A DNA stretch of 64,000 nt, from positions 62,001 through 126,000 of the forward strand of contig JANQRA010000018.1 in NCBI GenBank assembly GCA_028284765.1. The letters run 5' to 3'. This document shows, piece by piece, positions 1 through 64,000 of this stretch. The position numbers and the translations under genes are program-made. The notes beneath the pieces are model-generated. The model did not search any database, had not been told where the DNA came from, and was given only the letters and a program-made list of their open reading frames with translations. This DNA is from Acidimicrobiia bacterium (lineage in GTDB: Bacteria; Actinomycetota; Acidimicrobiia; Spongiisociales; ZC4RG35). Positions within the stretch are counted from its first letter, which is position 1. The number at the start of each line of letters is the position of its first letter.

Positions 1-261
1 ACTCTCGAAGTAACGACCATCAACCACAACGGCAAGACCGAGACAATCGTCATCAATGACTTCTTCGTCCCTGCCGATGGTTCGGCGAGCTTTGATCATG
101 AGGCCAACAGCTTCCGTGAGGTCGACGGCACGATGAAGGGTGTGTTGGAGGTCCAAGTTGAGGTGACTGCCATCGCAACTCAGGACGCGACTGGACAGGA
201 TGTGACCTTCGATCTCGACCAGGGACCCGTCTCGATCGCAGTTGCCCCAGAGGCTCCCTAA
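1..261 (+). CDS. Hypothetical protein, 3' end only
   Basis: The reading frame is open from the first base of the window to a TAA at 259-261 and gives 86 residues of an unrecognised protein. The segment is rich in Val, Thr and Asp with alternating hydrophobic residues, which suggests a beta-sandwich and perhaps an exported protein. No Cys or catalytic motif is visible. The start lies upstream of the window, so signal peptide and domain content cannot be judged. The next gene probably starts 25 bases after this stop on the same strand, so the two may be co-transcribed. Confidence 0.55.
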   Translation, partial: TLEVTTINHNGKTETIVINDFFVPADGSASFDHEANSFREVDGTMKGVLEVQVEVTAIATQDATGQDVTFDLDQGPVSIAVAPEAP

Positions 262-286
262 GCGGACCAATACACTTCAGCGGGTC

Positions 287-637
287 GTGAATCTCGACTC
301 CTTGCTCGAATACAGCCTCTCCAAGCCAGGTGCTTGGAAGGACATGCCATGGGACAACGACCTCGTTGCGAAGGTCGACAAGAAGATCTTCGTGTTTCTC
401 GGCGATGATTGGATCGGCGTCAAGTGCGGAGACAATCGTGACGAAGCCGACGAGTGGCTGATGCGCTACCCGGACGACGCGTCGGTCTCGCCTTACATCG
501 GTCGCTCGGGTTGGAACGTCCTACAGGTAGGCGGAGCGATCCCTGACCAAGAGATCCAAGAGGCGATCGACGACTCGTATTTGATCGTTGTCTCGAAGCT
601 CCCTAAGTCGAGGCGCCCCGAGGGTTGGGACCAATGA
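287..637 (+). CDS. MmcQ/YjbR family protein
   Basis: A 116-residue protein with the MmcQ/YjbR layout: an N-terminal helix ending in a 'SKPGAWKDMPWDND' type segment, a middle 'VFLGDDWIGVKCG' strand pair, and a C-terminal 'WNVLQVGG...SYLIVVSKLPK' tail. The family has a double-wing fold resembling DNA-binding proteins, but its function is not established. I chose GTG at 287 because family members begin right at the 'NLDSLLEYSLS' helix; an in-frame TTG at 242 would add 15 residues and overlap the upstream gene. Its TGA overlaps the ATG of the next small lipoprotein gene (ATGA at 634-637), so the two are probably translationally coupled. Confidence 0.75.
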   Translation: MNLDSLLEYSLSKPGAWKDMPWDNDLVAKVDKKIFVFLGDDWIGVKCGDNRDEADEWLMRYPDDASVSPYIGRSGWNVLQVGGAIPDQEIQEAIDDSYLIVVSKLPKSRRPEGWDQ

Positions 638-861
638 GATGGCTCATTGCGGTCCTGATCGCAGCGACCGCCGTGGTGGGCTGCGGAGATGCGTTCGGCT
701 GTTCTGACACGGACCCGTGGCCGAATCGACCAGGTTGTGAGCCTGTGGGGACGACGATCACCATTGTTTCCGAGTGCGAGCCGCCAGAGACTGGATGCAC
801 CATGACTCGTTTCTTCGACGAGGTTGGAGAGTCCACCTTCTTCGAGATTGGGATGCCATGA
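634..861 (+). CDS. Small Cys-rich lipoprotein
   Basis: A 75-residue protein starting with an n-region (MRW), a hydrophobic stretch of about 14 residues and a lipobox-like 'AVVGC' at residues 15-19, so it should be exported and lipidated at Cys19. The mature part has five more Cys residues, which may form disulphides outside the membrane. No family was recognised. The ATG overlaps the stop of the MmcQ/YjbR gene, and the stop lies 33 bases from the convergent MutT1-like gene. Export is inferred from the signal only; the function is unknown. Confidence 0.55.
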   Translation: MRWLIAVLIAATAVVGCGDAFGCSDTDPWPNRPGCEPVGTTITIVSECEPPETGCTMTRFFDEVGESTFFEIGMP

Positions 862-894
862 GGCCTTGGACGCCGAAAGGCTCGAGAGCCGGTA

Positions 895-1773
895 CTACAC
901 GTTTGGTGGTGCGACGTACCGTCCGTAGTCGAATCGGCCACCCACAAGATCGATCTCCCAGGTCGACCCTTTGGGGCAGTCAAACGACGAGTCGAGTGTC
1001 AGCCCGAGCCACATCATCCGATTGATCACGGCGGGGATCACATCACCGTGGGTGCACAACACTGCGTTGTGGCCTACCAGCCGGTCGACCAGGTTGTAGG
1101 CGGCGTCGACGTCGGGCCCTTCGGCCAGGGCATCGTGAGTTCGCACCTTGGCCCCGATCGCCTCAGCAAGTGGCTCCACGGTTTGGACACATCGCAAGTA
1201 AGGGCTGGTGTAGATGACTTCGATGCCCCGGTTTGAAAGCTGATCGGCGAGTGCAGCCGCCTGGCGCTTCCCCTTCTTAGTGATCGGCCTCACGGCATCG
1301 ACCCCGGTCCACTTGTTTCTGTTGCCGGCAGCGGCATGGCGGAGAAGATGAATGGTTCCAGTCCGGCTCAGCTTGCGAAGCGTCGGATCCGATATCAGGC
1401 CCTTGTCCAGGTCATAATCCACGAGGGCTTTCGCCTGTTTGCGACTGAGCCACCGAATCTCATCAATCTCGTTGTTCTTTTTGAACCCGGGGCTGTCAGG
1501 CAAGGGTCGCATCGCATACCACTGGACTTCTTTGATTCCACCGTTGATGCGGTAGCGGGTGACGTCGAGAGGGGCGACGATCCTGCAGTGGTACCCGGTC
1601 TCTTCGAGTACTTCTCGCACCGCGGTCTCCTCTGGAGTTTCACCCTTGTCGGCTTTCCCCTTTGGCAGGCCCCAATCGTCGTAGTTGGGCCGATGGGCAA
1701 CGAGGACTCGAAGCTTCCCCTTGGAAGTCTCTTTGAAGACCAGACCACCTGCTGCTTTGACTACCCGAGTCAC
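895..1773 (-). CDS. mutT1: Nudix hydrolase / histidine phosphatase fusion (MutT1-like)
   Basis: A 292-residue two-domain protein. Residues 39-61 carry the Nudix box (G-x5-E-x7-REVLEETGY), which binds metal and hydrolyses nucleoside polyphosphates. From about residue 140 a histidine-phosphatase domain begins with 'LLRHAAAG' (catalytic His146), followed by 'TSPYLRCVQT' and a late 'THGDV' histidine. This order matches mycobacterial MutT1, which removes 8-oxo-dGTP and 8-oxo-GTP and also dephosphorylates the product; substrate is inferred from that family. The start is a GTG with no clear ribosome-binding site. A small upstream gene ends 20 bases before it on the same strand, so they may share a transcript. 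Diadenosine polyphosphate cleavage is an alternative role. Confidence 0.85.
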   Translation of the reverse strand: MTRVVKAAGGLVFKETSKGKLRVLVAHRPNYDDWGLPKGKADKGETPEETAVREVLEETGYHCRIVAPLDVTRYRINGGIKEVQWYAMRPLPDSPGFKKNNEIDEIRWLSRKQAKALVDYDLDKGLISDPTLRKLSRTGTIHLLRHAAAGNRNKWTGVDAVRPITKKGKRQAAALADQLSNRGIEVIYTSPYLRCVQTVEPLAEAIGAKVRTHDALAEGPDVDAAYNLVDRLVGHNAVLCTHGDVIPAVINRMMWLGLTLDSSFDCPKGSTWEIDLVGGRFDYGRYVAPPNV

Positions 1774-1793
1774 GGTTTCAGATTAGGAGGACG

Positions 1794-2018
1794 TCAGGAA
1801 TCACCCAACGAAAGAGGCTGAACCTTGTCGTCCGGCCGCAGAACAGGCTGGGTCAGCGAGTCGGCATCCCGAAGGTCGATACTGACCTCTCCGCAGATCT
1901 CACAGACTTGCCGGCTGATCCCACCGCCGACTTTCTGAGCAGCGCCGTAGTGGTGGCGGCCCTTCCGACAGCTTGCCTTGCTGGGTTTGGGGCGATCTTC
2001 AGGTCTGAGGTGGCTCAC
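1794..2018 (-). CDS. Small Cys/His protein, possible zinc-binding
   Basis: A 74-residue protein with a central 'CRKGRHHYG' segment (Cys17) and a 'CEICG' pair 22 residues later. These three Cys plus nearby His could hold one zinc ion, as in a short zinc ribbon, but the fourth ligand is not certain. No enzyme domain is present. GTG at 2018 is the start. It lies between the E1 dehydrogenase gene (59 bases upstream) and the MutT1-like gene (20 bases downstream), all on the minus strand, so an operon is plausible. The function is unknown. Confidence 0.5.
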   Translation of the reverse strand: MSHLRPEDRPKPSKASCRKGRHHYGAAQKVGGGISRQVCEICGEVSIDLRDADSLTQPVLRPDDKVQPLSLGDS

Positions 2019-2077
2019 GGGCGGTTCAAATTAGGCCAGGATCGACGCAACCTCGACGTTTTCGCCGTATATGCGGA

Positions 2078-4159
2078 TCAGGCGCTGGCGGTTTGGTTGA
2101 TCCCAGCGAGAACTCGCTCCGCATCGATGAGGGCGTGTTTCTCGATGGCGAACTGGGGCCATGGGACGTCAAAGCCAGTCACGCGGACGATTGGGCCCTT
2201 CAAGTCGTACATGGCTTCCTCGGCCACCACCGCAGCTACTTCAGCGGCCACACCGGCGCTTCCCTGCGGCTCTTGGACCAGCAGCAATCTCCCGGTCTTG
2301 GCTACTGATTCGAGGACAGTCTCACGGTCCCAGGGGAACAGAGTCCGAAGGTCGATGACCTCCACGTCGAAATCAGAACGCTCAGCGGCTTTCAACGCCA
2401 CGGGGACCATGCCGCCGTATGTGACCAGTGTGAGGTCAGTGCCTTCCCGCCGAACGCGGGCTCGACCGATCGGCAACGTGTAGTGGTCTGTTGGGACTTC
2501 ATCGCGTCCCGCTCGATAGAGCACCTTTGGCTCGAGGAAGATGACCGGGTCGTCCCCGGTCAGGGCGGCAGCCAGCAAACCTTTGGCATCGATAGGTGTG
2601 GACGGGCAGATGACCACAAGGCCCGGAGCATGGACGAAGTAGGCCTCAGGCGAGTCGCAGTGGTGCTCGTGGGCACCGATTCCGGCACCGTTGGGGAATC
2701 GAACCACTACCGGAACTGATGACAGGCCTCGGGTTCGAAAGCGGAACCGGCCCAAATGGCTGACGATCTGATCAAAGGCCGGGTAGACGAACCCGTCGAA
2801 TTGGATCTCCGCCACAGGCCTCGCCCCTGCCAGGGCCATACCGACCGCAGTCCCAACTATCCCTGATTCGTTGAGCGGCGTATCGATCACACGTTGCTCG
2901 CCGAAGCGCTCCTGGAGGCCTTCCGTAACCCTAAAAACGCCGCCGGCCAGCCCGACGTCTTCGCCCATGACCACAACGCCTTCATCGCGTTCAATTGCCT
3001 CGCCAAGTGCAGCGTTGATCGCTTCAGCCATCGTCCACGACTCCGTCGGTCCGTCTGGCAGCTCGTCATGTCCCACGCGCCAAATCTCGTCCTCGCCGAA
3101 CTCGGTTTCTGGCTCCCCGTGTGAGCGCTCCATGGCATGGAGTTGGTCAACGATGTGTTCCGGGATACGGGCGAACCCGTGACGGACCGCGTCGTCTCGT
3201 TCCGGCAGCGGTTCGGCTTCGAGGCCCACGACGGCCGCCTCGACTGCGTCGGCCACTTCGTCGCGGACCTTCTCACCCACTCGCTCATCCCACTCGCCTC
3301 GGCGCACGAGGAATCTACGGAGCCGTTCGATGGCGTCTCGCTCCTTCCAGGCTTCGACTTCGGCGGGATCTCGATATAGAGAGTCGTCATCGGCGGTTGC
3401 GTGGGGGCCATAGCGGTATGTCATGGCCTCGATGAGTGTTGGCCCTCGGCCCTCCCGGGCCCGGCGCACCGCAAGCTTGGTGGCGAGGTACATGGCAATC
3501 GGGTCCATGCCGTCTACCCGCAGGCCTTCGAATCCGTAGGCCTCCGCCTTCTGGGCGATGGTCTCCGAGGCGGTCTGTTTCTCGTATGGGACCGAGATCG
3601 CATAGAGGTTGTTGGCGCAGATGAACACAGTCGGCGTCTTCCAAACACCTGCGAAATTCATGCCCGAGTGAAAATCTACCTCTGAAGTGGCACCGTCACC
3701 GAAGTAGGTGACAGCGACGGTTTCCTCGCCTCTCAGCTGTGTCATATACGAATAGCCGACGGCGTGGGGAAGCTGGCTGGCGATCGGAACGGCAACGATT
3801 CCGGTGCGGTACTTCTCTATATCCCAGGCTGCGTTGGGCAAACCCTTCCAATACGCGAGAAGGACCTCCATCGGGAGGCCCCTCGTGACTTGAACACCGT
3901 GTTCTCGGTAGCTGGGAAAAACGAAGTCGTTTGGCTCCAGAGCAAGAGCGGACCCGATCTGGACGGCCTCTTGTCCTTCGAGCATCGCGTAGGTGCCGAT
4001 GCGACCCTGCCGCTGAAGCGCCAGCATCTTCCGGTCCAACGCGCGAGAGAGAACCATGTTGCGATACATGGTTTGATAGAGCTCAGGGTCGAGTGCCGGG
4101 TCCTCTCCGATGAGAGCCCCTTGCGCATCGATGATGGAAAGTGTCTCGAATCGGCCCAT
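2078..4159 (-). CDS. Fused 2-oxoacid dehydrogenase E1 alpha-beta
   Basis: A 693-residue protein joining both halves of a thiamine-diphosphate E1 component. Residues 25-345 form the alpha part, with the ThDP motif GDG at 154-156 and NN at 183-184, and the alpha phospholoop-like 'YRYGPHATADD'. From about residue 375 the beta part begins ('MAEAINAALGEAIERD', then 'MGEDVG', 'FDGFVYPAFDQ', 'HEHHCDSPEAYF'). It should decarboxylate a branched-chain 2-oxoacid or pyruvate and acylate E2 lipoyl groups. The beta features fit the branched-chain type best, but substrate is inferred. No E2 or E3 gene is nearby. I prefer ATG at 4159; a TTG at 4177 would add six residues. It is divergent from hisC. Confidence 0.88.
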   Translation of the reverse strand: MGRFETLSIIDAQGALIGEDPALDPELYQTMYRNMVLSRALDRKMLALQRQGRIGTYAMLEGQEAVQIGSALALEPNDFVFPSYREHGVQVTRGLPMEVLLAYWKGLPNAAWDIEKYRTGIVAVPIASQLPHAVGYSYMTQLRGEETVAVTYFGDGATSEVDFHSGMNFAGVWKTPTVFICANNLYAISVPYEKQTASETIAQKAEAYGFEGLRVDGMDPIAMYLATKLAVRRAREGRGPTLIEAMTYRYGPHATADDDSLYRDPAEVEAWKERDAIERLRRFLVRRGEWDERVGEKVRDEVADAVEAAVVGLEAEPLPERDDAVRHGFARIPEHIVDQLHAMERSHGEPETEFGEDEIWRVGHDELPDGPTESWTMAEAINAALGEAIERDEGVVVMGEDVGLAGGVFRVTEGLQERFGEQRVIDTPLNESGIVGTAVGMALAGARPVAEIQFDGFVYPAFDQIVSHLGRFRFRTRGLSSVPVVVRFPNGAGIGAHEHHCDSPEAYFVHAPGLVVICPSTPIDAKGLLAAALTGDDPVIFLEPKVLYRAGRDEVPTDHYTLPIGRARVRREGTDLTLVTYGGMVPVALKAAERSDFDVEVIDLRTLFPWDRETVLESVAKTGRLLLVQEPQGSAGVAAEVAAVVAEEAMYDLKGPIVRVTGFDVPWPQFAIEKHALIDAERVLAGINQTASA

Positions 4160-4220
4160 GTCTTGAGTCTGCCACAACTCTGGAAACGGTGTTCAAGCGA
4201 CGTAGCTAACTTGGCCGGTG

Positions 4221-5303
4221 ATGCCGAAGTTCCGCCCAGAAATCGAAGACCTAAGTCCGTACAAGGTTGGCCGCCAGATGGAGGACGTGGCTAGAGAACA
4301 CGGACTCGACCCCGACGAGATCGTCAAGCTGACGGCCAATGAGGGTCCCGAGGGACCTTTCCCGGGTGTCGTCGAAGCTGCTTCTGCTGTCCTAGCGCAG
4401 TCGAACCGATACCCGGACAATGCGTGCTGGGACATCGGGCACGCTCTTGCCGGGGAGGAAGGCATCGAATTTGAGAATCTGCTGTTCGGTGCCGGGAGTG
4501 TTGCGTTGCTGGCGGAGATAGCGGTGGCCACCACTGGCCCGGGCACGAACATCGTCTACGGGTGGCCCAGCTTCGTCATGTACCGGTTCGCAGCCATTTG
4601 GGCTGGCGCGGCGACCAGAGAGGTTCCTCTCGACCCGGTCCACGCCCTCGACCTCGATGCCATGCGGCAAGCGATCGACGAAAACACCCGGATCGTGGTC
4701 ATTTGCAATCCCAACAACCCGACCGGCACCATCACCCCTGCCGACGAGATCGAGGCATTCATCGATTCGATCCCTGAAGAGGTACTGGTGGTCGTTGACG
4801 AGGCGTACCACGAATATGTCGTCGACCCTGCATACCGAACCGAGATCCCTCTGGCGGTCTCGAGACCGAATGTGGTTGTGCTTCGGACCTTCTCGAAGAT
4901 CTACGGTCTGGCCGCTCATCGCGTCGGGTACGCGATTGCCCGTGAGGATGTCCTTGTCGAACTACGGAAGGCACAGGCTCCGCTCACCGTCGGTCAGGTC
5001 GGACAAACCGCCGCTCTGGCCAGCCTCGGCCAGCATGAAGAACTGACACGCCGGCGCGATGACAACACACGTCGAAGACACCATCTGGTCGGCGCCCTTC
5101 GCGAGCGTGATATCACGATGGCGGAGAGCCACACCAACTTCATCTACTTCGAGCTTGGTGACAGATACCTTGATCTCGTTGAGCGAATGACGGGCTACGG
5201 AGTGCTCATCCGTCCGATGAACCCCGGATGGGTTCGGGTCACGATCGGGAACGACGATGAGAACCGCCGATTCCTGGACTCTCTCGACTCGGCATTGGCC
5301 TGA
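4221..5303 (+). CDS. hisC: Histidinol-phosphate / aromatic aminotransferase
   Basis: A 360-residue fold-type I PLP aminotransferase of the HisC group. Visible features are 'CNPNNPTGT', 'VVDEAYHEY', the PLP lysine in 'TFSKIYGLA' (Lys226), 'RVGY', and a late substrate-binding Arg in 'WVRVTIG'. It should transfer an amino group between glutamate and imidazole-acetol phosphate in histidine synthesis, or act on aromatic amino acids (Pat-like). No other his gene is in the window, so the aromatic role cannot be excluded. ATG at 4221 is preferred over the GTG one codon earlier. It is divergent from the E1 gene with a 61-base gap that should hold both promoters. Confidence 0.82.
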   Translation: MPKFRPEIEDLSPYKVGRQMEDVAREHGLDPDEIVKLTANEGPEGPFPGVVEAASAVLAQSNRYPDNACWDIGHALAGEEGIEFENLLFGAGSVALLAEIAVATTGPGTNIVYGWPSFVMYRFAAIWAGAATREVPLDPVHALDLDAMRQAIDENTRIVVICNPNNPTGTITPADEIEAFIDSIPEEVLVVVDEAYHEYVVDPAYRTEIPLAVSRPNVVVLRTFSKIYGLAAHRVGYAIAREDVLVELRKAQAPLTVGQVGQTAALASLGQHEELTRRRDDNTRRRHHLVGALRERDITMAESHTNFIYFELGDRYLDLVERMTGYGVLIRPMNPGWVRVTIGNDDENRRFLDSLDSALA

Positions 5304-5415
5304 CTCCATCGATTTTGATTAACTGGTCGATGCGGCTTCCATTACGCCGTAAGGGCTTGACCATCTCCGCAGCCCCCAACTCCATTCACACGCAGCAGGA
5401 AAGCCAGGCCCAAAA

Positions 5416-8106
5416 ATGAAGTCTCTCGTCAACGGCATCGCCCGAATCGTTCGCAAGGCACCATGGATCGTGATCATCGTCACGGTCCTTCTTTCGATGA
5501 CGATGGGTGCGTTCTCCGGCAACTTCACGCCTGCTGAAGACCAAAACGAAGCTTTCGCTCCGGAAGCCGAAGAGCTCGAGGCATCGGGCAAGATCGGCGA
5601 ACTCTTCGGCTCGACCCAGACCGCTATGCAGGTGCTCATCTCCGCTGAGAGCGGCGACGTGATCACCCTGGACGGGCTCCAGGCAACTGTCGCAATCGAG
5701 GAGGCGATCCGAGCCTCTGAGCTGTCCGAGTACATAGTCGACGCTCCGGAGAACCCGGCCGTTGCGAGCTACATGGCACCGGTGGGTTTTGCCATCCAGC
5801 AGGGTGCGCCGGCTCCTACCTCGGACGATGAGCTGAAGGCTCTCTACTCACAGTCCTACTCCCAACTGCCCCCTCAGCAGCTTGGTTTCATCGACCTGCT
5901 TCTTCCGACCGACGCCGATCCCACGAGTGCTGAGACCGATCTTGGAATCCTCATTGTGACTTATGGGTCCAGCGACGACTTTGACGAATCAGCCAGACGG
6001 GCTCAGATCGCCGCCGACGCTGTTGCTTCGGCCGTCCTCCCCGATGGAATCGAAGCCGATCCGTTCAACCAGGAGCTGATCTTCTCCGGGCAGGACGACT
6101 TCGCTGCCGAGATCCTCAGCCTCTTCATCTCAGCCGGTTTCATCATCATCACCGTCCTGGGTGCTGTTTATCTGCTCAAGCCGCCGAGCGGTGTGGGCCG
6201 GACGCTGACCATCGTTGGCTTCGTGCTGCTCGTCGGAGCGATCGTGGTCGTGACGCTTCCGTCGCTGGCCGGAATCTTCCCCGACCTCTTCCCCGATGCC
6301 ATAAACGACTTGGAAACCGGCCCAGTGGCCCTGGCGGGTGCCGGGACCCTTCTCCTGGTGTTCTCGGTCTGGTCGGTGGCATCTGGACGTCTGCGTCGCA
6401 CCGTTGCCGACACGATGCTCACAATGGCGACCATCTTCTTTGCCATCTCGTGGATGAACGGGTTTGGTTACTTCATCTTCGAAGAGCAGGGTCCGATGTC
6501 CCAGATCCTGCCCATTCTCCTTATCGGTCTCGGCGTGGACTACGCCATCCACCTCACTTCGCGGTATCGCGAGGAGGTTGCGAGCGGTGCGACGGTGGAC
6601 GAGTCGATCACCCGAGCGATTCGGACGGTTGGCATTGCTCTGGCTCTGGCCACGATCACCACGTCCATTGGCTTCTTGACCAACGTCTTCAATGAGATCC
6701 CTGCGCTCCGTGAGTTCGGTTCGCTGGCAGCGATCGGAATCGTGGCGTCCTTCCTCCTTGCTCTTTTCTTCGTCCCAGCGGTACGAGAGGTCCTCGATCG
6801 TGCCGGGGCTCGTAAGGGAACCCTTGATGTCGAGTCACTCGCCGGGAACTCCTCACGTCTCCTGCCACGGGTGATCGGTTCCTTGTCGATATTGGCCAAG
6901 CGTTTCGCCGTTGTGATGGTCATCGTTTCGCTTGGTCTCGGCGGACTCGGTGCCTGGGCGACATTCACCCAGCTCGAGGCGAAGTTCGACTTTCTCGACT
7001 TCGTGCCGACAACCTCTCCCATCAGGGCAACTGCGGTGACCCTTGGAGAGCGTTTCGACTTCCCGGAGACAACGAGCGCGTTGATCGAAGGTGACGTCTC
7101 CAGCGGAGAGGCTTGGAATGCCATGGCTGCGGCAAACGGTGCGATGACCGGCGTGGACAACGTTGTAGTTGTCGATGGATTCCCGCTTGCCCAATCACCC
7201 ATCTCGGTCATCGGTCAGCTGGTGAGCCCAGAGTCACCTGTGTTCGTACCTGAAGTTGGCGCAGCTGCACAAGAGGTAGGGCTTGGACCCGACTTCACGG
7301 TATCGGCCGACTCGGTTGCGCCTCTGTATGAAGCCGCTTTCGCTGCAGCACCAAACGAGATGGCAGGAGTCTTGAGCCAGGCCGACGGAGGGTTCAACGC
7401 AGCCCTCTTCCGGATATCGACTCAGGCGGGCTCGGATTTCGCCGGTCCGCTTGCTGACGATCTCGACGTCGCTTTCGCCCCGACTGAGGAGGCGGGCCTC
7501 GACACGGTTGTGACCTCACAAGAGATCATCTCCGACGTCGTTGTTTCGTCGCTGCGTGACTCGCAGGTGAGCTCGCTGCTGTTGACACTTGGAGCGGCGC
7601 TCTTCCTCCTCGTGATCAACTTCACGATCGAGGCACGACGTCCGCTGCTGGGCGTCATCACGACGCTGCCGGTCGGGCTGGTGGTCCTGTTGGCCTTCGG
7701 CATCATGGCCGCCCTGGGGATCCCCTTCGGACCGGTGACAGCGACGATTGCCGCGCTTGCGATTGGTATCGGTATCCCGTACATGATTCACATCACACAC
7801 CGCTACGAGGAGGATCGGATCCGGGCGGCTGATGCTGACACGGCCATCGACAGCACCCTCACGTTCACGGGTGGTGCCTTGGCTGGCTCGGCGCTCACCA
7901 CGGTGGCAGGCTTCGGGATCCTCGTGGTCTCCTCCACCATTCCCTTCCGCCAGTTCGGGTTCGTGACGGCCTACACCATCCTGTTGGCGCTCATGGCTGC
8001 CGTCCTTTTCCTGCCGAGTTACCTCTATCTGTGGGATCAGTGGCATCGACGTCGCGGCAAATCGCCGATCGATTCAGAAGCCTTCGAGGCCGCCCTCAAC
8101 GACTAG
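5416..8106 (+). CDS. RND/MMPL family membrane transporter
   Basis: An 896-residue membrane protein in two homologous halves. A first membrane segment lies at about residues 16-33 and is followed by a large outside loop (to about 233). Next come six or seven segments including the 'GVDYAIHLTSRYREE' motif near residue 373. A second outside loop and a second cluster with 'IGIPYMIHITHRYEED' near residue 785 complete it. The acidic residues in these motifs are the proton-relay type of RND carriers. The family exports lipids or hydrophobic compounds with proton motive force; the substrate here is unknown. The gene appears monocistronic and is followed by a hairpin. It starts at ATG with a weak upstream AGGAAAG. 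Confidence 0.85.
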   Translation: MKSLVNGIARIVRKAPWIVIIVTVLLSMTMGAFSGNFTPAEDQNEAFAPEAEELEASGKIGELFGSTQTAMQVLISAESGDVITLDGLQATVAIEEAIRASELSEYIVDAPENPAVASYMAPVGFAIQQGAPAPTSDDELKALYSQSYSQLPPQQLGFIDLLLPTDADPTSAETDLGILIVTYGSSDDFDESARRAQIAADAVASAVLPDGIEADPFNQELIFSGQDDFAAEILSLFISAGFIIITVLGAVYLLKPPSGVGRTLTIVGFVLLVGAIVVVTLPSLAGIFPDLFPDAINDLETGPVALAGAGTLLLVFSVWSVASGRLRRTVADTMLTMATIFFAISWMNGFGYFIFEEQGPMSQILPILLIGLGVDYAIHLTSRYREEVASGATVDESITRAIRTVGIALALATITTSIGFLTNVFNEIPALREFGSLAAIGIVASFLLALFFVPAVREVLDRAGARKGTLDVESLAGNSSRLLPRVIGSLSILAKRFAVVMVIVSLGLGGLGAWATFTQLEAKFDFLDFVPTTSPIRATAVTLGERFDFPETTSALIEGDVSSGEAWNAMAAANGAMTGVDNVVVVDGFPLAQSPISVIGQLVSPESPVFVPEVGAAAQEVGLGPDFTVSADSVAPLYEAAFAAAPNEMAGVLSQADGGFNAALFRISTQAGSDFAGPLADDLDVAFAPTEEAGLDTVVTSQEIISDVVVSSLRDSQVSSLLLTLGAALFLLVINFTIEARRPLLGVITTLPVGLVVLLAFGIMAALGIPFGPVTATIAALAIGIGIPYMIHITHRYEEDRIRAADADTAIDSTLTFTGGALAGSALTTVAGFGILVVSSTIPFRQFGFVTAYTILLALMAAVLFLPSYLYLWDQWHRRRGKSPIDSEAFEAALND

Positions 8107-8111
8107 CAGGG

Positions 8112-8145
8112 AAAGGGGTCGATCGAATCACGGTCGGTCCCTTTC
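8112..8145 (+). terminator. Probable terminator after the RND/MMPL gene
   Basis: Arms AAAGGGGTCGA (8112-8122) and TCGGTCCCTTT (8134-8144) pair along all 11 positions in RNA if two G-U pairs are allowed, leaving an 11-base loop. It begins five bases after the stop of the transporter gene. The terminal U residues are part of the stem and no long U tract follows, so strength is uncertain. Confidence 0.5.
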
Positions 8146-8200
8146 TAGCCGGTGCGATTTCGACCAGAATCATCATGGGGTGACCGCCCTGTCATGACTC

Positions 8201-9187
8201 ATGGACGCTTCTAGAACACAAGCCGAGGCCACACGCCTGATACCGCTGGTGCACCGGGTACTCAAGAGATACCCGTTCCTCACTCGTGAGGTGACCCACC
8301 TCGCGACCCATTCCAATGTGATGTTCCGCGTTGTGACCGAATCGGGCCAGCAGATGACTCTGCGCGTCGGCACCCCTCATGCCAACTCTCGGTCGAACAT
8401 CGAATTAGAAGTGGCTTGGCTCGACGCCATTCGCAGGGACACCAACCTCGAGATCGTGAAACCGATCAAAACCGCTGGTGGCGGTCTGATCGTGGATGAA
8501 TACGACGAGTCGATAGGCAAAGAACGATCTTGCGTCCTCTTCACTTGGGTCCCCGGTGAGCCCATGGGTGAAGGTTCAGGGACTTTTGCATATCGGCTCT
8601 TGGGGGCGATGTGTGCGTCGCTTCAGGCACACGGCCGTACCTGGACTCCTCCGGATGCCGCTCAACTGCGAACCTGGGACAGGGTCTTCTATTACGGCGA
8701 AGAACTAGATGCGGTGATCATCAACAACCCACTTTTCGGCCACTTGTTCGACGTGCGCCGTCGCACGGCGATCAGCAAGGCCATCGAAATGTCCGAGGAG
8801 ATCATTGCCACCTCACACCGGGAGTCGACTCCACAGATCGTCCACGGCGATTTACACGAGTGGAACGTTCATCTGGCCGGAAGCAGGCTCTACGCCTTCG
8901 ACTTCGAGGACGTGATGATTGCCACACCGGCCCAGGATGCCGCCATCTGCCTGTACTCCTCACGCAAGAGCGACATCCGCAACGACATCAGGGCGGCGTT
9001 CCGCAAGGGTTTCGAGACCGTTTCACCGTGGCCGATCATCGATGAAGAACAACTCGACGGGTTTCATGCCGCTCGCCAGATCATGCTCATGAACTACGCG
9101 GGTAGAACGCTGCGCATGGAAGAGGCTGCCGACTACATCGACCAGGTGATGCCCTGGCTGCAGGGATACGTAGCCAAGTACTCCTGA
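8201..9187 (+). CDS. Aminoglycoside/choline kinase-like phosphotransferase
   Basis: A 328-residue protein of the APH/homoserine kinase II/CotS kinase-like fold. The catalytic loop 'IVHGDLHEWNVH' contains the Brenner-motif His215 and Asp217, and 'YAFDFEDVMIATP' supplies the metal-binding Asp. An upstream 'CVLFTWVPGEPM' is the usual hinge region. It should phosphorylate a small hydroxylated molecule with ATP, but the substrate cannot be read from the sequence; antibiotic resistance is not implied. The next gene, a phosphoribosyltransferase, starts two bases after its stop, so they are co-transcribed. The ATG is at 8201. Confidence 0.75.
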   Translation: MDASRTQAEATRLIPLVHRVLKRYPFLTREVTHLATHSNVMFRVVTESGQQMTLRVGTPHANSRSNIELEVAWLDAIRRDTNLEIVKPIKTAGGGLIVDEYDESIGKERSCVLFTWVPGEPMGEGSGTFAYRLLGAMCASLQAHGRTWTPPDAAQLRTWDRVFYYGEELDAVIINNPLFGHLFDVRRRTAISKAIEMSEEIIATSHRESTPQIVHGDLHEWNVHLAGSRLYAFDFEDVMIATPAQDAAICLYSSRKSDIRNDIRAAFRKGFETVSPWPIIDEEQLDGFHAARQIMLMNYAGRTLRMEEAADYIDQVMPWLQGYVAKYS

Positions 9188-9188
9188 C

Positions 9189-9806
9189 TTGAGATTCAGA
9201 GACCGCCGACACGCCGGCGAATTGCTGGCCGAATTGGTGGCCAACCATGAACCCCTCGACCCCGTGGTCTATGGCCTACCGCGTGGAGGTGTGCCGGTGG
9301 CCGCCGAGGTAGCGGAGAAGCTCGAGTGTCCCCTGGACGTGCTCCGAGTAGCGAAGGTGGGTATGCCCGGCCAGGAGGAGCTAGCTATTGGCGCGGTGTC
9401 CGAAGGCGGCCATGTCGTTAGGAACGAAGATCTGCTGGCACAGGTTGGCCTCAGCCACTCTGACTTCGAAGCCCTGGCGGAGACCGCTCGGGGTCGGATC
9501 GGCGAAGACTGGCGAGAGGGTCATCCGTTTCACAATCCGGCCGGCAAAACGGCCGTTCTCTGTGACGACGGGATCGCGACTGGAGCGACAGCACGCGTCG
9601 CCATCGATGTCCTACGTTCGATGGGGGCGGGAGCGGTTTGGCTGGCAGCCCCCGTTGCGCCAGCCGGTTTCGATTGCACGGCTGATCGAATTCTCCTAAT
9701 GAGTCGACCCCGTAGGTTCGTTGCGGTAGGGAAGTGGTATGAGAACTTCGATCAGATCACTGGGTGGGAGGTCAGAAGTCTGCTTCGGCGGGCTCGGCTA
9801 CGGTAG
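9189..9806 (+). CDS. Phosphoribosyltransferase-domain protein
   Basis: A 205-residue type I phosphoribosyltransferase fold. The PRPP-binding loop 'VLCDDGIATGATARVAI' near residues 119-135 has the two acidic residues followed by the TGAT turn, and 'VVYGLPRGGVPVAAEVA' near residues 26-42 forms the pyrophosphate loop. This resembles the family of standalone domains often annotated as predicted phosphoribosyltransferases with no known base. TTG at 9189 follows the kinase-like gene stop directly. The pairing with a kinase-like gene suggests a shared small-molecule pathway, but this is inference. Confidence 0.72.
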   Translation: MRFRDRRHAGELLAELVANHEPLDPVVYGLPRGGVPVAAEVAEKLECPLDVLRVAKVGMPGQEELAIGAVSEGGHVVRNEDLLAQVGLSHSDFEALAETARGRIGEDWREGHPFHNPAGKTAVLCDDGIATGATARVAIDVLRSMGAGAVWLAAPVAPAGFDCTADRILLMSRPRRFVAVGKWYENFDQITGWEVRSLLRRARLR

Positions 9807-9810
9807 GTCG

Positions 9811-10218
9811 ATGCCCTCTCTAGAGAAGTTCTGCACCATCGAAGCCGACCTCGGGATGAACGTGATCGGCAAAGCACCAGCCGGAATGCGGATTGACTTC
9901 CCCTTCAAGGGAACCGCAACCAGCGAGCACTGGGAAGGCGAGCGCCCGGTTCGTGGAGTCGACTACGTCATCGTTCGCTCCGATGGAAACATGACGCTCG
10001 ACATCCGGGCGACCATCGGGGAGAAGCGCGAAGCCGTTTCCTACAAGGGAAGCGGCGTTTCGATTGCCCATGAAGATCAGTCGGCCAGCCCAAAAGAGCT
10101 GATCACCTTCGAAACGGGCAACGAAGGTCTCGGCTGGCTCAACAACGAGGTCGGGTTTGCGACCGGGACAGGGGCCGGCGGCAAGATCACCCTCGAGGTC
10201 TATCTAATCAAGACCTAG
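9811..10218 (+). CDS. DUF3237-like (UPF0311) protein
   Basis: A 135-residue soluble protein whose size and pattern resemble DUF3237/UPF0311 beta-barrel proteins: a core with 'PRGVDYVIVRSDGNMTLDIRA'-type strands (see 9949-10008), then 'VSYKGSG' and a C-terminal 'FETGNEGLGWLNNEVGFATG'. The family has no proven biochemical role. ATG at 9811 is preferred because upstream in-frame codons overlap the end of the phosphoribosyltransferase gene. A 108-bp repeat element lies 20 bases after its stop. The family assignment is by pattern only and is moderate. Confidence 0.55.
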   Translation: MPSLEKFCTIEADLGMNVIGKAPAGMRIDFPFKGTATSEHWEGERPVRGVDYVIVRSDGNMTLDIRATIGEKREAVSYKGSGVSIAHEDQSASPKELITFETGNEGLGWLNNEVGFATGTGAGGKITLEVYLIKT

Positions 10219-10238
10219 CTTCCTCGGGTTCCTTTCCA

Positions 10239-10346
10239 ATCCTCAGGTTGACAGTCTCATATATGGAACTGTGCGCCGAGAGTTTGCGCCGACCGGGTAA
10301 AGCGTCGGCTGTGAGTGCCATATCTGGGACCTACAACCTGAGGAAT
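10239..10346. mobile_element. MITE-like element with 40-bp inverted ends
   Basis: The two ends are imperfect inverted copies of about 40 bp. The left end starts TCCTCAGGTTGACAGTCTC at 10240 and the right end, read in reverse, starts TTCCTCAGGTTGTAGGTC at 10346. Both continue with ATATGG and a GCCG block. The same ends bound the 52,579-53,630 unit. The interior is only about 28 bp and has no gene. It lies between the DUF3237-like gene and the enoyl-CoA hydratase gene, whose stop codon overlaps the last base. If the element is taken as CCTCAGG...CCTGAGG, AAT flanks both sides and could be a 3-bp target duplication. Mobility is inferred, not shown. Confidence 0.6.
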
Positions 10347-11122
10347 CAAAACTGCTTGAAGTCGGGCTTGCGTTTGTCGAGGAAGGCGCGGACTCCTTCC
10401 TCATGGGCTGGAGTCTTGCCGAGCCGTGTTTGTTCTTCTCGTTCTCTCGCGAGCCCTTCATCAAACGTCAAGCGACCGGATTCCCTGATCAGTTTTCTCG
10501 TGGTGACAAGTGCATCGGTCGCCAGACCCGCGAGGTTCGTCGCGTATTCGGTGGCCTTTGCGATCAGCTCATCTGACCCTACGGATTCAACGGCAAGGCC
10601 GCGTGCGACGGCCTCTTCAGCGCTCATTCGTCGATTCGTCAGCGCCATTTCGAGAGCAGTCGACACGCCCACGTGATGTGGCAGGAGCCAAGTCGAGCCT
10701 GAATCCGGGGCCAGCGCAATTGCAGTGAAGGCAGAAGTGAAATAGGCGGAGTCGGCCATGACCCGAATATCGCAGCCCAATGCCAGTCCCATGCCTGCCC
10801 CTGCCGCCGCTCCGTTCACGGCGGCAACTGTCGGAACCGCACATTCACTCAACGCATGCACCACCGGATGAAACTCCTCGTCGAGGTGTTTTCCCAGGTC
10901 AGGGCCGCCTTTGTCATATTCGTCGACGAACCCAGAGAGGTCGGCTCCGGCACAGAAGGCTTTGCCTTCTCCGGTAAGGACAACTGCACGGGCTTCGCTC
11001 CCGGCCTTGTTCAGGGCATCCACCAGGTCGTTGGACAATTCAGCGTTTATGGAATTGAAACGGTCGGGTCGGTTGAGGGTGACGATGGCCACATCGTCGG
11101 ATAGCTGATACTTGACGGTCAT
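10346..11122 (-). CDS. Enoyl-CoA hydratase/isomerase (PaaG-like)
   Basis: A 258-residue crotonase-fold protein. 'KAFCAGADLSGF' forms the first half of the oxyanion hole and 'NGAAAGAGMGLALGCDIRV' the second. 'SAFTAIALAPDSGSTWLLP' is close to the PaaG type of ring-epoxide isomerase, in which an Asp takes the role of the usual Glu. It may act in phenylacetate or fatty acid breakdown; the exact substrate is not certain and no other paa gene is nearby. ATG at 11122. It is divergent from the HU gene and its 3' end touches the MITE-like repeat. Confidence 0.82.
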   Translation of the reverse strand: MTVKYQLSDDVAIVTLNRPDRFNSINAELSNDLVDALNKAGSEARAVVLTGEGKAFCAGADLSGFVDEYDKGGPDLGKHLDEEFHPVVHALSECAVPTVAAVNGAAAGAGMGLALGCDIRVMADSAYFTSAFTAIALAPDSGSTWLLPHHVGVSTALEMALTNRRMSAEEAVARGLAVESVGSDELIAKATEYATNLAGLATDALVTTRKLIRESGRLTFDEGLAREREEQTRLGKTPAHEEGVRAFLDKRKPDFKQF

Positions 11123-11245
11123 GAAGCCTCCTTGGGCTCAGATCGTAAACGGCGGAAAACGTAGGTAGCGCTTGAAGTATCGCCTAACGTGGCTTGGAAT
11201 CGTCGCAGCAAAGCGCCGCGAATCATCGACCCACAAGGAGGCGTC

Positions 11246-11539
11246 GTGAACAAATCCGAGATGGCGGACAAACTCGCCGGCAAAGCCGATATTTCAAAGG
11301 CAAAGGCCTCAGAAATCATCGAGCACATCTTCTCCACGAAAGACGGAGAAGGCATCATCGCCGTAGAGCTTGACGCAGGCCGCAAGGTCAACATCACCGG
11401 CTTCGGGAATTTCACCCTCAAGCGCCGGTCGGAGCGCCAGGGACGCAACCCGGCAACCGGGGAGACAATCACCATTCCAGCCCGCAACTACGCTCACTTC
11501 AGCGCAGCCAAGGGCCTGAAGGATCGTGTAGCCGAGTAA
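11246..11539 (+). CDS. hup: Histone-like DNA-binding protein HU
   Basis: A 97-residue HU family protein: 'NKSEMADKLAGKADISKAKA' dimer helices, the 'GFGNFTLKRR' strand, and the DNA-bending arm with 'RQGRNPATGETITIPA'. It lacks the long Lys/Ala tail of mycobacterial HupB. GTG at 11246 is set by a strong AAGGAGG at 11235-11241, five bases upstream. It coats and bends DNA in the nucleoid. The gene stands alone with its own terminator, and is divergent from the enoyl-CoA hydratase gene. Confidence 0.93.
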   Translation: MNKSEMADKLAGKADISKAKASEIIEHIFSTKDGEGIIAVELDAGRKVNITGFGNFTLKRRSERQGRNPATGETITIPARNYAHFSAAKGLKDRVAE

Positions 11540-11561
11540 GGCGAACACACTCTCAAACAAG

Positions 11562-11590
11562 AGCGGCGGGCCCGGGGCCCGTCGCTTTTG
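11562..11590 (+). terminator. Rho-independent terminator of hup
   Basis: A GC-rich stem formed by AGCGGCGGGCC (11562-11572) and GGCCCGTCGCT (11576-11586) with one G-U or mismatch pair, followed by TTTT at 11585-11588. It lies 22 bases after the hup stop codon. Confidence 0.8.
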
Positions 11591-11629
11591 GTTTAAGGGG
11601 GCACAAGCAATGTACCGATCGAGAATTCC

Positions 11630-12424
11630 ATGACGCTCGACTCCGACCGCTGGAACTCGCCCGTTGCCATCGCCCACCGTGGCTCTCGCAGTCTTTGGCC
11701 CGAAAACACGCTGCTCGCTTTCGACGGCGCCTACCAAATGGGATACCGGCATCTCGAGACGGACTTACGGGTGACCTCTGACGGTGTTCTGGTTTGCTTC
11801 CACGACCCCACGCTCGATCGGACCACGAATGGTGTGGGACTGGTCTCGGATCATTCGCTAGCCGATGTCCGCTCCCTTGACGCTGGACATCGACATAGCA
11901 CAGGAGAAGGCTTTGAATTCCGGGACTCTGGTGTCCAGGTGCCGACGCTCGAGGAGGTCATCGAATCCTTCCCAGACGCATCTTTGGTTGTGGACATGAA
12001 AGACGACGGCGTCGTGGAGCCCCTTGCCGCGTTTGTGGATGACCATCAGATTCATGAGCGGCTGATTGTCGGTGCTTTCTCTGATGCCCGGATTCAGCAT
12101 TTCAGGGAGATCACGGACGGTCGAGTGGCCACTTCCTCCGGACCGACTCTGTCACGCATGTGGGTGTTGGCTTCCCGTGTTGGGAGGGGCGCATCGGGCG
12201 CGGCCTCTGCGCTGCAGCTACCAACGCATCTCAGGGGTGTCCGAGTCATCGATCAGAAGCTGGTCGATGCCGCCCATGCCTCGGGCCTCCAGGTCCATGT
12301 CTGGACCGTCAACACAAGGGCTGAGATGGTGGAACTGTTGGATATCGGCGTTGACGGGCTGGTGACCGATAGGCCAGACGTTTTGAAAGAGGTCTTGGAT
12401 TCGCGCGGGGAATGGGCTCAATGA
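11630..12424 (+). CDS. Glycerophosphodiester phosphodiesterase
   Basis: A 264-residue GDPD-family enzyme that releases glycerol 3-phosphate and an alcohol from phospholipid head-group diesters. The catalytic set is visible near the start: 'AHRGSRSLWPENTLLAF' (His-Arg, Glu), 'ETDLRVTSDGVLVCFHDPTLDRTT' (Glu, Asp, His; 11757-11825). A late 'VHVWTVNT' is the family's C-terminal strand. No signal peptide is seen, so it should be cytosolic (UgpQ-like). Its TGA overlaps the ATG of the next membrane-anchored protein gene. The first of three genes in a likely operon with the GNAT. Confidence 0.88.
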   Translation: MTLDSDRWNSPVAIAHRGSRSLWPENTLLAFDGAYQMGYRHLETDLRVTSDGVLVCFHDPTLDRTTNGVGLVSDHSLADVRSLDAGHRHSTGEGFEFRDSGVQVPTLEEVIESFPDASLVVDMKDDGVVEPLAAFVDDHQIHERLIVGAFSDARIQHFREITDGRVATSSGPTLSRMWVLASRVGRGASGAASALQLPTHLRGVRVIDQKLVDAAHASGLQVHVWTVNTRAEMVELLDIGVDGLVTDRPDVLKEVLDSRGEWAQ

Positions 12425-12924
12425 AACTGTTGCTGCTGGCGGCGGTGACGGTGGGGGGAGCTTTCGGCGCTGCCAGTGCCACCACTGAGTCGATAGACGG
12501 CGGGTCGATGGTCGTGACAATCGAGGTCGAAGTGGTTGAGTCCGCCCAGTCTGTAGTCGCTCACCTCAGCTTCGACGATGACCCGCCTCTCACGATCCCA
12601 ATGCTCAACAGGGGCGCCGGCACCTTCGGAGTGACGACTGAGCTCGAGAACAAGAACTATGCGGTCGTGTTCGAGACGATTGGCCCCGACGGAGCGACTT
12701 CCGCTCCGTACCTGTTGAGTCAGTTGGGTGCGGACCTCGGTGCCGACGCCGCCCAACCAACCACTTCCACCACCATCGAAGATGACATCAGTCCTGAGAA
12801 TCGGCAGATGCTCTGGCTCGCCGTGGCTGCAGGCGCCGCGTCGTTGTCGCTACTGGCTTTCTGGGTGCTTGGGCCGAAAGACGACGATCAGGAGCTGGAT
12901 ACAGCAGGGGATGAAGAGGAGTGA
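12421..12924 (+). CDS. Membrane-anchored exported protein
   Basis: A 167-residue protein of unknown function. Residues 1-20 are a signal peptide (MKLLLLAAVTVGGAFGAASA). The exported part of about 100 residues is a predicted beta-sandwich followed by a Thr-rich spacer (TTSTT). A single membrane segment lies at about residues 131-151, ending in an acidic cytosolic tail. The ATG overlaps the stop of the glycerophosphodiesterase gene and its own stop overlaps the GTG of the GNAT gene, so all three are translationally coupled. No family was recognised. Confidence 0.65.
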   Translation: MKLLLLAAVTVGGAFGAASATTESIDGGSMVVTIEVEVVESAQSVVAHLSFDDDPPLTIPMLNRGAGTFGVTTELENKNYAVVFETIGPDGATSAPYLLSQLGADLGADAAQPTTSTTIEDDISPENRQMLWLAVAAGAASLSLLAFWVLGPKDDDQELDTAGDEEE

Positions 12925-13412
12925 CCATCCGGCGGGCTGTTGTCGGCGATGCTCGGGCGATCTCCGACGCACATGTTCGATCCTGGCAGGCTGCCTATCC
13001 GGGGATGATCCCCTCCGAGTACCTGGACTCTCTATCCGACCGGCTGGAACAGCGGGCCAGGTTCTTCACTGAGCGGCTCGAAGCTGGGGCCGAGATCTAT
13101 GTGGCTGAGCACGACGAGATCGTTGGTTTCGTCTTCATCGGAACATCTGAAGACGGTCAGCATGCCGAGCTGTTTGCGATCTATGTGGATCCAGACAATT
13201 GGGGTGAGGGCCACGGCCACGATCTTCTTGCGGCCGCAGAAGAGCGATTGGCCGAGATGGACCACGAGCTGTCGGTCCTTTGGGTCCTGGAGTCGAACAC
13301 TCGCGCCCGTGCCTTTTATGAATCACATGGTTGGATCGACAGCAGGAGGTCAGCGTTGCTCACCATTGGAGGAGCCGACGTCACCGAAGTTCGTTACGAG
13401 AAAGCTCTCTGA
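12921..13412 (+). CDS. GNAT family N-acetyltransferase
   Basis: A 163-residue single GNAT domain. The acetyl-CoA loop is 'VDPDNWGEGHGHDLL' near residues 90-104, which fits the R/Q-x-x-G-x-G/A pattern with changes, and 'VLESNTRARAFYESHGW' near residues 127-143 is the typical last helix. It should acetylate an amine, but the acceptor is unknown. GTG at 12921 overlaps the preceding stop (GTGA). Its 3' end overlaps the convergent ispD by 32 bp. Confidence 0.85.
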   Translation: MTIRRAVVGDARAISDAHVRSWQAAYPGMIPSEYLDSLSDRLEQRARFFTERLEAGAEIYVAEHDEIVGFVFIGTSEDGQHAELFAIYVDPDNWGEGHGHDLLAAAEERLAEMDHELSVLWVLESNTRARAFYESHGWIDSRRSALLTIGGADVTEVRYEKAL

Positions 13413-14028
13413 GCCGGTCGAGGTCGGCCGGGTAAGTCACCTTGATGTTGTCCTCGTCGCCTGGAACCCAAGCCACTTCGAGACTGCTGAACTCCATGAC
13501 CACCTCGGCGGTGTCGTGCCCCTCGAACCCTGCCTGTCGGGCCAATTCGTAGCTGGCGATCAGGGGTCCGGCCCTGAATACCTGGGGTGTTTGGGCTCCG
13601 CGTAGATCGGTCCGCGGTGCCAACTCACTCTTCGAGACCAGAGTCTCCGATAGCTCCAACATTGGTAGCGCTCCGCCTATGGTCGCTGCCTGGCGGAAAA
13701 GCTCGTCGATCAGCTCAGGTCTGATGTTCGGTCTTGCGGCGTCGTGGATGCCAACTAGTTCGGTTGCGGAATCGAGTACCCCGAGGCCCGCGAACTCACT
13801 CCTCGTTCTGGTGCTCCCACCGCTGACGATGGTGACTCCAAGGTCGAGTCTGGCAACGGTCTCACGAATCTCTTCACGCACTACCAGAACGACATGGTCG
13901 ACTGAAGGGACAACCCGTTCCACAGTGACTTGCACCAGTGGTCGGCCGTCGAGATCAGCCAGGAGTTTGTCAGTTCCGAAGCGGACACTCGACCCGCCTC
14001 CAACCACCACCATTGCTGTAGCTGACAT
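13381..14028 (-). CDS. ispD: 2-C-methyl-D-erythritol 4-phosphate cytidylyltransferase
   Basis: A 215-residue enzyme that makes CDP-methylerythritol from MEP and CTP in isoprenoid synthesis. The nucleotide loop is 'VVVGGGSSVRFGTDKLL' at residues 6-22, 'GIHDAARPNI' carries the metal-binding Asp, and 'RGAQTPQVFR' and 'GHDTAEVVM' are family signatures. The loop has GGGSSVRFG-TDK where many members have GxGxRxG-xPK, a mild change. IspF and CarD are not adjacent, unlike many actinobacteria. ATG at 14028; further upstream codons would overlap the divergent neighbour. Confidence 0.85.
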   Translation of the reverse strand: MSATAMVVVGGGSSVRFGTDKLLADLDGRPLVQVTVERVVPSVDHVVLVVREEIRETVARLDLGVTIVSGGSTRTRSEFAGLGVLDSATELVGIHDAARPNIRPELIDELFRQAATIGGALPMLELSETLVSKSELAPRTDLRGAQTPQVFRAGPLIASYELARQAGFEGHDTAEVVMEFSSLEVAWVPGDEDNIKVTYPADLDRLRELSRNELR

Positions 14029-14050
14029 CTTCGGAGAGTACTTTGGAGTC

Positions 14051-14380
14051 GTGATCGAGAAGAAGGGGCTCCTGGAAGCTCTCGTCGATGGCTTTGTCAT
14101 ATTCGACAAGCACGGTCGGACTGTGGACATCGACCTGATGGACTATCCGAACTCACCGACCCTCCTGGTCGAAGATGTGACCGACGCATTGAAGAGAGTC
14201 AGTGGTGACCGCGTGGTCGGGTCAGCCGACCGAGGTGAGACCTGGAGAGTGAAGGCGATGATCCTGTCCACGGAGGCGGTCGAATCTCTCTCCGATGACT
14301 CATATCGAGCTGAAGAACTATTGGGGGCAATCGAGGCAGCCGGGCTCCGATGGGTGGTGTGTCCTATTTCTTCCCTTTGA
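14051..14380 (+). CDS. Hypothetical protein
   Basis: A 109-residue soluble protein with no recognised family. It contains an acidic first third and two predicted helices near the C terminus ('YRAEELLGAIEAAGLRW'). GTG at 14051 has a GGAG four bases upstream, but only 22 bases separate it from the divergent ispD start, leaving little room for a promoter. It overlaps the end of the convergent HAD gene by 17 bp. I list it because its frame is the only one that fills 14,051-14,363; it could still be spurious. Confidence 0.4.
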   Translation: MIEKKGLLEALVDGFVIFDKHGRTVDIDLMDYPNSPTLLVEDVTDALKRVSGDRVVGSADRGETWRVKAMILSTEAVESLSDDSYRAEELLGAIEAAGLRWVVCPISSL

Positions 14381-15131
14381 GGGCCCAATAGGCCAACACG
14401 GCTGCGATTCCCGTCACCACAGCTCCAGAAGCTGCAATCGCCGGGAGTTTGTCCCGGAGGGTGACCGTCGACGAGAAGTTGCGGACCTCCCACCCACGTT
14501 CCTCGGCGACTTCAGCCAATGCCGAATCTGGGTTGACGACAACCGGATTGCCGACCGCTTCCAGCATCGGCAGATCCGTGATCGAATCGCTGTAGGCGTA
14601 GCTCGCCTCCAGGTCGATTCCCCGCTCCTCGGCGAGGGCACGCATAGCTTCCGCCTTCCCCGGCCCGTAGGCATAGAACTCGATCTCGCCGGTGTACTTC
14701 CCCTCTTCGTCGATCTCCGCCCTGGTGGCCAGCACGTCATCGATTCCGAGGTATCTGCAGAGCGGCCGGACGATCTCTTCGGGGCTAGCTGAGATCACCA
14801 CGATGCCCCGTCCAGCCCCACGGTGGTCTTCGATAATCGCCAGAGCTTCGACGTAGACCAGGGGAGTCACGACCTGGTCGACCGTCTCAGAGACCACGGC
14901 TTCGATCTCGTCTTTGTCCCAACCTCGAGTGATGTTCGATAGCTCTTCTTTCACTCTCTCGAGCTGATCGTGATCCGCTCCGAACGCCTGGTAGTAGGCC
15001 TGGGCTACGCCGGCTTTGGCCAGTGTCGAGCCGCTGAGCAAACCAGCACGGAACATTGGCCTGGTGAAGGCGAGTGTTGACGACTTCGCGATGATCGTCT
15101 TGTCGAGGTCAAAGAATGCGACGGCAGTCAC
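14364..15131 (-). CDS. HAD-IB family hydrolase (SerB-like)
   Basis: A 255-residue haloacid dehalogenase-type phosphatase. Motif I is 'AFFDLDKTI' (nucleophile Asp and acid Asp) close to the start, motif II the Ser in 'VVISASPEE', and motifs III/IV the Lys in 'GPGKAEAM' and the acidic pair in 'YSDSITDLPML'. A C-terminal hydrophobic segment of about 20 residues followed by Lys suggests anchoring to the membrane. Substrates of this group include phosphoserine and lysophospholipids; none can be assigned here. GTG at 15131 is preferred. It is divergent from the Tad locus, the same neighbour relation as Rv3661 has to Rv3660c in M. tuberculosis. Confidence 0.82.
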   Translation of the reverse strand: MTAVAFFDLDKTIIAKSSTLAFTRPMFRAGLLSGSTLAKAGVAQAYYQAFGADHDQLERVKEELSNITRGWDKDEIEAVVSETVDQVVTPLVYVEALAIIEDHRGAGRGIVVISASPEEIVRPLCRYLGIDDVLATRAEIDEEGKYTGEIEFYAYGPGKAEAMRALAEERGIDLEASYAYSDSITDLPMLEAVGNPVVVNPDSALAEVAEERGWEVRNFSSTVTLRDKLPAIAASGAVVTGIAAVLAYWALKGKK

Positions 15132-15196
15132 ACCTGAGAGGTTAAGCCGACTCAAGGGTCTTGTAACGGGTCTCACCCCGTCATACGTTCGGAGGT

Positions 15197-15751
15197 GTGG
15201 GTGGGATTTCTAGACATCGCGTGTTGCAGGTGTGGTCACCGGACCCGGCCCTGGGGTTGGTGGCTGCGCTTGGCTTGGCGGTCTCGGTCGGAACCTCTTT
15301 GGTCGTTGATCTGGAGAACAAAGGGCGGCCGGGAGAGCGGTCCCTGACGTCGATTCTGGCGGAGGGGCCGCATCTCGATGAGCTCAGCCCTGGCCGGACC
15401 GGGGTTGCGTGCCTCCCCGGGGGTCACATCGGCTCTGCAGACGCAGTGAAACTGATCCACAGGCTCAAGGAGCGCTGGCCCGCTGTCGTGGTTCGGTGTG
15501 GTGCCCCTTGGGCGGACATCCCGTCCGTTCCGGTCGTTCCACTTGTGCCTGGTCGGCTGGTACCGCAACCGCCGATCGACCATGCGGTCTGGCAACCGGT
15601 TGGAGGTATGTCAACTCGGCCTCCTGGTCCAGGCCCTGTGCTTCCGCGTCTTCGGTCCTCGTTGTTCCGCCGGCTGATGGATGGCCGCCAGCCTGGGCGA
15701 AGCCGCTGGATATCAGCCTGGCGTCCGGTGTGGGAGATGCCGTGGGAGTAG
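15197..15751 (+). CDS. Short Ssd/CpaE-like protein of the Tad locus
   Basis: A 184-residue protein at the place where actinobacterial Tad loci carry Ssd, a MinD-like ATPase used in pilus placement or septum control. 'TSLVVDLENKGRPGERSLTS' resembles the MinD switch strand (VDLD), and a later 'LPGGH...RLKERWPAVVV' fits the rest of the fold. The P-loop expected just upstream is replaced by 'SPDPALGLVAAL', and the protein is less than half the usual length. It is therefore likely unable to bind ATP. GTG at 15197 is the longest start. Its end overlaps tadA. The assignment rests mainly on position. Confidence 0.45.
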   Translation: MGGISRHRVLQVWSPDPALGLVAALGLAVSVGTSLVVDLENKGRPGERSLTSILAEGPHLDELSPGRTGVACLPGGHIGSADAVKLIHRLKERWPAVVVRCGAPWADIPSVPVVPLVPGRLVPQPPIDHAVWQPVGGMSTRPPGPGPVLPRLRSSLFRRLMDGRQPGRSRWISAWRPVWEMPWE

Positions 15752-16770
15752 TCGAGAGAGTTGCCCGCGCGATCGCGTCAGAAGTGAACTCCGGCGGGCT
15801 CGCTGACCTTCAGGGGCAGGCCGACGCTGCGCTTTCCCGTGAGTCGCCTTGGAATCGGGAAGACAGGGTCGGCGAGGTGGTAGCCAGGTTGGCTGGCCTT
15901 GGTCCGATCCAGGTGCTCGTCGACGATCCAGATGTGAGCGACGTCGTCGTGAACGGATATGCCGAGGTTTGGGCCGACCGCGGCGCCGGCCTGGAACATG
16001 AAGATGTCGCGTTCCTTTCCGACGCCGATCTCGTCGCAACTGTGGAACGGGCAATTGCGCCTCTTGGTCTCCGAGTGGATCGAAACTCGCCAATGGTCGA
16101 CGCTCGGCTAGTTGACGGCAGCCGGCTGCACGCAGTCCTGCCGCCAGCTTCGGTGGATCGGACGTTGGTGGCTATCCGCCGGTTCACTCAGAGGGTTGTC
16201 GCCCTGGAGGATCTGGTTGCTGCCGGTACCGCAACCTCAGAGCAAGTGAAGCAAATGAAGCGGCTGATCGAGGAACGGAAGACAGTCGTGGTCTCGGGAG
16301 GCACCGGCGCCGGCAAGACAACGCTCCTCAATCTTCTCGCGCAGAGTTTTGACCAGTCCGATCGAACCATCACCATCGAAGACGCTGCAGAGTTGGACTT
16401 CCCCGGCCACGTAGTCAGGCTCGAGGCTCGAACCGCCAATGCCGAGGGTGCAGGCGCCATAACCATCCGTCAGCTCCTCCGATCCGCACTCCGTCTGCGA
16501 CCAGACCGGATAGTTGTTGGTGAGGTGAGGGGTGCCGAGGCGCTGGACTTGATCATGGCCCTGAACACGGGTCACCGGGGCTCGCTCACCACAGTGCACG
16601 CCAATTCGCCCGACGAGGCCTTGCTTCGGCTCGAGTCGCTGGCGCTCATGGAGGGAAACTTCGCTAGAGATACGATCGCTGCTCAGCTCCGGGCGGCGGT
16701 TGACTGCGTTGTGCAGATCGAGCGGATTGGAAACCAACGGGTCATCACGTCAGTCACGGATGTGACGTGA
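15742..16770 (+). CDS. tadA: Tad pilus secretion ATPase TadA
   Basis: A 342-residue type II/IV secretion ATPase. It has an N-terminal 'LGPIQVLVDDPDVSDVVVNG' domain, the Walker A 'SGGTGAGKTTLLN' near residues 185-197, an Asp box 'TIEDAAEL', Walker B 'LRPDRIVVGEVRG' and the His box 'TGHRGSLTTVHANS'. It powers assembly of Flp pili at the inner face of the membrane. The size matches mycobacterial TadA (about 350 residues). I chose GTG at 15742; GTG at 15730 is possible. It overlaps the upstream gene by 10 bp and tadB by 4 bp. Confidence 0.92.
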   Translation: MGVVERVARAIASEVNSGGLADLQGQADAALSRESPWNREDRVGEVVARLAGLGPIQVLVDDPDVSDVVVNGYAEVWADRGAGLEHEDVAFLSDADLVATVERAIAPLGLRVDRNSPMVDARLVDGSRLHAVLPPASVDRTLVAIRRFTQRVVALEDLVAAGTATSEQVKQMKRLIEERKTVVVSGGTGAGKTTLLNLLAQSFDQSDRTITIEDAAELDFPGHVVRLEARTANAEGAGAITIRQLLRSALRLRPDRIVVGEVRGAEALDLIMALNTGHRGSLTTVHANSPDEALLRLESLALMEGNFARDTIAAQLRAAVDCVVQIERIGNQRVITSVTDVT

Positions 16771-17399
16771 TAGCTCTCCTCGCATTGTCGCTCGCAGCGA
16801 CAGCGGGTGTGTCCGTTCTTCGCCTACTCCTCCTGGGCAGTGCGGTGTTCCTTCCAGTCCCGACCCTCGTTGCGTTGGCGGCCTGGTGGGTGAAGGGCCG
16901 GTCAGGGGATGTCAACACCTCGGCTCTGTTCTGCGAAGGGGTGGCTTCCGAGTTACGTGCTGGCGCCACTCTGCCAGTTGCCGTTAGGGCCGCGGCATCG
17001 GCTGTAGGTCTTGACTCTCCTCCTGTTGACGCTTCGGTCGAACAGCTGAGCGGATGGATGCGACGCTCCTTCTCAGATGTGGGCCCTGAATTGGCCCTGA
17101 CCTATCGGCGAGCGGTCCGAGCAGGCAATGACCCGGCGCTGATCTTCGACGAAATCGCTTCCTTTGCCCTTGTCCGATCCGAGATCGATTCCGAGGTGCG
17201 CATTGCTTTGGCTCCAGGGGTGGCTACCGCAGCACTGCTCGTCGGCGCACCTCTGCTCTTTGCCATCCACCAAGCCGAATCTGGCCAGTTGGCTTGGGTC
17301 ATGGCGACTCCCGGAAGCCAGGTACCTGCCTTGCTGGGGCTTGGCTTGTTCTTGGTCGGCTGCCTGGCTGCTCTAGCCATCGTCGCTAGGTCCCGCTAA
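16767..17399 (+). CDS. tadB: Tad pilus membrane protein TadB
   Basis: A 210-residue inner-membrane platform protein. Two hydrophobic segments lie in the first 45 residues and two more in the last 65, around a cytosolic T2SSF-like domain with 'FCEGVASELRAGATLPVAV' and 'RRAVRAGNDPALIFDEIA'. It should work with TadA and TadC to move pilin out of the membrane. It starts in an ATGA-type overlap (GTGATA, 16767) with tadA, and its stop overlaps tadC by one base. It is shorter than classical TadB, as in mycobacteria. Confidence 0.85.
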   Translation: MIALLALSLAATAGVSVLRLLLLGSAVFLPVPTLVALAAWWVKGRSGDVNTSALFCEGVASELRAGATLPVAVRAAASAVGLDSPPVDASVEQLSGWMRRSFSDVGPELALTYRRAVRAGNDPALIFDEIASFALVRSEIDSEVRIALAPGVATAALLVGAPLLFAIHQAESGQLAWVMATPGSQVPALLGLGLFLVGCLAALAIVARSR

Positions 17400-17902
17400 T
17401 GAGGCTCTTGGTGGCAGCTGCATTTGCCCTTCTGGTACTGCGGGATCGGGGGCGGACGACACCACGCCGACCAGCCGACCCAGACATGAAGCTCGTGCTT
17501 CTCCTGCTTGTGATCGAACTGCGTTCCGGCCTGTCGGTCCTGGCCGCTCTGGGCAAGGTCGCTGCGACGTTGCCGGACTATGAGTCGCTGACCCGGGTGC
17601 ACCGGCTGGCACGTGTTTCTGGTCTCACCGCTGCCCTGGCCATCGCAGACGACCGGCTGAGACCGGTCGTATCCCAGTTGATTCGCTCTCAGAAATCAGG
17701 TTCGTCCCTGACTGTCGTGGCGCACCGGATGATCGAAACCGAGCTCCAGTCCGAAAGGGCTCGACGAGTCGCCAGAGCCCGCACCCTCCCGGTCAAGCTG
17801 ATGATCCCAGTAACGCTCTTGATGCTGCCCGGGTTGGTTCTGATGTTGTACGCGCCGTCCCTCCTCGCCATGTTCGAAGACCTGACAGGCGGGCTGACAT
17901 GA
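17399..17902 (+). CDS. tadC: Tad pilus membrane protein TadC
   Basis: A 167-residue T2SSF-like platform protein. The cytosolic part has 'IELRSGLSVLAALGKVA' and 'LIRSQKSGSSLTVVAHRMIETELQSERARRVARARTLPVK' (17679-17805), the usual turn before a membrane pair. The last 30 residues hold two hydrophobic segments ('LMIPVTLLMLPGLVLML'). It pairs with TadB. The ATG overlaps the tadB stop (TAATG). Confidence 0.85.
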   Translation: MRLLVAAAFALLVLRDRGRTTPRRPADPDMKLVLLLLVIELRSGLSVLAALGKVAATLPDYESLTRVHRLARVSGLTAALAIADDRLRPVVSQLIRSQKSGSSLTVVAHRMIETELQSERARRVARARTLPVKLMIPVTLLMLPGLVLMLYAPSLLAMFEDLTGGLT

Positions 17903-17953
17903 GTCTCCGCGCTTCCTCCCGCACCGGTCGGAAACCGGATCGAAGGAGTGTCT

Positions 17954-18151
17954 ATGACACGGGTATGGAACTGGCTGCTTGTGCGGCTGGAGGAGGAAGA
18001 CGGTCAAGCGACTGTTGAGTACTTCCTAGTGATTCTGGCGGCGACCGCGCTGGCCATCATCGCTCTGAAGTGGCTGCAGTCTGGGAGTGGGAGCGGTCTT
18101 CTCGGCGGGCTGTTCGGAAAGGTCATCGATTGGGTGGCCAACGCCTTCTGA
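17954..18151 (+). CDS. Flp-family pilin
   Basis: A 65-residue pilin precursor. The prepilin site is 'DG/QATVEYFL': Gly, then Glu at +5 and Tyr at +6, followed by a hydrophobic helix ('VILAATALAIIAL'). After cleavage the mature pilin would be about 45 residues. The ATG at 17954 has AAGGAG at 17942-17947 upstream. It is the main fibre subunit of the Tad pilus. No TadV prepilin peptidase gene is in the window, so processing must be done by one encoded elsewhere. Confidence 0.88.
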   Translation: MTRVWNWLLVRLEEEDGQATVEYFLVILAATALAIIALKWLQSGSGSGLLGGLFGKVIDWVANAF

Positions 18152-18513
18152 GAAAAGATGAGGGTTCAGTGACAGTCGAGTTCTTCTTGGTTGTCCCTCT
18201 GATCTTTCTGGTGCTGGTTGCCGGGGTCCAAGTGGCCTCGGTGGCCCGCACCCGAATCGAGCTCCTGGGAGCGGCGAGGGAGGGAGCTCGTGTCGCCGCG
18301 ACCACACCCGATCCAGCGAAGGCCGTCGAAGCCGTTCGAGACGCTTTGCCCCACGGTCAGCGTGATCGAGCGCGAATCTCGGTGAGTCGTCCGGGTGCGG
18401 TTGGTAAGCCGGCCAAGGTCTCAGTGAGTGTCAATCACCAGCTGTTTGGCGTCCTGCTTGGTGGCTTCTCGGTGGAGGTCACGGCGTCTGCGTCGATGTA
18501 TGTCGAGCGATGA
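18130..18513 (+). CDS. tadE: TadE-like pseudopilin
   Basis: A protein of 127 residues from TTG 18130. It has a second prepilin-type site, 'DEG/SVTVEFFLV', with Glu at +5 and Phe at +6, then a hydrophobic helix and an exported domain ending 'VEVTASASMYVER'. This is the TadE minor pilin signature. The start is uncertain: GTG 18169 would lie after the cleavage Gly and destroy the signal, so I favour TTG 18130 (12-residue leader); CTG 18148 overlapping the pilin stop is another option. It overlaps the next gene by 14 bp. Confidence 0.75.
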   Translation: MGGQRLLRKDEGSVTVEFFLVVPLIFLVLVAGVQVASVARTRIELLGAAREGARVAATTPDPAKAVEAVRDALPHGQRDRARISVSRPGAVGKPAKVSVSVNHQLFGVLLGGFSVEVTASASMYVER

Positions 18514-18892
18514 ACGGGGTTCTGCGTCGATCGCAATCGCCTCTGCCTTTGCGATTTGTCTGGCAGCAACCCTCGCCGTTTCTAGCTTGGGTCTGGTGTG
18601 GAGCGCGGCAGTTGCGGCGGCCAACGGCGCCGACGCGGCAGCTTTGGCTGCAGCCGTCGCAACGTTTCCCCCGGCCGCGGACGCGGCCAGCCCGAGCTCC
18701 ATCGCTTCGGAGCTAGCTGAACTGAATCGGACGAGACTGGTCAGCTGTGTCTGCCCGATCGACACATCGCTGAGGGTGCGAGTGGCAGTGGTGGTGGTCG
18801 CAGTCGACGTCGACGTCCCGTTCTTTGGCGAGTTGTCCGTCGAGCGAACGGCTCGGGCTGAGTTCGATCCGCAGCTGTGGTTGGGTCGCTGA
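18500..18892 (+). CDS. Rv3654c-family TadE-like protein
   Basis: A 130-residue protein at the end of the Tad locus, matching the Rv3654c-type TadE-like family in place and form. 'DERGSASIAIASAFAICLAA' near the start resembles a TadE leader and helix but lacks the Glu at +5. An Ala-rich helix and an outer domain with two Cys ('SCVCPIDTS') follow. The ATG at 18500 overlaps tadE by 14 bp. It may be a minor component of the pilus; its role is not established. Confidence 0.75.
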   Translation: MSSDERGSASIAIASAFAICLAATLAVSSLGLVWSAAVAAANGADAAALAAAVATFPPAADAASPSSIASELAELNRTRLVSCVCPIDTSLRVRVAVVVVAVDVDVPFFGELSVERTARAEFDPQLWLGR

Positions 18893-18914
18893 GGTCTCGG
18901 ATAGGCTCCGGCCG

Positions 18915-20645
18915 ATGGCAACCAAGTCCGACGCGATGCGCATGCTCGTCGAGCTCGCCAAGCTCACTTCCCTCGATGAGGGCTCGCCCCAGGCTTTCAA
19001 GGTCAGGGCATACGAGAACGCCCTCGCCGGCATCGAAGCTTTCCACGGAGACCTCGAAGGCCTGAGCAAGTCAGAGTTGACCAAGATCAAAGGTGTTGGC
19101 GGCTCTACGGCTGACAAGATCATCGAACTGCGGGAGACCGGGTCGGTGGCGAAGCTCGAGAGTTTGAGGGAGATCTATCCGCCGAAGTTCGTCGAATTGA
19201 CCAAGGTCCCGGGGCTCGGTCCCAAGACCCTAAAGATGATCAGGTCTGAGCTTGGCGTCGAGGACATCGAAGGCCTCAAGGCTGCGTTGGACGCTGAGAA
19301 ACTCAGGGACCTGCCCGGGCTTGGCGAGAAGTCGGAGGAGAAGATCAAAAAGGCCATCGACCGCCTCGGTCTCCACGGCAAAGACCGGCGCACGCCCCTG
19401 GTGGAGGCATACGGATTCGCCAGATCATTAGCCAGGCGCATCCTGGAACTGGATGGCGTCACTGCAGCCGAACCGTGTGGTTCGATGCGCCGATTCTCAG
19501 AGACCATCGGCGACATCGACATCGTGGTGGCGACAACCGACTCACAACTGGTCCACTCCTCCGTTCTCACTTTCGATGAAGTCGACGAAGTCATCGGCTC
19601 GGGTGAGACGAAGACGTCGTTCCTCACCCGTGAGGGATTGCAGGTCGACGTGAGAACCGTCGCGCCGTCGCAGCTCGGCTCTGCCCTGCTCTACTTCACC
19701 GGCTCCAAGGCTCACAACATCCAGTTGCGGCAGCGGGCCATTGACCGGGGTTGGCTGCTTTCCGAATACGGCCTGTTCGAAGACGACGCGGTGGTTGCGT
19801 CTGAGACCGAGGAAGAGGTCTATGCGGCACTCGAGATGGACTTCGTGCCTCCCACCATGAGGGAAGGCGGGGGAGAGGTTCAAGCCGCCGCCGACGGCAA
19901 AATGCCGTCTCTGGTGACGCGAGACGCCATCAAGGGTGACCTCCACTACCACTCCGACCGATCGGGCGACGGGAGGTCGTCACCCGAGGAGATGGTGGAG
20001 GCGGCCATCGAAGCCGGGTACCGGTACGTCGCATTCACAGATCATGGCGAGGACCTTGCCATCAACGGTTTGACCCGCTTCGAGATGCTCGAGCACCGTG
20101 AGCATCTCCGGGAGCTGAATAGGAAGTACGAGGAACTCGAAATCCTGTTTGGGTGCGAACTGAACATCGGACCGGACGGCTCGCTCGACTACGACGCAGA
20201 ATTCCGGTTGGAGTTCGACTATTGCGTTGCCTCCATCCACTCGCACTTTGATCTGCCTGAAGATCAGCAAACGGCTCGCATTCTCAAAGCACTCGCGGAT
20301 CCATCGGTCACCGCAATAGGGCACCTCAGTGGGCGCTATGTCGGCCGGCGACCGGGTGTCGAGTTGGACGTCGAGGCAGTTCTAGAAGGGCTGGAAGTGA
20401 CCGGAGTCGCTCTCGAGATCAACGGCGCTCTTGATCGCCTCGACGCAACGACCGAGGTCACGAGACTGGCGATGGCCCGAGATATCAACTTCGTGATCGA
20501 CACCGACTCACACCACACCCGCGACCTGAAGCGAATGGACTACGGCGTTCTGTACGCACAGCGGGCCTGGGTCACCGAAGAGAGGGTCGTCAACACCTGG
20601 GATCTCGACAGATTCGTCGAATGGGCTAAGGCAAGGAGGGCCTAA
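18915..20645 (+). CDS. polX: DNA polymerase X family protein with PHP domain
   Basis: A 576-residue bacterial PolX. The N-terminal half has helix-hairpin-helix elements ('IKGVGGSTADKI', 'VPGLGPKTLKMI', 'LPGLGEKSEEKI') and the nucleotidyltransferase motif 'GSMRRFSETIGDIDIVV' near residues 188-204 with its two catalytic Asp. From residue 342 a PHP metal-dependent phosphoesterase domain begins ('DLHYHSDRSGDG', 'FTDHGED', 'DTDSHH'). It should fill gaps and trim 3' ends in base excision repair, and may also have AP endonuclease activity, as in known bacterial PolX. ATG at 18915. The F420-type gene begins at its last base. Confidence 0.92.
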   Translation: MATKSDAMRMLVELAKLTSLDEGSPQAFKVRAYENALAGIEAFHGDLEGLSKSELTKIKGVGGSTADKIIELRETGSVAKLESLREIYPPKFVELTKVPGLGPKTLKMIRSELGVEDIEGLKAALDAEKLRDLPGLGEKSEEKIKKAIDRLGLHGKDRRTPLVEAYGFARSLARRILELDGVTAAEPCGSMRRFSETIGDIDIVVATTDSQLVHSSVLTFDEVDEVIGSGETKTSFLTREGLQVDVRTVAPSQLGSALLYFTGSKAHNIQLRQRAIDRGWLLSEYGLFEDDAVVASETEEEVYAALEMDFVPPTMREGGGEVQAAADGKMPSLVTRDAIKGDLHYHSDRSGDGRSSPEEMVEAAIEAGYRYVAFTDHGEDLAINGLTRFEMLEHREHLRELNRKYEELEILFGCELNIGPDGSLDYDAEFRLEFDYCVASIHSHFDLPEDQQTARILKALADPSVTAIGHLSGRYVGRRPGVELDVEAVLEGLEVTGVALEINGALDRLDATTEVTRLAMARDINFVIDTDSHHTRDLKRMDYGVLYAQRAWVTEERVVNTWDLDRFVEWAKARRA

Positions 20646-21055
20646 TGGTCAAGGAATACAAGGCACCGAAGGCAATCAACGCGGTCGTGCGTGGTCTCAA
20701 CCGGCTGGGACTCGGACGTTCCGTGACGTTGACAACCAAAGGCAAACAGTCGGGGGAGGAACGAGAGGTGCCTGTCTCGCCAATCGAGGTCGACGGCAAG
20801 ACGTTCCTCGTTGCACCGTACGGAGAGGTCGCCTGGGTGCTCAACGCCCGAGCTAACGGGGACGTGACCCTGAAAGCCGGGCGCTCGTCGAGCAGACACC
20901 GGTTGGTAGAGATGCTCGACGGTAGGGAGAACGTCGTATACGCCTACTACCAGCGAGAGTCCTTCCCACGCCAGTACATGGATGTTCCAGAGAATCCGAC
21001 AATCGAAGACTTCCGTGCCGCTGCCGATCTATTTCCTGTGTTCGAGGTCACTTAG
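20645..21055 (+). CDS. Deazaflavin (F420)-dependent nitroreductase family protein
   Basis: A 136-residue split-beta-barrel protein of the DDN family. 'LTTKGKQSGEEREVPVSPIE' is the family's F420-phosphate-binding signature, followed by 'VAPYGEVAWVLNARANGDVTL'. Such proteins use reduced F420 to reduce quinones or other acceptors. Its presence suggests that the host makes coenzyme F420, which fits an actinobacterium. The ATG overlaps the polX stop (TAATG). Confidence 0.85.
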   Translation: MVKEYKAPKAINAVVRGLNRLGLGRSVTLTTKGKQSGEEREVPVSPIEVDGKTFLVAPYGEVAWVLNARANGDVTLKAGRSSSRHRLVEMLDGRENVVYAYYQRESFPRQYMDVPENPTIEDFRAAADLFPVFEVT

Positions 21056-21137
21056 CCGGTAAATACGATCCTTGTAATTCACGGGGCGATAGATGAAGCT
21101 GTCGACCTTGGCGACGACATCTAAGGAGACCTCCCCG

Positions 21138-22445
21138 GTGGCATCCACCTTCGTTCTCGACACGTGTGTCCTTCTCGCCGATCCCAACTCCATCCTCCGA
21201 TTTGATGAGCACGACGTCGTGCTTCCTTTGGTTGTGGTGGAGGAGCTCGACCGCAAGAAGACGCGGCTCGACGAGATCGGCGCCAATGCCCGAGGTGCCA
21301 TTCGGTTGCTCGAAGAACTGGGTGCGTCAGCGTCCGGCGGTATGCGAGACGCCGTTGGATTACCCGGCGGAGGATCGCTTCGCATCGAGCTCAACGGGAT
21401 TACTTCGGAACGTCTCCCAACAGTCTTAGATCCCCAAACTCCTGACCATCGGATCCTGGCCACTTGTCTCAACCTGCAGGCGGACGCCGAGCCAGTGCTG
21501 GTTACCAAGGATGCAGCTTTGCGCATCAAAGGTGCTCAGCTCGGGGTCACGGTTCAGGACTATCGCGCAGACACGGTTCAGGTCGAGCAACTCAACTCGG
21601 GGATCACTGAGCATTACGTCGACAGTGCTCTGATCGATCGTCTCTACGACGAAGGGAAGATTGAGATCCTGGGCGTCGAGGCTCCCGTCAACGAGTTCGT
21701 CGTGTTGAAGAGCGGCTCGTCCAAGTCTGCGCTGGCCCGAGTGGTCCAGGCCGAGCCGAACGTGATCGTTGAACGCATGCCAACCCATGTCCGTGCCTTT
21801 GGGGTGGAACCCAAGAATGTCCGTCAGACCGTGGCATTGCACCAGCTTCTCGACCCCGACATCCCTGCCGTTTCACTCATGGGGATGGCCGGAACCGGCA
21901 AGACATTTCTCTCACTGGCAGCTGCCCTCGAGCAGGTGCTGGAACAGGGTCGCTACCGAAGGGTGTCGGTCTACCGTCCGCTCGTCGCCGTCGGTCGCCA
22001 GGAGGTGGGGTATTTACCTGGCGACCTCAACGAGAAGCTGGCCCCATGGATGGCAGCCGTGCATGACAACCTCTATGCCCTCTTCTCAGATGCGGGTGTC
22101 GACGGAGCCAGGGGAGCTGTCGAAGAGTTGGTCGACCGGGGCGAGTTGGAGATGGCTGCAGTGACCTACCTGAGAGGGCGCTCGATCACAGGGGAGTTTG
22201 TGATCATCGACGAAGCCCAGAACCTCGAGCTGTCGACTCTGAAGGTCATCCTCACTCGGATGTCACGTGACTCAAAGGTGGTCTTCTGTGGTGACCTCTC
22301 TCAGGTGGACAACCCCTACATCTCTCCGTACGGCGGCATGGCGGCCCTGATCGAGAAGTTCAAGGACTCGTCGCTGTTCGCTCACGTGACACTGGAGCGC
22401 ACCGTCCGCTCACCCCTCGCCGAGATGGCCGCCACCATCCTCTAG
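21138..22445 (+). CDS. phoH2: PhoH-like protein with N-terminal PIN domain
   Basis: A 435-residue PhoH2-type protein. Residues 1-130 are a PIN ribonuclease domain with acidic residues in 'FVLDTCVLLADP', 'VVEELDRKK' and 'DHRILATCL...VTKDAAL'. The C-terminal PhoH ATPase has Walker A 'MGMAGTGKTFLSLAAAL' and Walker B 'FVIIDEAQNL'. Mycobacterial PhoH2 unwinds and cuts RNA. GTG at 21138 is supported by AAGGAG at 21123-21128; ATG at 21093 would add 15 residues. It is convergent with topA across a short region with palindromes. Confidence 0.88.
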   Translation: MASTFVLDTCVLLADPNSILRFDEHDVVLPLVVVEELDRKKTRLDEIGANARGAIRLLEELGASASGGMRDAVGLPGGGSLRIELNGITSERLPTVLDPQTPDHRILATCLNLQADAEPVLVTKDAALRIKGAQLGVTVQDYRADTVQVEQLNSGITEHYVDSALIDRLYDEGKIEILGVEAPVNEFVVLKSGSSKSALARVVQAEPNVIVERMPTHVRAFGVEPKNVRQTVALHQLLDPDIPAVSLMGMAGTGKTFLSLAAALEQVLEQGRYRRVSVYRPLVAVGRQEVGYLPGDLNEKLAPWMAAVHDNLYALFSDAGVDGARGAVEELVDRGELEMAAVTYLRGRSITGEFVIIDEAQNLELSTLKVILTRMSRDSKVVFCGDLSQVDNPYISPYGGMAALIEKFKDSSLFAHVTLERTVRSPLAEMAATIL

Positions 22446-22449
22446 AGAC

Positions 22450-22491
22450 CGAACCCGGGGTTCATATCGCCATATCCGGCTGATATCAGCC
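22450..22491. terminator. Palindromes between phoH and topA
   Basis: Two short dyads lie in the 56-base convergent gap: GAACCCGGGGTTC (22451-22463) and the perfect 14-bp GGCTGATATCAGCC (22478-22491). No U tract follows either. They could act as a bidirectional stop signal, but this is uncertain. Confidence 0.35.
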
Positions 22492-22501
22492 CGAGTTAGA
22501 G

Positions 22502-25060
22502 CTACTTGCCGAGTCGGTCGCGGCGGGCTTGCAAGAGCTCGGCCGCTCGCTCGATGGTGATGGTCTCTGGGGAGTCACCCTGTCGAAGCGAGGCATTGAC
22601 CTCACCGTCGGTGACGTAGGGGCCGTAGCGGCCGGAGCGCACGGTCACGGTCTTATTGCTGACGGGGTCTTCTCCGAGTTCTTTGAGATTCGATGGCCGG
22701 GACTGCCCGCGCCTCCGGGGAGGTTCAGCAAGGATCTTCAAAGCTTGAGGCACCGTCAGGCTGAACAGCTGTTCCTCGGTCTCAAGACTCCGGCGGTCGT
22801 CACCCCGTTGGATGTACGGGCCGTACCTGCCGTTCAGGGCGAGGATCTCCACACCATCGTCGTCTTCACCAACCGTCCTCGGGAGAGAAAGAAGCTTCAA
22901 AGCATCATCGAGGCCCAACTCGTCCATCGTCATCGACTTGAACAGTGATGCGCGTTTCGGCTTCGCCTTGCTTCCTTCTTCCTGCTCGCCGAGCTGGATG
23001 TATGGGCCGAATCGCCCTGTCTTGCCATAGACGGTCAAACCGCTGTCCGGATCGGTGCCGAAGATCTTGTCCCCAGCATTCTGGGTTTCGATCAGCTCGA
23101 TGGCTTTCTCGACGGTCACTTCGTCGGGAGCCACCCCCGGTGGGATGGAGCCGCGCTCGTCGCCGCGTTCGACGTATGGGCCGTACCTGCCGACTCTTGC
23201 AACGATCGTGTTTCCGTCCGAATCCTCGCCGACCGGTATGGAGTTGATGATTCGAGGATCGATCTCCTCCAGCCGTGTTGCGACTTTCTCCTTCAAGCCG
23301 TCGTCTCCGAAGTAAAACGATCGAAGCCAGGGGACCGATTCCTGCTCACCGCTGGCGATCAGGTCGAGATCGCTCTCCATTTCGGCCGTGAATTCGTAGT
23401 CGATGAGGTTCGGGAAGTGCTTCTCCAAGAGGCCAACCACACCGAAGGCGGTGAAGGTCGGAACCATCGCGGATCCCTTCTTGAAGACGTACCCACGGTC
23501 CTGGATGGTTGTCATGATCGATGCGTAGGTCGACGGCCTTCCGACACCCAGTTCCTCGAGTCGCTGAACCAGCGAAGCCTCCGTGTACCGAGCAGGAGGA
23601 CGGGTCTCGTGCCCGGTGGGCTCCAGGCGCTCCACGGCTAGGGCGTCGCCCTCCTCAAGCGGCGGGAGGATCTCTTCCTTGTCGTCAGACATCGCCTCGG
23701 GATCGTCTGCACCTTGGACATAGGCCCTGAGGAATCCGGGGAAGGTGATCGTTCGACCGGATGCTCCGAAGACCACCTCTGTTGAGTCGACCTCTGCGGA
23801 GAGCCTCACCGAAACGGTCACGCCCTTGGCGTCCGCCATCTGCGAGGCGACTGTTCTCTTCCAGATCAGGTCGTAGAGGGCGGCCTCATCAGGACCGACG
23901 TTGGCTGCAACCTGTTCTGGCGTTAGGAAGTCACCTGCTGGTCTGATCGCCTCGTGAGCCTCTTGGGCACCCTTGGCCTGCTTGCCGGAGTACTTGCGTG
24001 GTGACGGGGAGAGATACTCCTCGCCATAGAGCTTTGTTATCTGACCCCTGGCCGCGGCTAGGGCGGAGTCGGCCAACTCCACCGAGTCGGTCCGCATATA
24101 GGTGATGTACCCGTTCTCGTAGAGACGCTGTGCCACCGACATCGTGCGGGAAGAGGTGTAGCGCAGCTTGCGACCGGCCTCCTGCTGGAGGGTCGATGTT
24201 CTGAAGGGCGGGTAGGGGCGTCTCGTATACGGTTTTGACTCAACGGACTTGACCTTGAAGTCTGCTTCGGTGAGAGAGGTCGCCAGATTGGTCGCGTCGT
24301 CCTGGGTTAGGACTCGCACTCCCTTTTTCGCTTTGCCTTTCGAGTCGAAGTCGCGCCCAGACGCGACCCGGTCGCCGTCGATTGAGAACAGCGAGGCCCC
24401 GAAGCCTTTGTCGAGATCTTCTTGAGGAGCGAACGAACCCTCGATGGACCAATAGCCGGCGGGGACGAACGCCATCCGTTCCCGTTCGCGTTCGACGACG
24501 ATTCGGATGGCGACGCTCTGAACACGGCCCGCAGAGAGTTTCGGTTGCACCTTCTTCCAGAGAACTGGTGAGACCTCGTATCCGTAGAGCCGGTCGAGGA
24601 TGCGACGGGCCTCCTGTGCGGAAACCAGGCGATCGTCCAGGTCTCGAGGGTTGTTGAAAGCTTCTTCGATGGCGGGTCTGGTGATCTCGTGGAACACCAT
24701 TCGCTTAACGGGGACCTTGGGCTTGAGGACCTGGACCAGGTGCCAGGCGATGGCCTCACCCTCACGATCCTCGTCAGTCGCCAGGTAGACCTCGTCAGCG
24801 TCTTTCAGGAGCTCCTTGAGCTTCTTGACCTGGCTCTTGCGCTCTTTCGGCACCACGTAGAGGGGCTCGAACTCGTTGTCGACATTGACTCCCAGGCGCG
24901 CCCAGTCCTCCCCTTTGGCCTTGGCCGGGATCTCTGCGGCTGACCGGGGAAGGTCGCGGATGTGGCCCATCGACGACTCAACCGTGGCCTCATCTCCAAG
25001 GAAAGATGAGATGGTTCGAGCCTTGGTCGGAGACTCAACTATGACGAGATTCTTGGGCAT
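22502..25060 (-). CDS. topA: DNA topoisomerase I (type IA)
   Basis: An 852-residue type IA topoisomerase that relaxes negative supercoils. The TOPRIM domain has 'VIVESPTKA' and 'ATDEDREGEAIAWHL'. The active-site Tyr lies in 'GYITYMRTDS', with 'SAGRVQSVA' before it. The C-terminal third has four repeats with 'GRYGPY' or 'GRFGPY' elements and no Cys4 zinc fingers, as in actinobacterial TopA. ATG at 25060 is preferred over GTG 25078. It is divergent from tmk, with an 81-base gap. Confidence 0.96.
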   Translation of the reverse strand: MPKNLVIVESPTKARTISSFLGDEATVESSMGHIRDLPRSAAEIPAKAKGEDWARLGVNVDNEFEPLYVVPKERKSQVKKLKELLKDADEVYLATDEDREGEAIAWHLVQVLKPKVPVKRMVFHEITRPAIEEAFNNPRDLDDRLVSAQEARRILDRLYGYEVSPVLWKKVQPKLSAGRVQSVAIRIVVERERERMAFVPAGYWSIEGSFAPQEDLDKGFGASLFSIDGDRVASGRDFDSKGKAKKGVRVLTQDDATNLATSLTEADFKVKSVESKPYTRRPYPPFRTSTLQQEAGRKLRYTSSRTMSVAQRLYENGYITYMRTDSVELADSALAAARGQITKLYGEEYLSPSPRKYSGKQAKGAQEAHEAIRPAGDFLTPEQVAANVGPDEAALYDLIWKRTVASQMADAKGVTVSVRLSAEVDSTEVVFGASGRTITFPGFLRAYVQGADDPEAMSDDKEEILPPLEEGDALAVERLEPTGHETRPPARYTEASLVQRLEELGVGRPSTYASIMTTIQDRGYVFKKGSAMVPTFTAFGVVGLLEKHFPNLIDYEFTAEMESDLDLIASGEQESVPWLRSFYFGDDGLKEKVATRLEEIDPRIINSIPVGEDSDGNTIVARVGRYGPYVERGDERGSIPPGVAPDEVTVEKAIELIETQNAGDKIFGTDPDSGLTVYGKTGRFGPYIQLGEQEEGSKAKPKRASLFKSMTMDELGLDDALKLLSLPRTVGEDDDGVEILALNGRYGPYIQRGDDRRSLETEEQLFSLTVPQALKILAEPPRRRGQSRPSNLKELGEDPVSNKTVTVRSGRYGPYVTDGEVNASLRQGDSPETITIERAAELLQARRDRLGK

Positions 25061-25141
25061 GTGGTCAGCAGTTGACACCAGATCGCCTCACTATGTCAAT
25101 CTCTGTCGAGCCTGTCGGCATCAGCAGTTACGGTGATAACC

Positions 25142-25732
25142 GTGGGTAGGTACATCGCAATCGAGGGCGTTGACGGCAGCGGAAAGTCGACCGTCGCGGA
25201 GGCCCTACAACTGCGTCTCGAGGCGAAGGGGGAGCGCGTTGTTCGAGTTCGCGAGCCGGGTGGTACGCCGGTTGGCGAGGCTGTGAGGGAGCTACTGCTC
25301 CACTCCGATTCTTTGGACGTATGGGCCGAGGTGATGCTGTTTGCCGCACAGAGGGCGGAGTTGGCAAAGACCGTCGTTCGTCCTGAGGTTGACGGCGGAG
25401 CGTGGGTGATATCGGACCGTTCGTACTACTCGTCGATCGCCTACCAAGGTCGGGCTCGAGGACTCGGTGAAGAAGTGGTTCGGGCTATCAACGAGAGAGG
25501 CCTGGAGGGAATCGTCCCCGACTGGGTCTTCGTTCTCGACGTTGAGCCGACTGTCGCCTTGGAACGGCAATCCGATCCCGATCGCATTGGCCGCGAGGGC
25601 GTGGGGTTTCAGACCGATGTGAGAAACGCCTACCTCGACTTGGCGGCCGCCGAAGAGAAGGTGGTGCTCGTCGAGGGCGGCCTCGATGTCGAGCAGCAAG
25701 TGGACGCAATCATGAGCGCACTCGATGTTTGA
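25142..25732 (+). CDS. tmk: Thymidylate kinase
   Basis: A 196-residue dTMP kinase: P-loop 'IEGVDGSGKSTVAEAL', the 'VREPGGTP' DR-type motif, and 'VISDRSYYSSIAYQG'. It converts dTMP to dTDP with ATP. GTG at 25142 gives the common 'GRYIAIEG' N terminus; a GTG three codons earlier is an alternative. The stop overlaps the ATG of holB by 8 bases, so the two are translated together, as is common in bacteria. Confidence 0.94.
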   Translation: MGRYIAIEGVDGSGKSTVAEALQLRLEAKGERVVRVREPGGTPVGEAVRELLLHSDSLDVWAEVMLFAAQRAELAKTVVRPEVDGGAWVISDRSYYSSIAYQGRARGLGEEVVRAINERGLEGIVPDWVFVLDVEPTVALERQSDPDRIGREGVGFQTDVRNAYLDLAAAEEKVVLVEGGLDVEQQVDAIMSALDV

Positions 25733-26738
25733 GGATGTGATCGGCCATAGCGGCGTCATCGAATTGATGACTGCTGAACTAGCCAGCCCGGCGCAGGCTT
25801 ATCTCTTCGTCGGACCGCGATCGGTTGGCAAGGAACTGGTCGCTCGGAGGTTTGCAGCGGGACTACTCGGAGGTGTCGAAGATGAAAGGGCTCGTCGGCT
25901 GGCTCTTGATGGCACCCATCCTGACCTACGGGTGATCGAGCCGGAAGGAGCTACTTCGGTCGGTGTTGATCAGGCACGCGAAGTGGTTGCGAGAGCATCG
26001 ATGACCACGGTCGAGGCCGATCGCTCGGTGTTTCTGTTCCCCGACGCTGGAGCGTTGACCGAACAGGCAGCCAACGTTCTTTTGAAGACCCTGGAGGAGC
26101 CTTCGGCTCAGGTCGTGTTTCTTCTCGTCGCTGAATCTGAGGACGACTTCCCGCCCACGGTTGCCTCGAGGTGTCGGACGATTCACATGGGACGTGTTCA
26201 ATCGGAACACATCATCGAGGGTCTGGTTTCACGAGGCGTCGAAAGGTCGGATGCCGAGAGCGTTGCCAACGTGGCTGGGGGCCGGCCGGGTCTTGCTCTG
26301 GCTTTGATGAATCAGCCGGAGGTGGCCGGATTTCGGTCGATGTGGTTGTTGCTGCCTGGCCGCGTGACGCCACGCCCCGGCGACGGTCAGCGTCTTGCCT
26401 CAGAGATCTTGGCCGAACTAGGTCCGCTCGTGGAAGACTCGATTGGTGAGGATCTGAACAAGGAGAAGGCGCAGAGGGCAAGACGACGGGTCGAGATGTC
26501 TTTGCTGGTCAGCGGCCTCGAGATCCTCGCGTCCTGGTATTCCGACTCGGCGTCTCTTCAGATGGGTGGTCCTATCCGCAACAGCGACATCGACCTGGCT
26601 TCGCTGACCGAGGTCCCTCCCCGCAAGGCGGTGGCTGCTGCCGACCAGGTCCTCGACGCCGTCGTGGATATCCAAGGCAACCTGCGCCGGGAACTGGTGC
26701 TGGCCAACCTGTTCAGCGGTCTCGGCTCCGAAGACTGA
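25725..26738 (+). CDS. holB: DNA polymerase III delta' subunit
   Basis: A 337-residue clamp-loader subunit. 'AYLFVGPRSVGKELVARRFA' is a degenerate P-loop with GKE in place of GKS/T, which suits the non-catalytic delta' subunit. 'NVLLKTLEEPSAQVVFLLVAE' and 'TVASRCRTI' (the SRC arginine finger) are family signatures. No zinc-binding Cys cluster is present, as in many actinobacteria. It should load the sliding clamp with delta and gamma/tau. The ATG overlaps tmk. Confidence 0.88.
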   Translation: MFEDVIGHSGVIELMTAELASPAQAYLFVGPRSVGKELVARRFAAGLLGGVEDERARRLALDGTHPDLRVIEPEGATSVGVDQAREVVARASMTTVEADRSVFLFPDAGALTEQAANVLLKTLEEPSAQVVFLLVAESEDDFPPTVASRCRTIHMGRVQSEHIIEGLVSRGVERSDAESVANVAGGRPGLALALMNQPEVAGFRSMWLLLPGRVTPRPGDGQRLASEILAELGPLVEDSIGEDLNKEKAQRARRRVEMSLLVSGLEILASWYSDSASLQMGGPIRNSDIDLASLTEVPPRKAVAAADQVLDAVVDIQGNLRRELVLANLFSGLGSED

Positions 26739-26786
26739 CGGTTTTCTGTCCCTGGCCGTCCCTAGCTTCGGCTTCGGGAGGTGAAG

Positions 26787-27269
26787 ATGCCCGCGAAGAC
26801 GACGGAGAAGGGCGAACTCGGTGAAGCCATGGTGCTCGCCGATCTCATGCGGCAGGGCCACGAGGTTGCTATTCCGTTTGGCCACAACCAGCCGTACGAC
26901 CTCATTGTGACCCGCAAGGAGGACGGTCGCCTAGAGAGAGTCCAGGTCAAGTACACGGAGAGCGACGGCAAGGTGGTGCAGGTAAGGGTTGAGAGCACAT
27001 CGGCCTGGGTTCGGCACAAGTACCACCGAGGGGAGGTCGACTGGATTGCGACCTACGACGCCACCACCCAGCTTTGCTTCTACGTGCCTTCGTCGATTTG
27101 GGACGGGCATGCGCGGCTCTCGTTGCGCTTAGTGCCAACAGCCAACGGGCAAGCGAAGCTGGTCCGGCACGCGTCCGACTTTCTCGAGCTGGCCGGTTCA
27201 CTCGAACGGATTGATCCGTCTGGAACAGGCGCCAATGCATATCTACCATTTGATACAACGCCGGAGTAG
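26787..27269 (+). CDS. PD-(D/E)XK nuclease-like protein (group I intron endonuclease type)
   Basis: A 160-residue protein resembling the small PD-(D/E)XK family that includes the homing enzyme I-Ssp6803I. The core is 'KGELGEAMVLADLMRQGHEV' (Glu), 'NQPYDLIVTRKEDG' (Asp) and 'ERVQVKYTE' (Gln-x-Lys). Such proteins cleave DNA at long sites or are uncharacterised relatives. The ATG at 26787 is set by GGGAGG six bases upstream. The TAG stop lies inside the tRNA-Thr gene, overlapping its first 10 bases. A role in homing to tRNA genes is possible but not shown; no intron is visible here. Confidence 0.68.
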   Translation: MPAKTTEKGELGEAMVLADLMRQGHEVAIPFGHNQPYDLIVTRKEDGRLERVQVKYTESDGKVVQVRVESTSAWVRHKYHRGEVDWIATYDATTQLCFYVPSSIWDGHARLSLRLVPTANGQAKLVRHASDFLELAGSLERIDPSGTGANAYLPFDTTPE

Positions 27270-27334
27270 CTCAGTGGTAGAGCAATCGCCTCGTAAGCGA
27301 TAGGCCAGGGGTTCGACTCCCCTCTCCGGCTCCA
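27260..27334 (+). tRNA. tRNA-Thr (CGU anticodon)
   Basis: A complete 75-nt tRNA with encoded CCA. The acceptor arms GCCGGAG (27260-27266) and CTCCGGC (27324-27330) pair fully, followed by U and CCA. The anticodon loop CTCGTAA gives anticodon CGU, which reads ACG. The T arm contains GGTTCGACTCC. The preceding nuclease gene ends inside its acceptor and first linker bases. Confidence 0.95.
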
Positions 27335-27382
27335 CCGCTCTGAATCCGGGTTTTATGTCGGCAACGCTACATTCGCCGTTCC

Positions 27383-27961
27383 ATGGCCGATCAGGCGACT
27401 TTCGAACAGGATGCGCTCCAGTACTCCCGACAGCTCTATTCGGCTGCGCTCCGGATGGCCCGCAATCCTGCCGACGCCGAGGACCTCGTCCAGGAGACCT
27501 ACCTAAAGGCGTACCGGGCCTATCACACGTTTGAAGCCGGAACGAACCTGAAGGCCTGGCTCTACCGGATCCTCACCAACACGTACATCAATAAGTACCG
27601 GAAGGACAACAGACGGCCCTCCGAAGTCGATCTCGGAGATGTGGAAGACCTATACCTGTATCGGCGGATCGGGTCGGAAGAGTCTGTCGACGTGTCACGC
27701 ACCACCGAAGACCGTGTGCTCGATGGTCTGGTCGAGTCCGATATCAAGGAAGCCGTGGAGGAGCTGCCCGAGACCTTCCGACTGCCGGTCCTCCTGGCCG
27801 ATCTGGAGGGCTTCTCCTACAAAGAGATCGCCGACATTCTCGATATTCCGATCGGTACCGTCATGTCTCGACTCCATCGCGGAAGAAAAGCGATGCAGAA
27901 GAGGTTGTGGGAGTTTGCCAAAGAACGCGGACTGCTCCCTGAGGGCGCGGAAAGACCATGA
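27383..27961 (+). CDS. sigR: ECF sigma factor, SigR/SigH type
   Basis: A 192-residue ECF sigma factor. Region 2 is '[20 protein letters not shown]' and '[20 protein letters not shown]'; region 4 is '[28 protein letters not shown]'. The large acidic linker and the adjacent zinc anti-sigma gene mark it as the SigR/SigH thiol-oxidative stress type. It should switch on thioredoxin and related genes. I could not see a convincing SigR-type promoter (GGAAT-GTT) upstream. The ATG at 27383 lies 48 bases after the tRNA, and its stop overlaps rsrA (ATGA). Confidence 0.9.
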
Positions 27962-28203
27962 GTCATAGCTGTGATGAATCGCTGAACAAGCTCTATCACT
28001 ATCTCGACGCCGAGTTGGACGAAGCCACGGCAGCCGAGATCAGGGCCCACCTGGAGGAGTGCCCGCCATGTTGGGAGTCCTTCGAATTCGAGCGTCGCCT
28101 CAAAGGCGTGGTTCACAGCCACCTGTCCGAGGACATGCCACAAGGGTTGCTGCAGAAGGTGCAGGACCTGATTCATCAGGAAAAAATGGGAGGGTCGGCA
28201 TAG
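27958..28203 (+). CDS. rsrA: Zinc anti-sigma factor RsrA-like
   Basis: An 81-residue ZAS-family anti-sigma factor with the 'HLEECPPC' motif (H-x3-C-x2-C) and an early Cys ('SHSCDESL') that can join the zinc site. In the family, disulphide formation expels zinc and frees the sigma factor. It overlaps sigR by four bases, so the pair is produced at matched levels. The following gene starts 37 bases downstream. Confidence 0.9.
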
Positions 28204-28240
28204 TTCGCCGGGTCCCCAGGCGAGCGGTAGGCTGACAAAT

Positions 28241-28558
28241 ATGACTCGTCCTCGACGTGCCGCGCTCGGTCTTGCCCTGGTGGCGCTTCTCACGACCTTG
28301 CTCTCGGTGTCTGCTTTCGCAGCTTCCGAAGGTGGGGGAAGTGAGCCTGAAGAGGTTGCACCCACGACCACGATCAACAGTGGGCTCAGCCCGGCCGTGC
28401 CGATCGACAACAGTCAGCCTGACGAAGCGGCTCTCGACTGGACCTACCGATACATGATCCCGACCGCCCTTGCCCTGGCGGGGATCATCGTTCTTCTGAC
28501 GGCCATCAAGTACTTCACCGACGTGGTTCGTCGGCGCTACCGCATAGTCGAAGAGTGA
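28241..28558 (+). CDS. Small exported membrane-anchored protein
   Basis: A 105-residue protein of unknown function. Residues 1-27 form a signal peptide ('LALVALLTTLLSVSAFA'), then a Thr/Glu-rich segment, and a membrane helix at about residues 73-92 followed by a basic tail ('RRRYRIVEE'). It has no recognised domain. Its stop overlaps the GTG of the metalloprotease gene, suggesting a shared function at the cell surface or simple co-transcription. Confidence 0.65.
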   Translation: MTRPRRAALGLALVALLTTLLSVSAFAASEGGGSEPEEVAPTTTINSGLSPAVPIDNSQPDEAALDWTYRYMIPTALALAGIIVLLTAIKYFTDVVRRRYRIVEE

Positions 28559-29598
28559 GCAGCAGCCGGCCCGGACGAGGTCGGTTCTCGGGCCGCCTGT
28601 CCGGCACCTACCCGCTAGCCGAGACTTATCACCTCGATGCCATGGCTTCCGAGATGGCGGCTATCACCCCTGGTGTCAGCGAGGTTGTCTCCGAAGCCAC
28701 CGGACTGTCCCTCCCCGGGTCTCCCACCACAGCTGTCATCGGCCGTGAAGAGTGGGTTGAGAGAAACGTGGCGACCTTCGCCGTGATGACGGAACCCGCT
28801 CGCCGCAAGGTCGAAGAGCGCATGGCTGAGGCTGGTCGTGATCCTGAGGCCTACGCCGGCATGGCCGAGCGCATCATGAGCGCCGAGTCCCGTGCCGTTC
28901 TGAGTGTCCTGTCCCGACGCGTTCTGGGCCAGTACGAGTTGGTGCTCCCAACAGGTGAGGACGGCGACACCGTCGCATATGTGGGCCCAAACATCCTCGC
29001 CATGGAGCGGACCAACCAGTTCACACCTTCTGAATTCCGGTATTGGGTAGCGCTTCACGAACTAACGCACCGTGCCCAATTCAAGGGTGTGCCCTGGGTG
29101 AGGGACTACTTCCTCAGCCTGGTCACCGAGCTGGTCGAGTCTTCGAAGGTCGAGCCGGGTGCGCTGGGGAGAGTTTTTGATGAGATCCAGGTCCGGCGGT
29201 CTCTCGGAAAGCCTGTCGTGGACGAGCGTGGACTCCTCGGGCTTTTCGGAAGCCCGGAACAGAACGCAGTCGTGGACAAGGTCCAGGCCCTGATGTCGCT
29301 CCTCGAAGGTCACGGCCACTTCGTAATGGACCGGATCGGGGCTGAAAGGCTCAAGACTCAGGAACGGATGAGCAAGGTCCTGAAGGGGCGCCGTCAGGAT
29401 CGACGCACAGCTGCCTTCTTCAGGCTTACTGGCATGGAGATGAAGCTCAAGCAGTATCAGCAGGGGGAACGGTTCATCAAGATCGTCGAACGCGAAGCGT
29501 CTTGGGAGACCGTAAACATTGCGTTTCGGGGAGCAAGCAGTCTGCCGACCCTTGCCGAGATCGAGAACCCGAAACTGTGGTTGGCACGCGTCGCCTGA
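28555..29598 (+). CDS. DUF2342 zinc-dependent metalloprotease family protein
   Basis: A 347-residue protein of the DUF2342 group, which is also called 'coenzyme F420 biosynthesis-associated'. 'WVALHELTHRAQFKGVPW' carries an HExxH zinc motif, with an 'EGHGHFVMD' element later that may supply the third ligand. Its substrate is not known. The position next to tilS, hpt and ftsH is conserved in actinobacteria. GTG at 28555 overlaps the preceding stop (GTGA), and its last 22 bases overlap the likely tilS start. Confidence 0.85.
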   Translation: MSSSRPGRGRFSGRLSGTYPLAETYHLDAMASEMAAITPGVSEVVSEATGLSLPGSPTTAVIGREEWVERNVATFAVMTEPARRKVEERMAEAGRDPEAYAGMAERIMSAESRAVLSVLSRRVLGQYELVLPTGEDGDTVAYVGPNILAMERTNQFTPSEFRYWVALHELTHRAQFKGVPWVRDYFLSLVTELVESSKVEPGALGRVFDEIQVRRSLGKPVVDERGLLGLFGSPEQNAVVDKVQALMSLLEGHGHFVMDRIGAERLKTQERMSKVLKGRRQDRRTAAFFRLTGMEMKLKQYQQGERFIKIVEREASWETVNIAFRGASSLPTLAEIENPKLWLARVA

Positions 29599-30473
29599 GC
29601 GAACTGACAGCCGACGCTGTCGCCGATGCTCGAATCCCTGAAGGACGTCTGGCTGTTGCGTTGTCAGGAGGGGCCGACTCTGCGGCGCTTCTCCTTCTGT
29701 GTCGCAACGCCGAGCGCGAGGTGACAGCTGTCCATGTGAACCACAGCCTTGCCTCCTCTGATGTGATGGAGCAGGCAGCGAGAGCGATCGCGTCTCATCT
29801 CGAAGTTCCAATTGATGTCTCGACGGTGGAGGTCCCGGCGGGACCTTCTCCGGAGGCACAGGCACGAGAGGTCCGATACGGCGTGCTGGAGAAAACCGGA
29901 CGACCAACCTTGACAGCGCACTCCGCAGATGACGTAGCCGAAACCATTGTGATGAATCTGATCAGGGGGACAGGCACTGCCGGCGTCCTCGGTATCCCTC
30001 ATCATCGCCCACCTAACGTCTTCAGACCATTGCTTGCGGTGAGACGGTCAACCCTCCGCGAGATCGCCACGCTCGCCGACCTGCCTTTTGTCGACGACCC
30101 GATGAACTCCGATCTGGGATTGACTCGCAATCGCGTGCGAACCCGTCTGATACCCACGATTACAGAGTTCAACCCGAGCTTCGTCGAAGCAGCCCTTCGG
30201 CTGGGTGACGCCATTGCCGCGGACGGTCGGTACCTGGATGAGATCACTCCCGAGCTTGCCGCAACCGACCCGTTGCCGGCCGCAGTCTTGGCAACGCTTC
30301 CAGAGCCGATTGCCAATCGAGCGCTCATGGCATGGTTGCGGGGACAAGGGATCGAGGTCTCGGCTGAGTTGATGGACAGGGCGTGGCGAGTTGTCACAGG
30401 AGAAGCAGCTGTCGAGGACCTGAGCGGCGGCCTCTCCCTGCGACGGGTGGGCGCACTCGTTCATGTCGAGTGA
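29577..30473 (+). CDS. tilS: tRNA(Ile)-lysidine synthase
   Basis: A 298-residue PP-loop ATPase: 'VALSGGADSAALLLL' is the SGGxDS motif, followed by 'VHVNHSL' and 'HSADDVAETIVMNLIRGTG'. It modifies C34 of the AUA-reading tRNA-Ile to lysidine, so it is essential in most bacteria. The C-terminal TilS substrate-binding domain is short. GTG at 29577 overlaps the metalloprotease gene; other starts upstream lie deeper in that gene. It overlaps hpt by 11 bases. Confidence 0.9.
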   Translation: MVGTRRLSELTADAVADARIPEGRLAVALSGGADSAALLLLCRNAEREVTAVHVNHSLASSDVMEQAARAIASHLEVPIDVSTVEVPAGPSPEAQAREVRYGVLEKTGRPTLTAHSADDVAETIVMNLIRGTGTAGVLGIPHHRPPNVFRPLLAVRRSTLREIATLADLPFVDDPMNSDLGLTRNRVRTRLIPTITEFNPSFVEAALRLGDAIAADGRYLDEITPELAATDPLPAAVLATLPEPIANRALMAWLRGQGIEVSAELMDRAWRVVTGEAAVEDLSGGLSLRRVGALVHVE

Positions 30474-31035
30474 GTCAGCTAACTTCCCCAATCTCGCAAT
30501 CAAGGATGAAGATTTGGACATCAAGCCGCTGATCACGGCAGTTGAGATAGACGCCAAGCTCGCTGAGCTTGGCCAGCAGATCTCGGAAGACTATGCCGGC
30601 AAAGAGCTGCTCCTGGTTGGTGTGCTTCGTGGAGCGTTCATGGTCATGGCAGACCTGGCAAGACATATCGACCTCGTTTGCGAGTTCGACTTCATGGCCG
30701 TCTCTTCATATGGCGCTTCGACTCAAACGTCAGGAGTGGTGCGAATTCTGAAGGATCTCGACGAGGAGATCGAAGGCCGCCACGTTCTCATCGTCGAAGA
30801 CATCATCGATTCGGGTCTCACCCTGAATTACCTCCTCAAGAGTCTCAAGGTTCGCAAGCCTGCGTCTCTCGAGATCGCGACGCTTCTCCTCAAGGAGGGC
30901 ATCCAACGTGTGCCGATCGATGTGAAGTATGTTGCTTTCCCGATCGGGCCCGAGTTCGTCGTCGGATACGGACTGGACTACGCCGGCAAGTATCGAAATC
31001 TCCCTTATGTGGGTGTCATGGGGGAAGAAACCTGA
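30463..31035 (+). CDS. hpt: Hypoxanthine phosphoribosyltransferase
   Basis: A 190-residue purine salvage enzyme. The PRPP loop is 'VLIVEDIIDSGLTLNYLL' and the pyrophosphate loop 'VGVLRGAFMVMADL'. 'VGYGLDYAGKYRNLPYVGV' is the conserved C-terminal hood. It makes IMP or GMP from base and PRPP. With the nucleoside uptake operon at 53.6-60.8 kb it could recycle imported purines, although the two loci are far apart. ATG at 30463. Confidence 0.93.
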   Translation: MSSESANFPNLAIKDEDLDIKPLITAVEIDAKLAELGQQISEDYAGKELLLVGVLRGAFMVMADLARHIDLVCEFDFMAVSSYGASTQTSGVVRILKDLDEEIEGRHVLIVEDIIDSGLTLNYLLKSLKVRKPASLEIATLLLKEGIQRVPIDVKYVAFPIGPEFVVGYGLDYAGKYRNLPYVGVMGEET

Positions 31036-31106
31036 CCTCCATGGGGTTCTTCTATCCGGGTAATCGACGTAGCATCTAACCCAACCCCACCCACAACTGA
31101 GGTTTT

Positions 31107-33107
31107 GTGAACCGCACCCTGAGAACACTCATCGTCTACGGAATGTCGATCGTTCTGGTCGCCATTCTCTTCTCGTGGTGGTTCGATCAGGTCGCCGGGC
31201 CTGAGGAAATCGCCTATTCCGAGTTCGTCGAGAACATCGAAGACGGCCAATACTCCGACGTCACGCTGCTCGCGCGTTCAATGCAGGCGCAAGGTCGTCT
31301 GACGACCAACACGGGCGACGACCTCCTCTTTGATCATGTCGCCAGCTACGTCGCCGGAGCTGAAGAGTCCTTGATCGCGACCCTCGCTGCCAACAACGTC
31401 ACGACCACCGTCGATGACGAGCCAGCCACGTTCTGGGAGATCCTCATCGGGTTCCTGCCGTGGTTGATCCTCCTCGGCTTCATGGTCTTCATCTTCATGC
31501 AGATGCAGGGTGGCGGAAACCGTGTGATGCAATTCGGGAAGTCCCGGGCCAAGACTGTCGGCAAAGAGCAACCCAAGGTGACCTTTGACGATGTTGCCGG
31601 CCTGCATGAGGCCAAGGAGGAGTTGGAGGAGATCAAAGACTTCCTTTCCAACCCCGACCGGTACCGCCAGATGGGAGCAAAGATCCCCAAGGGCGTGCTT
31701 CTGTTTGGCCCTCCAGGGACCGGCAAGACCCTCCTCGCTCGGGCTGTGGCTGGCGAAGCGGGCGTTCCTTTCATGTCGATCTCCGGTTCGGACTTTGTCG
31801 AGATGTTCGTTGGTGTCGGTGCTGCTCGTGTTCGCGATCTCTTTGAGCAGGCGAAGCAGAGCGCCCCGGCCATCGTCTTCATCGACGAGATCGACGCCGT
31901 GGGTCGTCACCGTGGCGCTGGTCTCGGTGGTGGGCACGACGAGAGGGAGCAGACCCTCAACCAGCTGCTCGTGGAGCTCGATGGTTTCGAAGGCAATACA
32001 GGAGTCATCGTCATGGCCGCTACCAACAGGCCTGACATCCTTGACCCGGCACTCCTTCGTCCCGGCCGATTCGATCGTCAGATCACTGTGGACGCACCCG
32101 ACATCGAAGGTCGGGAGGCGATTCTCAATGTCCACTCCAAGGGCAAGCCGTTGTCAGACGAGATCGATCTCGAAGTCCTGGCTCGTCGAACACCCGGATT
32201 CACCGGTGCCGACCTCGCCAACCTGATCAACGAGGCCGCGCTGCTCGCAGCCCGCAAACGTGAGAAGCAAATCACGATGCTCGAGCTCGAAGAGGCGATT
32301 GATCGTGTCATCGCCGGTCCGGAACGCAAGACCCGCATCCTCAGCGATGAGGAGCGCAAGGTGATCGCATATCACGAGACCGGTCACGCTCTCGTTGGCT
32401 ATGCGCTGCCGAATTCCGACCCGGTGCACAAGGTGACCATCGTGTCGCGTGGACGGTCACTGGGGCACACGCTGGCCCTCCCGACTCACGACAAGTATCT
32501 CTCTCTAAGGAGCGAGCTGGTCGACCGGCTGGCGATGCTGCTTGGTGGCCGCACCGCTGAGGAGCTGATCTACTCCGATCCTTCCACCGGAGCTGCCGAC
32601 GACATCGAGAAGGCGACACAGATCGCCCGACGGATGGTCATGGAGTACGGGATGAGCGATGAGCTCGGCCCGATGCAGTACGGAAAGCCCGGCGGCGAAG
32701 TGTTCCTGGGACGTGACTACTCACGTTCGCAGGACTACTCGGAGAAGGTCGCTGCCTTCATCGATGCCGAAGTCCGCAAGATGATCTCCGCTGCTCACGA
32801 GGAAGCTACAACGATCCTCGATCACCATCGTGATGCGATGGAGCGGATGGTGGAGGTGCTCCTCGAGAAGGAAACCGTTGATCGGGAAGAGGTCGCTGAG
32901 ATCTTCCACGACGTGCCCAAGTGGGAACACGCCTTCGACGGGTCAATGCGCATCAAGTACCCGGACGATCCGGTGCTTCCCCAGGTCCACAAAGACCTGG
33001 TTGCCGCTGCCAGCGAGGTCGAAGAAGAGCCCGAAGAGGAGACGACGGAAACCGTCACTCTCGAACGGACGTTGCCTCGGACGAAGGGCAGACCGGCCGA
33101 AGCGTGA
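31107..33107 (+). CDS. ftsH: ATP-dependent zinc metalloprotease FtsH
   Basis: A 666-residue membrane AAA+ protease. Two membrane segments lie at about residues 7-25 and 112-130. Walker A is '[15 protein letters not shown]' near residue 200, Walker B '[11 protein letters not shown]', and the second region of homology '[21 protein letters not shown]' sits at 32,023-32,082. The zinc site '[10 protein letters not shown]' is near residue 422. It removes misassembled membrane proteins and regulatory proteins. GTG at 31107. The gene ends at a strong hairpin pair, beyond which the usual order is interrupted by the signalling island. Confidence 0.96.
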
Positions 33108-33114
33108 TGAAATC

Positions 33115-33153
33115 GGCTGATGCAATCAGCCCGGAGAAGATGGCATCTTCTCC
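33115..33153. terminator. Double hairpin terminator between ftsH and the cNMP-binding gene
   Basis: Two adjacent dyads: GGCTGAT/ATCAGCC (33115-33131, 3-base loop) and the near-perfect GGAGAAGATG/CATCTTCTCC (33133-33142 and 33144-33153). Both genes end facing this region, so it probably stops transcription from both sides. No long U run is present on either strand. Confidence 0.6.
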
Positions 33154-33163
33154 ATTAGTTCGA

Positions 33164-34153
33164 TCAGCTTTCTTCGCGGCGGTGTGTCTTGGCCACCTTG
33201 GCGAGTTCGCCATGGTCGAGTGCGTCAGCTGAGATTCGGGCCGCTCTGGTAGATGTAGTAGTCGTGACTGTGGCGGTGGCTATGCCTCCTTCCAACACCG
33301 CCCTCTCACCGACGATGGCCCCTGGCCCGAGTTCAGCAACGTCTTCTCCGTCCACTGCCACCTGAAGCATGCCGTCCAATATCAAGTAGACCGATCCGCC
33401 GGGAGCGCCCTGCTCGATAAGCACCTCGTCGGCCTCGAGCCGCATCAACTCCGGCTTCTGCGTCATCACGTCAACTGAGAGTGCGCGCTCTACCTGCGAT
33501 TCGACTTCGCTCATCAAGACTTCTCGTTCGAAGTCGTGCCAAGGCGTTCGATCGTGGTCGTGGTGCCGGGTCCAATCTGAGAAGTCGATCAGGCCGCTCT
33601 TGGCTGCCAGCTTGCCAGCGGAGTCGTAGAGCCAGTGTCGAGGAAAGGGCGAAGCACCAATCAGTTGGTGCTCGGAATTGCCATTGACGTCGATAGTCAA
33701 CTCGAGTGTGGTCCAAGCGGTTGGCGCGGTCATTCGCACATAGGGCGGCCGGTCGATGCGACGGGGGAGTGGGGCACCGGTGCGTCCGCCTCCCGTCTGT
33801 TTGAAGACGGCTCTACCGGCTTCGATACGCGGTGGTACCTGAAGCAAAGGAAAACTCACCCCTGGGATGGTGATAGCCATGCCGACCTTGGCCGTGGTCG
33901 ATCCGACATAGGCAGTTCCTGAATAGCCAGCGTCGATGATCTCTCCGGATTCGACCTCGATCCAGGCCGAGAGGCGGTTGGCAAAGCGGTAGCGATCTTC
34001 TGCTTTCAGCGTGTCGAGTGTTTCAACTGAGACCTGCTCGGGTGGAGGAGGGTCGTAGTGGCCTATACCGAGGTCCATCGGCACCCGCATGGGGCCGGTC
34101 ATTGCCTCTGAAGGGATCCATGAAATCGTGGTGACCGAGCTCTCGTATCGCAT
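33164..34153 (-). CDS. Cyclic-nucleotide-binding domain protein
   Basis: A 329-residue protein. The last 100 residues are a CAP-like cNMP-binding domain: 'LEADEVLIEQGAPGGSVYLILDG', 'LGPGAIVGERAVLEGG' (phosphate-binding cassette, with Gly-Glu-Arg-Ala). The first 210 residues are an unrecognised beta-rich domain ('SAWIEVESGEIIDAGYSG'). There is no HTH, so it is probably a signalling protein and not a CRP-type regulator. The ATG at 34153 has AAGGAG upstream. It is divergent from the receiver-cyclase gene with a 145-base gap, so it is the likely receptor of the nucleotide made by that enzyme. That link is inference. Confidence 0.72.
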   Translation of the reverse strand: MRYESSVTTISWIPSEAMTGPMRVPMDLGIGHYDPPPPEQVSVETLDTLKAEDRYRFANRLSAWIEVESGEIIDAGYSGTAYVGSTTAKVGMAITIPGVSFPLLQVPPRIEAGRAVFKQTGGGRTGAPLPRRIDRPPYVRMTAPTAWTTLELTIDVNGNSEHQLIGASPFPRHWLYDSAGKLAAKSGLIDFSDWTRHHDHDRTPWHDFEREVLMSEVESQVERALSVDVMTQKPELMRLEADEVLIEQGAPGGSVYLILDGMLQVAVDGEDVAELGPGAIVGERAVLEGGIATATVTTTTSTRAARISADALDHGELAKVAKTHRREES

Positions 34154-34298
34154 CGTCTTCTCCTTTGGTTCCAGACTTCCGCGAATGCCGGTTGGCCGCC
34201 ATCGAGACATCTCGATTCGCGTGGTGTGGTTTTCCACACCTGAAGACTCATGCTGTCGCCCTGTCACTGGCCATGGAGTCCCCGTAGCTTCAGACCCG

Positions 34299-35609
34299 AT
34301 GCCGATAAGTGTGCTCTTGGCCGACGACAACCTCCTCATACGCGAAGGGGTCAAGTCACTGATCGACTTCAGTCCTGACATCGACGTCGTCGGCGTTGCC
34401 TCTGACTATGACGAGCTGCTCGGTTGCGCTGAAGAAAGCGCACCACAGGTGGTTGTGACCGACATAAGAATGCCGCCCTCATTTCAGAAAGAAGGCATCG
34501 AGGCGGCGAAGGTCGTTAGGAAGATGCACCCAGGTACCGGCGTCGTCATCCTCTCCCAATACGACGATCCCGAATACGCCATTTCTCTGCTGGCCGACGG
34601 TGCGGCGGGGTACGCCTACCTCTTGAAAGACCGAGTGGCGGAGGGTGATCAGCTGGCTCGGGCTATCCGGGAGGTGGCTTCCGGCGGATCGATGCTCGAT
34701 CCCAGAATCGTTCAAGCTCTCACTTCGCCTGTCTCTGAATCGGGTCACCTTGATGCCGAGGAAGAGGCTCTAGTGGGCGCAATTGCATCGGGCACACCGA
34801 TCAAGGCAATCGCAGTTTCGATGAAGACCACGCCAGCCGATATCGATGCCCGCATCGAGAAGCTCTGGGTTCGCCTTGCCCAAGGCGTTTCGGCGGGTAA
34901 CGCCAACGCCATCAGCCGGCTGAAGACTCTCCAGAGGGCGATCGCTGATCGGGAGGAGCAGGGGGAGGAGCTGTCGCGGCTCCTGCCCACCGGGGTCGCT
35001 GCCAAGCTAAGGGCGGAGGGTCGAGGTATCGGTGAGACCGAGAACCTCGAAGTCACAGTCCTCATGGCGGACATCCGCGGATATTCGGCGATAGCCGAGC
35101 GAACCGAACCGAGTGCTTTGGCATCTCAGCTCAACACACACCGTGCAGTGATGAGCAAGGCGATACTGGACAACGGTGGCACCGTCATGCAGTTCGTGGG
35201 AGATGCCGTGATGGCAGTGTTCGGAGCGCCCACACCGCTTCTTGATCATGCCGATCGCGCTGTCGAAGCGGCACTTGCGATGCACGAGGCGCAGGCAACT
35301 GTGAACGAAGGTTGGGCGACAGAGGGGTTGGAGCCTTTTGGTCTGGGCATTGGTCTCTCTACCGGAGAGGTGGCCGCAGCTCTTCTCGGGTCCGAGGAAC
35401 GTGTCGAGTACTCGGTTGTCGGCGACACCGTGAACCTCACCCAGCGACTGCAGCAGTGGGCAGATCCGGGAGAGACCGTGCTCAGTCAGCCAACCTGGGA
35501 GGCACTCGCACCAAAGCCGTCAGCGGATGCGTTGGAGCTCAAGACGGTCAAAGGTCGAACCACTCCCGTCACGGCATATCGGATCCCGGAGCGAGAGGTA
35601 GCGCAGTGA
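34299..35609 (+). CDS. Receiver domain fused to class III nucleotidyl cyclase
   Basis: A 436-residue protein. Residues 1-125 are a receiver ('LLADDNLLIREGV', phospho-Asp in 'VVVTDIRMPP', 'ILSQYDDPEY', Lys in 'YLLKDR'). Residues 150-205 look like a degenerate LuxR-type HTH. From about residue 245 comes a class III cyclase with metal-binding Asp in 'VLMADIRGYSAIAE' and 'QFVGDAVMAVFGAP', and 'VVGDTVNLTQRLQ' with the transition-state Asn and Arg. The usual base-selecting Lys before 'F-V-G-D' is Gln, as in some mycobacterial cyclases, so cAMP as product is likely but not certain. Its stop overlaps the kinase gene GTG. Confidence 0.85.
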   Translation: MPISVLLADDNLLIREGVKSLIDFSPDIDVVGVASDYDELLGCAEESAPQVVVTDIRMPPSFQKEGIEAAKVVRKMHPGTGVVILSQYDDPEYAISLLADGAAGYAYLLKDRVAEGDQLARAIREVASGGSMLDPRIVQALTSPVSESGHLDAEEEALVGAIASGTPIKAIAVSMKTTPADIDARIEKLWVRLAQGVSAGNANAISRLKTLQRAIADREEQGEELSRLLPTGVAAKLRAEGRGIGETENLEVTVLMADIRGYSAIAERTEPSALASQLNTHRAVMSKAILDNGGTVMQFVGDAVMAVFGAPTPLLDHADRAVEAALAMHEAQATVNEGWATEGLEPFGLGIGLSTGEVAAALLGSEERVEYSVVGDTVNLTQRLQQWADPGETVLSQPTWEALAPKPSADALELKTVKGRTTPVTAYRIPEREVAQ

Positions 35610-37690
35610 TCGCTCCGACGCAGGACTGGAGTGAATCGACGCTGAGACGTGTCGGGTACGTGCCGGTCGGCGTGGCGATGGTCGCATTCGGGACCAGTGT
35701 TGTCGTGGCGTTGGAGCTCGAAGATCCGGGGTTTGCGGTTGAGCAGGTGATGATTGGCGTTCCGTTCGCCGTTGTCCTCGTTGGCCTCCTTCGTACAGTG
35801 CCAAGGAATCGCACGGTGTGGGTGTTGGCCTGGGGAGCATGCTTCGGTTCGCTCGGCGCCGCGACAACCGTGCTTACAGAGGCGCGTCTTGGATTTCCCG
35901 TCCCGGACATTGGGAAGCTCGCTGGATCTCCTGCGAGCCTGGATCTGATAACCAGCCTGTCGGTGAACATCGGTGCCTGGTCATGGCTGCTCGGGGTCTT
36001 TCTCCTCTCCGTCCACCTGTTTCTCTTGTTCCCGTCTGGGATCCCGTCTTCGTCTAGGTGGGGTGTCTTACTGAGGGTTTCGACGGTGACTCTTGTAGTT
36101 GCGGCCGGCACGACTGCCCTGGCTTTGGCGCCCTGGGTCGAGACGCCATATGCCGACATGATTGGTAGGGGTGTCGGGTGGCACTGGGGCCAGGCGGCGT
36201 TCATGGCGAGTGCGCCGATGCTCATCGTCACCCTGTTCGCCGTAGTGAATCTGATCCAACGCTATCGCCGCAGCTCGGGCGACGAGCGTCTCCAGTTTCG
36301 ATGGGTAGCCTGGGCTCTGGCGCTGAGCGGTCTCGTCCTGCTGAGTTTCTGGCCACTGTCCGAGTTCGAGTTCTATTCGTATCTGTCCGCTGCCTCGCTC
36401 GCGGCCATTCCGCTGTCCATCGGAGTCGCCATCACCAAATACCGCCTCTACGACATCGATGTCGTCATCTCGCGAACGCTGGTCTATGGCACGCTCGCCC
36501 TCTTCATCGGCGCGGTCTACGTGGGTATCGCAGTTCTGCCCTGGTTGATCATCGGTAGCGAGGCTGAGAACAACACGTGGCTAGGAATCCTGGCGACCGT
36601 GGTTGTTGCCGTTTCCTTCCAGCCGCTTCGCCGTCGTCTGCAACGTGTGGCCAACCGTGTCGTCTACGGACGGCGTGCTTCGCCCTACGAAGTTCTTTCG
36701 TCGTTTTCTCAGAGCATTGCTGCTGTGGATCCGGTTGTCTTCGCCCAAATGGCCCGCTCCCTCGCCGAAGGTACGACAGCAGATGCGGCCTCGGTTTGGG
36801 TGGGAGCTGGAGAATCTGCGCACGCCATTGCCCGATGGCCAGAGGAATCAGCGACCCCGGGGGCTTCCTCGGAAACGGCGCTGGTGATTCACGACGGAGA
36901 GCAGCTTGGTGAGGTCAGGCTGGCGATCCCGGCTGGGCAGCCATTCCCGGAGACCGACCGGAGATTGCTCGACCAGGTAGCTGCTGGCCTGGGTCTCGCC
37001 CTGCGCAATCTCCAGCTGACCGATGTGCTTTCGAATCAAGTCGAGCAGCTACGCGAGTCGCGACGGAGGGTGGTGGCGCTTCAGGATCAAACACGTCGAC
37101 TGCTCGAGCGAGATCTACACGACGGTGCTCAGCAGCGGCTCGTTGCCTTGAAGATCAAGATTGGACTCGCATCCACGATGGCCCGCACTAGTGGTGCCGA
37201 AGATGTGGACAGGATACTTTCCGATGTCAAGGACGAAACCGATCAAACGATCGACTCGCTTCGCGATCTGGCCAGAGGCATATATCCACCCCTCCTAGAG
37301 GCAGAGGGCCTTGGAGCGGCTTTGTCAGCACAGCTACGCCGCTCCGCCGTTCCGGCGACTGTCCAGGCCGCCGGTATCGACCGATACTCGGAGGGGGTTG
37401 AAGCAACCATCTACTTCTGTGTGCTCGAGGCTGTACAGAACGCGATTCGACATGCACGCGCTCAGTCCGTGGCTGTGACGGTTCAAGAGGAAGACGAGGC
37501 GCTGGTGTATGAGGTCCGGGACGATGGAATCGGATTCGATGCCGAAACCTCTGACCATGGAGGGCAAGGCTTGATCAACATGGCCGACCGGCTAGACGCA
37601 ATGGAGGGCACGCTGAGCATTGATTCTCAGGCAGGCAGAGGCACCGTTGTTCGCGGTTCGGTCCCGTTCAAGACGGCGGTGCCGGCGTGA
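35606..37690 (+). CDS. NarX/DesK-type membrane histidine kinase 1
   Basis: A 694-residue sensor kinase. Nine or so hydrophobic segments fill roughly residues 12-340, followed by a GAF-like region, a dimerisation helix and the HisKA_3 motif 'LERDLHDGAQQRLVAL' (phospho-His). The ATPase has 'EAVQNAIRHAR' (N box) and 'VRDDGIGFD' (G1). The membrane part has a 'KYRLYDIDVVISRTLVYG' signature of the actinobacterial group with many membrane helices. GTG at 35606 overlaps the cyclase stop, so cyclase and kinase are translated together. It may phosphorylate the receiver of the cyclase and the NarL regulator. Confidence 0.85.
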   Translation: MIAPTQDWSESTLRRVGYVPVGVAMVAFGTSVVVALELEDPGFAVEQVMIGVPFAVVLVGLLRTVPRNRTVWVLAWGACFGSLGAATTVLTEARLGFPVPDIGKLAGSPASLDLITSLSVNIGAWSWLLGVFLLSVHLFLLFPSGIPSSSRWGVLLRVSTVTLVVAAGTTALALAPWVETPYADMIGRGVGWHWGQAAFMASAPMLIVTLFAVVNLIQRYRRSSGDERLQFRWVAWALALSGLVLLSFWPLSEFEFYSYLSAASLAAIPLSIGVAITKYRLYDIDVVISRTLVYGTLALFIGAVYVGIAVLPWLIIGSEAENNTWLGILATVVVAVSFQPLRRRLQRVANRVVYGRRASPYEVLSSFSQSIAAVDPVVFAQMARSLAEGTTADAASVWVGAGESAHAIARWPEESATPGASSETALVIHDGEQLGEVRLAIPAGQPFPETDRRLLDQVAAGLGLALRNLQLTDVLSNQVEQLRESRRRVVALQDQTRRLLERDLHDGAQQRLVALKIKIGLASTMARTSGAEDVDRILSDVKDETDQTIDSLRDLARGIYPPLLEAEGLGAALSAQLRRSAVPATVQAAGIDRYSEGVEATIYFCVLEAVQNAIRHARAQSVAVTVQEEDEALVYEVRDDGIGFDAETSDHGGQGLINMADRLDAMEGTLSIDSQAGRGTVVRGSVPFKTAVPA

Positions 37691-39792
37691 GCCCATCGCA
37701 GCAGTCGCTGGCTCTCCGGCTAATGGTGGCGCTGGGCATAGCAATGGCCTTGGCTGGCGTGGTCTTCAACTTCATCAACGGCGCGGCAGGGTCGGCCTCC
37801 TCGCTGAATTTCTTGGCAATGGTGCCTTTCGCCTGGGTGGTGTGGGTGCTGGCGCCAACGGAGTTCGAGAACAAGCTCATTTGGATCCTGGCAGCCCTGG
37901 TTTTGCTCGTTGGCGTCTATCCGCTCGGCACGTCCATCGCCGATTTCGTGTGGCCCTTGGCCGAGATGCCTGAACCCGGCGCTCCAATCCCCGACGACCT
38001 GCCAACGGCGTTCCTCAGCCTGATCAGGTTGAGTGAGGCCCTCTCGTCAACGGGGCTGATTCTGCTGCTGACGTTGGGGCTGCTCCTCTTCCCAGACGGT
38101 CGCCTCCCATCGCTTCGATGGAAGTGGATCGCCCGACTCAGTGGTGGTGTGGTCTTGATGTGGTCGGCGATATCGCTTTGGGCCGCGGTGCCCGGGAATG
38201 CAGCGTTCATGAACGGTTCGGTGGCAGGCCTTGTTTATCTGCTCGCGATGTTCTCGGGTCCTGTTTGCGTTAGTTCCGTCGTCTTTCGCTATCGGAGTGC
38301 CGACGCCGATGTGCGTGCGCAGATCCGTTGGATCGTTTTCGGCGCAGTCGTGGTCGTGATCAGCAGCGTGATCTCGTTCAGCGGTGGGCCCGAGGTCGTG
38401 GGGATACTGGGGCTGGCGGCATTCGGCACCACTTATGCGGTCGCCGTCTCCAAGTATCGACTGTACGACGTAGACGTCTTCCTTAGCCGAACAGTCGTAC
38501 TCGCAGTTCTGGCTGGCTTCATCACCGCCACCTATGCCCTGGTCGTGGTTGGTGTCGGGACCCTGATCGGTGGGGAGTCGGATGGCCTGTTCCTACCGAT
38601 CGCCGCCACCGCCTTAGTGGCGCTTGCGTTCGAACCTGTGCGCATCCGTTCTCAACATTGGGCCAACAAGCTCGTGTACGGGAAGAGAGCTACACCTTAT
38701 GAGGTGCTCGCCGATCTCACGGGACGCTTGTCCGCCTCTGGCGAGGGCCGGGGGATGGTGGCAAGGATGGCCGAGATGCTTCGTGAGGGCACAGGGGCGG
38801 ATCGGGTGACCGTTTGGTACGGGAAGCCAGGGTCCCTGGTCGAGGGTGCCACGAGTCCCGACGGCGCCGAACCTGCGCTGGAGCCGGCGGTAGGGGAGCC
38901 AACAGCGTTTCCGGTTGAGCATGACGGGGAGGTGGTTGGCGCCTTGGAGGTGGTCAAGCCGAAGGGCACAGCCCTGTCGTCCTCCGAGAGGTCCTTGATC
39001 TCTGACCTCGCTGGATCTGTCGGTGCGGTCCTGGGTTATCAGCGTCTCAATGACTCGCTGGCTGCCCGAGCTCGCGACCTCGAGGCCTCGCGACAACGGC
39101 TCGTAGAGGCACAGGGCCTGGAACGGCGCAGGCTGGAGCGCGAACTTCACGAGGGTGCGGAGCAGTACATCGTTGCCCTCAAAGTGAAGCTCGGTGTTGC
39201 CTCTCAACTTGCCAAGCGACAAGGAGCAGCCGCCCTTGAAAACTTGCTTGCTGGTCTCACCGACGAGGCCCAAGCGGCTTTGGATGATGTTCGGGCGTTG
39301 GCCAAGGGGATCTACCCGCCGGTTCTGGAGAGTGATGGTCTGGGTGCAGCCGTTTCAGCCCTTGCGGCTTCGACGCCGGTCGATGTCCAGGTTTCGAAGG
39401 ATGGGGTTGGCAGGTATCCAATCGATGTTGAAGCTGCGGTTTACTTCGACATCTCCGAGGCCATAACCAATGCGGTGAAACATGCGGAGGCGCCCATTCT
39501 CGTCGACTTGGACGAGTCCCAAGGCGTGCTCAGGTTCAGCGTCCGGGATTCGGGGCCCGGTTTCCGGCTCGACGCCTACGAGGCAGGGTCCGGCCTCGAG
39601 AACATGGTCGACCGTATGGGCGCGGTTGGAGGCCAACTGACAATCGATTCGGCTCCGGGCTCCTACACGGAGGTGTCAGGTTCGGTGCCAGTTCAAACAG
39701 ATGTGAGCACTGAAGGCTCGAACTCGGACTTGGAAACGAACGCGACGGCGCCTGCCTCCTTGGCCCTCGACTCGTATTCAGCTGGTTCGTAG
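37687..39792 (+). CDS. NarX/DesK-type membrane histidine kinase 2
   Basis: A 701-residue paralogue of the preceding kinase. The shared segments include 'SKYRLYDVDVFLSRTV' and 'ANKLVYGKRATPYEVLADL'. The phospho-His motif reads 'LERELHEGAEQYIVAL', with Glu for Asp after the His. The ATPase N box is 'EAITNAVKHAEA', and G1 'VRDSGPGF'. A Thr/Ser-rich tail of about 30 residues after the ATPase is antisense to the end of the lone receiver gene (100-bp overlap). GTG at 37687 overlaps the first kinase gene. Signals and partners are not known. Confidence 0.82.
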   Translation: MSPSQQSLALRLMVALGIAMALAGVVFNFINGAAGSASSLNFLAMVPFAWVVWVLAPTEFENKLIWILAALVLLVGVYPLGTSIADFVWPLAEMPEPGAPIPDDLPTAFLSLIRLSEALSSTGLILLLTLGLLLFPDGRLPSLRWKWIARLSGGVVLMWSAISLWAAVPGNAAFMNGSVAGLVYLLAMFSGPVCVSSVVFRYRSADADVRAQIRWIVFGAVVVVISSVISFSGGPEVVGILGLAAFGTTYAVAVSKYRLYDVDVFLSRTVVLAVLAGFITATYALVVVGVGTLIGGESDGLFLPIAATALVALAFEPVRIRSQHWANKLVYGKRATPYEVLADLTGRLSASGEGRGMVARMAEMLREGTGADRVTVWYGKPGSLVEGATSPDGAEPALEPAVGEPTAFPVEHDGEVVGALEVVKPKGTALSSSERSLISDLAGSVGAVLGYQRLNDSLAARARDLEASRQRLVEAQGLERRRLERELHEGAEQYIVALKVKLGVASQLAKRQGAAALENLLAGLTDEAQAALDDVRALAKGIYPPVLESDGLGAAVSALAASTPVDVQVSKDGVGRYPIDVEAAVYFDISEAITNAVKHAEAPILVDLDESQGVLRFSVRDSGPGFRLDAYEAGSGLENMVDRMGAVGGQLTIDSAPGSYTEVSGSVPVQTDVSTEGSNSDLETNATAPASLALDSYSAGS

Positions 39793-40040
39793 GTAGAGAA
39801 GACAATCACCTTTGTCTCGGGGGCGGATTCGACAATCTGACGCGTAGCCTCGAGGCCGTCGATTCCAGGCATGTTGATGTCCATGAGGACGATCTGAGGA
39901 CTCAGGTTGGCGGCAAGTTCGACCCCTTCCTCGCCCGTTCTGGCTTCGCCGACCACCTCGAATCCGTCGGTGAGCTCCACCACCATTCGTGCTGCCGAGC
40001 GGAAGGCGTCCTGATCGTCGACGATGAGAACTCCTGCCAT
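39693..40040 (-). CDS. Stand-alone receiver-domain protein
   Basis: A 115-residue receiver with no output domain: acidic pair in 'LIVDDQDAF', phospho-Asp in 'IVLMDINMPGIDG', Ser/Thr in 'VFSTYEPAE', and Lys in 'AFVSKSEF'. It stops 12 residues after the Lys, so the last receiver helix is short or missing. ATG at 40040 overlaps the stop of the NarL-type gene, and RBS-like AAGG lies just upstream. It may act as a phosphate sink or as a competitor for the two kinases. Confidence 0.78.
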   Translation of the reverse strand: MAGVLIVDDQDAFRSAARMVVELTDGFEVVGEARTGEEGVELAANLSPQIVLMDINMPGIDGLEATRQIVESAPETKVIVFSTYEPAEYESRAKEAGAVAFVSKSEFEPSVLTSV

Positions 40041-40702
40041 CAACCTTCCCTTTCAGCTAAGAAGAGGAGCACGGCGCTGACACGGCGGTTGGTGTCCTTC
40101 TCCGGAAGGAGGTCGAGCTTGGTGAAGATGGAGTTGATGTGCTTTTCGACGGCACGCTCTGAGAGAAACAAGGCGTCTCCAATTGCCGAGTTGGTCTTTC
40201 CTCTGGCGACCTCGGAGAGCACCTCCGTCTCCCTCTCGGTCAGCCGTTCGATGGGGGATTGAGGTCGGGTGCGGCCTTCGACCAGTGCATCAACGACCTT
40301 GGGATCGATCACCGAGCGGCCGGCGAGCACCTCCTCGATGGCGTGCTCGAGTTGCCCGAAGTCTCCGAGACGTTCCTTTAGGAGGTAGGCAAGCCCGTTC
40401 GCTCCGGCCTCGAACAGCGTCAAGGCGTATTCGGGCTCTACGTATTGCGAGAGCACGACTACACCCGTGCCCGGCAGCGCATCCCGGATCTCCCTGGCAG
40501 CCTTGACGCCTTCGTTTGTGCCGGTAGGCGGCATACGAATGTCGGTTATCACGACGTCAGGGGAGTGGGCGGCGACCGCATCCATCAACTCGTGATAGTT
40601 CTCGGCAGCTGCCTTCAGGTCGTAGCCGCCGTCTTCGAGAAGCATCCGAACGCCTTCGCGCACGATGTAGGCATCCTCAGCTATCACCACGGAAGTGCCC
40701 AT
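40040..40702 (-). CDS. NarL/FixJ-type response regulator
   Basis: A 220-residue regulator. The receiver has 'VIAEDAYIVREGV', 'VVITDIRMPPTGTNEG' and 'AYLLKERLGDFGQLEHAIEE', and is strongly similar to the receiver of the cyclase fusion. The C-terminal LuxR-type HTH is 'LTERETEVLSEVARGKTNSAIGDAL...KHINSIFTKLDL'. It should bind DNA when phosphorylated by one of the two neighbouring kinases, whose genes point toward it. ATG at 40702; the DUF4097 gene ends 21 bases upstream on the same strand. Confidence 0.9.
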   Translation of the reverse strand: MGTSVVIAEDAYIVREGVRMLLEDGGYDLKAAAENYHELMDAVAAHSPDVVITDIRMPPTGTNEGVKAAREIRDALPGTGVVVLSQYVEPEYALTLFEAGANGLAYLLKERLGDFGQLEHAIEEVLAGRSVIDPKVVDALVEGRTRPQSPIERLTERETEVLSEVARGKTNSAIGDALFLSERAVEKHINSIFTKLDLLPEKDTNRRVSAVLLFLAEREG

Positions 40703-40723
40703 GGTGCGAGGTTAGGGGATCGG

Positions 40724-41482
40724 TCAGATCCTCTTGATCTTCAGGTCGCCTGAAACGGACTTCGCTCTGAGGCTCATCGAACGCTCGACCGGAGTCTTGG
40801 TCTCTTCGGGCTTAGGGAGTCGAAGCGAACCCGACAAGAGGCTCACATCGAGGTCGATCGAGGTGCCTGCGGGAATGCAGACGACCATGCTGCCTGACAT
40901 CGACTTGAGATTGGCCCTTGGACCTTCGTAGCGGTTGACCCGAAGGTTCCCGGATACCGTGTTGACGTCGAGGCTGGCGTTGCTCTCCTCGATGCGAACG
41001 TTGCCCGAGGCGGTGGAAGCTGCTGTGTTGCTTCCCTCGCTCTTGTTGACCTTCAGGTCACCGGACGCCGAGGTGAAGAGTAGGCGGTCTTTGACCCAGC
41101 CGACACGCAGGTTGCCGCTGGCGCTCTTGACCCTGAGGCTGTCGGCTTCTTCGACTTCGACGTCGCCAGAAGCAGACTTGATCTCGACGTCGCCAAGGGG
41201 AACCAGGGTCTCTATTCGCGCCGATGCTGCTCCCAGATAGGCGTCCGAGCCAGAAGGCGTTTCGATCTCGACGTAAGAAGTGCTTCTTGTGATGAACGAG
41301 CCTTCCTTGTCGGAAGCAACCACGATCGTGTTGCCTCGCTGCTCGACGTATAGGCCGGGGTCCCTGGTGTCGACCTTCACCCTCACCTGACCCGTCTTCG
41401 ACTCGCGAATCTCGATCCTCCCTACGGGGATTCGGACATCGAGGTTGGGGTTCTCTTCGACGGAGAATGTCTCTTCAATCAC
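40724..41482 (-). CDS. DUF4097 beta-strand repeat protein
   Basis: A 252-residue protein made of short repeats of the 'VKSASGDV...', 'VKSASGNLRV', 'FTSASGDLKV', 'NTVSGNLRV' type, typical of DUF4097 right-handed beta folds. No signal peptide or membrane helix is seen. In LiaG of Bacillus the same domain is encoded beside a NarL-type envelope stress system, so a related role is plausible here. Its ATG overlaps the end of the RHH gene by four bases (ATGA). Confidence 0.8.
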   Translation of the reverse strand: MIEETFSVEENPNLDVRIPVGRIEIRESKTGQVRVKVDTRDPGLYVEQRGNTIVVASDKEGSFITRSTSYVEIETPSGSDAYLGAASARIETLVPLGDVEIKSASGDVEVEEADSLRVKSASGNLRVGWVKDRLLFTSASGDLKVNKSEGSNTAASTASGNVRIEESNASLDVNTVSGNLRVNRYEGPRANLKSMSGSMVVCIPAGTSIDLDVSLLSGSLRLPKPEETKTPVERSMSLRAKSVSGDLKIKRI

Positions 41483-41943
41483 AGTTCGATGGTGGTCCGG
41501 TGGCGGGTGCCAGGTTTGCGTTGCTTCTTGGTCGCGTTCTGGCTGAGCGTGTCGGCGACGTAGGAGTTGATCGACACACCAGACTCGCTGGCTGCCTCAT
41601 TGATCAGGTCCTTCAGGTATTCGGGGAGGCGGAGAGTGATGCGGGCTTCGCCGTGCTCGGCTCCAGGGGGAGGAGGAGGTGGGGGAGGAGGAACCCGAGA
41701 TGGGTCGTCATTCACAACAAGCTCTGGCTCACCGTCCACGAGGCGGATGTCGACGGTCTTGGTCTCGAGTTGGCTCGAAATCTCGGTGACGGCCATCGAG
41801 ACGATGTCCATCATGGTCTGGTTGATGGCTGGCTTCAGTGCTGCCATCAACTGGGTCCCGGCGGCTGCGATCTCAGGCCCGGCCACGTTCAGCTGGGTCT
41901 CGACCGCAGCCTCCAGGTTGTTGATTGCTTGAAAAAACTGCAT
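41479..41943 (-). CDS. Ribbon-helix-helix protein with polyproline linker
   Basis: A 154-residue protein. The C-terminal 50 residues ('ARITLRLPEYLKDLINEAASESGVSINSYVADTLSQ' at 41,539-41,646) are an Arc/HicB-type ribbon-helix-helix DNA-binding fold with a basic tail. Residues 1-75 are an unrecognised helical domain, and nine Pro in a row (85-93) join the two parts. It likely binds the tandem TGATGTCA sites at 42,056-42,074 and represses its own operon, as RHH proteins often do. ATG at 41943 overlaps the stop of a 26-residue ORF (TAATG). No HicA toxin is adjacent. Confidence 0.7.
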   Translation of the reverse strand: MQFFQAINNLEAAVETQLNVAGPEIAAAGTQLMAALKPAINQTMMDIVSMAVTEISSQLETKTVDIRLVDGEPELVVNDDPSRVPPPPPPPPPGAEHGEARITLRLPEYLKDLINEAASESGVSINSYVADTLSQNATKKQRKPGTRHRTTIEL

Positions 41944-42023
41944 TAGCGGGTGCGGGGCTTGTAGTGCCGGATCCGCTGCTCCATGATCGTCTGGACCTGG
42001 TCCGGTCTCATCGTGATCAACAT
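41943..42023 (-). CDS. 26-residue basic leader peptide or microprotein
   Basis: An ORF of 26 codons (MLITMRPDQVQTIMEQRIRH and six more residues, the last being Arg) with its ATG at 42023 and an AAGGA site seven bases upstream (about 42,031-42,036). Its TAA overlaps the ATG of the RHH gene, so translation of the RHH gene probably depends on it. The peptide is helical and basic. A start at ATG 42011 is also possible. No family is known, and whether the peptide has a role of its own is not clear. Confidence 0.5.
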   Translation of the reverse strand: MLITMRPDQVQTIMEQRIRHYKPRTR

Positions 42024-42035
42024 CGTATGTCCTTA

Positions 42036-42103
42036 GTGTCGCGATGACACCTTTGTGATGTCATCATGATGTCACCATACAGTCAAGCTGGCATCACTGT
42101 CAA
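42036..42103 (-). promoter_or_regulatory. Promoter and likely RHH operator
   Basis: On the minus strand a -35 TTGACA (42,098-42,103) and a -10 TATGGT (42,074-42,079) are 18 bp apart. Two direct copies of TGATGTCA (plus strand 42,056-42,063 and 42,067-42,074) are 11 bp apart, and the second touches the -10. A GTGTC/GACAC dyad (42,036-42,050) follows. This is the arrangement expected for a ribbon-helix-helix autorepressor, whose gene is just downstream. Confidence 0.6.
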
Positions 42104-42203
42104 CCCCCAATTTGCGTACCCTGAGTTCCTGCCTTCGCTAGGCGAGGTTAGAACCGAGGGTTCGTAGGAAATAGAAGAGGAAGTGGCGTAGTTTCCCTTG
42201 GGG

Positions 42204-42776
42204 ATGAGTGGCATAGACAAGGGCCGGATTGAGAAGGCCGTTAGGGAGATCATCGAGGCACTCGGCGAGGACGCCACTCGTGAGGGCCTTATCGAAACCC
42301 CGGCGCGTGTTGCGCGTTTTTACGAGGAAGTGTTTGAGGGTCTTCACTCTGAGCCGGGGGACGTGGTCGACGCCTTTTTTGGTGAGGAGCACTATCAGGA
42401 GATCGTGATGGTGCGGGAGATCCCGTTCTACTCGATGTGTGAGCACCACTTCGTGCCCTTCCATGGCCAAGCTCACGTCGCCTACATGCCCAGCGGGCGA
42501 GTCACCGGGCTCTCGAAGCTGGCGAGACTGGTCGAGGGGTTTGCTCGTAGACCGCAGATGCAGGAGCGATTGACCGCCCAGGTAGCCAACTGTCTCACCG
42601 AAAGGCTGGATCCTCTCGGGGTTCTCGTGGTGGTCGAAGCGGAGCACCTCTGCATGTCGATGCGTGGTGTGAAGAAGGCCGGAGCCCGAACGGTGACGTC
42701 GGCTGTACGTGGCGTGATGGAGACCAACCCTGCAACGAGGGCAGAGGCCATGTCGCTGCTCTTCGGTACCCGTTAA
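42204..42776 (+). CDS. folE: GTP cyclohydrolase I
   Basis: A 190-residue homologue of FolE, the first enzyme of folate synthesis, which turns GTP into dihydroneopterin triphosphate. '[22 protein letters not shown]' carries the zinc ligands Cys and His; '[12 protein letters not shown]' gives the second Cys. '[23 protein letters not shown]' is the family signature. ATG at 42204 lies two codons after a TTG. In relatives it follows ftsH directly; here the signalling island separates them. A pseudo-phosphatase-like gene follows at 42830. Confidence 0.95.
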
Positions 42777-42829
42777 ACACCGCGATTCTCGATTCGCGCC
42801 AGCACGACACACGGCTATTGTCAGCGGCG

Positions 42830-43324
42830 ATGGGAAGAATGGTCGCCGGGCTCAAACCGCGTGGGTTCACTTGGGTCATCAATGATCGTCTAGCGGTCTC
42901 CGAACGGGTTGGTGGTTCGGGTTTTCAACACCGAAAAGTCAGACGGGAAGAAGAGATCACCTGGCTCGTCGAAGAGGCGGAGATCAACACGATCGTCTCG
43001 ATGCTTCCCAGCAATCAGAACCTCGCTGCTTATCGACAGGCCGGCATCGCCACATACTCGGTTCCGATGGCCATTCCTCTCGACGATCGAGATGTTGATC
43101 GATTCTTTGCGACCCTCGACCAGGCGCTGGCTCGAAATCACGCCCGCGTGTTGATCCATCGAGAGACCATCGACGACACCATGGGCGGCTTGCTCGGTGG
43201 ATATCTGGTCAGCTCCGGTCTGGTCGATGATCCGATCCTCGCCCTTGCGGTGATCCAACAGATCCTCGGGCGTGCTCTGGGACCTGAAGGCAGGTCTCTG
43301 ATCCCCGAAGCGGCGGGCAATTGA
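42830..43324 (+). CDS. Dual-specificity phosphatase-like protein lacking the catalytic Cys
   Basis: A 164-residue protein that looks like a DSP/PTP fold: 'ITWLVEEAEINTIVSMLPSNQNLAAYRQAGIATYSVPM' (42,956-43,069) then 'DDRDVDRFFATLDQALARN' before the loop. Where an active enzyme has HCxxGxxR, this one has 'LIHRETIDDTMGGLL', with no Cys or Arg. It may thus bind a phosphate group without cutting it, or be something else. It lies between folE and folB, where actinobacteria usually carry folP. The stop overlaps the TTG of folB. ATG at 42830 is chosen; a TTG at 42818 is possible. The fold call is by pattern only. Confidence 0.5.
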   Translation: MGRMVAGLKPRGFTWVINDRLAVSERVGGSGFQHRKVRREEEITWLVEEAEINTIVSMLPSNQNLAAYRQAGIATYSVPMAIPLDDRDVDRFFATLDQALARNHARVLIHRETIDDTMGGLLGGYLVSSGLVDDPILALAVIQQILGRALGPEGRSLIPEAAGN

Positions 43325-43680
43325 CCGACAGGATCGACCTGAAAGGGGTCGAAGTGCTCGCCAGGCACGGGGTTCTTCAAAGCGAGCAGGAGACCGCGCA
43401 GGTGTTCCGGGTCGACGTCACGGCGTTTCTCGACACCACCGACGCTGCCGCGTCAGACGATCTCACGAAGACACTCGACTATGGCGAGTTGGCCCTTGAG
43501 GTTCGCGAGGTCGTTGGGTCCGAGTCCCACAAGCTGATCGAGACTGTTGCTTCCAGAGTGGCGGACGTTGTTCTGTCTCATGATCTTGTCACGAAGACGA
43601 TCGTGACGATTCACAAGCCTGAGGCACCGATCGATCTCGTCTTCGACGATGTGGCAGTGACCATCGAACGGACTCGATGA
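43321..43680 (+). CDS. folB: Dihydroneopterin aldolase
   Basis: A 119-residue FolB: 'GVEVLARHGVLQSEQETAQVFRVDV' contains the active-site Glu, and 'TLDYGELALEVREVV' and 'HKLIETVASRVADVVL' are family signatures with the catalytic Lys in 'TIHKPEAPI'. It makes the hydroxymethyl pterin that FolK uses. TTG at 43321 overlaps the preceding stop. It is 4 bases before the folK fusion gene. Confidence 0.92.
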   Translation: MTDRIDLKGVEVLARHGVLQSEQETAQVFRVDVTAFLDTTDAAASDDLTKTLDYGELALEVREVVGSESHKLIETVASRVADVVLSHDLVTKTIVTIHKPEAPIDLVFDDVAVTIERTR

Positions 43681-43684
43681 TTCG

Positions 43685-44641
43685 ATGTCGAGTTGGTCGC
43701 ACAAATATGCGATCAGCCTCGGGTCGAACCTGGGTGATCGACTTCAGTATCTCCGTGATGCGGTCGCTTCCATAGAGGAGCTTGGCTCAGATCTGAGCGT
43801 CTCCTCGCTCTATGAGACCGAGCCTGTTGGAGGGCCAGAACAAGGACCGTTCCTGAACGCAATTGCGGTGGTCAATTCGGACCTGGCACCACTCGACATG
43901 CTTGGAGAGCTGCAGCAAATCGAGAACAAAGCCAGCAGGGAGCGAAGTGTTCGCTGGGGGCCCCGGACACTGGACCTCGACATCGTGGCTTACTCCGGCG
44001 ACCCGCTCGACTCACCGGACCTCACCGTTCCTCATCCTCGGGCCAAAGAGCGTGAGTTCGTGCTGAGGCCGCTCGGCGAAGTGTGGGCCGAAGCGGTCGT
44101 TGGCGATGACCTCAGTGCTCGCGCGGCGCTTGCAGAGCTACCACACGACGGAGTCGAATCATTGGGCAGGGGCTGGCTGGACGACCAACGAAGCAAAGGC
44201 TGGGTGTTGGTAGCAATCCAGTTTGCTCTCGTGGCTGCTGCTGCAGTTGCCATCTTCTTCGGCGGCGACCTCGCAGGGTTCGGATTGATCGAGGGGTTCG
44301 GAGTCGTCCTGGCATTGGCCGGGGCGGTCCTCGCGCTGTGGGCTTCAGACGCACTTGGCGGTGCTTTGACTCCGAATCCGGTGCCTCGCAAAGATGCTGT
44401 TCTGGTCACAGGTGGCCCGTTCTCGTTCGTCCGCCACCCGATCTATGGCGGTGTCATTCTCCTCATGGTTGGAGTGGGCTTGGCTGTCTCAAGTCCATGG
44501 GCAGTGGCCGTTTCTCTTGCGCTGATTCCGTTCTTCTGGGTCAAATCAGGTTTCGAAGAGCGTCATCTCCGAATGGCTTACCCGGGATATCGAGCGTACA
44601 TGGAGCGGGTTCGACATCGAATAGTGCCTTTCGTTGTCTGA
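43685..44641 (+). CDS. folK: FolK fused to an isoprenylcysteine methyltransferase-like membrane domain
   Basis: A 318-residue fusion. Residues 6-140 are HPPK: 'ISLGSNLGDRLQYLRDAV', 'ETEPVGGPEQGPFLNAI', 'RWGPRTLDLDIVAY' (metal-binding Asp), 'VPHPRAKEREFVL'. From about residue 168 four or more hydrophobic segments follow, with 'GPFSFVRHPIYGGVILLMVG' and 'EERHLRMAYPGYRAYMERVR', the signatures of ICMT/PEMT-like S-adenosylmethionine methyltransferases. FolK pyrophosphorylates the pterin alcohol. The second domain could methylate lipids or other membrane targets. Other actinobacteria carry a DUF3180 membrane gene at this place. There is no break in the reading frame. Confidence 0.82.
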   Translation: MSSWSHKYAISLGSNLGDRLQYLRDAVASIEELGSDLSVSSLYETEPVGGPEQGPFLNAIAVVNSDLAPLDMLGELQQIENKASRERSVRWGPRTLDLDIVAYSGDPLDSPDLTVPHPRAKEREFVLRPLGEVWAEAVVGDDLSARAALAELPHDGVESLGRGWLDDQRSKGWVLVAIQFALVAAAAVAIFFGGDLAGFGLIEGFGVVLALAGAVLALWASDALGGALTPNPVPRKDAVLVTGGPFSFVRHPIYGGVILLMVGVGLAVSSPWAVAVSLALIPFFWVKSGFEERHLRMAYPGYRAYMERVRHRIVPFVV

Positions 44642-44755
44642 CCTTTGGCCCTAGCCAGCAAATCGCGCCGACTGCTAGGTTCGGGGAATGGTGCATGGGC
44701 GCGACCCGCCTTTCTGCTGAATATCTGATGTAAGAGTTCACGCAGGAGGTACGAA

Positions 44756-45097
44756 TTGGCCAAAAGGTCGCGAGCAAATCGCCAGGACATCCCCGGCTAC
44801 GACGAGAGCAGACCCAGCCGGGACGAGCGCAAGAAGCAGCACCGCGCAAACAGACACGCTGCGAACCAGATGCTGCACACCTTTGATGACGCAGACGAAG
44901 TGGTGCTGCCAGAGGATCGGCGAACCAGGAAACAGGAAAACCCTCATAGCCACGCCGAGCCTGAGAAGCGTCGATACCGAGTCTGGAAGACGAAGTTTTG
45001 GAAGCGGCGGGGTTCCTACCGCTCCGAGAAGGCAGACATGGATTCGAACTGGCCGGTGATCACACCGAACCAGATCGAGGATGAGCAGGACATGTAG
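44756..45097 (+). CDS. Basic hydrophilic hypothetical protein
   Basis: A 113-residue protein, rich in Arg, Lys, Asp and Asn, with no hydrophobic core; the N-terminal half resembles a disordered 'RANRQDIPGYDESRPSRDER' stretch. TTG at 44756 is supported by AGGAGG at 44744-44749. It may bind nucleic acid, or be disordered until bound. It lies between the folK fusion and the DUF2520 gene, in a stretch where relatives do not have a well-known gene. Confidence 0.6.
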   Translation: MAKRSRANRQDIPGYDESRPSRDERKKQHRANRHAANQMLHTFDDADEVVLPEDRRTRKQENPHSHAEPEKRRYRVWKTKFWKRRGSYRSEKADMDSNWPVITPNQIEDEQDM

Positions 45098-45134
45098 CTA
45101 GCCTCGCCGCCGTGCGAGGAGTCCCCCAATCCGA

Positions 45135-45917
45135 TTGATTATTGCTGGCCCTGGTAGGGCTGGTAGCTCCGTGGGTCTAGCCGCCCAGCGAGCAGACCAT
45201 GAGATCGTCGGTGTGCTCAGCCGCTCCCAGTCAGATTCCTGGCCATCGTTCAACTGGGATGAGGCCCTGCCTGAGGCAGACCTGCTACTGATCGCCGTCA
45301 GTGATGATTCAATCAGCGAAGTCTCGGAACGCCTAGCGCCTCACTCACAGTCGATACCCGTGGTAGCCCACATGTCGGGGTTTGTGCCGTTGTCGGCCTT
45401 GAGCCCGTTCCACGAAGACGACATAGCCACTGGTGGTTTTCATCCGTTGCAGTCTCTGCCAGATGCTGAACGGGGCGCAGCAGCACTAACCGGCGCCTAC
45501 GTGGGGATCGGCGGTGATCCTCTGGCGGTAGACACGCTCACCCATCTCGCCACCTCGCTCGGGATGTTTCCATTCGAGTTGGATGACTCATCCCGCCCCG
45601 CATATCACGCGGCTGCAGCGGCAGCGGCCAACTTCGTGGTGACTTCGCTTGCGGTCTCGGCAGACCTATTCGAGTCCGCAGGCATAGATCCCCGAGTCTC
45701 CAGACCGCTCGTCGAGCGAGCAGTTGCCAACGTCTTCAGCGAAGGAGCGTGGGCTTCGCTCACCGGGCCGATTGCGCGTGGCGATATCGAGACCGTTGTC
45801 GGTCACCTGGCGGCTGCGAAGGAGGTCTCCCAACACGTGGGTCGCCAGTTCGCGTTGATGGCCGAGGCGACTGCCATCCGAGCCGGACGTGAAGAGGATC
45901 TGCACCAATGGAGATAG
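45135..45917 (+). CDS. Rossmann-like/DUF2520 oxidoreductase-like protein
   Basis: A 260-residue protein of the DUF2520 group. The start is a dinucleotide-binding turn, 'IIAGPGRAGSSVGLAA', followed by 'LLLIAVSDDSISEV' and the C-terminal helical domain 'YHAAAAAAANFVVTSLAVSADL'. It resembles ketopantoate or pyrroline reductases but has no proven reaction. Its place just before panC is conserved in actinobacteria and hints at pantothenate synthesis. TTG at 45135 is the first standard start, but the best-spaced AGGAG (45117-45121) favours an ATC two codons earlier. The last bases overlap panC. Confidence 0.82.
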   Translation: MIIAGPGRAGSSVGLAAQRADHEIVGVLSRSQSDSWPSFNWDEALPEADLLLIAVSDDSISEVSERLAPHSQSIPVVAHMSGFVPLSALSPFHEDDIATGGFHPLQSLPDAERGAAALTGAYVGIGGDPLAVDTLTHLATSLGMFPFELDDSSRPAYHAAAAAAANFVVTSLAVSADLFESAGIDPRVSRPLVERAVANVFSEGAWASLTGPIARGDIETVVGHLAAAKEVSQHVGRQFALMAEATAIRAGREEDLHQWR

Positions 45918-46795
45918 CGAGGACCTTTGCCGAGACCCGCGCGGGCTACGAAGGGCGGGTTGGGCTGCTGCCGACGCTGGGGTACTTCCACGAAGGTCAC
46001 CTCGCTCTCATGGACCTGCTCAGAGAAAAGTGCGACACGCTGGTGGTGTCGTTGTTCGTCAACCCCACCCAATTCGATCAGTCCGACGACTTTGCTGCCT
46101 ATCCGAGGAACGAAGAGCGAGACGCAGCACTGGCCGAAGAGCACGGGACCGACATCCTGTTTGCCCCAGCTGAAGAGGAGGTCTACCCGGGTCCGTCGAT
46201 CACAACCGTGTCGGTGGCGGGCGTCACCGACGAGATGGAGGGTCGGCACCGGCCGGGCCACTTCGTCGGAGTTGCGACCGTGGTAGCCAAGCTGTTCGCA
46301 GGCCTCAACCCCGACCTGGCCATGTTCGGTCGCAAAGATGCACAGCAGGTGACTGTGCTGAGAGCGATGGTCAGGGACCTTCGATTCCCGATCGAGATAG
46401 TCCAGGCACCGGTGGTGAGAGAGCCTGACGGGTTAGCCCTTTCCAGCCGGAACGTTCGGCTCGACCGCATGGACCGTGAGGCCTCCCTAGCGATATCTCG
46501 AGGTCTGTTCCAGGCCGCCGAGCAGGTCGACGCCGGTGAGCGTCGGGGTGAGCGGTTGGAGGCGACCGCGATGAGGTCGATGAAGTCTCTCGATGTCGAC
46601 TACGTCAAGTTGGCCTCGCAAGCCACCATGAAGCCAATTGAGACACTGGACGAGCCAGCCGTTTTGGCTGTAGCGGCCAACCTTGGTGAAGTTCGGCTCA
46701 TCGACAACGTGGCGTTCGATATAGAGGGTTCGATCGTTACGGCCGATCGAGGCATTCTCCTGGAATCGCATAGCACCCTGTCGGCCATGCCATGA
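45908..46795 (+). CDS. panC: Pantothenate synthetase
   Basis: A 295-residue PanC that joins pantoate and beta-alanine with ATP. 'LLPTLGYFHEGHLALMD' is the HIGH-like motif (usually PTMGALHEGH), 'SLFVNPTQFDQSDDF' binds substrate, and 'FGRKDAQQVTVLRAMVRDL' and 'GLALSSRNVRL' (KMSKS-like) are present. ATG at 45908 overlaps the DUF2520 gene by 10 bp. panD is not in the window. lysS starts 14 bases downstream. Confidence 0.94.
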   Translation: MEIARTFAETRAGYEGRVGLLPTLGYFHEGHLALMDLLREKCDTLVVSLFVNPTQFDQSDDFAAYPRNEERDAALAEEHGTDILFAPAEEEVYPGPSITTVSVAGVTDEMEGRHRPGHFVGVATVVAKLFAGLNPDLAMFGRKDAQQVTVLRAMVRDLRFPIEIVQAPVVREPDGLALSSRNVRLDRMDREASLAISRGLFQAAEQVDAGERRGERLEATAMRSMKSLDVDYVKLASQATMKPIETLDEPAVLAVAANLGEVRLIDNVAFDIEGSIVTADRGILLESHSTLSAMP

Positions 46796-46808
46796 TCGAG
46801 TCGATCGG

Positions 46809-48296
46809 ATGACAGACCAGCAGCAAGAGACGAATACAGAAGAGCTTCTGAAGGCACGGCGCGAAAAACACGATGCCGTGTTGGCTAGTGGCGGCTATCC
46901 GCACCGCTTCGATCGAACCCACCTCGCATCGGAGATTGCTGATATTCATGGCGACCTCGCGCCTGGGCAGGAGACGGATGATCGAGTGACGGTGGCCGGG
47001 CGTCTCATGCTGAAACGGTCGTTTGGAAAACTCCAGTTCGGCACCCTCCGAGACATGACCGGAACTATCCAGCTGTTCGTGGAGAAGAACACAGCCGGCG
47101 ATGAGATCGCCGCCCAGTTTGGGGACTTGGACCTCGGTGACTGGCTGGGTGCGTCAGGTGTCGTGATGACTACCCGGAAGGGTGAGCTGAGCGTCAAAGT
47201 CGACGAGCTGATTCTCCTTCAGAAGTCTTTGCGGCCGCTTCCGGACAAGTTCCATGGCCTAACTGACGTCGAGTCGCGGAGTCGCCGCCGATATCTGGAC
47301 CTAATGGTTAATGACGAGGCTCGCGACGTGGCAATCACAAGAGCCAAGGTCATCTCAGAGTTGCGGAGACAGTTCGAGCAGCGCGGATTCGTGGAAGTGG
47401 AAACACCAGTGCTCCTTGGCCAGGCAACGGGTGCGCTTGCGCGATCCTTCGAGACACATCACAACGCCCTCGACCTCGAAATGCACCTCCGAATCGCCAC
47501 CGAGCTGTATCTCAAGAGGCTGGTGGTTGGCGGCCTGGAGCGGGTGTTCGAGATCGGCAGGATTTTCCGCAACGAGGGTGTGGACTCCACTCACAACCCG
47601 GAGTTCACGATGCTCGAGGCCTACCAAGCCTTCGCTGACTACTCCGACATCCAGTTGCTGATGGAAGAGGTCTTCAACGGTGTTGCGCTAGCCGCAACAG
47701 GAGGCGAAAAAATGTCATATCAAGGCAGGAGCCTCTCATTTGCCCGGCCGTTTGCGGTCACGACCCTCACGGAACTCGTCTCGGATTTCGTTGGGGAGGA
47801 GGTTTCGATCGACTCCGATGCGGCTGTGTTGCGACGTCATCTGGAGTCGAAAGGCGGGACGGCTCCTGAGGGCGCGTCCTCGTCGAAACTCATGTTTGAG
47901 CTCTACGAGCTGGCTTATCGAGAGATTTGGCAGCCGACGTTTGTTACTGACTTCCCCACAGAAGTGTCACCTCTCTCGCGTTCGAGCCGAGAAGACCCAC
48001 GCATGACAGAACGGTTCGAGTTGGTGATTGCGGGAGCCGAATACTGCAACGCCTTCTCCGAGCTGAACGATCCTGACGATCAGCGGTCCCGGTTCGAGGC
48101 ACAGGCCGCAGCGAAGAGTGCTGGAGATGCTGAGGCGCACCCAGTCGACGAGGACTACCTACTCGCTCTCGAATACGGCTTGCCCCCAACGGGGGGGCTG
48201 GGAATCGGCGTGGACCGACTTGTGATGTTGCTCACCGACCAGGCTCACATTCGAGAGGTGATTCTGTTTCCGACCCTGCGCCCCGAGCAGAGCTGA
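46809..48296 (+). CDS. lysS: Lysyl-tRNA synthetase (class II)
   Basis: A 495-residue class II LysRS. The N-terminal OB fold has 'DRVTVAGRLMLKRSFGKLQFGTLRD'-type strands (46,979-47,053). Motif 2 is 'FRNEGVDSTHNPEFTMLEAY', and motif 3 is 'GGLGIGVDRLVMLLTD'. It charges tRNA-Lys. The operon position after panC is typical of actinobacteria. The stop is three bases from the convergent polyprenyl synthase stop, so no separate terminator fits there. Confidence 0.96.
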   Translation: MTDQQQETNTEELLKARREKHDAVLASGGYPHRFDRTHLASEIADIHGDLAPGQETDDRVTVAGRLMLKRSFGKLQFGTLRDMTGTIQLFVEKNTAGDEIAAQFGDLDLGDWLGASGVVMTTRKGELSVKVDELILLQKSLRPLPDKFHGLTDVESRSRRRYLDLMVNDEARDVAITRAKVISELRRQFEQRGFVEVETPVLLGQATGALARSFETHHNALDLEMHLRIATELYLKRLVVGGLERVFEIGRIFRNEGVDSTHNPEFTMLEAYQAFADYSDIQLLMEEVFNGVALAATGGEKMSYQGRSLSFARPFAVTTLTELVSDFVGEEVSIDSDAAVLRRHLESKGGTAPEGASSSKLMFELYELAYREIWQPTFVTDFPTEVSPLSRSSREDPRMTERFELVIAGAEYCNAFSELNDPDDQRSRFEAQAAAKSAGDAEAHPVDEDYLLALEYGLPPTGGLGIGVDRLVMLLTDQAHIREVILFPTLRPEQS

Positions 48297-48299
48297 GAG

Positions 48300-49289
48300 T
48301 CAAACTCGGGCGCTCTCCACGCGTCGGAGGAGATAGCCCCCCAAATCCTCGAGGATCTCCCGTGGCTTCGACTTGGGCAGTGTGAGCAAGGCGGAATCTG
48401 CGATCTTCAGTCTCGACTTCGCAGTCTCCAGGGCAATGTCGATGAACCCGCCTTCGCGCACGATCGAAATCACTTCGTTGACCGTCTCATCCGAATAGGG
48501 CCTGCCCGAGCTCAGGAGTTCGACCACCCTGTCTCCTTGCGGTCCGCGTACTGCACGCAATACGGGTCCTGTGAAGGTTCCCTCACGAATGTCAGATCCC
48601 GCTGGCTTGCCGATCGTCTCTTCGTCTGCCACGAGGTCGAGGGCGTCGTCGGCGATTTGGAAGACCATGCCGACCTCCCACGCCCAGGTCGAAAGTGCTT
48701 CGACCGTGGGTTTGTCTGCGTCGGCCGCCATGGCCCCAAGCCGGGCTGAAGTCCGTATGAGCGAGGCGGTCTTCCCACCGATGACTTGCTGGTATTCCTC
48801 CAACGAGTGCGTCAGATCGTCGGCCAGCTGTAGCTCTCTGGTCTGCCCCTCCACCAGCTCGGCGTATGTCGATGCGAGAAGGCGGACCGACTCCTGGCTT
48901 AGGTGGGTCGCAGCGACTTCGGACGCACGAGCCATGAGGAAGTCTCCGGCGAGGATCGCCACGGTGTTGGTCCAGTTGGCGTTGGCGGAGCTCGCTCCAC
49001 GTCGGGTGTCCGCTTCGTCAATGACATCGTCGTGGTACAGCGAACCGACGTGGATCAACTCGACAGAAACACCTGCCTCTACTGGGCGGTGGTCGTCGGC
49101 CTCGCCGAACTCGGCTGCAAGAAGGGCAAGGAGGGGACGGAATCTCTTGCCGCCGGCAAGCAGTAGGTGTTGGGCGATCTTCGTCAGGTAGGCGTCGTCA
49201 GCCGTCGATGCTTCGAGCAGGCGTTCTTCGACAACCCCCAGTTTTTCCCAGATTCGGGGAATACTGACAAGGCTTTGGAGGTCTTCCAT
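48300..49289 (-). CDS. Polyprenyl diphosphate synthase
   Basis: A 329-residue trans-prenyltransferase. The first Asp-rich motif is 'LYHDDVIDEADTRRG', the second 'QIADDALDLVADEETIGKPAG', and 'AGGKRFRPLLALLAAEF' binds the allylic diphosphate. The 'IHVGSLYHDDVID' form and small residues before the first motif fit the long-chain type (hepta- to nona-prenyl), so it probably makes the menaquinone side chain. Chain length is inferred. ATG at 49289. It is divergent from clpC. Confidence 0.88.
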   Translation of the reverse strand: MEDLQSLVSIPRIWEKLGVVEERLLEASTADDAYLTKIAQHLLLAGGKRFRPLLALLAAEFGEADDHRPVEAGVSVELIHVGSLYHDDVIDEADTRRGASSANANWTNTVAILAGDFLMARASEVAATHLSQESVRLLASTYAELVEGQTRELQLADDLTHSLEEYQQVIGGKTASLIRTSARLGAMAADADKPTVEALSTWAWEVGMVFQIADDALDLVADEETIGKPAGSDIREGTFTGPVLRAVRGPQGDRVVELLSSGRPYSDETVNEVISIVREGGFIDIALETAKSRLKIADSALLTLPKSKPREILEDLGGYLLRRVESARV

Positions 49290-49388
49290 TGGTGACGATG
49301 GTATTACGAAACGGAACGCTGAGAGTCGGGGTCCGGTTGTCTCCCCGGCCAGTGGTAAAATTGCATATGCCAGGTTTAGGAGAAGCGA

Positions 49389-51866
49389 GTGTTTGAGCGC
49401 TTTACGGATCGGGCTCGGAGGGTCGTTGTACTGGCCCAGGAAGAGGCCCGTTTCCTCAATCACAATTACATAGGAACCGAGCACATCCTCCTCGGATTGC
49501 TCAACGAGGGAGAAGGAATTGCCGCCCAGGCCCTCGAAAGTCTCGATATCGATCTTGCCTCCGTGCGCGATGAAGTGGTCAAAATCATCGGGCAGGGACA
49601 GCAGTCGCCCTCTGGGCACATCCCATTCACCCCGCGTGCGAAGAAGGTCCTGGAGCTTTCACTTCGTGAAGCACTCCAGCTCGGTCACAATTACATAGGA
49701 ACCGAACACATCCTTCTCGGTTTGATCCGGGAGGGTGAAGGTGTCGCCGCTCAGGTGCTGCAGCAGCTCGGAGCTGAGCTGCAGAAGGTTCGCCAGACCG
49801 TCATTCAGCTTCTTTCGGGTCCGGGTGGGTCCGAAGAGCAGCAGCCCAAGACTGCCGGTTCGGGTGGTCGGGAATCTTCATCGTCCGGATCGACTGTTCT
49901 CGATCAGTTCGGACGCAATCTCACTCAGGCGGCTCGTGATGGGTCACTCGACCCGATCATTGGTCGTGGGCGTGAGACCGAGCGGGTCATGCAGATCCTC
50001 TCCCGTCGGACGAAGAACAATCCGGTTCTGATCGGTGAGCCCGGTGTTGGGAAGACCGCCATCGTCGAAGGTCTTGCCCAGCGGATCATCGCCGACGATG
50101 TTCCGGAGAATCTGAGGGGTAAGAACCTCTACACGCTCGACCTCGGCGCTCTGGTCGCAGGGTCCCGCTACCGCGGTGACTTTGAAGAGCGGCTCAAGAA
50201 AGTCCTCAAAGAGATCAAGAGTCGAGGCGACATCATCCTGTTCATCGACGAGATTCACACCTTGGTTGGCGCCGGTGCCGCTGAAGGCGCCATCGACGCC
50301 GCATCTATTCTCAAGCCGATGCTCGCCCGTGGCGAGCTCCAGACGGTCGGAGCGACCACGCTGGAAGAGTACCGCAAGTACCTGGAGAAGGACTCAGCGC
50401 TTGAACGGAGATTCCAGCCGATCCAGGTCGAGGAGCCATCGCTCACCGACACGATCGACATTCTGATGGGTCTCAAGGATCGCTACGAGGAGCATCACTC
50501 GGTGCGATTCACAGACCAGGCCATTGTTTCAGCGGCCAACCTTGCTGATCGCTATCTGGCTGACCGGTTCCTTCCCGACAAGGCGATCGATCTGATCGAT
50601 GAGGCCGGGTCGAGAATGCGAATCCACCGCAAGAGCGACGTGCCTGAGATTCAGGACATCGACAGCAAGCTGGCTGATGTCCGCAAGGACAAAGGCGAGG
50701 CCGTTGGGTCCGAGAACTACGAGAAGGCAGCCACCCTTCGGGACGAGGAGCGTCTGCTACTCGTTGAACGCACCGAGCACGAATCGAGTGCCGAAGGCGA
50801 CGGTTGGGTGATCGACGAAGAAGAGATCGCCGAAGTGCTCGCCCAATGGACGGGGATCCCAGTCCACCGTCTCACCGAAGAAGAGACCGCTCGGTTGGTC
50901 AACATGGAAGGTGAGCTGCACAAGCGGATCATCGGCCAGGAAGACGCCATAACGGCGGTGTCCAAAGCAATCCGCAGGACCCGTGCCGGACTCAAAGACC
51001 CACGACGTCCATCAGGTTCGTTCATTTTCCTCGGCCCATCAGGCGTCGGGAAGACTGAGACAGCGAAGGCGCTGACGGAGTTCCTGTTCGGGCAGGAAGA
51101 CTCACTGATCCAGCTCGACATGTCTGAGTACATGGAAAAGCACACGGTGAGTCGTCTTGTTGGCTCCCCACCGGGATACGTCGGTTACGACGAGGGTGGC
51201 CAGCTCACCGAGGCAGTTCGTCGCAAGCCGTTCTCAGTGGTTCTGTTCGATGAGATCGAAAAGGCCCACCCAGATGTGTTCAACACATTGCTCCAGATCT
51301 TGGAGGAGGGTCGTCTCACGGATGCGCAGGGTCGCAGTGTGGACTTCAAGAACACTGTCATCATCATGACCTCGAACCTCGGGACCAGGGACATCCACAA
51401 GAAGGCTGTCGGGTTCCACGTCGCGGACGAAGAGGTGTCGTACGAGTACATGAAGGAGCGGGTCACCGAAGAACTGAAGAAGAACTTCAGGCCTGAGTTC
51501 ATCAACCGTCTCGACGAGATCATCGTCTTCCACGAGCTGACGATGGACGAGCTGAAGCAGATCGTCGATCTGATGCTTGAGCGGGTCCGGGAGCAGCTGG
51601 AGAGTCAGCATCTCGACATCGCGCTGACGGACGACGCCAAAGAGTTCCTCGGGAGCCGGGGTTACGACCCCGAGTTCGGTGCAAGGCCCTTGCGTCGGGA
51701 GATTCAGCGTCTGCTCGAAGACCCCCTTTCGGAGCGTGTCTTGCTTGGCGAGTACAAGGCTGGGATGACAATCCTGGTTGGTCTCGACGAGGAGAACGAG
51801 GAGCTGACCTTCGAGGGGATCACCTCCCCTGACACTCCTCCGGTGGAGCTCGCCGGACAGGAGTAA
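49389..51866 (+). CDS. clpC: ATP-dependent Clp protease ATPase subunit ClpC
   Basis: An 825-residue Hsp100 unfoldase. Residues 1-140 are two Clp-N repeats (each with '[13 protein letters not shown]'). The first AAA+ module has Walker A '[15 protein letters not shown]' near residue 217. A UVR domain lies near residues 420-455, and the second module has '[15 protein letters not shown]' near residue 549 and '[12 protein letters not shown]'. It feeds proteins to ClpP, as in other actinobacteria. GTG at 49389 follows AGGAGAAG. Stress control by ClgR is known in relatives; no clear site was seen. Confidence 0.96.
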
Positions 51867-51903
51867 TCCTGCTCTAAAGCGGAGGCCGGAACGGGCCGAA
51901 ATA

Positions 51904-51930
51904 CATGGGCGTACCGCCCATGACAAAAGT
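51904..51930 (+). terminator. Hairpin after clpC, spanning the next start
   Basis: Perfect 8-bp arms CATGGGCG (51904-51911) and CGCCCATG (51915-51922) with a TAC loop; TTTT follows at about 51,929-51,932. It may end clpC transcription. Both candidate ATG codons of the VanY-like gene (51905, 51920) lie in the arms, so it might also control its translation. Confidence 0.5.
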
Positions 51931-52558
51931 TTTCGCGCTCTTAGTGTTGTTGACCACCGGCCTCGGTCCCGTTGCCGAGCCCGAGTACATCGTTGCTGGC
52001 GACAAGGGATACGACGACGACCTGAAGGCTGCCGGCTACGTGAACGGGCATATGGACCCCGATCGGATGCTCTCGTTCCGCGGATGTCTTCTCGAGCGCG
52101 ATGCCGCCTACATGTATGCGCTCATGTACGAAGCTGCCGAGCGGGATGGGGTCAGGCTCCGAACTGAAGACTGCTATCGCACGTACGGTGAGCAGGATGC
52201 CGCTTACAACCGCCGCTGCCCATGGACCGAGGTTCCGGCGTCGGCAAGCCCCGGTTCCAGTGGAGTGAAGAAAGTGCGGATCTGTTCGGGTCCACCGACC
52301 GCACCGGCTGGCAAGTCGTTCCATGGATGGGGTAGGGCGATTGACTTCAAGACCAGTCGAGGGATCCTCTCGTGCTACTCGGATGATTTCCACTGGCTGA
52401 AGAACAACGCCCACCGATTCGGCTGGGTCCACCCCGCGTGGGCGCACTGTGGGAAGAAGACCGAGGAACCCTGGCATTGGGAGTTCGCCGGCGTGACCGA
52501 CCCAACCCTGGTCGAGTTCGTTGAAATGGACAGGGACCGGCTCCCACTCGCCGAATAA
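51920..52558 (+). CDS. D-alanyl-D-alanine carboxypeptidase VanY-like (M15), exported
   Basis: A 212-residue protein with a signal peptide ('KVFALLVLLTTGLGPVA'). The peptidase domain has 'YALMYEAAERDGVRLRTEDCYRTYGEQ' (52,117-52,197), 'GKSFHGWGRAIDF' with zinc His and Asp, and 'PWHWEF' with the late His. It should cut the terminal D-Ala from peptidoglycan stem peptides outside the cell. Four Cys may form disulphides. ATG at 51920 gives the best signal peptide; ATG at 51905 adds five residues. Its 3' end is followed by the repeat-bounded element at 52579. Confidence 0.82.
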   Translation: MTKVFALLVLLTTGLGPVAEPEYIVAGDKGYDDDLKAAGYVNGHMDPDRMLSFRGCLLERDAAYMYALMYEAAERDGVRLRTEDCYRTYGEQDAAYNRRCPWTEVPASASPGSSGVKKVRICSGPPTAPAGKSFHGWGRAIDFKTSRGILSCYSDDFHWLKNNAHRFGWVHPAWAHCGKKTEEPWHWEFAGVTDPTLVEFVEMDRDRLPLAE

Positions 52559-52578
52559 CCCCCGCCCCGCTATATCCG

Positions 52579-52617
52579 TTCCTCAGGTTGTGAGTCTCAG
52601 ATATGAGACTGTGGGCC
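52579..52617. repeat. Left terminal repeat of the 1.05-kb unit
   Basis: Begins TTCCTCAGGTTGTGAGTC and contains the inner dyad AGTCTCAGATATGAGACT (52594-52611). The DUF559 gene ends here, so the last residues of its protein come from the repeat. Confidence 0.7.
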
Positions 52618-53538
52618 GGCAGAATGGACCTTCCGAGCCTCAAGGGCGCTTCTGATTGTTCCTGCGACTGACGACGGCTCTTCTCGGATCATTCGCCACG
52701 TGAATCGCAATACGACCCATCCGGCTAGCTGCGCGGCATTGTCACGACGGCGGTCGATTTCAAAAGCATCGAAGAGGGTGTGCCACCGTCGACCGTCCGC
52801 CTCGATGATGACTCGGCTGTCGATGTAAGCGAGATCAACTCTGCCATCGATCGGCTTCAGCCAGGGAGCGTGAAACTCGCGGACAGGTTCCGGAAGCCCG
52901 ACCCTGTCGATCAAGTCGATGAGTTCCGCCTCTAGCTCTGACGTCTTGAGTGCCGGTTGCCCGGCACGACTCTCAATTACCGTTCTCAGGTTCCTCATTC
53001 CTGGTTTGCCTCTCCGAGTCAGGGCTTGCTGCATACTTGCGAGCTCTTCCAGTTCGATAGCCCTTGAGGCGAGTGCGTTGTCGACGACGCGTGCCAGCCG
53101 ATTGGGTCGGAGCACTTGTGCGAGATCCACCGTTGTGCGCACCACGTTGGTGGTTCTCAGCCCATTCACATCCTCGACATGTGCAGGAAGGAGATCTGTG
53201 GATTGATGGACTACAACTCCTTCGAATCGGTTGCTTCCGCGATGAGTCACGGTCACTGAGGGCGTGTGGTCTGCGATCGGTCCGAGGCCGTGAGCCTTAG
53301 CGGCCGACTGATGTGAGACGACCGCTCCAAGTGCCCGGTTTGCCGCGCGAAGCGCGATGTCTGAACGAGTGGCCGTGCCTGGCAGTGCGACGACTCCGTC
53401 ACCCACTCGAACGAAGACCCCTTCGTTGACCCGTCGGTAGAACGTTGCCTTGGACATACCAAGCGCTGCGGCCTCCTGCACCGTCAGAATTCCACCGTTT
53501 GCTCGGGCATGGCTGATGACTTCTCGGATATCTCCCAT
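52597..53538 (-). CDS. AbiEi-type HTH / DUF559 (Vsr-like nuclease fold) protein
   Basis: A 313-residue protein common in multiple copies in actinobacteria. Residues 5-45 are a winged HTH of the AbiEi antitoxin type ('GGILTVQEAAALGMSKATFYRRVNEG'; 53,419-53,496). The middle resembles the AbiEi core. Residues 230-305 are a DUF559 domain, with 'GRVDLAYIDSRVIIEADGRRWH' (52,786-52,851) and 'RRRDNAAQLAGWVVLRFTW' giving the Asp, Glu and His/Gln set of the Vsr-like nuclease fold. No AbiEii-like toxin is adjacent. ATG at 53538 is preferred over starts in the right repeat. Its role, DNA cleavage, defence or element mobility, is not known. Confidence 0.72.
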   Translation of the reverse strand: MGDIREVISHARANGGILTVQEAAALGMSKATFYRRVNEGVFVRVGDGVVALPGTATRSDIALRAANRALGAVVSHQSAAKAHGLGPIADHTPSVTVTHRGSNRFEGVVVHQSTDLLPAHVEDVNGLRTTNVVRTTVDLAQVLRPNRLARVVDNALASRAIELEELASMQQALTRRGKPGMRNLRTVIESRAGQPALKTSELEAELIDLIDRVGLPEPVREFHAPWLKPIDGRVDLAYIDSRVIIEADGRRWHTLFDAFEIDRRRDNAAQLAGWVVLRFTWRMIREEPSSVAGTIRSALEARKVHSAGPQSHI

Positions 53539-53554
53539 ATCTGGACAATGCCGA

Positions 53555-53568
53555 ATCCGAATTCGGAT
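53555..53568. promoter_or_regulatory. 14-bp palindrome upstream of the AbiEi-HTH/DUF559 gene
   Basis: A perfect palindrome ATCCGAATTCGGAT lies 17 bases upstream of the ATG at 53538, between the gene and its right terminal repeat. An AbiEi-type HTH protein could bind it and control its own promoter; this is inference. Confidence 0.45.
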
Positions 53569-53591
53569 GGGAACCCTTCTGCCATTCCTTC

Positions 53592-53630
53592 GGCTGTGCG
53601 TCTCATATACGAGACCTTGAACCTGAGGAA
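53592..53630. repeat. Right terminal repeat of the 1.05-kb unit
   Basis: Inverted copy of the left repeat, ending AACCTGAGGAA at 53630, with the inner dyad GTCTCATATACGAGAC (53600-53615). The ribokinase gene begins within or just after it. Confidence 0.7.
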
Positions 53631-53650
53631 TGCCAAGTAGGTTTTGGGTG

Positions 53651-54526
53651 GTGGATGTTGTTGTTGTCGGGTCGATCAATCAAGACGTGACCGTGAGGAC
53701 ACCGCGGTTTCCCGATCCGGGGGAGACGATCGTCGGGTCTGATCACTTCTTCGGGCCCGGTGGCAAAGGGGCAAACCAAGCTGTGGCCGCCGCCCGCATG
53801 GGAGCCAGGACGGCAATGGTGGGTCGTGTCGGGGATGACGGTTTCGGGCAGGACCTCACAGCCAATCTCCGGAGCGAGGGGATAGACACGTCCGCAGTCG
53901 GGGTCGATGAGAATACCTCCACCGGAATAGCTGTCATCACAGTCGACGACGCTGCCGAGAACAGCATCGTCGGCAGTCTTGGCGCCAACCTCCAATTGAC
54001 GCCGGGGCATCTCGAGAGGCACGAGCATCTGATAGCGGAAGCGAGGGTGGTGCTCGCCCAACTGGAGATTCCAATCGAAACCGTGATGGCTGCAGCTGAG
54101 ATGACCGAGGGGCGTTTCGTGCTGGTTCCGGCTCCGGCATCCGACCTGCCACAGCGTCTTCTCGAACACGTCGACATCCTTGTTCCCAATAGGGGAGAGC
54201 TGGCGATGCTCACCGGATCAGACGACGTCGGAAGCGCGGCTACCGGACTTCCATGTGACGTGGTTGTGACCCTTGGCGGCGAGGGGGCATTGCTCGTCGC
54301 CAACGGAGAGTCTCACCACATCGCCCCATTCGAAGTCGACCCGATCGACACAACCGGTGCGGGTGATGCGTTTGCTGGGGCCCTAGCCGCCTCCCTCGCC
54401 GAGGGCATGGGAATACGCGAAGCCGCAGTCATCGCCTCCGCTGCCGGAGGCCTTGCCGTCACCAAACTCGGTGCTCAGTCAGCGATTCCGTACCGCGACG
54501 AAGTCGAGGCGCTCGTCAACCGTTGA
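53651..54526 (+). CDS. rbsK: Ribokinase
   Basis: A 291-residue PfkB-family kinase. 'VVVGSINQDVTVRTPRFPDPGETI' is the substrate lid, 'GPGGKGANQAVAAARMG' the sugar site, and 'DTTGAGDAFAGALAASLAEG' has the catalytic Asp and the anion hole. It should turn ribose into ribose 5-phosphate. GTG at 53651 gives the normal family N terminus and has a weak AGTAGG upstream; an ATG at 53630, in the terminal repeat, would add seven residues. It starts the nucleoside-salvage gene set. Confidence 0.85.
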   Translation: MDVVVVGSINQDVTVRTPRFPDPGETIVGSDHFFGPGGKGANQAVAAARMGARTAMVGRVGDDGFGQDLTANLRSEGIDTSAVGVDENTSTGIAVITVDDAAENSIVGSLGANLQLTPGHLERHEHLIAEARVVLAQLEIPIETVMAAAEMTEGRFVLVPAPASDLPQRLLEHVDILVPNRGELAMLTGSDDVGSAATGLPCDVVVTLGGEGALLVANGESHHIAPFEVDPIDTTGAGDAFAGALAASLAEGMGIREAAVIASAAGGLAVTKLGAQSAIPYRDEVEALVNR

Positions 54527-54538
54527 TACGCTCGCCAG

Positions 54539-55474
54539 ATGGCCAAGCCAATCATCATCGATACCGATCCGGGGCAGGACGACGCAGTAGCCATCCTCCT
54601 CGCCCTCGCCTCACCTGAGGAACTCGAAGTGCTGGCGATCACCGCGGTCGCCGGCAACGTGCCGCTCGACCTGACGGTCACCAACTCTTTGGCCCTAGTC
54701 GAGTTGGCGAATCGAACCGAAGTGCCGGTCTATCGAGGCTCAATCCGACCGATGGTGAAAGAGCTGATCACGGCGGAGTACGTACACGGACCGACAGGTC
54801 TTGATGGAGCCGACTTGCCCCCTCCGACGATCGAAGAAGCGGAAGGTCATGCCGTCGACAAGATCATCGACATCGTCAAGGCTTCCTCAGAGAAGGTGAC
54901 GGTCTGCACCCTCGGCCCGCTGACCAATGTTGCCCTGGCTCTGGTGAAGGATCCCTCGATCAAAGAGAACATTGGGCAGGTCGTCTCTATGGGCGGTGGG
55001 TTCTTTGAAGGTGGGAACACGACTCCTACCGCCGAGTTCAACATCTATGTCGACCCTCACGCCGCTCATGTGGTCTTCTCCAGCGGTATTCCGATCGTGC
55101 TCATGCCGCTTGACGTCACTCATAAGGCCTTGACCACCAAAGATCGTCTTCAGCGTTTCGCTGATCTCGGCACGCCGGCAGGAACAGCCACCGCAGGGAT
55201 GCTCGATTTCTACGACCGGTGGGATATCGAGAAGTACGGGCTACCTGGAGGGCCACTGCACGACCCCACGGTCATCGCCTATCTGCTGCAACCGGACCTC
55301 TTTGTGGGCAAACACGTCCCGCTTGAAGTGGAAATTGCACCCGGGCCGACCCTTGGGATGACTGTCATCGACTGGTGGGGAGTTACTGACGACGAGCCCA
55401 ATGCAATTGTCATGAATGACATCGATTCCGACGGCTTCTTCGACCTTCTGGTCGAGCGGATCGGCCGTCTCTGA
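54539..55474 (+). CDS. Inosine/uridine-preferring nucleoside hydrolase
   Basis: A 311-residue hydrolase that splits nucleosides into base and ribose. The N-terminal 'PIIIDTDPGQDDAVAILLAL' has the calcium-binding Asp cluster, and 'HGPTGLDGADLP' and 'TLGPLTNVALAL' are family signatures. 'EFNIYVDPHAAHVVF' gives the second substrate site, and the late 'DPTVIAYLL' the last Asp. Preference for purine or pyrimidine cannot be read. ATG at 54539, 12 bases after rbsK; its ribose product is the substrate of that kinase. Confidence 0.92.
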   Translation: MAKPIIIDTDPGQDDAVAILLALASPEELEVLAITAVAGNVPLDLTVTNSLALVELANRTEVPVYRGSIRPMVKELITAEYVHGPTGLDGADLPPPTIEEAEGHAVDKIIDIVKASSEKVTVCTLGPLTNVALALVKDPSIKENIGQVVSMGGGFFEGGNTTPTAEFNIYVDPHAAHVVFSSGIPIVLMPLDVTHKALTTKDRLQRFADLGTPAGTATAGMLDFYDRWDIEKYGLPGGPLHDPTVIAYLLQPDLFVGKHVPLEVEIAPGPTLGMTVIDWWGVTDDEPNAIVMNDIDSDGFFDLLVERIGRL

Positions 55475-55524
55475 CCCTTTCCGACCACGCATTGCCGCAA
55501 CTACAGCGCTAACGTTCGGCTGTC

Positions 55525-55553
55525 GACCGGGACGGAGCGCCCGGTCATTTCTT
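55525..55553 (+). terminator. Hairpin between nucleoside hydrolase and BMP lipoprotein genes
   Basis: Arms GACCGGG (55525-55531) and CCCGGTC (55540-55546) around an 8-base loop, followed by ATTTCTT. It may end or weaken the hydrolase transcript so that the lipoprotein gene is driven separately. Confidence 0.5.
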
Positions 55554-55576
55554 AGCAATTACGGAGGAATCAAAGC

Positions 55577-56728
55577 GTGAAACGCTACATGCGGTATCTC
55601 GCGATCTTCGCGGTGCTGGGCATGGTCCTTGCGGCCTGTTCACCTGACGATGGTGGCGATACCACAACGACCGAGGCGTCGGAGGATCCGACAACCACGG
55701 CCGCGGAAGGCGACACCACCACCACTGAGGCGATGGAAGACACCACCACCACAGAGGGTGAAATGGCGATGGATCCGGTTGTGACCTGTCTGGTCACCGA
55801 CCTCGCCGGTGTTGACGATCGCAGCTTCAACGCTGCCGCGTGGCAGGGTGTTCTCGATGCCCAGGCTGCTGGTGATGTCGAGGGTGAGCCGATTCTGTTG
55901 GAGTCCGACGAGCAGGCTGACTATGCGCCGAACCTCGATCAGTGTCTGGCGCAGGGTGCCGAGCACATCGTGACCGTTGGTTTCGAGCTTGGTGATGCGA
56001 CGATCCAGTACGCCAACGACAATCCTGACGTTCTGTTCACGATCGTTGACTTCGTCACAGACGTCGCAAACGTTCGTGACCTGATCTACCAGACCGATGA
56101 GGCTGCCTTTGCCGCTGGATACCTGACCGCAGGTATGACCGAGTCCGGCATCGTGGCCACATACGGTGGTCTCAACATCCCACCGGTGTCCATCTTCATG
56201 GACGGCTGGACCAAGGGTGTCAACCACTACAACGAAGTGAATGGGACTGAGGTCCGTGTCATTGGTTGGGATGTCGATGCACAGGACGGTGTGTTCACCG
56301 GAACCTTCGACCCCGCTGACCCGACAGTTCGTGCGACCTGTGAGTCGCAGCTCGATGAGGGCGCTGACATCATCCTGCCGGTTGGTGGTGCCATCAACCT
56401 GCCGTGCGGTACTGCGATCCAGGACCGTGGCATCGATGCCGCTCTGATTGGTGTCGACCAGGATGCTTTCCTGGCCGCTCCGGCTGAGTACCAGGATCTC
56501 TGGTTGGTCACGATTGAGAAGGGCATCGCCATTCAGGTAGAACGCTCTCTCCATGACCACGCCACTGGCATGTGGACTCCGGGCGTGACGGTCGGAACTC
56601 TCGAGAACGAGGGTGTCGGGCTGTCCCCGTACAACGCCTTTGAGGATCAGATTCCGGACGAGCTGAAGGCTGAGGTCGATCAAGTCCTCGCCGACATCGC
56701 CTCCGGCGCACTGGACATCAACGGCTAA
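55577..56728 (+). CDS. BMP-family nucleoside-binding lipoprotein (PnrA/BmpA-like)
   Basis: A 383-residue lipoprotein of an ABC importer. The lipobox 'MVLAAC' puts the lipid at Cys21. A Thr/Glu/Asp-rich linker of about 45 residues ('TTTTEA', 'TTTTEG') follows. The BMP domain has 'TDLAGVDDRSFNAAAWQG', 'HIVTVGFELGDATIQYANDNPDV' (55,962-56,032) and 'ADIILPVGGAINLPCG'. It should bind purine nucleosides or similar molecules. GTG at 55577 with ACGGAGG upstream. A strong terminator follows, which would make this product more abundant than the ABC parts, as is usual. Confidence 0.9.
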   Translation: MKRYMRYLAIFAVLGMVLAACSPDDGGDTTTTEASEDPTTTAAEGDTTTTEAMEDTTTTEGEMAMDPVVTCLVTDLAGVDDRSFNAAAWQGVLDAQAAGDVEGEPILLESDEQADYAPNLDQCLAQGAEHIVTVGFELGDATIQYANDNPDVLFTIVDFVTDVANVRDLIYQTDEAAFAAGYLTAGMTESGIVATYGGLNIPPVSIFMDGWTKGVNHYNEVNGTEVRVIGWDVDAQDGVFTGTFDPADPTVRATCESQLDEGADIILPVGGAINLPCGTAIQDRGIDAALIGVDQDAFLAAPAEYQDLWLVTIEKGIAIQVERSLHDHATGMWTPGVTVGTLENEGVGLSPYNAFEDQIPDELKAEVDQVLADIASGALDING

Positions 56729-56749
56729 CCACTAGTCAAACAAGCGACA

Positions 56750-56784
56750 AAGAGGGGCCCGGCACACGCCGGGGCCCTCTTTCG
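56750..56784 (+). terminator. Terminator after the BMP lipoprotein gene
   Basis: A strong stem of 14 pairs with at most one unpaired base: AAGAGGGGCCCGGC (56750-56763), loop ACAC, GCCGGGGCCCTCTT (56768-56781), then TCGTT. It probably gives partial read-through into the ABC genes. Confidence 0.85.
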
Positions 56785-56822
56785 TTCTAAGGTGCTTCAG
56801 CTATGAGATCGTGGAGGACCGC

Positions 56823-58325
56823 TTGTCACTCGAACTGAGTGGGATCACCAAGCGTTTCCCTGGTGTCGTTGCCAACGACGACGTATCGCTGAGTCTTGCC
56901 CCTGGTGAAGTTGTTGCCCTCCTCGGCGAGAACGGTGCAGGCAAGTCGACTCTCATGAATATCCTGTACGGCCTGTACACGGCGGACGAGGGAACCATCA
57001 AAGTCGATGGAGAGGAGCTCGTCTTCGATTCCTCGGCCGATGCCATCGCAGCGGGCATCGGAATGGTTCACCAACACTTCATGCTGGTGCCCGTCTTCAC
57101 CGTGACAGAGAACGTGGTGCTTGGCCTCGAGCCCACAACCGTCGGCGGAGTGATCGATCGCGATCAAGCACGCAAGACCGTCATGGAGATCTCTGAGCGA
57201 TACAACCTGGCGGTCGACCCCGATGCACTCATCGAGAACATCTCCGTCGGTGTTCAGCAGCGCGTGGAGATCATCAAGGTGCTCGATCGTGAAGCTCGCT
57301 TTGTGGTGTTCGACGAGCCGACGGCAGTCCTCACCCCGCAGGAGGTCGATGACTTCTTCGGGATAGTCGAGGGCCTCAAAGCTGATGGCAAAGGCATCGT
57401 GTTCATCACTCACAAGTTGGGCGAGGCCATCGACGTCGCTGATCGAATCGTCGTCATGCGTTCTGGCAAGACGGTGGCCGAGGTACTCCCACAAGATGTG
57501 ACCCAGCAGGATCTCGCTGACCTGATGGTCGGCCGTCCGGTTGATCTCAAGGTTCCCAAGGCCGAAGCCAATCCAGGAGAGGTTGTCCTCTCGGTTCAGG
57601 ATCTCGAGGTACTCGACGATCGCAATGTCAAGGCCGTTGACAAGGTGTCGTTTGAGGTCCGCGCCGGCGAGATCGTTGGGGTCGCCGGGGTTCAGGGGAA
57701 CGGCCAGACGGAGCTAATCGAAGGGATCACCGGGCTGAGTGAGGTCGTCGGTGGGAAGGTGACTATTGCCGGGAAGGAAGTCACCAGCGCATCGCCAAGG
57801 GAACTCCATTCCATGGGTGTCTCCCACATTCCCGAAGATCGCCAGGAGTCAGGTCTCGTCCTCAACTTCACTGTCACCGAGAACATGGTGCTCGACAGCT
57901 ACTACGAGGAGCCCTACTCGAAGGGCATCGTCATGGACTGGGAGTACACCAGAGAGTCGGCCAAGAGGCTCGTCGAGCAATACGACGTGCGAACGCCGGG
58001 GACAGAGGTCGCGGTCTCCACTCTGTCCGGCGGGAATCAACAGAAGGTGATTGTCGCCCGGGAGTTTGACCGCGATGTCCAGTTGGTCATTGCAGCCCAG
58101 CCGACAAGGGGTATCGACGTAGGGAGTATCGAGTACATCCACTCCCAGATTGTCGCCAAACGGGACGCTGGCGCAGCCGTACTTGTTGTCTCCTCCGAGC
58201 TTGACGAAGTACGGGCCCTGTCAGATCGGATCATCGTCCTATTCCACGGCAAGGTGGCCGGGGAATTCGGACCCGATGCCGCTGTGACCGACATAGGTCT
58301 GGCCATGTTGGGGTCTGGTCAATGA
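56823..58325 (+). CDS. Nucleoside ABC transporter, double ATPase subunit
   Basis: A 500-residue protein with two ABC modules of the RbsA/BmpB-partner kind. The first has Walker A 'GENGAGKSTLMNILYGL', signature 'ISVGVQQRVEIIKVL' and Walker B 'FVVFDEPTAVL'. The second has a divergent Walker A 'VAGVQGNGQTELIEGI' and signature 'TLSGGNQQKVIVAREF', as in sugar and nucleoside importers. It drives uptake with the two following permeases. TTG at 56823 has GGAGG five bases upstream; a GTG at 56811 is less likely. It overlaps the first permease by 4 bases. Confidence 0.92.
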   Translation: MSLELSGITKRFPGVVANDDVSLSLAPGEVVALLGENGAGKSTLMNILYGLYTADEGTIKVDGEELVFDSSADAIAAGIGMVHQHFMLVPVFTVTENVVLGLEPTTVGGVIDRDQARKTVMEISERYNLAVDPDALIENISVGVQQRVEIIKVLDREARFVVFDEPTAVLTPQEVDDFFGIVEGLKADGKGIVFITHKLGEAIDVADRIVVMRSGKTVAEVLPQDVTQQDLADLMVGRPVDLKVPKAEANPGEVVLSVQDLEVLDDRNVKAVDKVSFEVRAGEIVGVAGVQGNGQTELIEGITGLSEVVGGKVTIAGKEVTSASPRELHSMGVSHIPEDRQESGLVLNFTVTENMVLDSYYEEPYSKGIVMDWEYTRESAKRLVEQYDVRTPGTEVAVSTLSGGNQQKVIVAREFDRDVQLVIAAQPTRGIDVGSIEYIHSQIVAKRDAGAAVLVVSSELDEVRALSDRIIVLFHGKVAGEFGPDAAVTDIGLAMLGSGQ

Positions 58326-59497
58326 GCGAACAGCAGAACTGGGTGAACAGGGCAACCGGTGTCGGAACCTCCGTTGCGAGGTCTCTGCTCCTTCCGACCC
58401 TTGCGTTGATCACCGCCCTCGTCATTGGCGCTGTGATCATCGCGTTCTCCGACGTCGACAACCTTCAGCTGCTGGGAACCGATACGGGTCAAGCCCTTTC
58501 CAACATGTGGTCTGAGGTTGTTGATTCCTACGCTGCGCTGTTCCGGGGCTCCATAGGCTCGGTCAACTCCATATCGGAGACACTCTTTGCGGCGACACCT
58601 CTGTTGCTTGCCGGTTTGGGTGTTGCGCTGGGATTCCAGGCGGGTCTCTTCAACATCGGCGCACAAGGTCAGATGCTGATGGGCTCGATCCTCGCTGCCT
58701 ACGTGGGCATCTACCTGACTGCTCCAGCATTTCTCCATATCCCCCTGACCCTGGCCGCAGGCATCATCGGCGGTTTGATCTGGGGCGGGCTAACCGGTCT
58801 CCTCAAGGCGAGGACCGGCGCTCATGAGGTGATCACGACCATCATGTTCAACTTCATCGCGCTGTTCTTCGTTCAGTGGATTCTTACAACAGAAGGTCTG
58901 CAGGATCCCGGGCGCAACAACCCGGTGTCAGCCGCGATCCAAGAGACGGCTCAACTGCCGAAGCTGTTTGGCGAGGAGTACCGGGTCACCATTGGGTTCC
59001 TCATTGCGCTTCTGGCGGTGGCGGGTGTGCACTGGTTGCTCTATCGAAGTTCTCCTGGATTCGAGTTCAGGGCTGTCGGTTCCAACCCTCACGCTGGGTC
59101 GTACGCAGGTATGAAGGTCGCTCTCGTGATCACTGCAGTCATGGCCATCGCCGGTGGCCTCGCCGGTGCCGCCGGTGCCAACCAACTCATGGGTCTGGAT
59201 CCGTACAAGGCGACTCCCTCGCTCGCTGGAGCAGTTGGGTTCGACGCAATCACTGTGGCGTTGCTGGGAAGGTCGAACCCGGTCGGCGTCATGTGGGCAG
59301 CGCTGCTGTTCGGAGCGTTGACTGCAGGTGGCCGTGAGATGCAGGGAGCGGCCCAGGTCCCGATCGATCTCGTCGTGGTTCTCCAGGCTTTGATCGTGAT
59401 CTTCGTCGCTGCTCCGGGCATGATCAGAGCGATCTGGCGGGTCAAGGCCGACGACGATTCGGCAGCCACTCAAGTGACAACGAGCTGGGGCGCATGA
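58322..59497 (+). CDS. Nucleoside ABC transporter permease 1
   Basis: A 391-residue membrane protein of the BPD_transp_2 family. Eight to ten hydrophobic segments include 'LFAATPLLLAGLGVALGFQAGLFNIGAQGQMLMG' (58,589-58,690) and 'HEVITTIMFNFIALFF'. 'AVGSNPHAGSYAGM' is the EAA-like loop that contacts the ATPase. ATG at 58322 overlaps the ATPase gene (ATGA), and it overlaps permease 2 by four bases. Confidence 0.9.
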   Translation: MSEQQNWVNRATGVGTSVARSLLLPTLALITALVIGAVIIAFSDVDNLQLLGTDTGQALSNMWSEVVDSYAALFRGSIGSVNSISETLFAATPLLLAGLGVALGFQAGLFNIGAQGQMLMGSILAAYVGIYLTAPAFLHIPLTLAAGIIGGLIWGGLTGLLKARTGAHEVITTIMFNFIALFFVQWILTTEGLQDPGRNNPVSAAIQETAQLPKLFGEEYRVTIGFLIALLAVAGVHWLLYRSSPGFEFRAVGSNPHAGSYAGMKVALVITAVMAIAGGLAGAAGANQLMGLDPYKATPSLAGAVGFDAITVALLGRSNPVGVMWAALLFGALTAGGREMQGAAQVPIDLVVVLQALIVIFVAAPGMIRAIWRVKADDDSAATQVTTSWGA

Positions 59498-60780
59498 CAG
59501 ACATAGTGAAGAACCAAGAGTTGGTCGAGATCCCCGAGGTCGTTCAGACCAGCGGGGACGTCCGACGCTCCCGGATAATCGGCTTCGTCCTGTTGGCGAT
59601 CGCCGCCGTGGTCCTGGGAGTCTTCTCGTTCGGCGTGCCCTCGGATGCAACTTCGACGTTCAACCTGAGTCTGCCTACCGACACGATTCAGGGTGTCTCC
59701 GTCAGCTTCAACTCCCGGCTGTTCTCTGGTGTGGCCGCAGTCCTGATCTTCGCACTGGGTGTCGACAGGCTCCGGGCAAAGAACCTCCGGTGGACCAATG
59801 CCGCCCTTGGCGTGGGTCTCCTGCTGTTCGTGCTGGCTTTCCTTGCGTGGGCAAGCGCCGACAGCTCCTTCAGCATGGTCGGCATGCTTCGTTCGACCGT
59901 CATCTCGTCGATCGTGATCACTCTGGGAGCGTTGACCGGCCTGGTCGGAGAGCGGTCCGGCGTGATCAACATTGGAATCGAAGGCCAGCTGCTCTCGGCT
60001 GCGTTTGTCGCTGTGGTGCTCTCCAGCGCCTTTGGGACCTGGGCGGGCGTGGGTGGAGCACTTGTCATCGGGGCACTGCTCGGCGCTCTGCTGGCTTGGC
60101 TAGCGATCAGATTCCGGGTTGACCAGATCATTGCTGGAGTGGTCATCAACATTCTGGCGTTGGGTCTCACGTCGTTCTTGGCCAGTCGTGTCCTCTCCGA
60201 GGCTCAAGACCTCAACGCTCCCGCCCGGATCACCTCGTGGCGCATTCCGGTTCTGGCGGATATCCCCGTGATCGGGCCGATGTTCTTCGACCACACCTTC
60301 TTTGTCTATGCCACGTTCCTGTTGGTGTTTGCCCTCCACTTCGGGCTCTTCAGGACACGCTGGGGTCTCCGCGTCCGGTCGGTAGGAGAGCATCCCAAGG
60401 CGGCTGACACACTTGGAATCGACGTCATCAAGACTCGCTACCGAGCAGTCATCAGCGCTGGCCTGATTGCAGGATTTGGTGGCGCTTTCCTCGCCCTGGC
60501 CCAGATCTCCCGGTTCGAGGAGAACATGACTGGTGGCATCGGTTTCATCGGACTCGCCGCCATGATCTTTGGCAGATGGATGCCGTTCGGCGCCTTGGCC
60601 GCCGGTCTTGTGTTCGGTTTCTCTGGCGCGCTGGCCCAGAAGGTCGCCATTCTTGGCACGGGCATTCCCTCAGAGTTCATGCTGATGTTGCCTTATGTGG
60701 CGACAGTCATCGTGGTCGCTGGCTTGGTTGGCGGAGCAAGACCGCCCGCAGCCGACGGTCAGCCCTACATCAAGCAATAA
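59494..60780 (+). CDS. Nucleoside ABC transporter permease 2
   Basis: A 428-residue membrane protein of the same family as permease 1. Two membrane segments at the N terminus are followed by 'LGALTGLVGERSGVINIGIEGQLLSAAF' (59,923-60,006), 'VDQIIAGVVINILALGL', and the EAA-like loop 'SVGEHPKAADTLG'. The C-terminal helices end 'ADGQPYIKQ'. With permease 1 it forms the channel. ATG at 59494. Its TAA lies two bases from the convergent zinc-ribbon gene. Confidence 0.9.
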   Translation: MTDIVKNQELVEIPEVVQTSGDVRRSRIIGFVLLAIAAVVLGVFSFGVPSDATSTFNLSLPTDTIQGVSVSFNSRLFSGVAAVLIFALGVDRLRAKNLRWTNAALGVGLLLFVLAFLAWASADSSFSMVGMLRSTVISSIVITLGALTGLVGERSGVINIGIEGQLLSAAFVAVVLSSAFGTWAGVGGALVIGALLGALLAWLAIRFRVDQIIAGVVINILALGLTSFLASRVLSEAQDLNAPARITSWRIPVLADIPVIGPMFFDHTFFVYATFLLVFALHFGLFRTRWGLRVRSVGEHPKAADTLGIDVIKTRYRAVISAGLIAGFGGAFLALAQISRFEENMTGGIGFIGLAAMIFGRWMPFGALAAGLVFGFSGALAQKVAILGTGIPSEFMLMLPYVATVIVVAGLVGGARPPAADGQPYIKQ

Positions 60781-60782
60781 CC

Positions 60783-61808
60783 CTACGGGGCTGTCGTCGT
60801 GGTGGTCGTGCTGGGGGCTGTGTTTGACGTCGGTGAGGATGGCCGACCGATGATCGTGATCTCGGCGACGGCGATCTCATCGAAGATGTTCTCGTCAACG
60901 ACTTCTGCGTTGTAAGCCGAAACGATTCGGATGTCGAGCCGCGCCGTATTGAGGGCCGAGTACCGGAAGGTCTGAATCCCTGCCAGATCCTGAAGCTCGA
61001 AGGGCACCGTCGTCACTGAATCCTGGCTTACCAATTCCAGGCCCCGAGCCCGGTAGTTCTGACGGAAGCGTGTGGAGTCCTCGATGTTGGTCCATCGGAT
61101 CTCGTTGATTGCCATCAGTTCGGGGAAGGTGAATCGGATGATGATTTCGCCGTCACCTTCAAGCACCTCGGCCCAGCTGGTCTGGAATTCGGTGTCAGGA
61201 TTCCCGTCGGTCAGGTTGGCGCATCGGAGGGTCCCGATTCCCTCAGGTTCACAGGTTTGGCCGAGGATCGTGATCGGGCCCACTTCGGCTGGTGGTGGAA
61301 CGGTGGTCGAGGGAGCGACCGTGGTGCTCGTGGGCTCAGGATCCCCGTCCGTGAAGGTATTGAAGAGCAGGGCGATGACGATCACTCCAAGCAGTAGACC
61401 CGAGATCGCCAATGCGGCACGGACGCCGGCTGAGGCTTGGACGGCCGGTCTGGGTGCAGTCGGCAACGGTCCCTGCGCGAGACGCGCACCACACTCCTGG
61501 CAATGACGGTTGTTGGCTGGGTTGATTGCACCACACGAAGGGCACGTGACAGTGCGTGATGAAGATGGAGGCGATGCCTCGGGCGGCTCCTCCTCAGCTT
61601 CAGGGCTCTCCGGAGGTGTGTCCAAGGAGAACTCCTCGTAGGCATTGCCATTGGCGCCGTCGGAGTTGACCGAGATCACGTTGCCGCTCGGCTTGGGCCG
61701 GGGCCTGGAGGGTGAGCTCATTGGGTCCATGAACGACCCGCACGACGGGCAAAACTGCTCATCGGCGGGCACGCTGGCACCGCAATGCTCACATGTCTGT
61801 GAAGCCAC
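60783..61808 (-). CDS. Double zinc-ribbon membrane protein with discoidin-like outer domain
   Basis: A 341-residue protein. Two Cys4 zinc ribbons lie at residues 6-23 ('CEHCG...CPSCG') and about 89-106 ('CPSCG...CQECG'). One membrane helix at about 130-150 and a Thr/Pro-rich linker follow, then an outer domain of about 150 residues that looks like a discoidin or NPCBM-like sugar-binding fold ('NPDTEFQTSW...FTFPELMAINEIRW'). The tail is Thr-rich ('TTTTTT'). GTG at 61808 is fixed by AAGGAGGG just upstream. It could bind carbohydrate outside and a partner inside; no function is known. Confidence 0.72.
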   Translation of the reverse strand: MASQTCEHCGASVPADEQFCPSCGSFMDPMSSPSRPRPKPSGNVISVNSDGANGNAYEEFSLDTPPESPEAEEEPPEASPPSSSRTVTCPSCGAINPANNRHCQECGARLAQGPLPTAPRPAVQASAGVRAALAISGLLLGVIVIALLFNTFTDGDPEPTSTTVAPSTTVPPPAEVGPITILGQTCEPEGIGTLRCANLTDGNPDTEFQTSWAEVLEGDGEIIIRFTFPELMAINEIRWTNIEDSTRFRQNYRARGLELVSQDSVTTVPFELQDLAGIQTFRYSALNTARLDIRIVSAYNAEVVDENIFDEIAVAEITIIGRPSSPTSNTAPSTTTTTTAP

Positions 61809-61838
61809 ATCCCTCCTTCAGGGTTATTGTGCCACGGC

Positions 61839-61961
61839 ATGCTGATCGTGGCCTTGAGGACGTACGAACCGTGGACCCTGGCTTCGGTCCTGGGTGGACT
61901 GTTTGTCCTGGCTGTCCTCCTGGGGGTATTGATTTTCGCACTACGACGAAGCAATCGTTAA
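61839..61961 (+). CDS. 40-residue single-pass membrane microprotein
   Basis: A 40-codon ORF from ATG 61839 to TAA 61961. It has a short N terminus (MLIVALRTYEPW), one hydrophobic helix of about 21 residues and a basic end (RRSNR), so it would be a small membrane protein. It lies six bases before radA. A clear ribosome-binding site was not seen, and it is divergent from the zinc-ribbon gene by 30 bases. It could be a chance ORF. Confidence 0.4.
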   Translation: MLIVALRTYEPWTLASVLGGLFVLAVLLGVLIFALRRSNR

Positions 61962-61967
61962 CTCTAA

Positions 61968-63266
61968 ATGGCCGCTTCTTCCACATTCGGTTGCGACAAC
62001 TGCGGGTACAAATCATCCAAATGGATGGGGTTCTGTCCGCAATGTGGATCCGACGACCCGCTGACCGAACACGGTGCCTCCGTCTCTAAAAGTAGCCGCT
62101 CCCTACGGCCCGTGACAATAAAAGAGGCCTCCTCGGAACAAACGGATCGGCTAGTCACCGGGTGGCACGAGGTGGACCGAGTGCTTGGCGGAGGGCTGGT
62201 CCATGGCTCGGTTGTGTTGCTGGGTGGCGAACCGGGCGTGGGCAAGTCAACGCTTCTGCTTCAACTCGCTGGTGGCTTGGGTAGTCAAGGAGCGTCAGTC
62301 GTGATGGCCAGTGCTGAGGAATCCGCCCAGCAAGTTGCGATGCGAGCGGAGCGCATTGGCGTCGGTTCAGGAGACGTCGTTCTGGTCTCGGACGACGATG
62401 TAGACGCCATCGTTGCTGTCGTGGAGAAATCACGCCCGGCGGTGCTCGTTGTCGACTCGATTCAGACAGTTGGCGTGCCGGAGATCAGTTCAGCACCCGG
62501 TGGCGTCGCCCAGGTGCGTGAGAGCGCCGCTCGACTCATTCGACTCGCCAAAACGTCAGGTGTTGTGGTCGTCTTGGTCGGTCACGTGACCAAAGAAGGG
62601 GGCCTTGCAGGACCCAAGATTCTCGAGCACATGGTCGATGTGGTGCTCTATCTCGAAGGTGATCCCGACCGTGGCTTCCGGGTGCTGAGGAGCAACAAGA
62701 ACCGGTTTGGCGGCACCAACGTCTCCGGAATGTTCGACATGCAGAGCGAGGGACTGATCGAGGTCGAGGACCCATCGAAGGTGTTCCTGGACGGTTGGGA
62801 GACGGACGTTCCGGGAACAGTTGTGTATCCGGCAGTGGAGGGTCGGCGGTCGATTCTCGTTGAGATACAGGCCCTGGTCGCACCAACCAACAATCCTCAA
62901 CCACGCCGATCGGTCCGTGGGCTGGACCAAGCGCGGGTCAACCAGGTGATAGCCGTTCTCGACCGTCACGCCCGCGTGAAACTCTACGACCGCGACGTCT
63001 ACGTGAATGTCGTCGGTGGGTGGAGGCTCGACGAACCGGGTTGCGACCTACCAGTGGCGCTGGCTCTGGCATCCTCAGCCACCGACACACCGCTCGGTCG
63101 GCTCGCTGCGTTCGGTGAGGTCGGTTTGGCGGGGGAGGTACGTGCGGTCCCATTTGAAGCGAGGCGTCGTGACGAGCTGCAACGCATGGGTCTCGACCGG
63201 CTTCTGGCTCCTGGCAGCGGTGAGCCGATGAGACTCGCCGACGCCCTGGGAAGGGCTGGTCTGTAG
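61968..63266 (+). CDS. radA: DNA repair protein RadA/Sms
   Basis: A 432-residue RadA. The N-terminal zinc finger is 'CDNCGYKSSKWMGFCPQCG'. Walker A is 'GEPGVGKSTLLLQLA' near residue 87, and 'VLVVDSIQT' is Walker B. 'SNKNRFGGTN' near residue 244 is the KNRFG motif specific to RadA. The C-terminal Lon-like domain has no active Ser-Lys pair. It drives branch migration in recombination. It is followed by disA, the usual actinobacterial and Bacillus order. Confidence 0.95.
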   Translation: MAASSTFGCDNCGYKSSKWMGFCPQCGSDDPLTEHGASVSKSSRSLRPVTIKEASSEQTDRLVTGWHEVDRVLGGGLVHGSVVLLGGEPGVGKSTLLLQLAGGLGSQGASVVMASAEESAQQVAMRAERIGVGSGDVVLVSDDDVDAIVAVVEKSRPAVLVVDSIQTVGVPEISSAPGGVAQVRESAARLIRLAKTSGVVVVLVGHVTKEGGLAGPKILEHMVDVVLYLEGDPDRGFRVLRSNKNRFGGTNVSGMFDMQSEGLIEVEDPSKVFLDGWETDVPGTVVYPAVEGRRSILVEIQALVAPTNNPQPRRSVRGLDQARVNQVIAVLDRHARVKLYDRDVYVNVVGGWRLDEPGCDLPVALALASSATDTPLGRLAAFGEVGLAGEVRAVPFEARRRDELQRMGLDRLLAPGSGEPMRLADALGRAGL

Positions 63267-63288
63267 CTGATGGTGATAGCCTGACCCC

Positions 63289-64000
63289 GTGGGTGGTCCA
63301 TCGATATATGAGACCCTCGAGCGCCTAGCTCCGGGTACCTCTCTCAGAACGGCATTGGAACGAGTCATCCAGCAGGGTAAGGGTGGTCTTGTCGTGCTCG
63401 GGTCGAACCCAAAGGTGGCAGCAGCGAGCTCAGGCGGGTTCAAGCTGGTCAATTCTCCCTTCACGCCGGCGCGACTTTCCGAGCTGTCGAAGATGGACGG
63501 TGGAATCATCCTCGACGACACCTGGAACAACATCCTGGAGGCCAACGTCCACTTCATCCCTGACGGGACGATCGCAACGGACGAGACCGGGGCGAGGCAT
63601 CGAACCGCCGAGCGACTTGCGGTGGAGACAGGGACCCCGGTGGTGGCGGTGAGCGAGGGTCGTCGGGTCGCAACGCTCTTTTATGGCGATCACAAGATCG
63701 AACTGGTCTCACCGACCGAGGTGTCAGCCCATATCAATCAGGAGTTGCAGTCCCTGGAGCGTCTCCGGAGTCGGCTCGATGAAGCCGAAAACCGGCTCGG
63801 TCGTCTCGAAGTGACCGGACTTGTCAGCTACCGGGCTGTGGTCACGGTGCTGCAGCGGGCCGAGCTTGCTCTTCGTCTCGGCAAGGTGATCCGGGGCCGA
63901 ACTCGCACCTTGGGCGAGGAGGGACTGATCGCAGGGCTGCAGTTGAATGACCTTCTGACTGGTGTCGAGGAGTTGGAACGGCTCGTACTCAGCGACTACT
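63289..64000 (+). CDS. disA: DNA integrity scanning protein DisA (c-di-AMP synthase), 5' part
   Basis: The first 237 codons are inside the window and the frame is open at the edge. The diadenylate cyclase domain has 'SKMDGGIILDD' (usually DGA) and the 'GARHRTAERLA' RHR motif, with 'ATDETG' before it. The later helical linker begins near residue 155 ('INQELQSLERLRSRLDEAENR'). DisA makes c-di-AMP while scanning DNA for branches. GTG at 63289, 22 bases after radA. The HhH C-terminal domain lies beyond the window. DGA to DGG is a mild change and activity is likely kept. Confidence 0.9.
   Translation, partial: MGGPSIYETLERLAPGTSLRTALERVIQQGKGGLVVLGSNPKVAAASSGGFKLVNSPFTPARLSELSKMDGGIILDDTWNNILEANVHFIPDGTIATDETGARHRTAERLAVETGTPVVAVSEGRRVATLFYGDHKIELVSPTEVSAHINQELQSLERLRSRLDEAENRLGRLEVTGLVSYRAVVTVLQRAELALRLGKVIRGRTRTLGEEGLIAGLQLNDLLTGVEELERLVLSDY

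Follow-up and report, generated by a model that had tools for sequence, protein, structure and literature searches.

A nuclease gene between inverted palindromes

The window, by which we mean the whole 64-kb stretch of DNA that was analysed, contains an AbiEi-like/DUF559 gene enclosed by two inverted copies of a palindromic repeat. The unit they form adjoins VanY and PfkB genes. The features discussed here are:

52579..52627, + strand: left end repeat, with outer box TTCCTCAGGTT, dyad GTGAGTCTC-AGATAT-GAGACTGTG and tail GGCCGGCAGAATGG; it includes the gene's stop codon
52597..53538, - strand: AbiEi-like/DUF559 gene, identified by Pfam, PDB profile search, model and fold search, and alignment
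53582..53630, - strand: right end repeat, inverted (TTCCTCAGGTTCAAGGTCTCGTATATGAGAC...)
10239..10345, strand not assigned: gene-free inverted pair of the window end repeat, 107 bp, MITE/REPIN-like

Both ends of the unit (52579-53630) open with TTCCTCAGGTT, at 52579 on the forward strand and at 53630 on the reverse, and each contains a GTCTC-N6-GAGAC dyad, carried by the left end sequence GTCTCAGATATGAGAC and the right end sequence GTCTCGTATATGAGAC. The arms are 49 nt each, 71% complementary and spaced 954 nt apart. A 31-base end pattern, allowed up to 3 mismatches, matched four times in the 64-kb window, with none expected from 100 dinucleotide shuffles. These observations bear out the initial annotation, made from the letters of the window, in proposing that inverted repeats enclose the gene and that its stop codon (52597-52599, the gene being on the minus strand) falls within the left repeat. 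The remaining two matches, at 10239-10269 (+) and 10315-10345 (-), form a single 107-bp inverted pair without a gene, presumably the gene-free copy to which that annotation referred.

The open reading frame first opens at 53679, but the start assigned from an alignment to relatives is the ATG at 53538, giving a protein of 313 aa. Pfam identified AbiEi_4 (3.8e-7) and DUF559 (1.6e-6), both past cutoff; NCBIfam gave no match. In fold searches with a model of the protein, residues 3-194 matched the AbiEi antitoxin (PDB 6y8q, Z 12.3) and Rv2827c (PDB 1zel, Z 9.5), and residues 200-306 matched NGO0050 and I-Bth0305I (3hrl and 3r3p, Z 11.4 each) and Vsr (1cw0, Z 9.3). In PDB profile and fold searches alike, the nearest matches of the catalytic domain were NGO0050 and the homing endonuclease I-Bth0305I. 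Alignment of the paralogs showed that the catalytic-type residues E205, D237, E248, D250, H255 and D264 of the nuclease domain are invariant. A resemblance to TnsA was weak (Z 5.3) and is not claimed. As modelled, the window protein is an AbiEi-like winged-helix DNA-binding module fused to a Vsr/homing-endonuclease-like (EDxHD-type) PD-(D/E)XK domain.

No AbiEii toxin gene lies beside the window gene, whose neighbours are VanY and PfkB. The sole AbiEii found in the host genome is on contig C23, which carries none of the genome's seven AbiEi/DUF559 genes. A separate, ordinary AbiE pair is present there (L311, G000:C23:49000-53000), in which an AbiEi gene without nuclease (2319-3164) adjoins AbiEii (1519-2385).

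Seven paralogs and their repeats in the host genome

The host genome (G000; 2.9 Mb in 23 contigs, 98% complete) carries the window-family end at about nine other places, none of them with the gene; the initial annotation was right that a gene-free copy exists. Five are gene-free inverted pairs of 107-128 bp, at C19:72239-72345 (equivalent to window 10239-10345), C19:133596, C6, C12 and C5. The remaining four, at C22:191957, C22:85210, C19:20904 and C13:75618, carry one copy each. Comparison of 16 window-family ends showed an invariant outer box, CCTCAGGTT, and a conserved dyad in which some of the changes are paired (C-G/T-A at columns 19/28). Stem covariation in this family was above every slid control, yet was matched by 57 of 500 shuffles, making it suggestive rather than decisive. 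No target-site duplication was visible at six copies, and an Rfam scan of the window returned one tRNA only, with no match to the palindromes. The single repeat at G000:C22:191957-192008 (L002) lies ~50 bp upstream of a tmRNA gene (L002:1605-1954).

Seven AbiEi-wHTH/DUF559 genes are present in the host genome, the six others being 28-46% identical to that of the window. All seven are bracketed by palindromic repeats, and the repeat sequence is different for every gene: GAACCCTGGGTTC...GAACCCAGGGTTC surround the gene at C22:161792, for example, and CGTTCTGTGTCAG...CTGACACAGAACG that at C18:52352. Gene-free copies elsewhere in the genome were found for each of the six further repeat families, and every family has one gene-bearing member only. 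Those copies of these six families that were examined occur singly; the exceptions are an inverted pair (L050) and the L026 copies, which cluster beside their own gene. The copy at C18:64455 equals the right repeat of its gene over 49 bp, corresponding to the palindrome, and differs in sequence beyond the palindrome, which shows how large the moving unit is. An alignment-based scan of genome contigs gave 14 loci. The seventh paralog (L028, G000:C18:28110-28999) was matched in two pieces and looks broken; its bracketing repeats are still present.

As support, the initial annotation looked to identical 39-bp ends recurring in many copies around DUF559 genes. We instead found that each gene has its own repeat and each repeat family a single gene. 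Its reading of the locus as a mobile unit holds in part: the ends are real, and a Vsr-like nuclease and HTH module stand in the place of a transposase, but the unit is not multi-copy in the manner of an insertion sequence.

The dispersed copies are positioned between genes. By our own gene calls, 23 of 24 in the host genome are intergenic; 11 copies are in convergent, 12 in tandem and 1 in divergent settings, and 18 of the 24 lie within 60 bp of the 3' end of a gene. Candidate decayed gene ends inside two dispersed copies of the L023 family (L054 and L062) were rejected; the tblastn matches are the translated repeat itself, because the gene's stop codon lies within the repeat. A tRNA-SeC predicted by ARAGORN (anticodon TCA; L062:1371-1466, on G000:C19 near 39870-39965) adjoins a repeat of this family.

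Flanking repeats and empty sites across the Actinomycetota

A profile search of 80 genomes of the phylum gave matches in 47. We compared 390-bp left and right flanks for 87 genes, consisting of 80 fetched loci and the seven host genes, from 22 Actinomycetota genomes. Flank alignment scores of at least 18 were obtained for 53 of the 87 genes, distributed over 19 of the 22 genomes; the other 34 showed no clear flank repeat at this cut, and the window's own pair, at 16.5, falls just under it. Chance pairings reached the cut in 0.9% of cross-locus and 2.1% of same-genome comparisons, as did none of 984 window positions of the same geometry. Flanking copies are either direct or inverted in orientation, and the repeats are on average strongly palindromic (mean self-complement score 16.7 vs 7.0 shuffled). 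Among the sampled flanked genes, similarity of the repeats hardly followed that of the proteins (Spearman 0.07), too weak to serve as evidence of co-divergence.

When 15 repeat families from five genomes were searched jointly in all five, 150 of 150 listed matches fell in the genome of the cognate gene, with 2 to 38 matches per family (one place may count twice, once per strand). The restriction holds even between the congeners G097 and G128.

Many copies lie just past stop codons, often between convergent genes, as would be expected if the palindromes were ordinary terminators of transcription or hairpins that arose by chance close to gene ends. As a full explanation this is largely refuted, and we give it very little credence, as the families are sequence-specific and each is confined to a single gene and a single genome, none of the 984 control positions scored, Rfam gave no match, and presence or absence differs between species (see below). 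A terminator role acquired later is possible.

Ten AbiEi genes that lack the nuclease domain, two of which adjoin an AbiEii toxin gene, were scored with the same flank geometry; none reached the cut (maximum 13; Fisher p=2e-4). AbiEi antitoxins are DNA-binding repressors, and the N-terminal domain of the window protein is AbiEi-like, features that would fit repeats serving as operators of AbiEi-type autoregulation, with the dispersed copies forming a regulon and possibly a type IV toxin-antitoxin role. We consider this very unlikely. The absence of such repeats at the nuclease-less AbiEi genes argues against it, as does the position of the copies, which lie by the 3' ends of genes and in convergent intervals rather than at divergent promoters. 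Repeat identity spanning 45-75 bp also counts against operators, and the one AbiEii found in the host genome adjoins a separate AbiEi without DUF559.

Empty sites for such units had been anticipated in the initial annotation, and they were found, in congeners of other host species. The genus concerned, that of G097 and G128, appears Mycobacterium-like by gene content. The L180 unit, located between pafA and pafB of G128, is absent from many congeners, in which both flanks align as one block, and L177, L181 and L183 likewise have uninterrupted counterparts in congeners. The congener flank queries used 4800 of 8800 and 3199 of 4000 prepared bases, covering part of the loci, and one genus-wide search scored two candidates per genome, making its counts lower bounds. 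At the L177 site, two congeners (G145 and G138) have nothing, not even a palindrome, and others have unrelated palindromes alone. At the L123 site, G128 has the whole unit and G366 a single cognate palindrome without the gene. The G366 palindrome (L261) lies between two convergent genes, and its ends appear to give TGA stops to both. These comparators are different species, diverged at the junction, and show no readable target-site duplication or exact junction.

In the organism family of the window itself, five other genomes (G011, G013, G024, G026 and G027) have a DUF559 unit after VanY, with ends that have a common CCTCAGGT-like box and different stems; no DUF559 unit follows VanY in G009, G012, G016 and G017.

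The nearest rival to a repeat-spreading nuclease is a homing-type drive, in which the enzyme cuts sites with or without the palindrome, the unit is copied in by recombination, and the palindrome is the recognition site. The kinship of the catalytic domain with I-Bth0305I and NGO0050 is consistent with this, and the lone cognate palindrome at the L123 site is what a homing target or solo remnant would look like. Homing nevertheless fails to account for the many non-homologous intergenic sites that have a repeat and no gene, or for the palindrome-free empty sites of G145 and G138 at L177. We therefore regard it as unlikely, although homing by this nuclease may belong to one and the same process.

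A REP-like interpretation and its relation to known systems

We propose that the window unit is probably one member of a REP-like system, in which a single-copy DNA-binding nuclease gene lies between two private palindromes that the nuclease spreads. REP/RAYT, TnpA-REP, REPtron and REPIN systems have been described (PMC2817692, PMC3116915, PMC8266576); the RAYT gene is flanked by two REPs, and cognate REPs are abundant where the gene is present (PMC2817692). Because the facts presented here parallel RAYT/REP feature by feature (PMC2817692), we infer by analogy that the AbiEi module would recognise the palindrome and the Vsr-like domain would cut. The cognate palindrome could be recognised either in duplex DNA, as a dyad, or in hairpin/cruciform form, and the nuclease domain would cut or nick at it. 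Host replication or repair would then place a new ~45-75 bp repeat or inverted pair, for the most part in intervals bounded by gene 3' ends. Units that carry the gene would move rarely or be inherited vertically, and the gene-free repeats would be the non-autonomous, spreading form. Quick diversification of repeat and protein specificity would yield a private repeat for each gene.

Bracketing of the genes, gene-specific repeats, dispersal confined to the owning genome, placement between genes and empty sites are all observed; beyond these, the proposal assigns binding, cutting and mobilisation, each putatively, to the AbiEi-DUF559 protein rather than to another enzyme. Counting against it are the junctions between species, which show no readable target-site duplication, the score of the window's own pair below the flank cut, the stem covariation that shuffles also reach, the weak link between repeat and protein similarity, and the 34 genes with no clear flank repeat. 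Alternatively, another enzyme could move the palindromes, with the nuclease gene as cargo or as a guardian acting on hairpins. Catalysis by the nuclease is proposed here and its gene is single-copy per family, both of which would suit such an arrangement. However, units of ~1 kb are too small for a further transposase-size gene, and every repeat belongs to a single gene and its genome. Y1 transposases, the class for which we searched (RAYT/IS200, PF01797), were absent from 11 of the 12 genomes tested, the host genome among them. Movement by another enzyme thus seems improbable. Returning to the repeat-spreading nuclease, its wider form may well be correct: AbiEi-DUF559 proteins would constitute a second, non-homologous REP-spreading class, in which a PD-(D/E)XK nuclease mobilises its own palindrome, with fast diversification and near-private repeats.

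If true, this would supply the function of a large protein family now annotated 'AbiEi antitoxin' or 'DUF559' that is multi-copy in many Actinomycetota, account for where many intergenic palindromes of high-GC bacteria come from, and mean that a REP/RAYT lifestyle evolved independently around an unrelated nuclease. The many natural protein/palindrome pairs would be usable for studies of DNA recognition. Within the open-access literature searched, to which subscription papers and preprints largely do not belong, we found no description of such a system and no paper tying DUF559/AbiEi to palindromes or mobility.

Several known systems share parts of this organisation. Like MITEs and insertion sequences, the units have inverted ends, gene-free derivatives of ~110 bp, and presence/absence between species; unlike them, they lack a known transposase and have one gene per family, and no duplication of the target was seen at the six copies inspected. 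With a single gene in each family, the unit is not an ordinary insertion sequence. The fold of residues 3-194 is that of AbiEi from the AbiE type IV toxin-antitoxin system (PDB 6y8q; PMC3985639) and of Rv2827c (PDB 1zel), but here AbiEii is not adjoining and a nuclease domain is added; the ten nuclease-less AbiEi genes scored show no bracketing repeats. The nuclease domain belongs with the Vsr/DUF559 mismatch endonucleases (e.g., Caulobacter VsrA, PMC12907096), from which the fusion to an AbiEi module and the bracketing palindromes set it apart. Its catalytic fold is shared with free-standing Vsr-like EDxHD homing endonucleases (I-Bth0305I, PDB 3r3p, Z 11.4); unlike I-Bth0305I, the window protein has an N-terminal AbiEi module, and its gene has bracketing palindromes that recur gene-free at unrelated sites.

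The closest likeness is to REP/RAYT: one gene sits between two palindromes, the repeat is private to each gene, and cognate repeats are dispersed gene-free within the same genome, extragenically and as inverted pairs. The differences lie in the enzyme and in the repeats. RAYT is a Y1 HUH tyrosine transposase, whereas here an AbiEi-fold module is joined to a Vsr-like PD-(D/E)XK nuclease; the repeats are larger (45-75 bp) and fewer per genome, and the flanking copies are direct or inverted. The window family starts with TTCCTCAGGTT and has no GTAG/CGTC tag at its foot, and other families, judged by eye, have other feet. A cautious classification would group the system with REP/RAYT; it is not a member, because the defining Y1 enzyme is absent and the enzyme class is unrelated. 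In this bacterium and throughout the phylum, the pairing of a private palindrome with a nuclease resembles a counterpart, as yet undescribed, to the mobile repeats of REP/RAYT.
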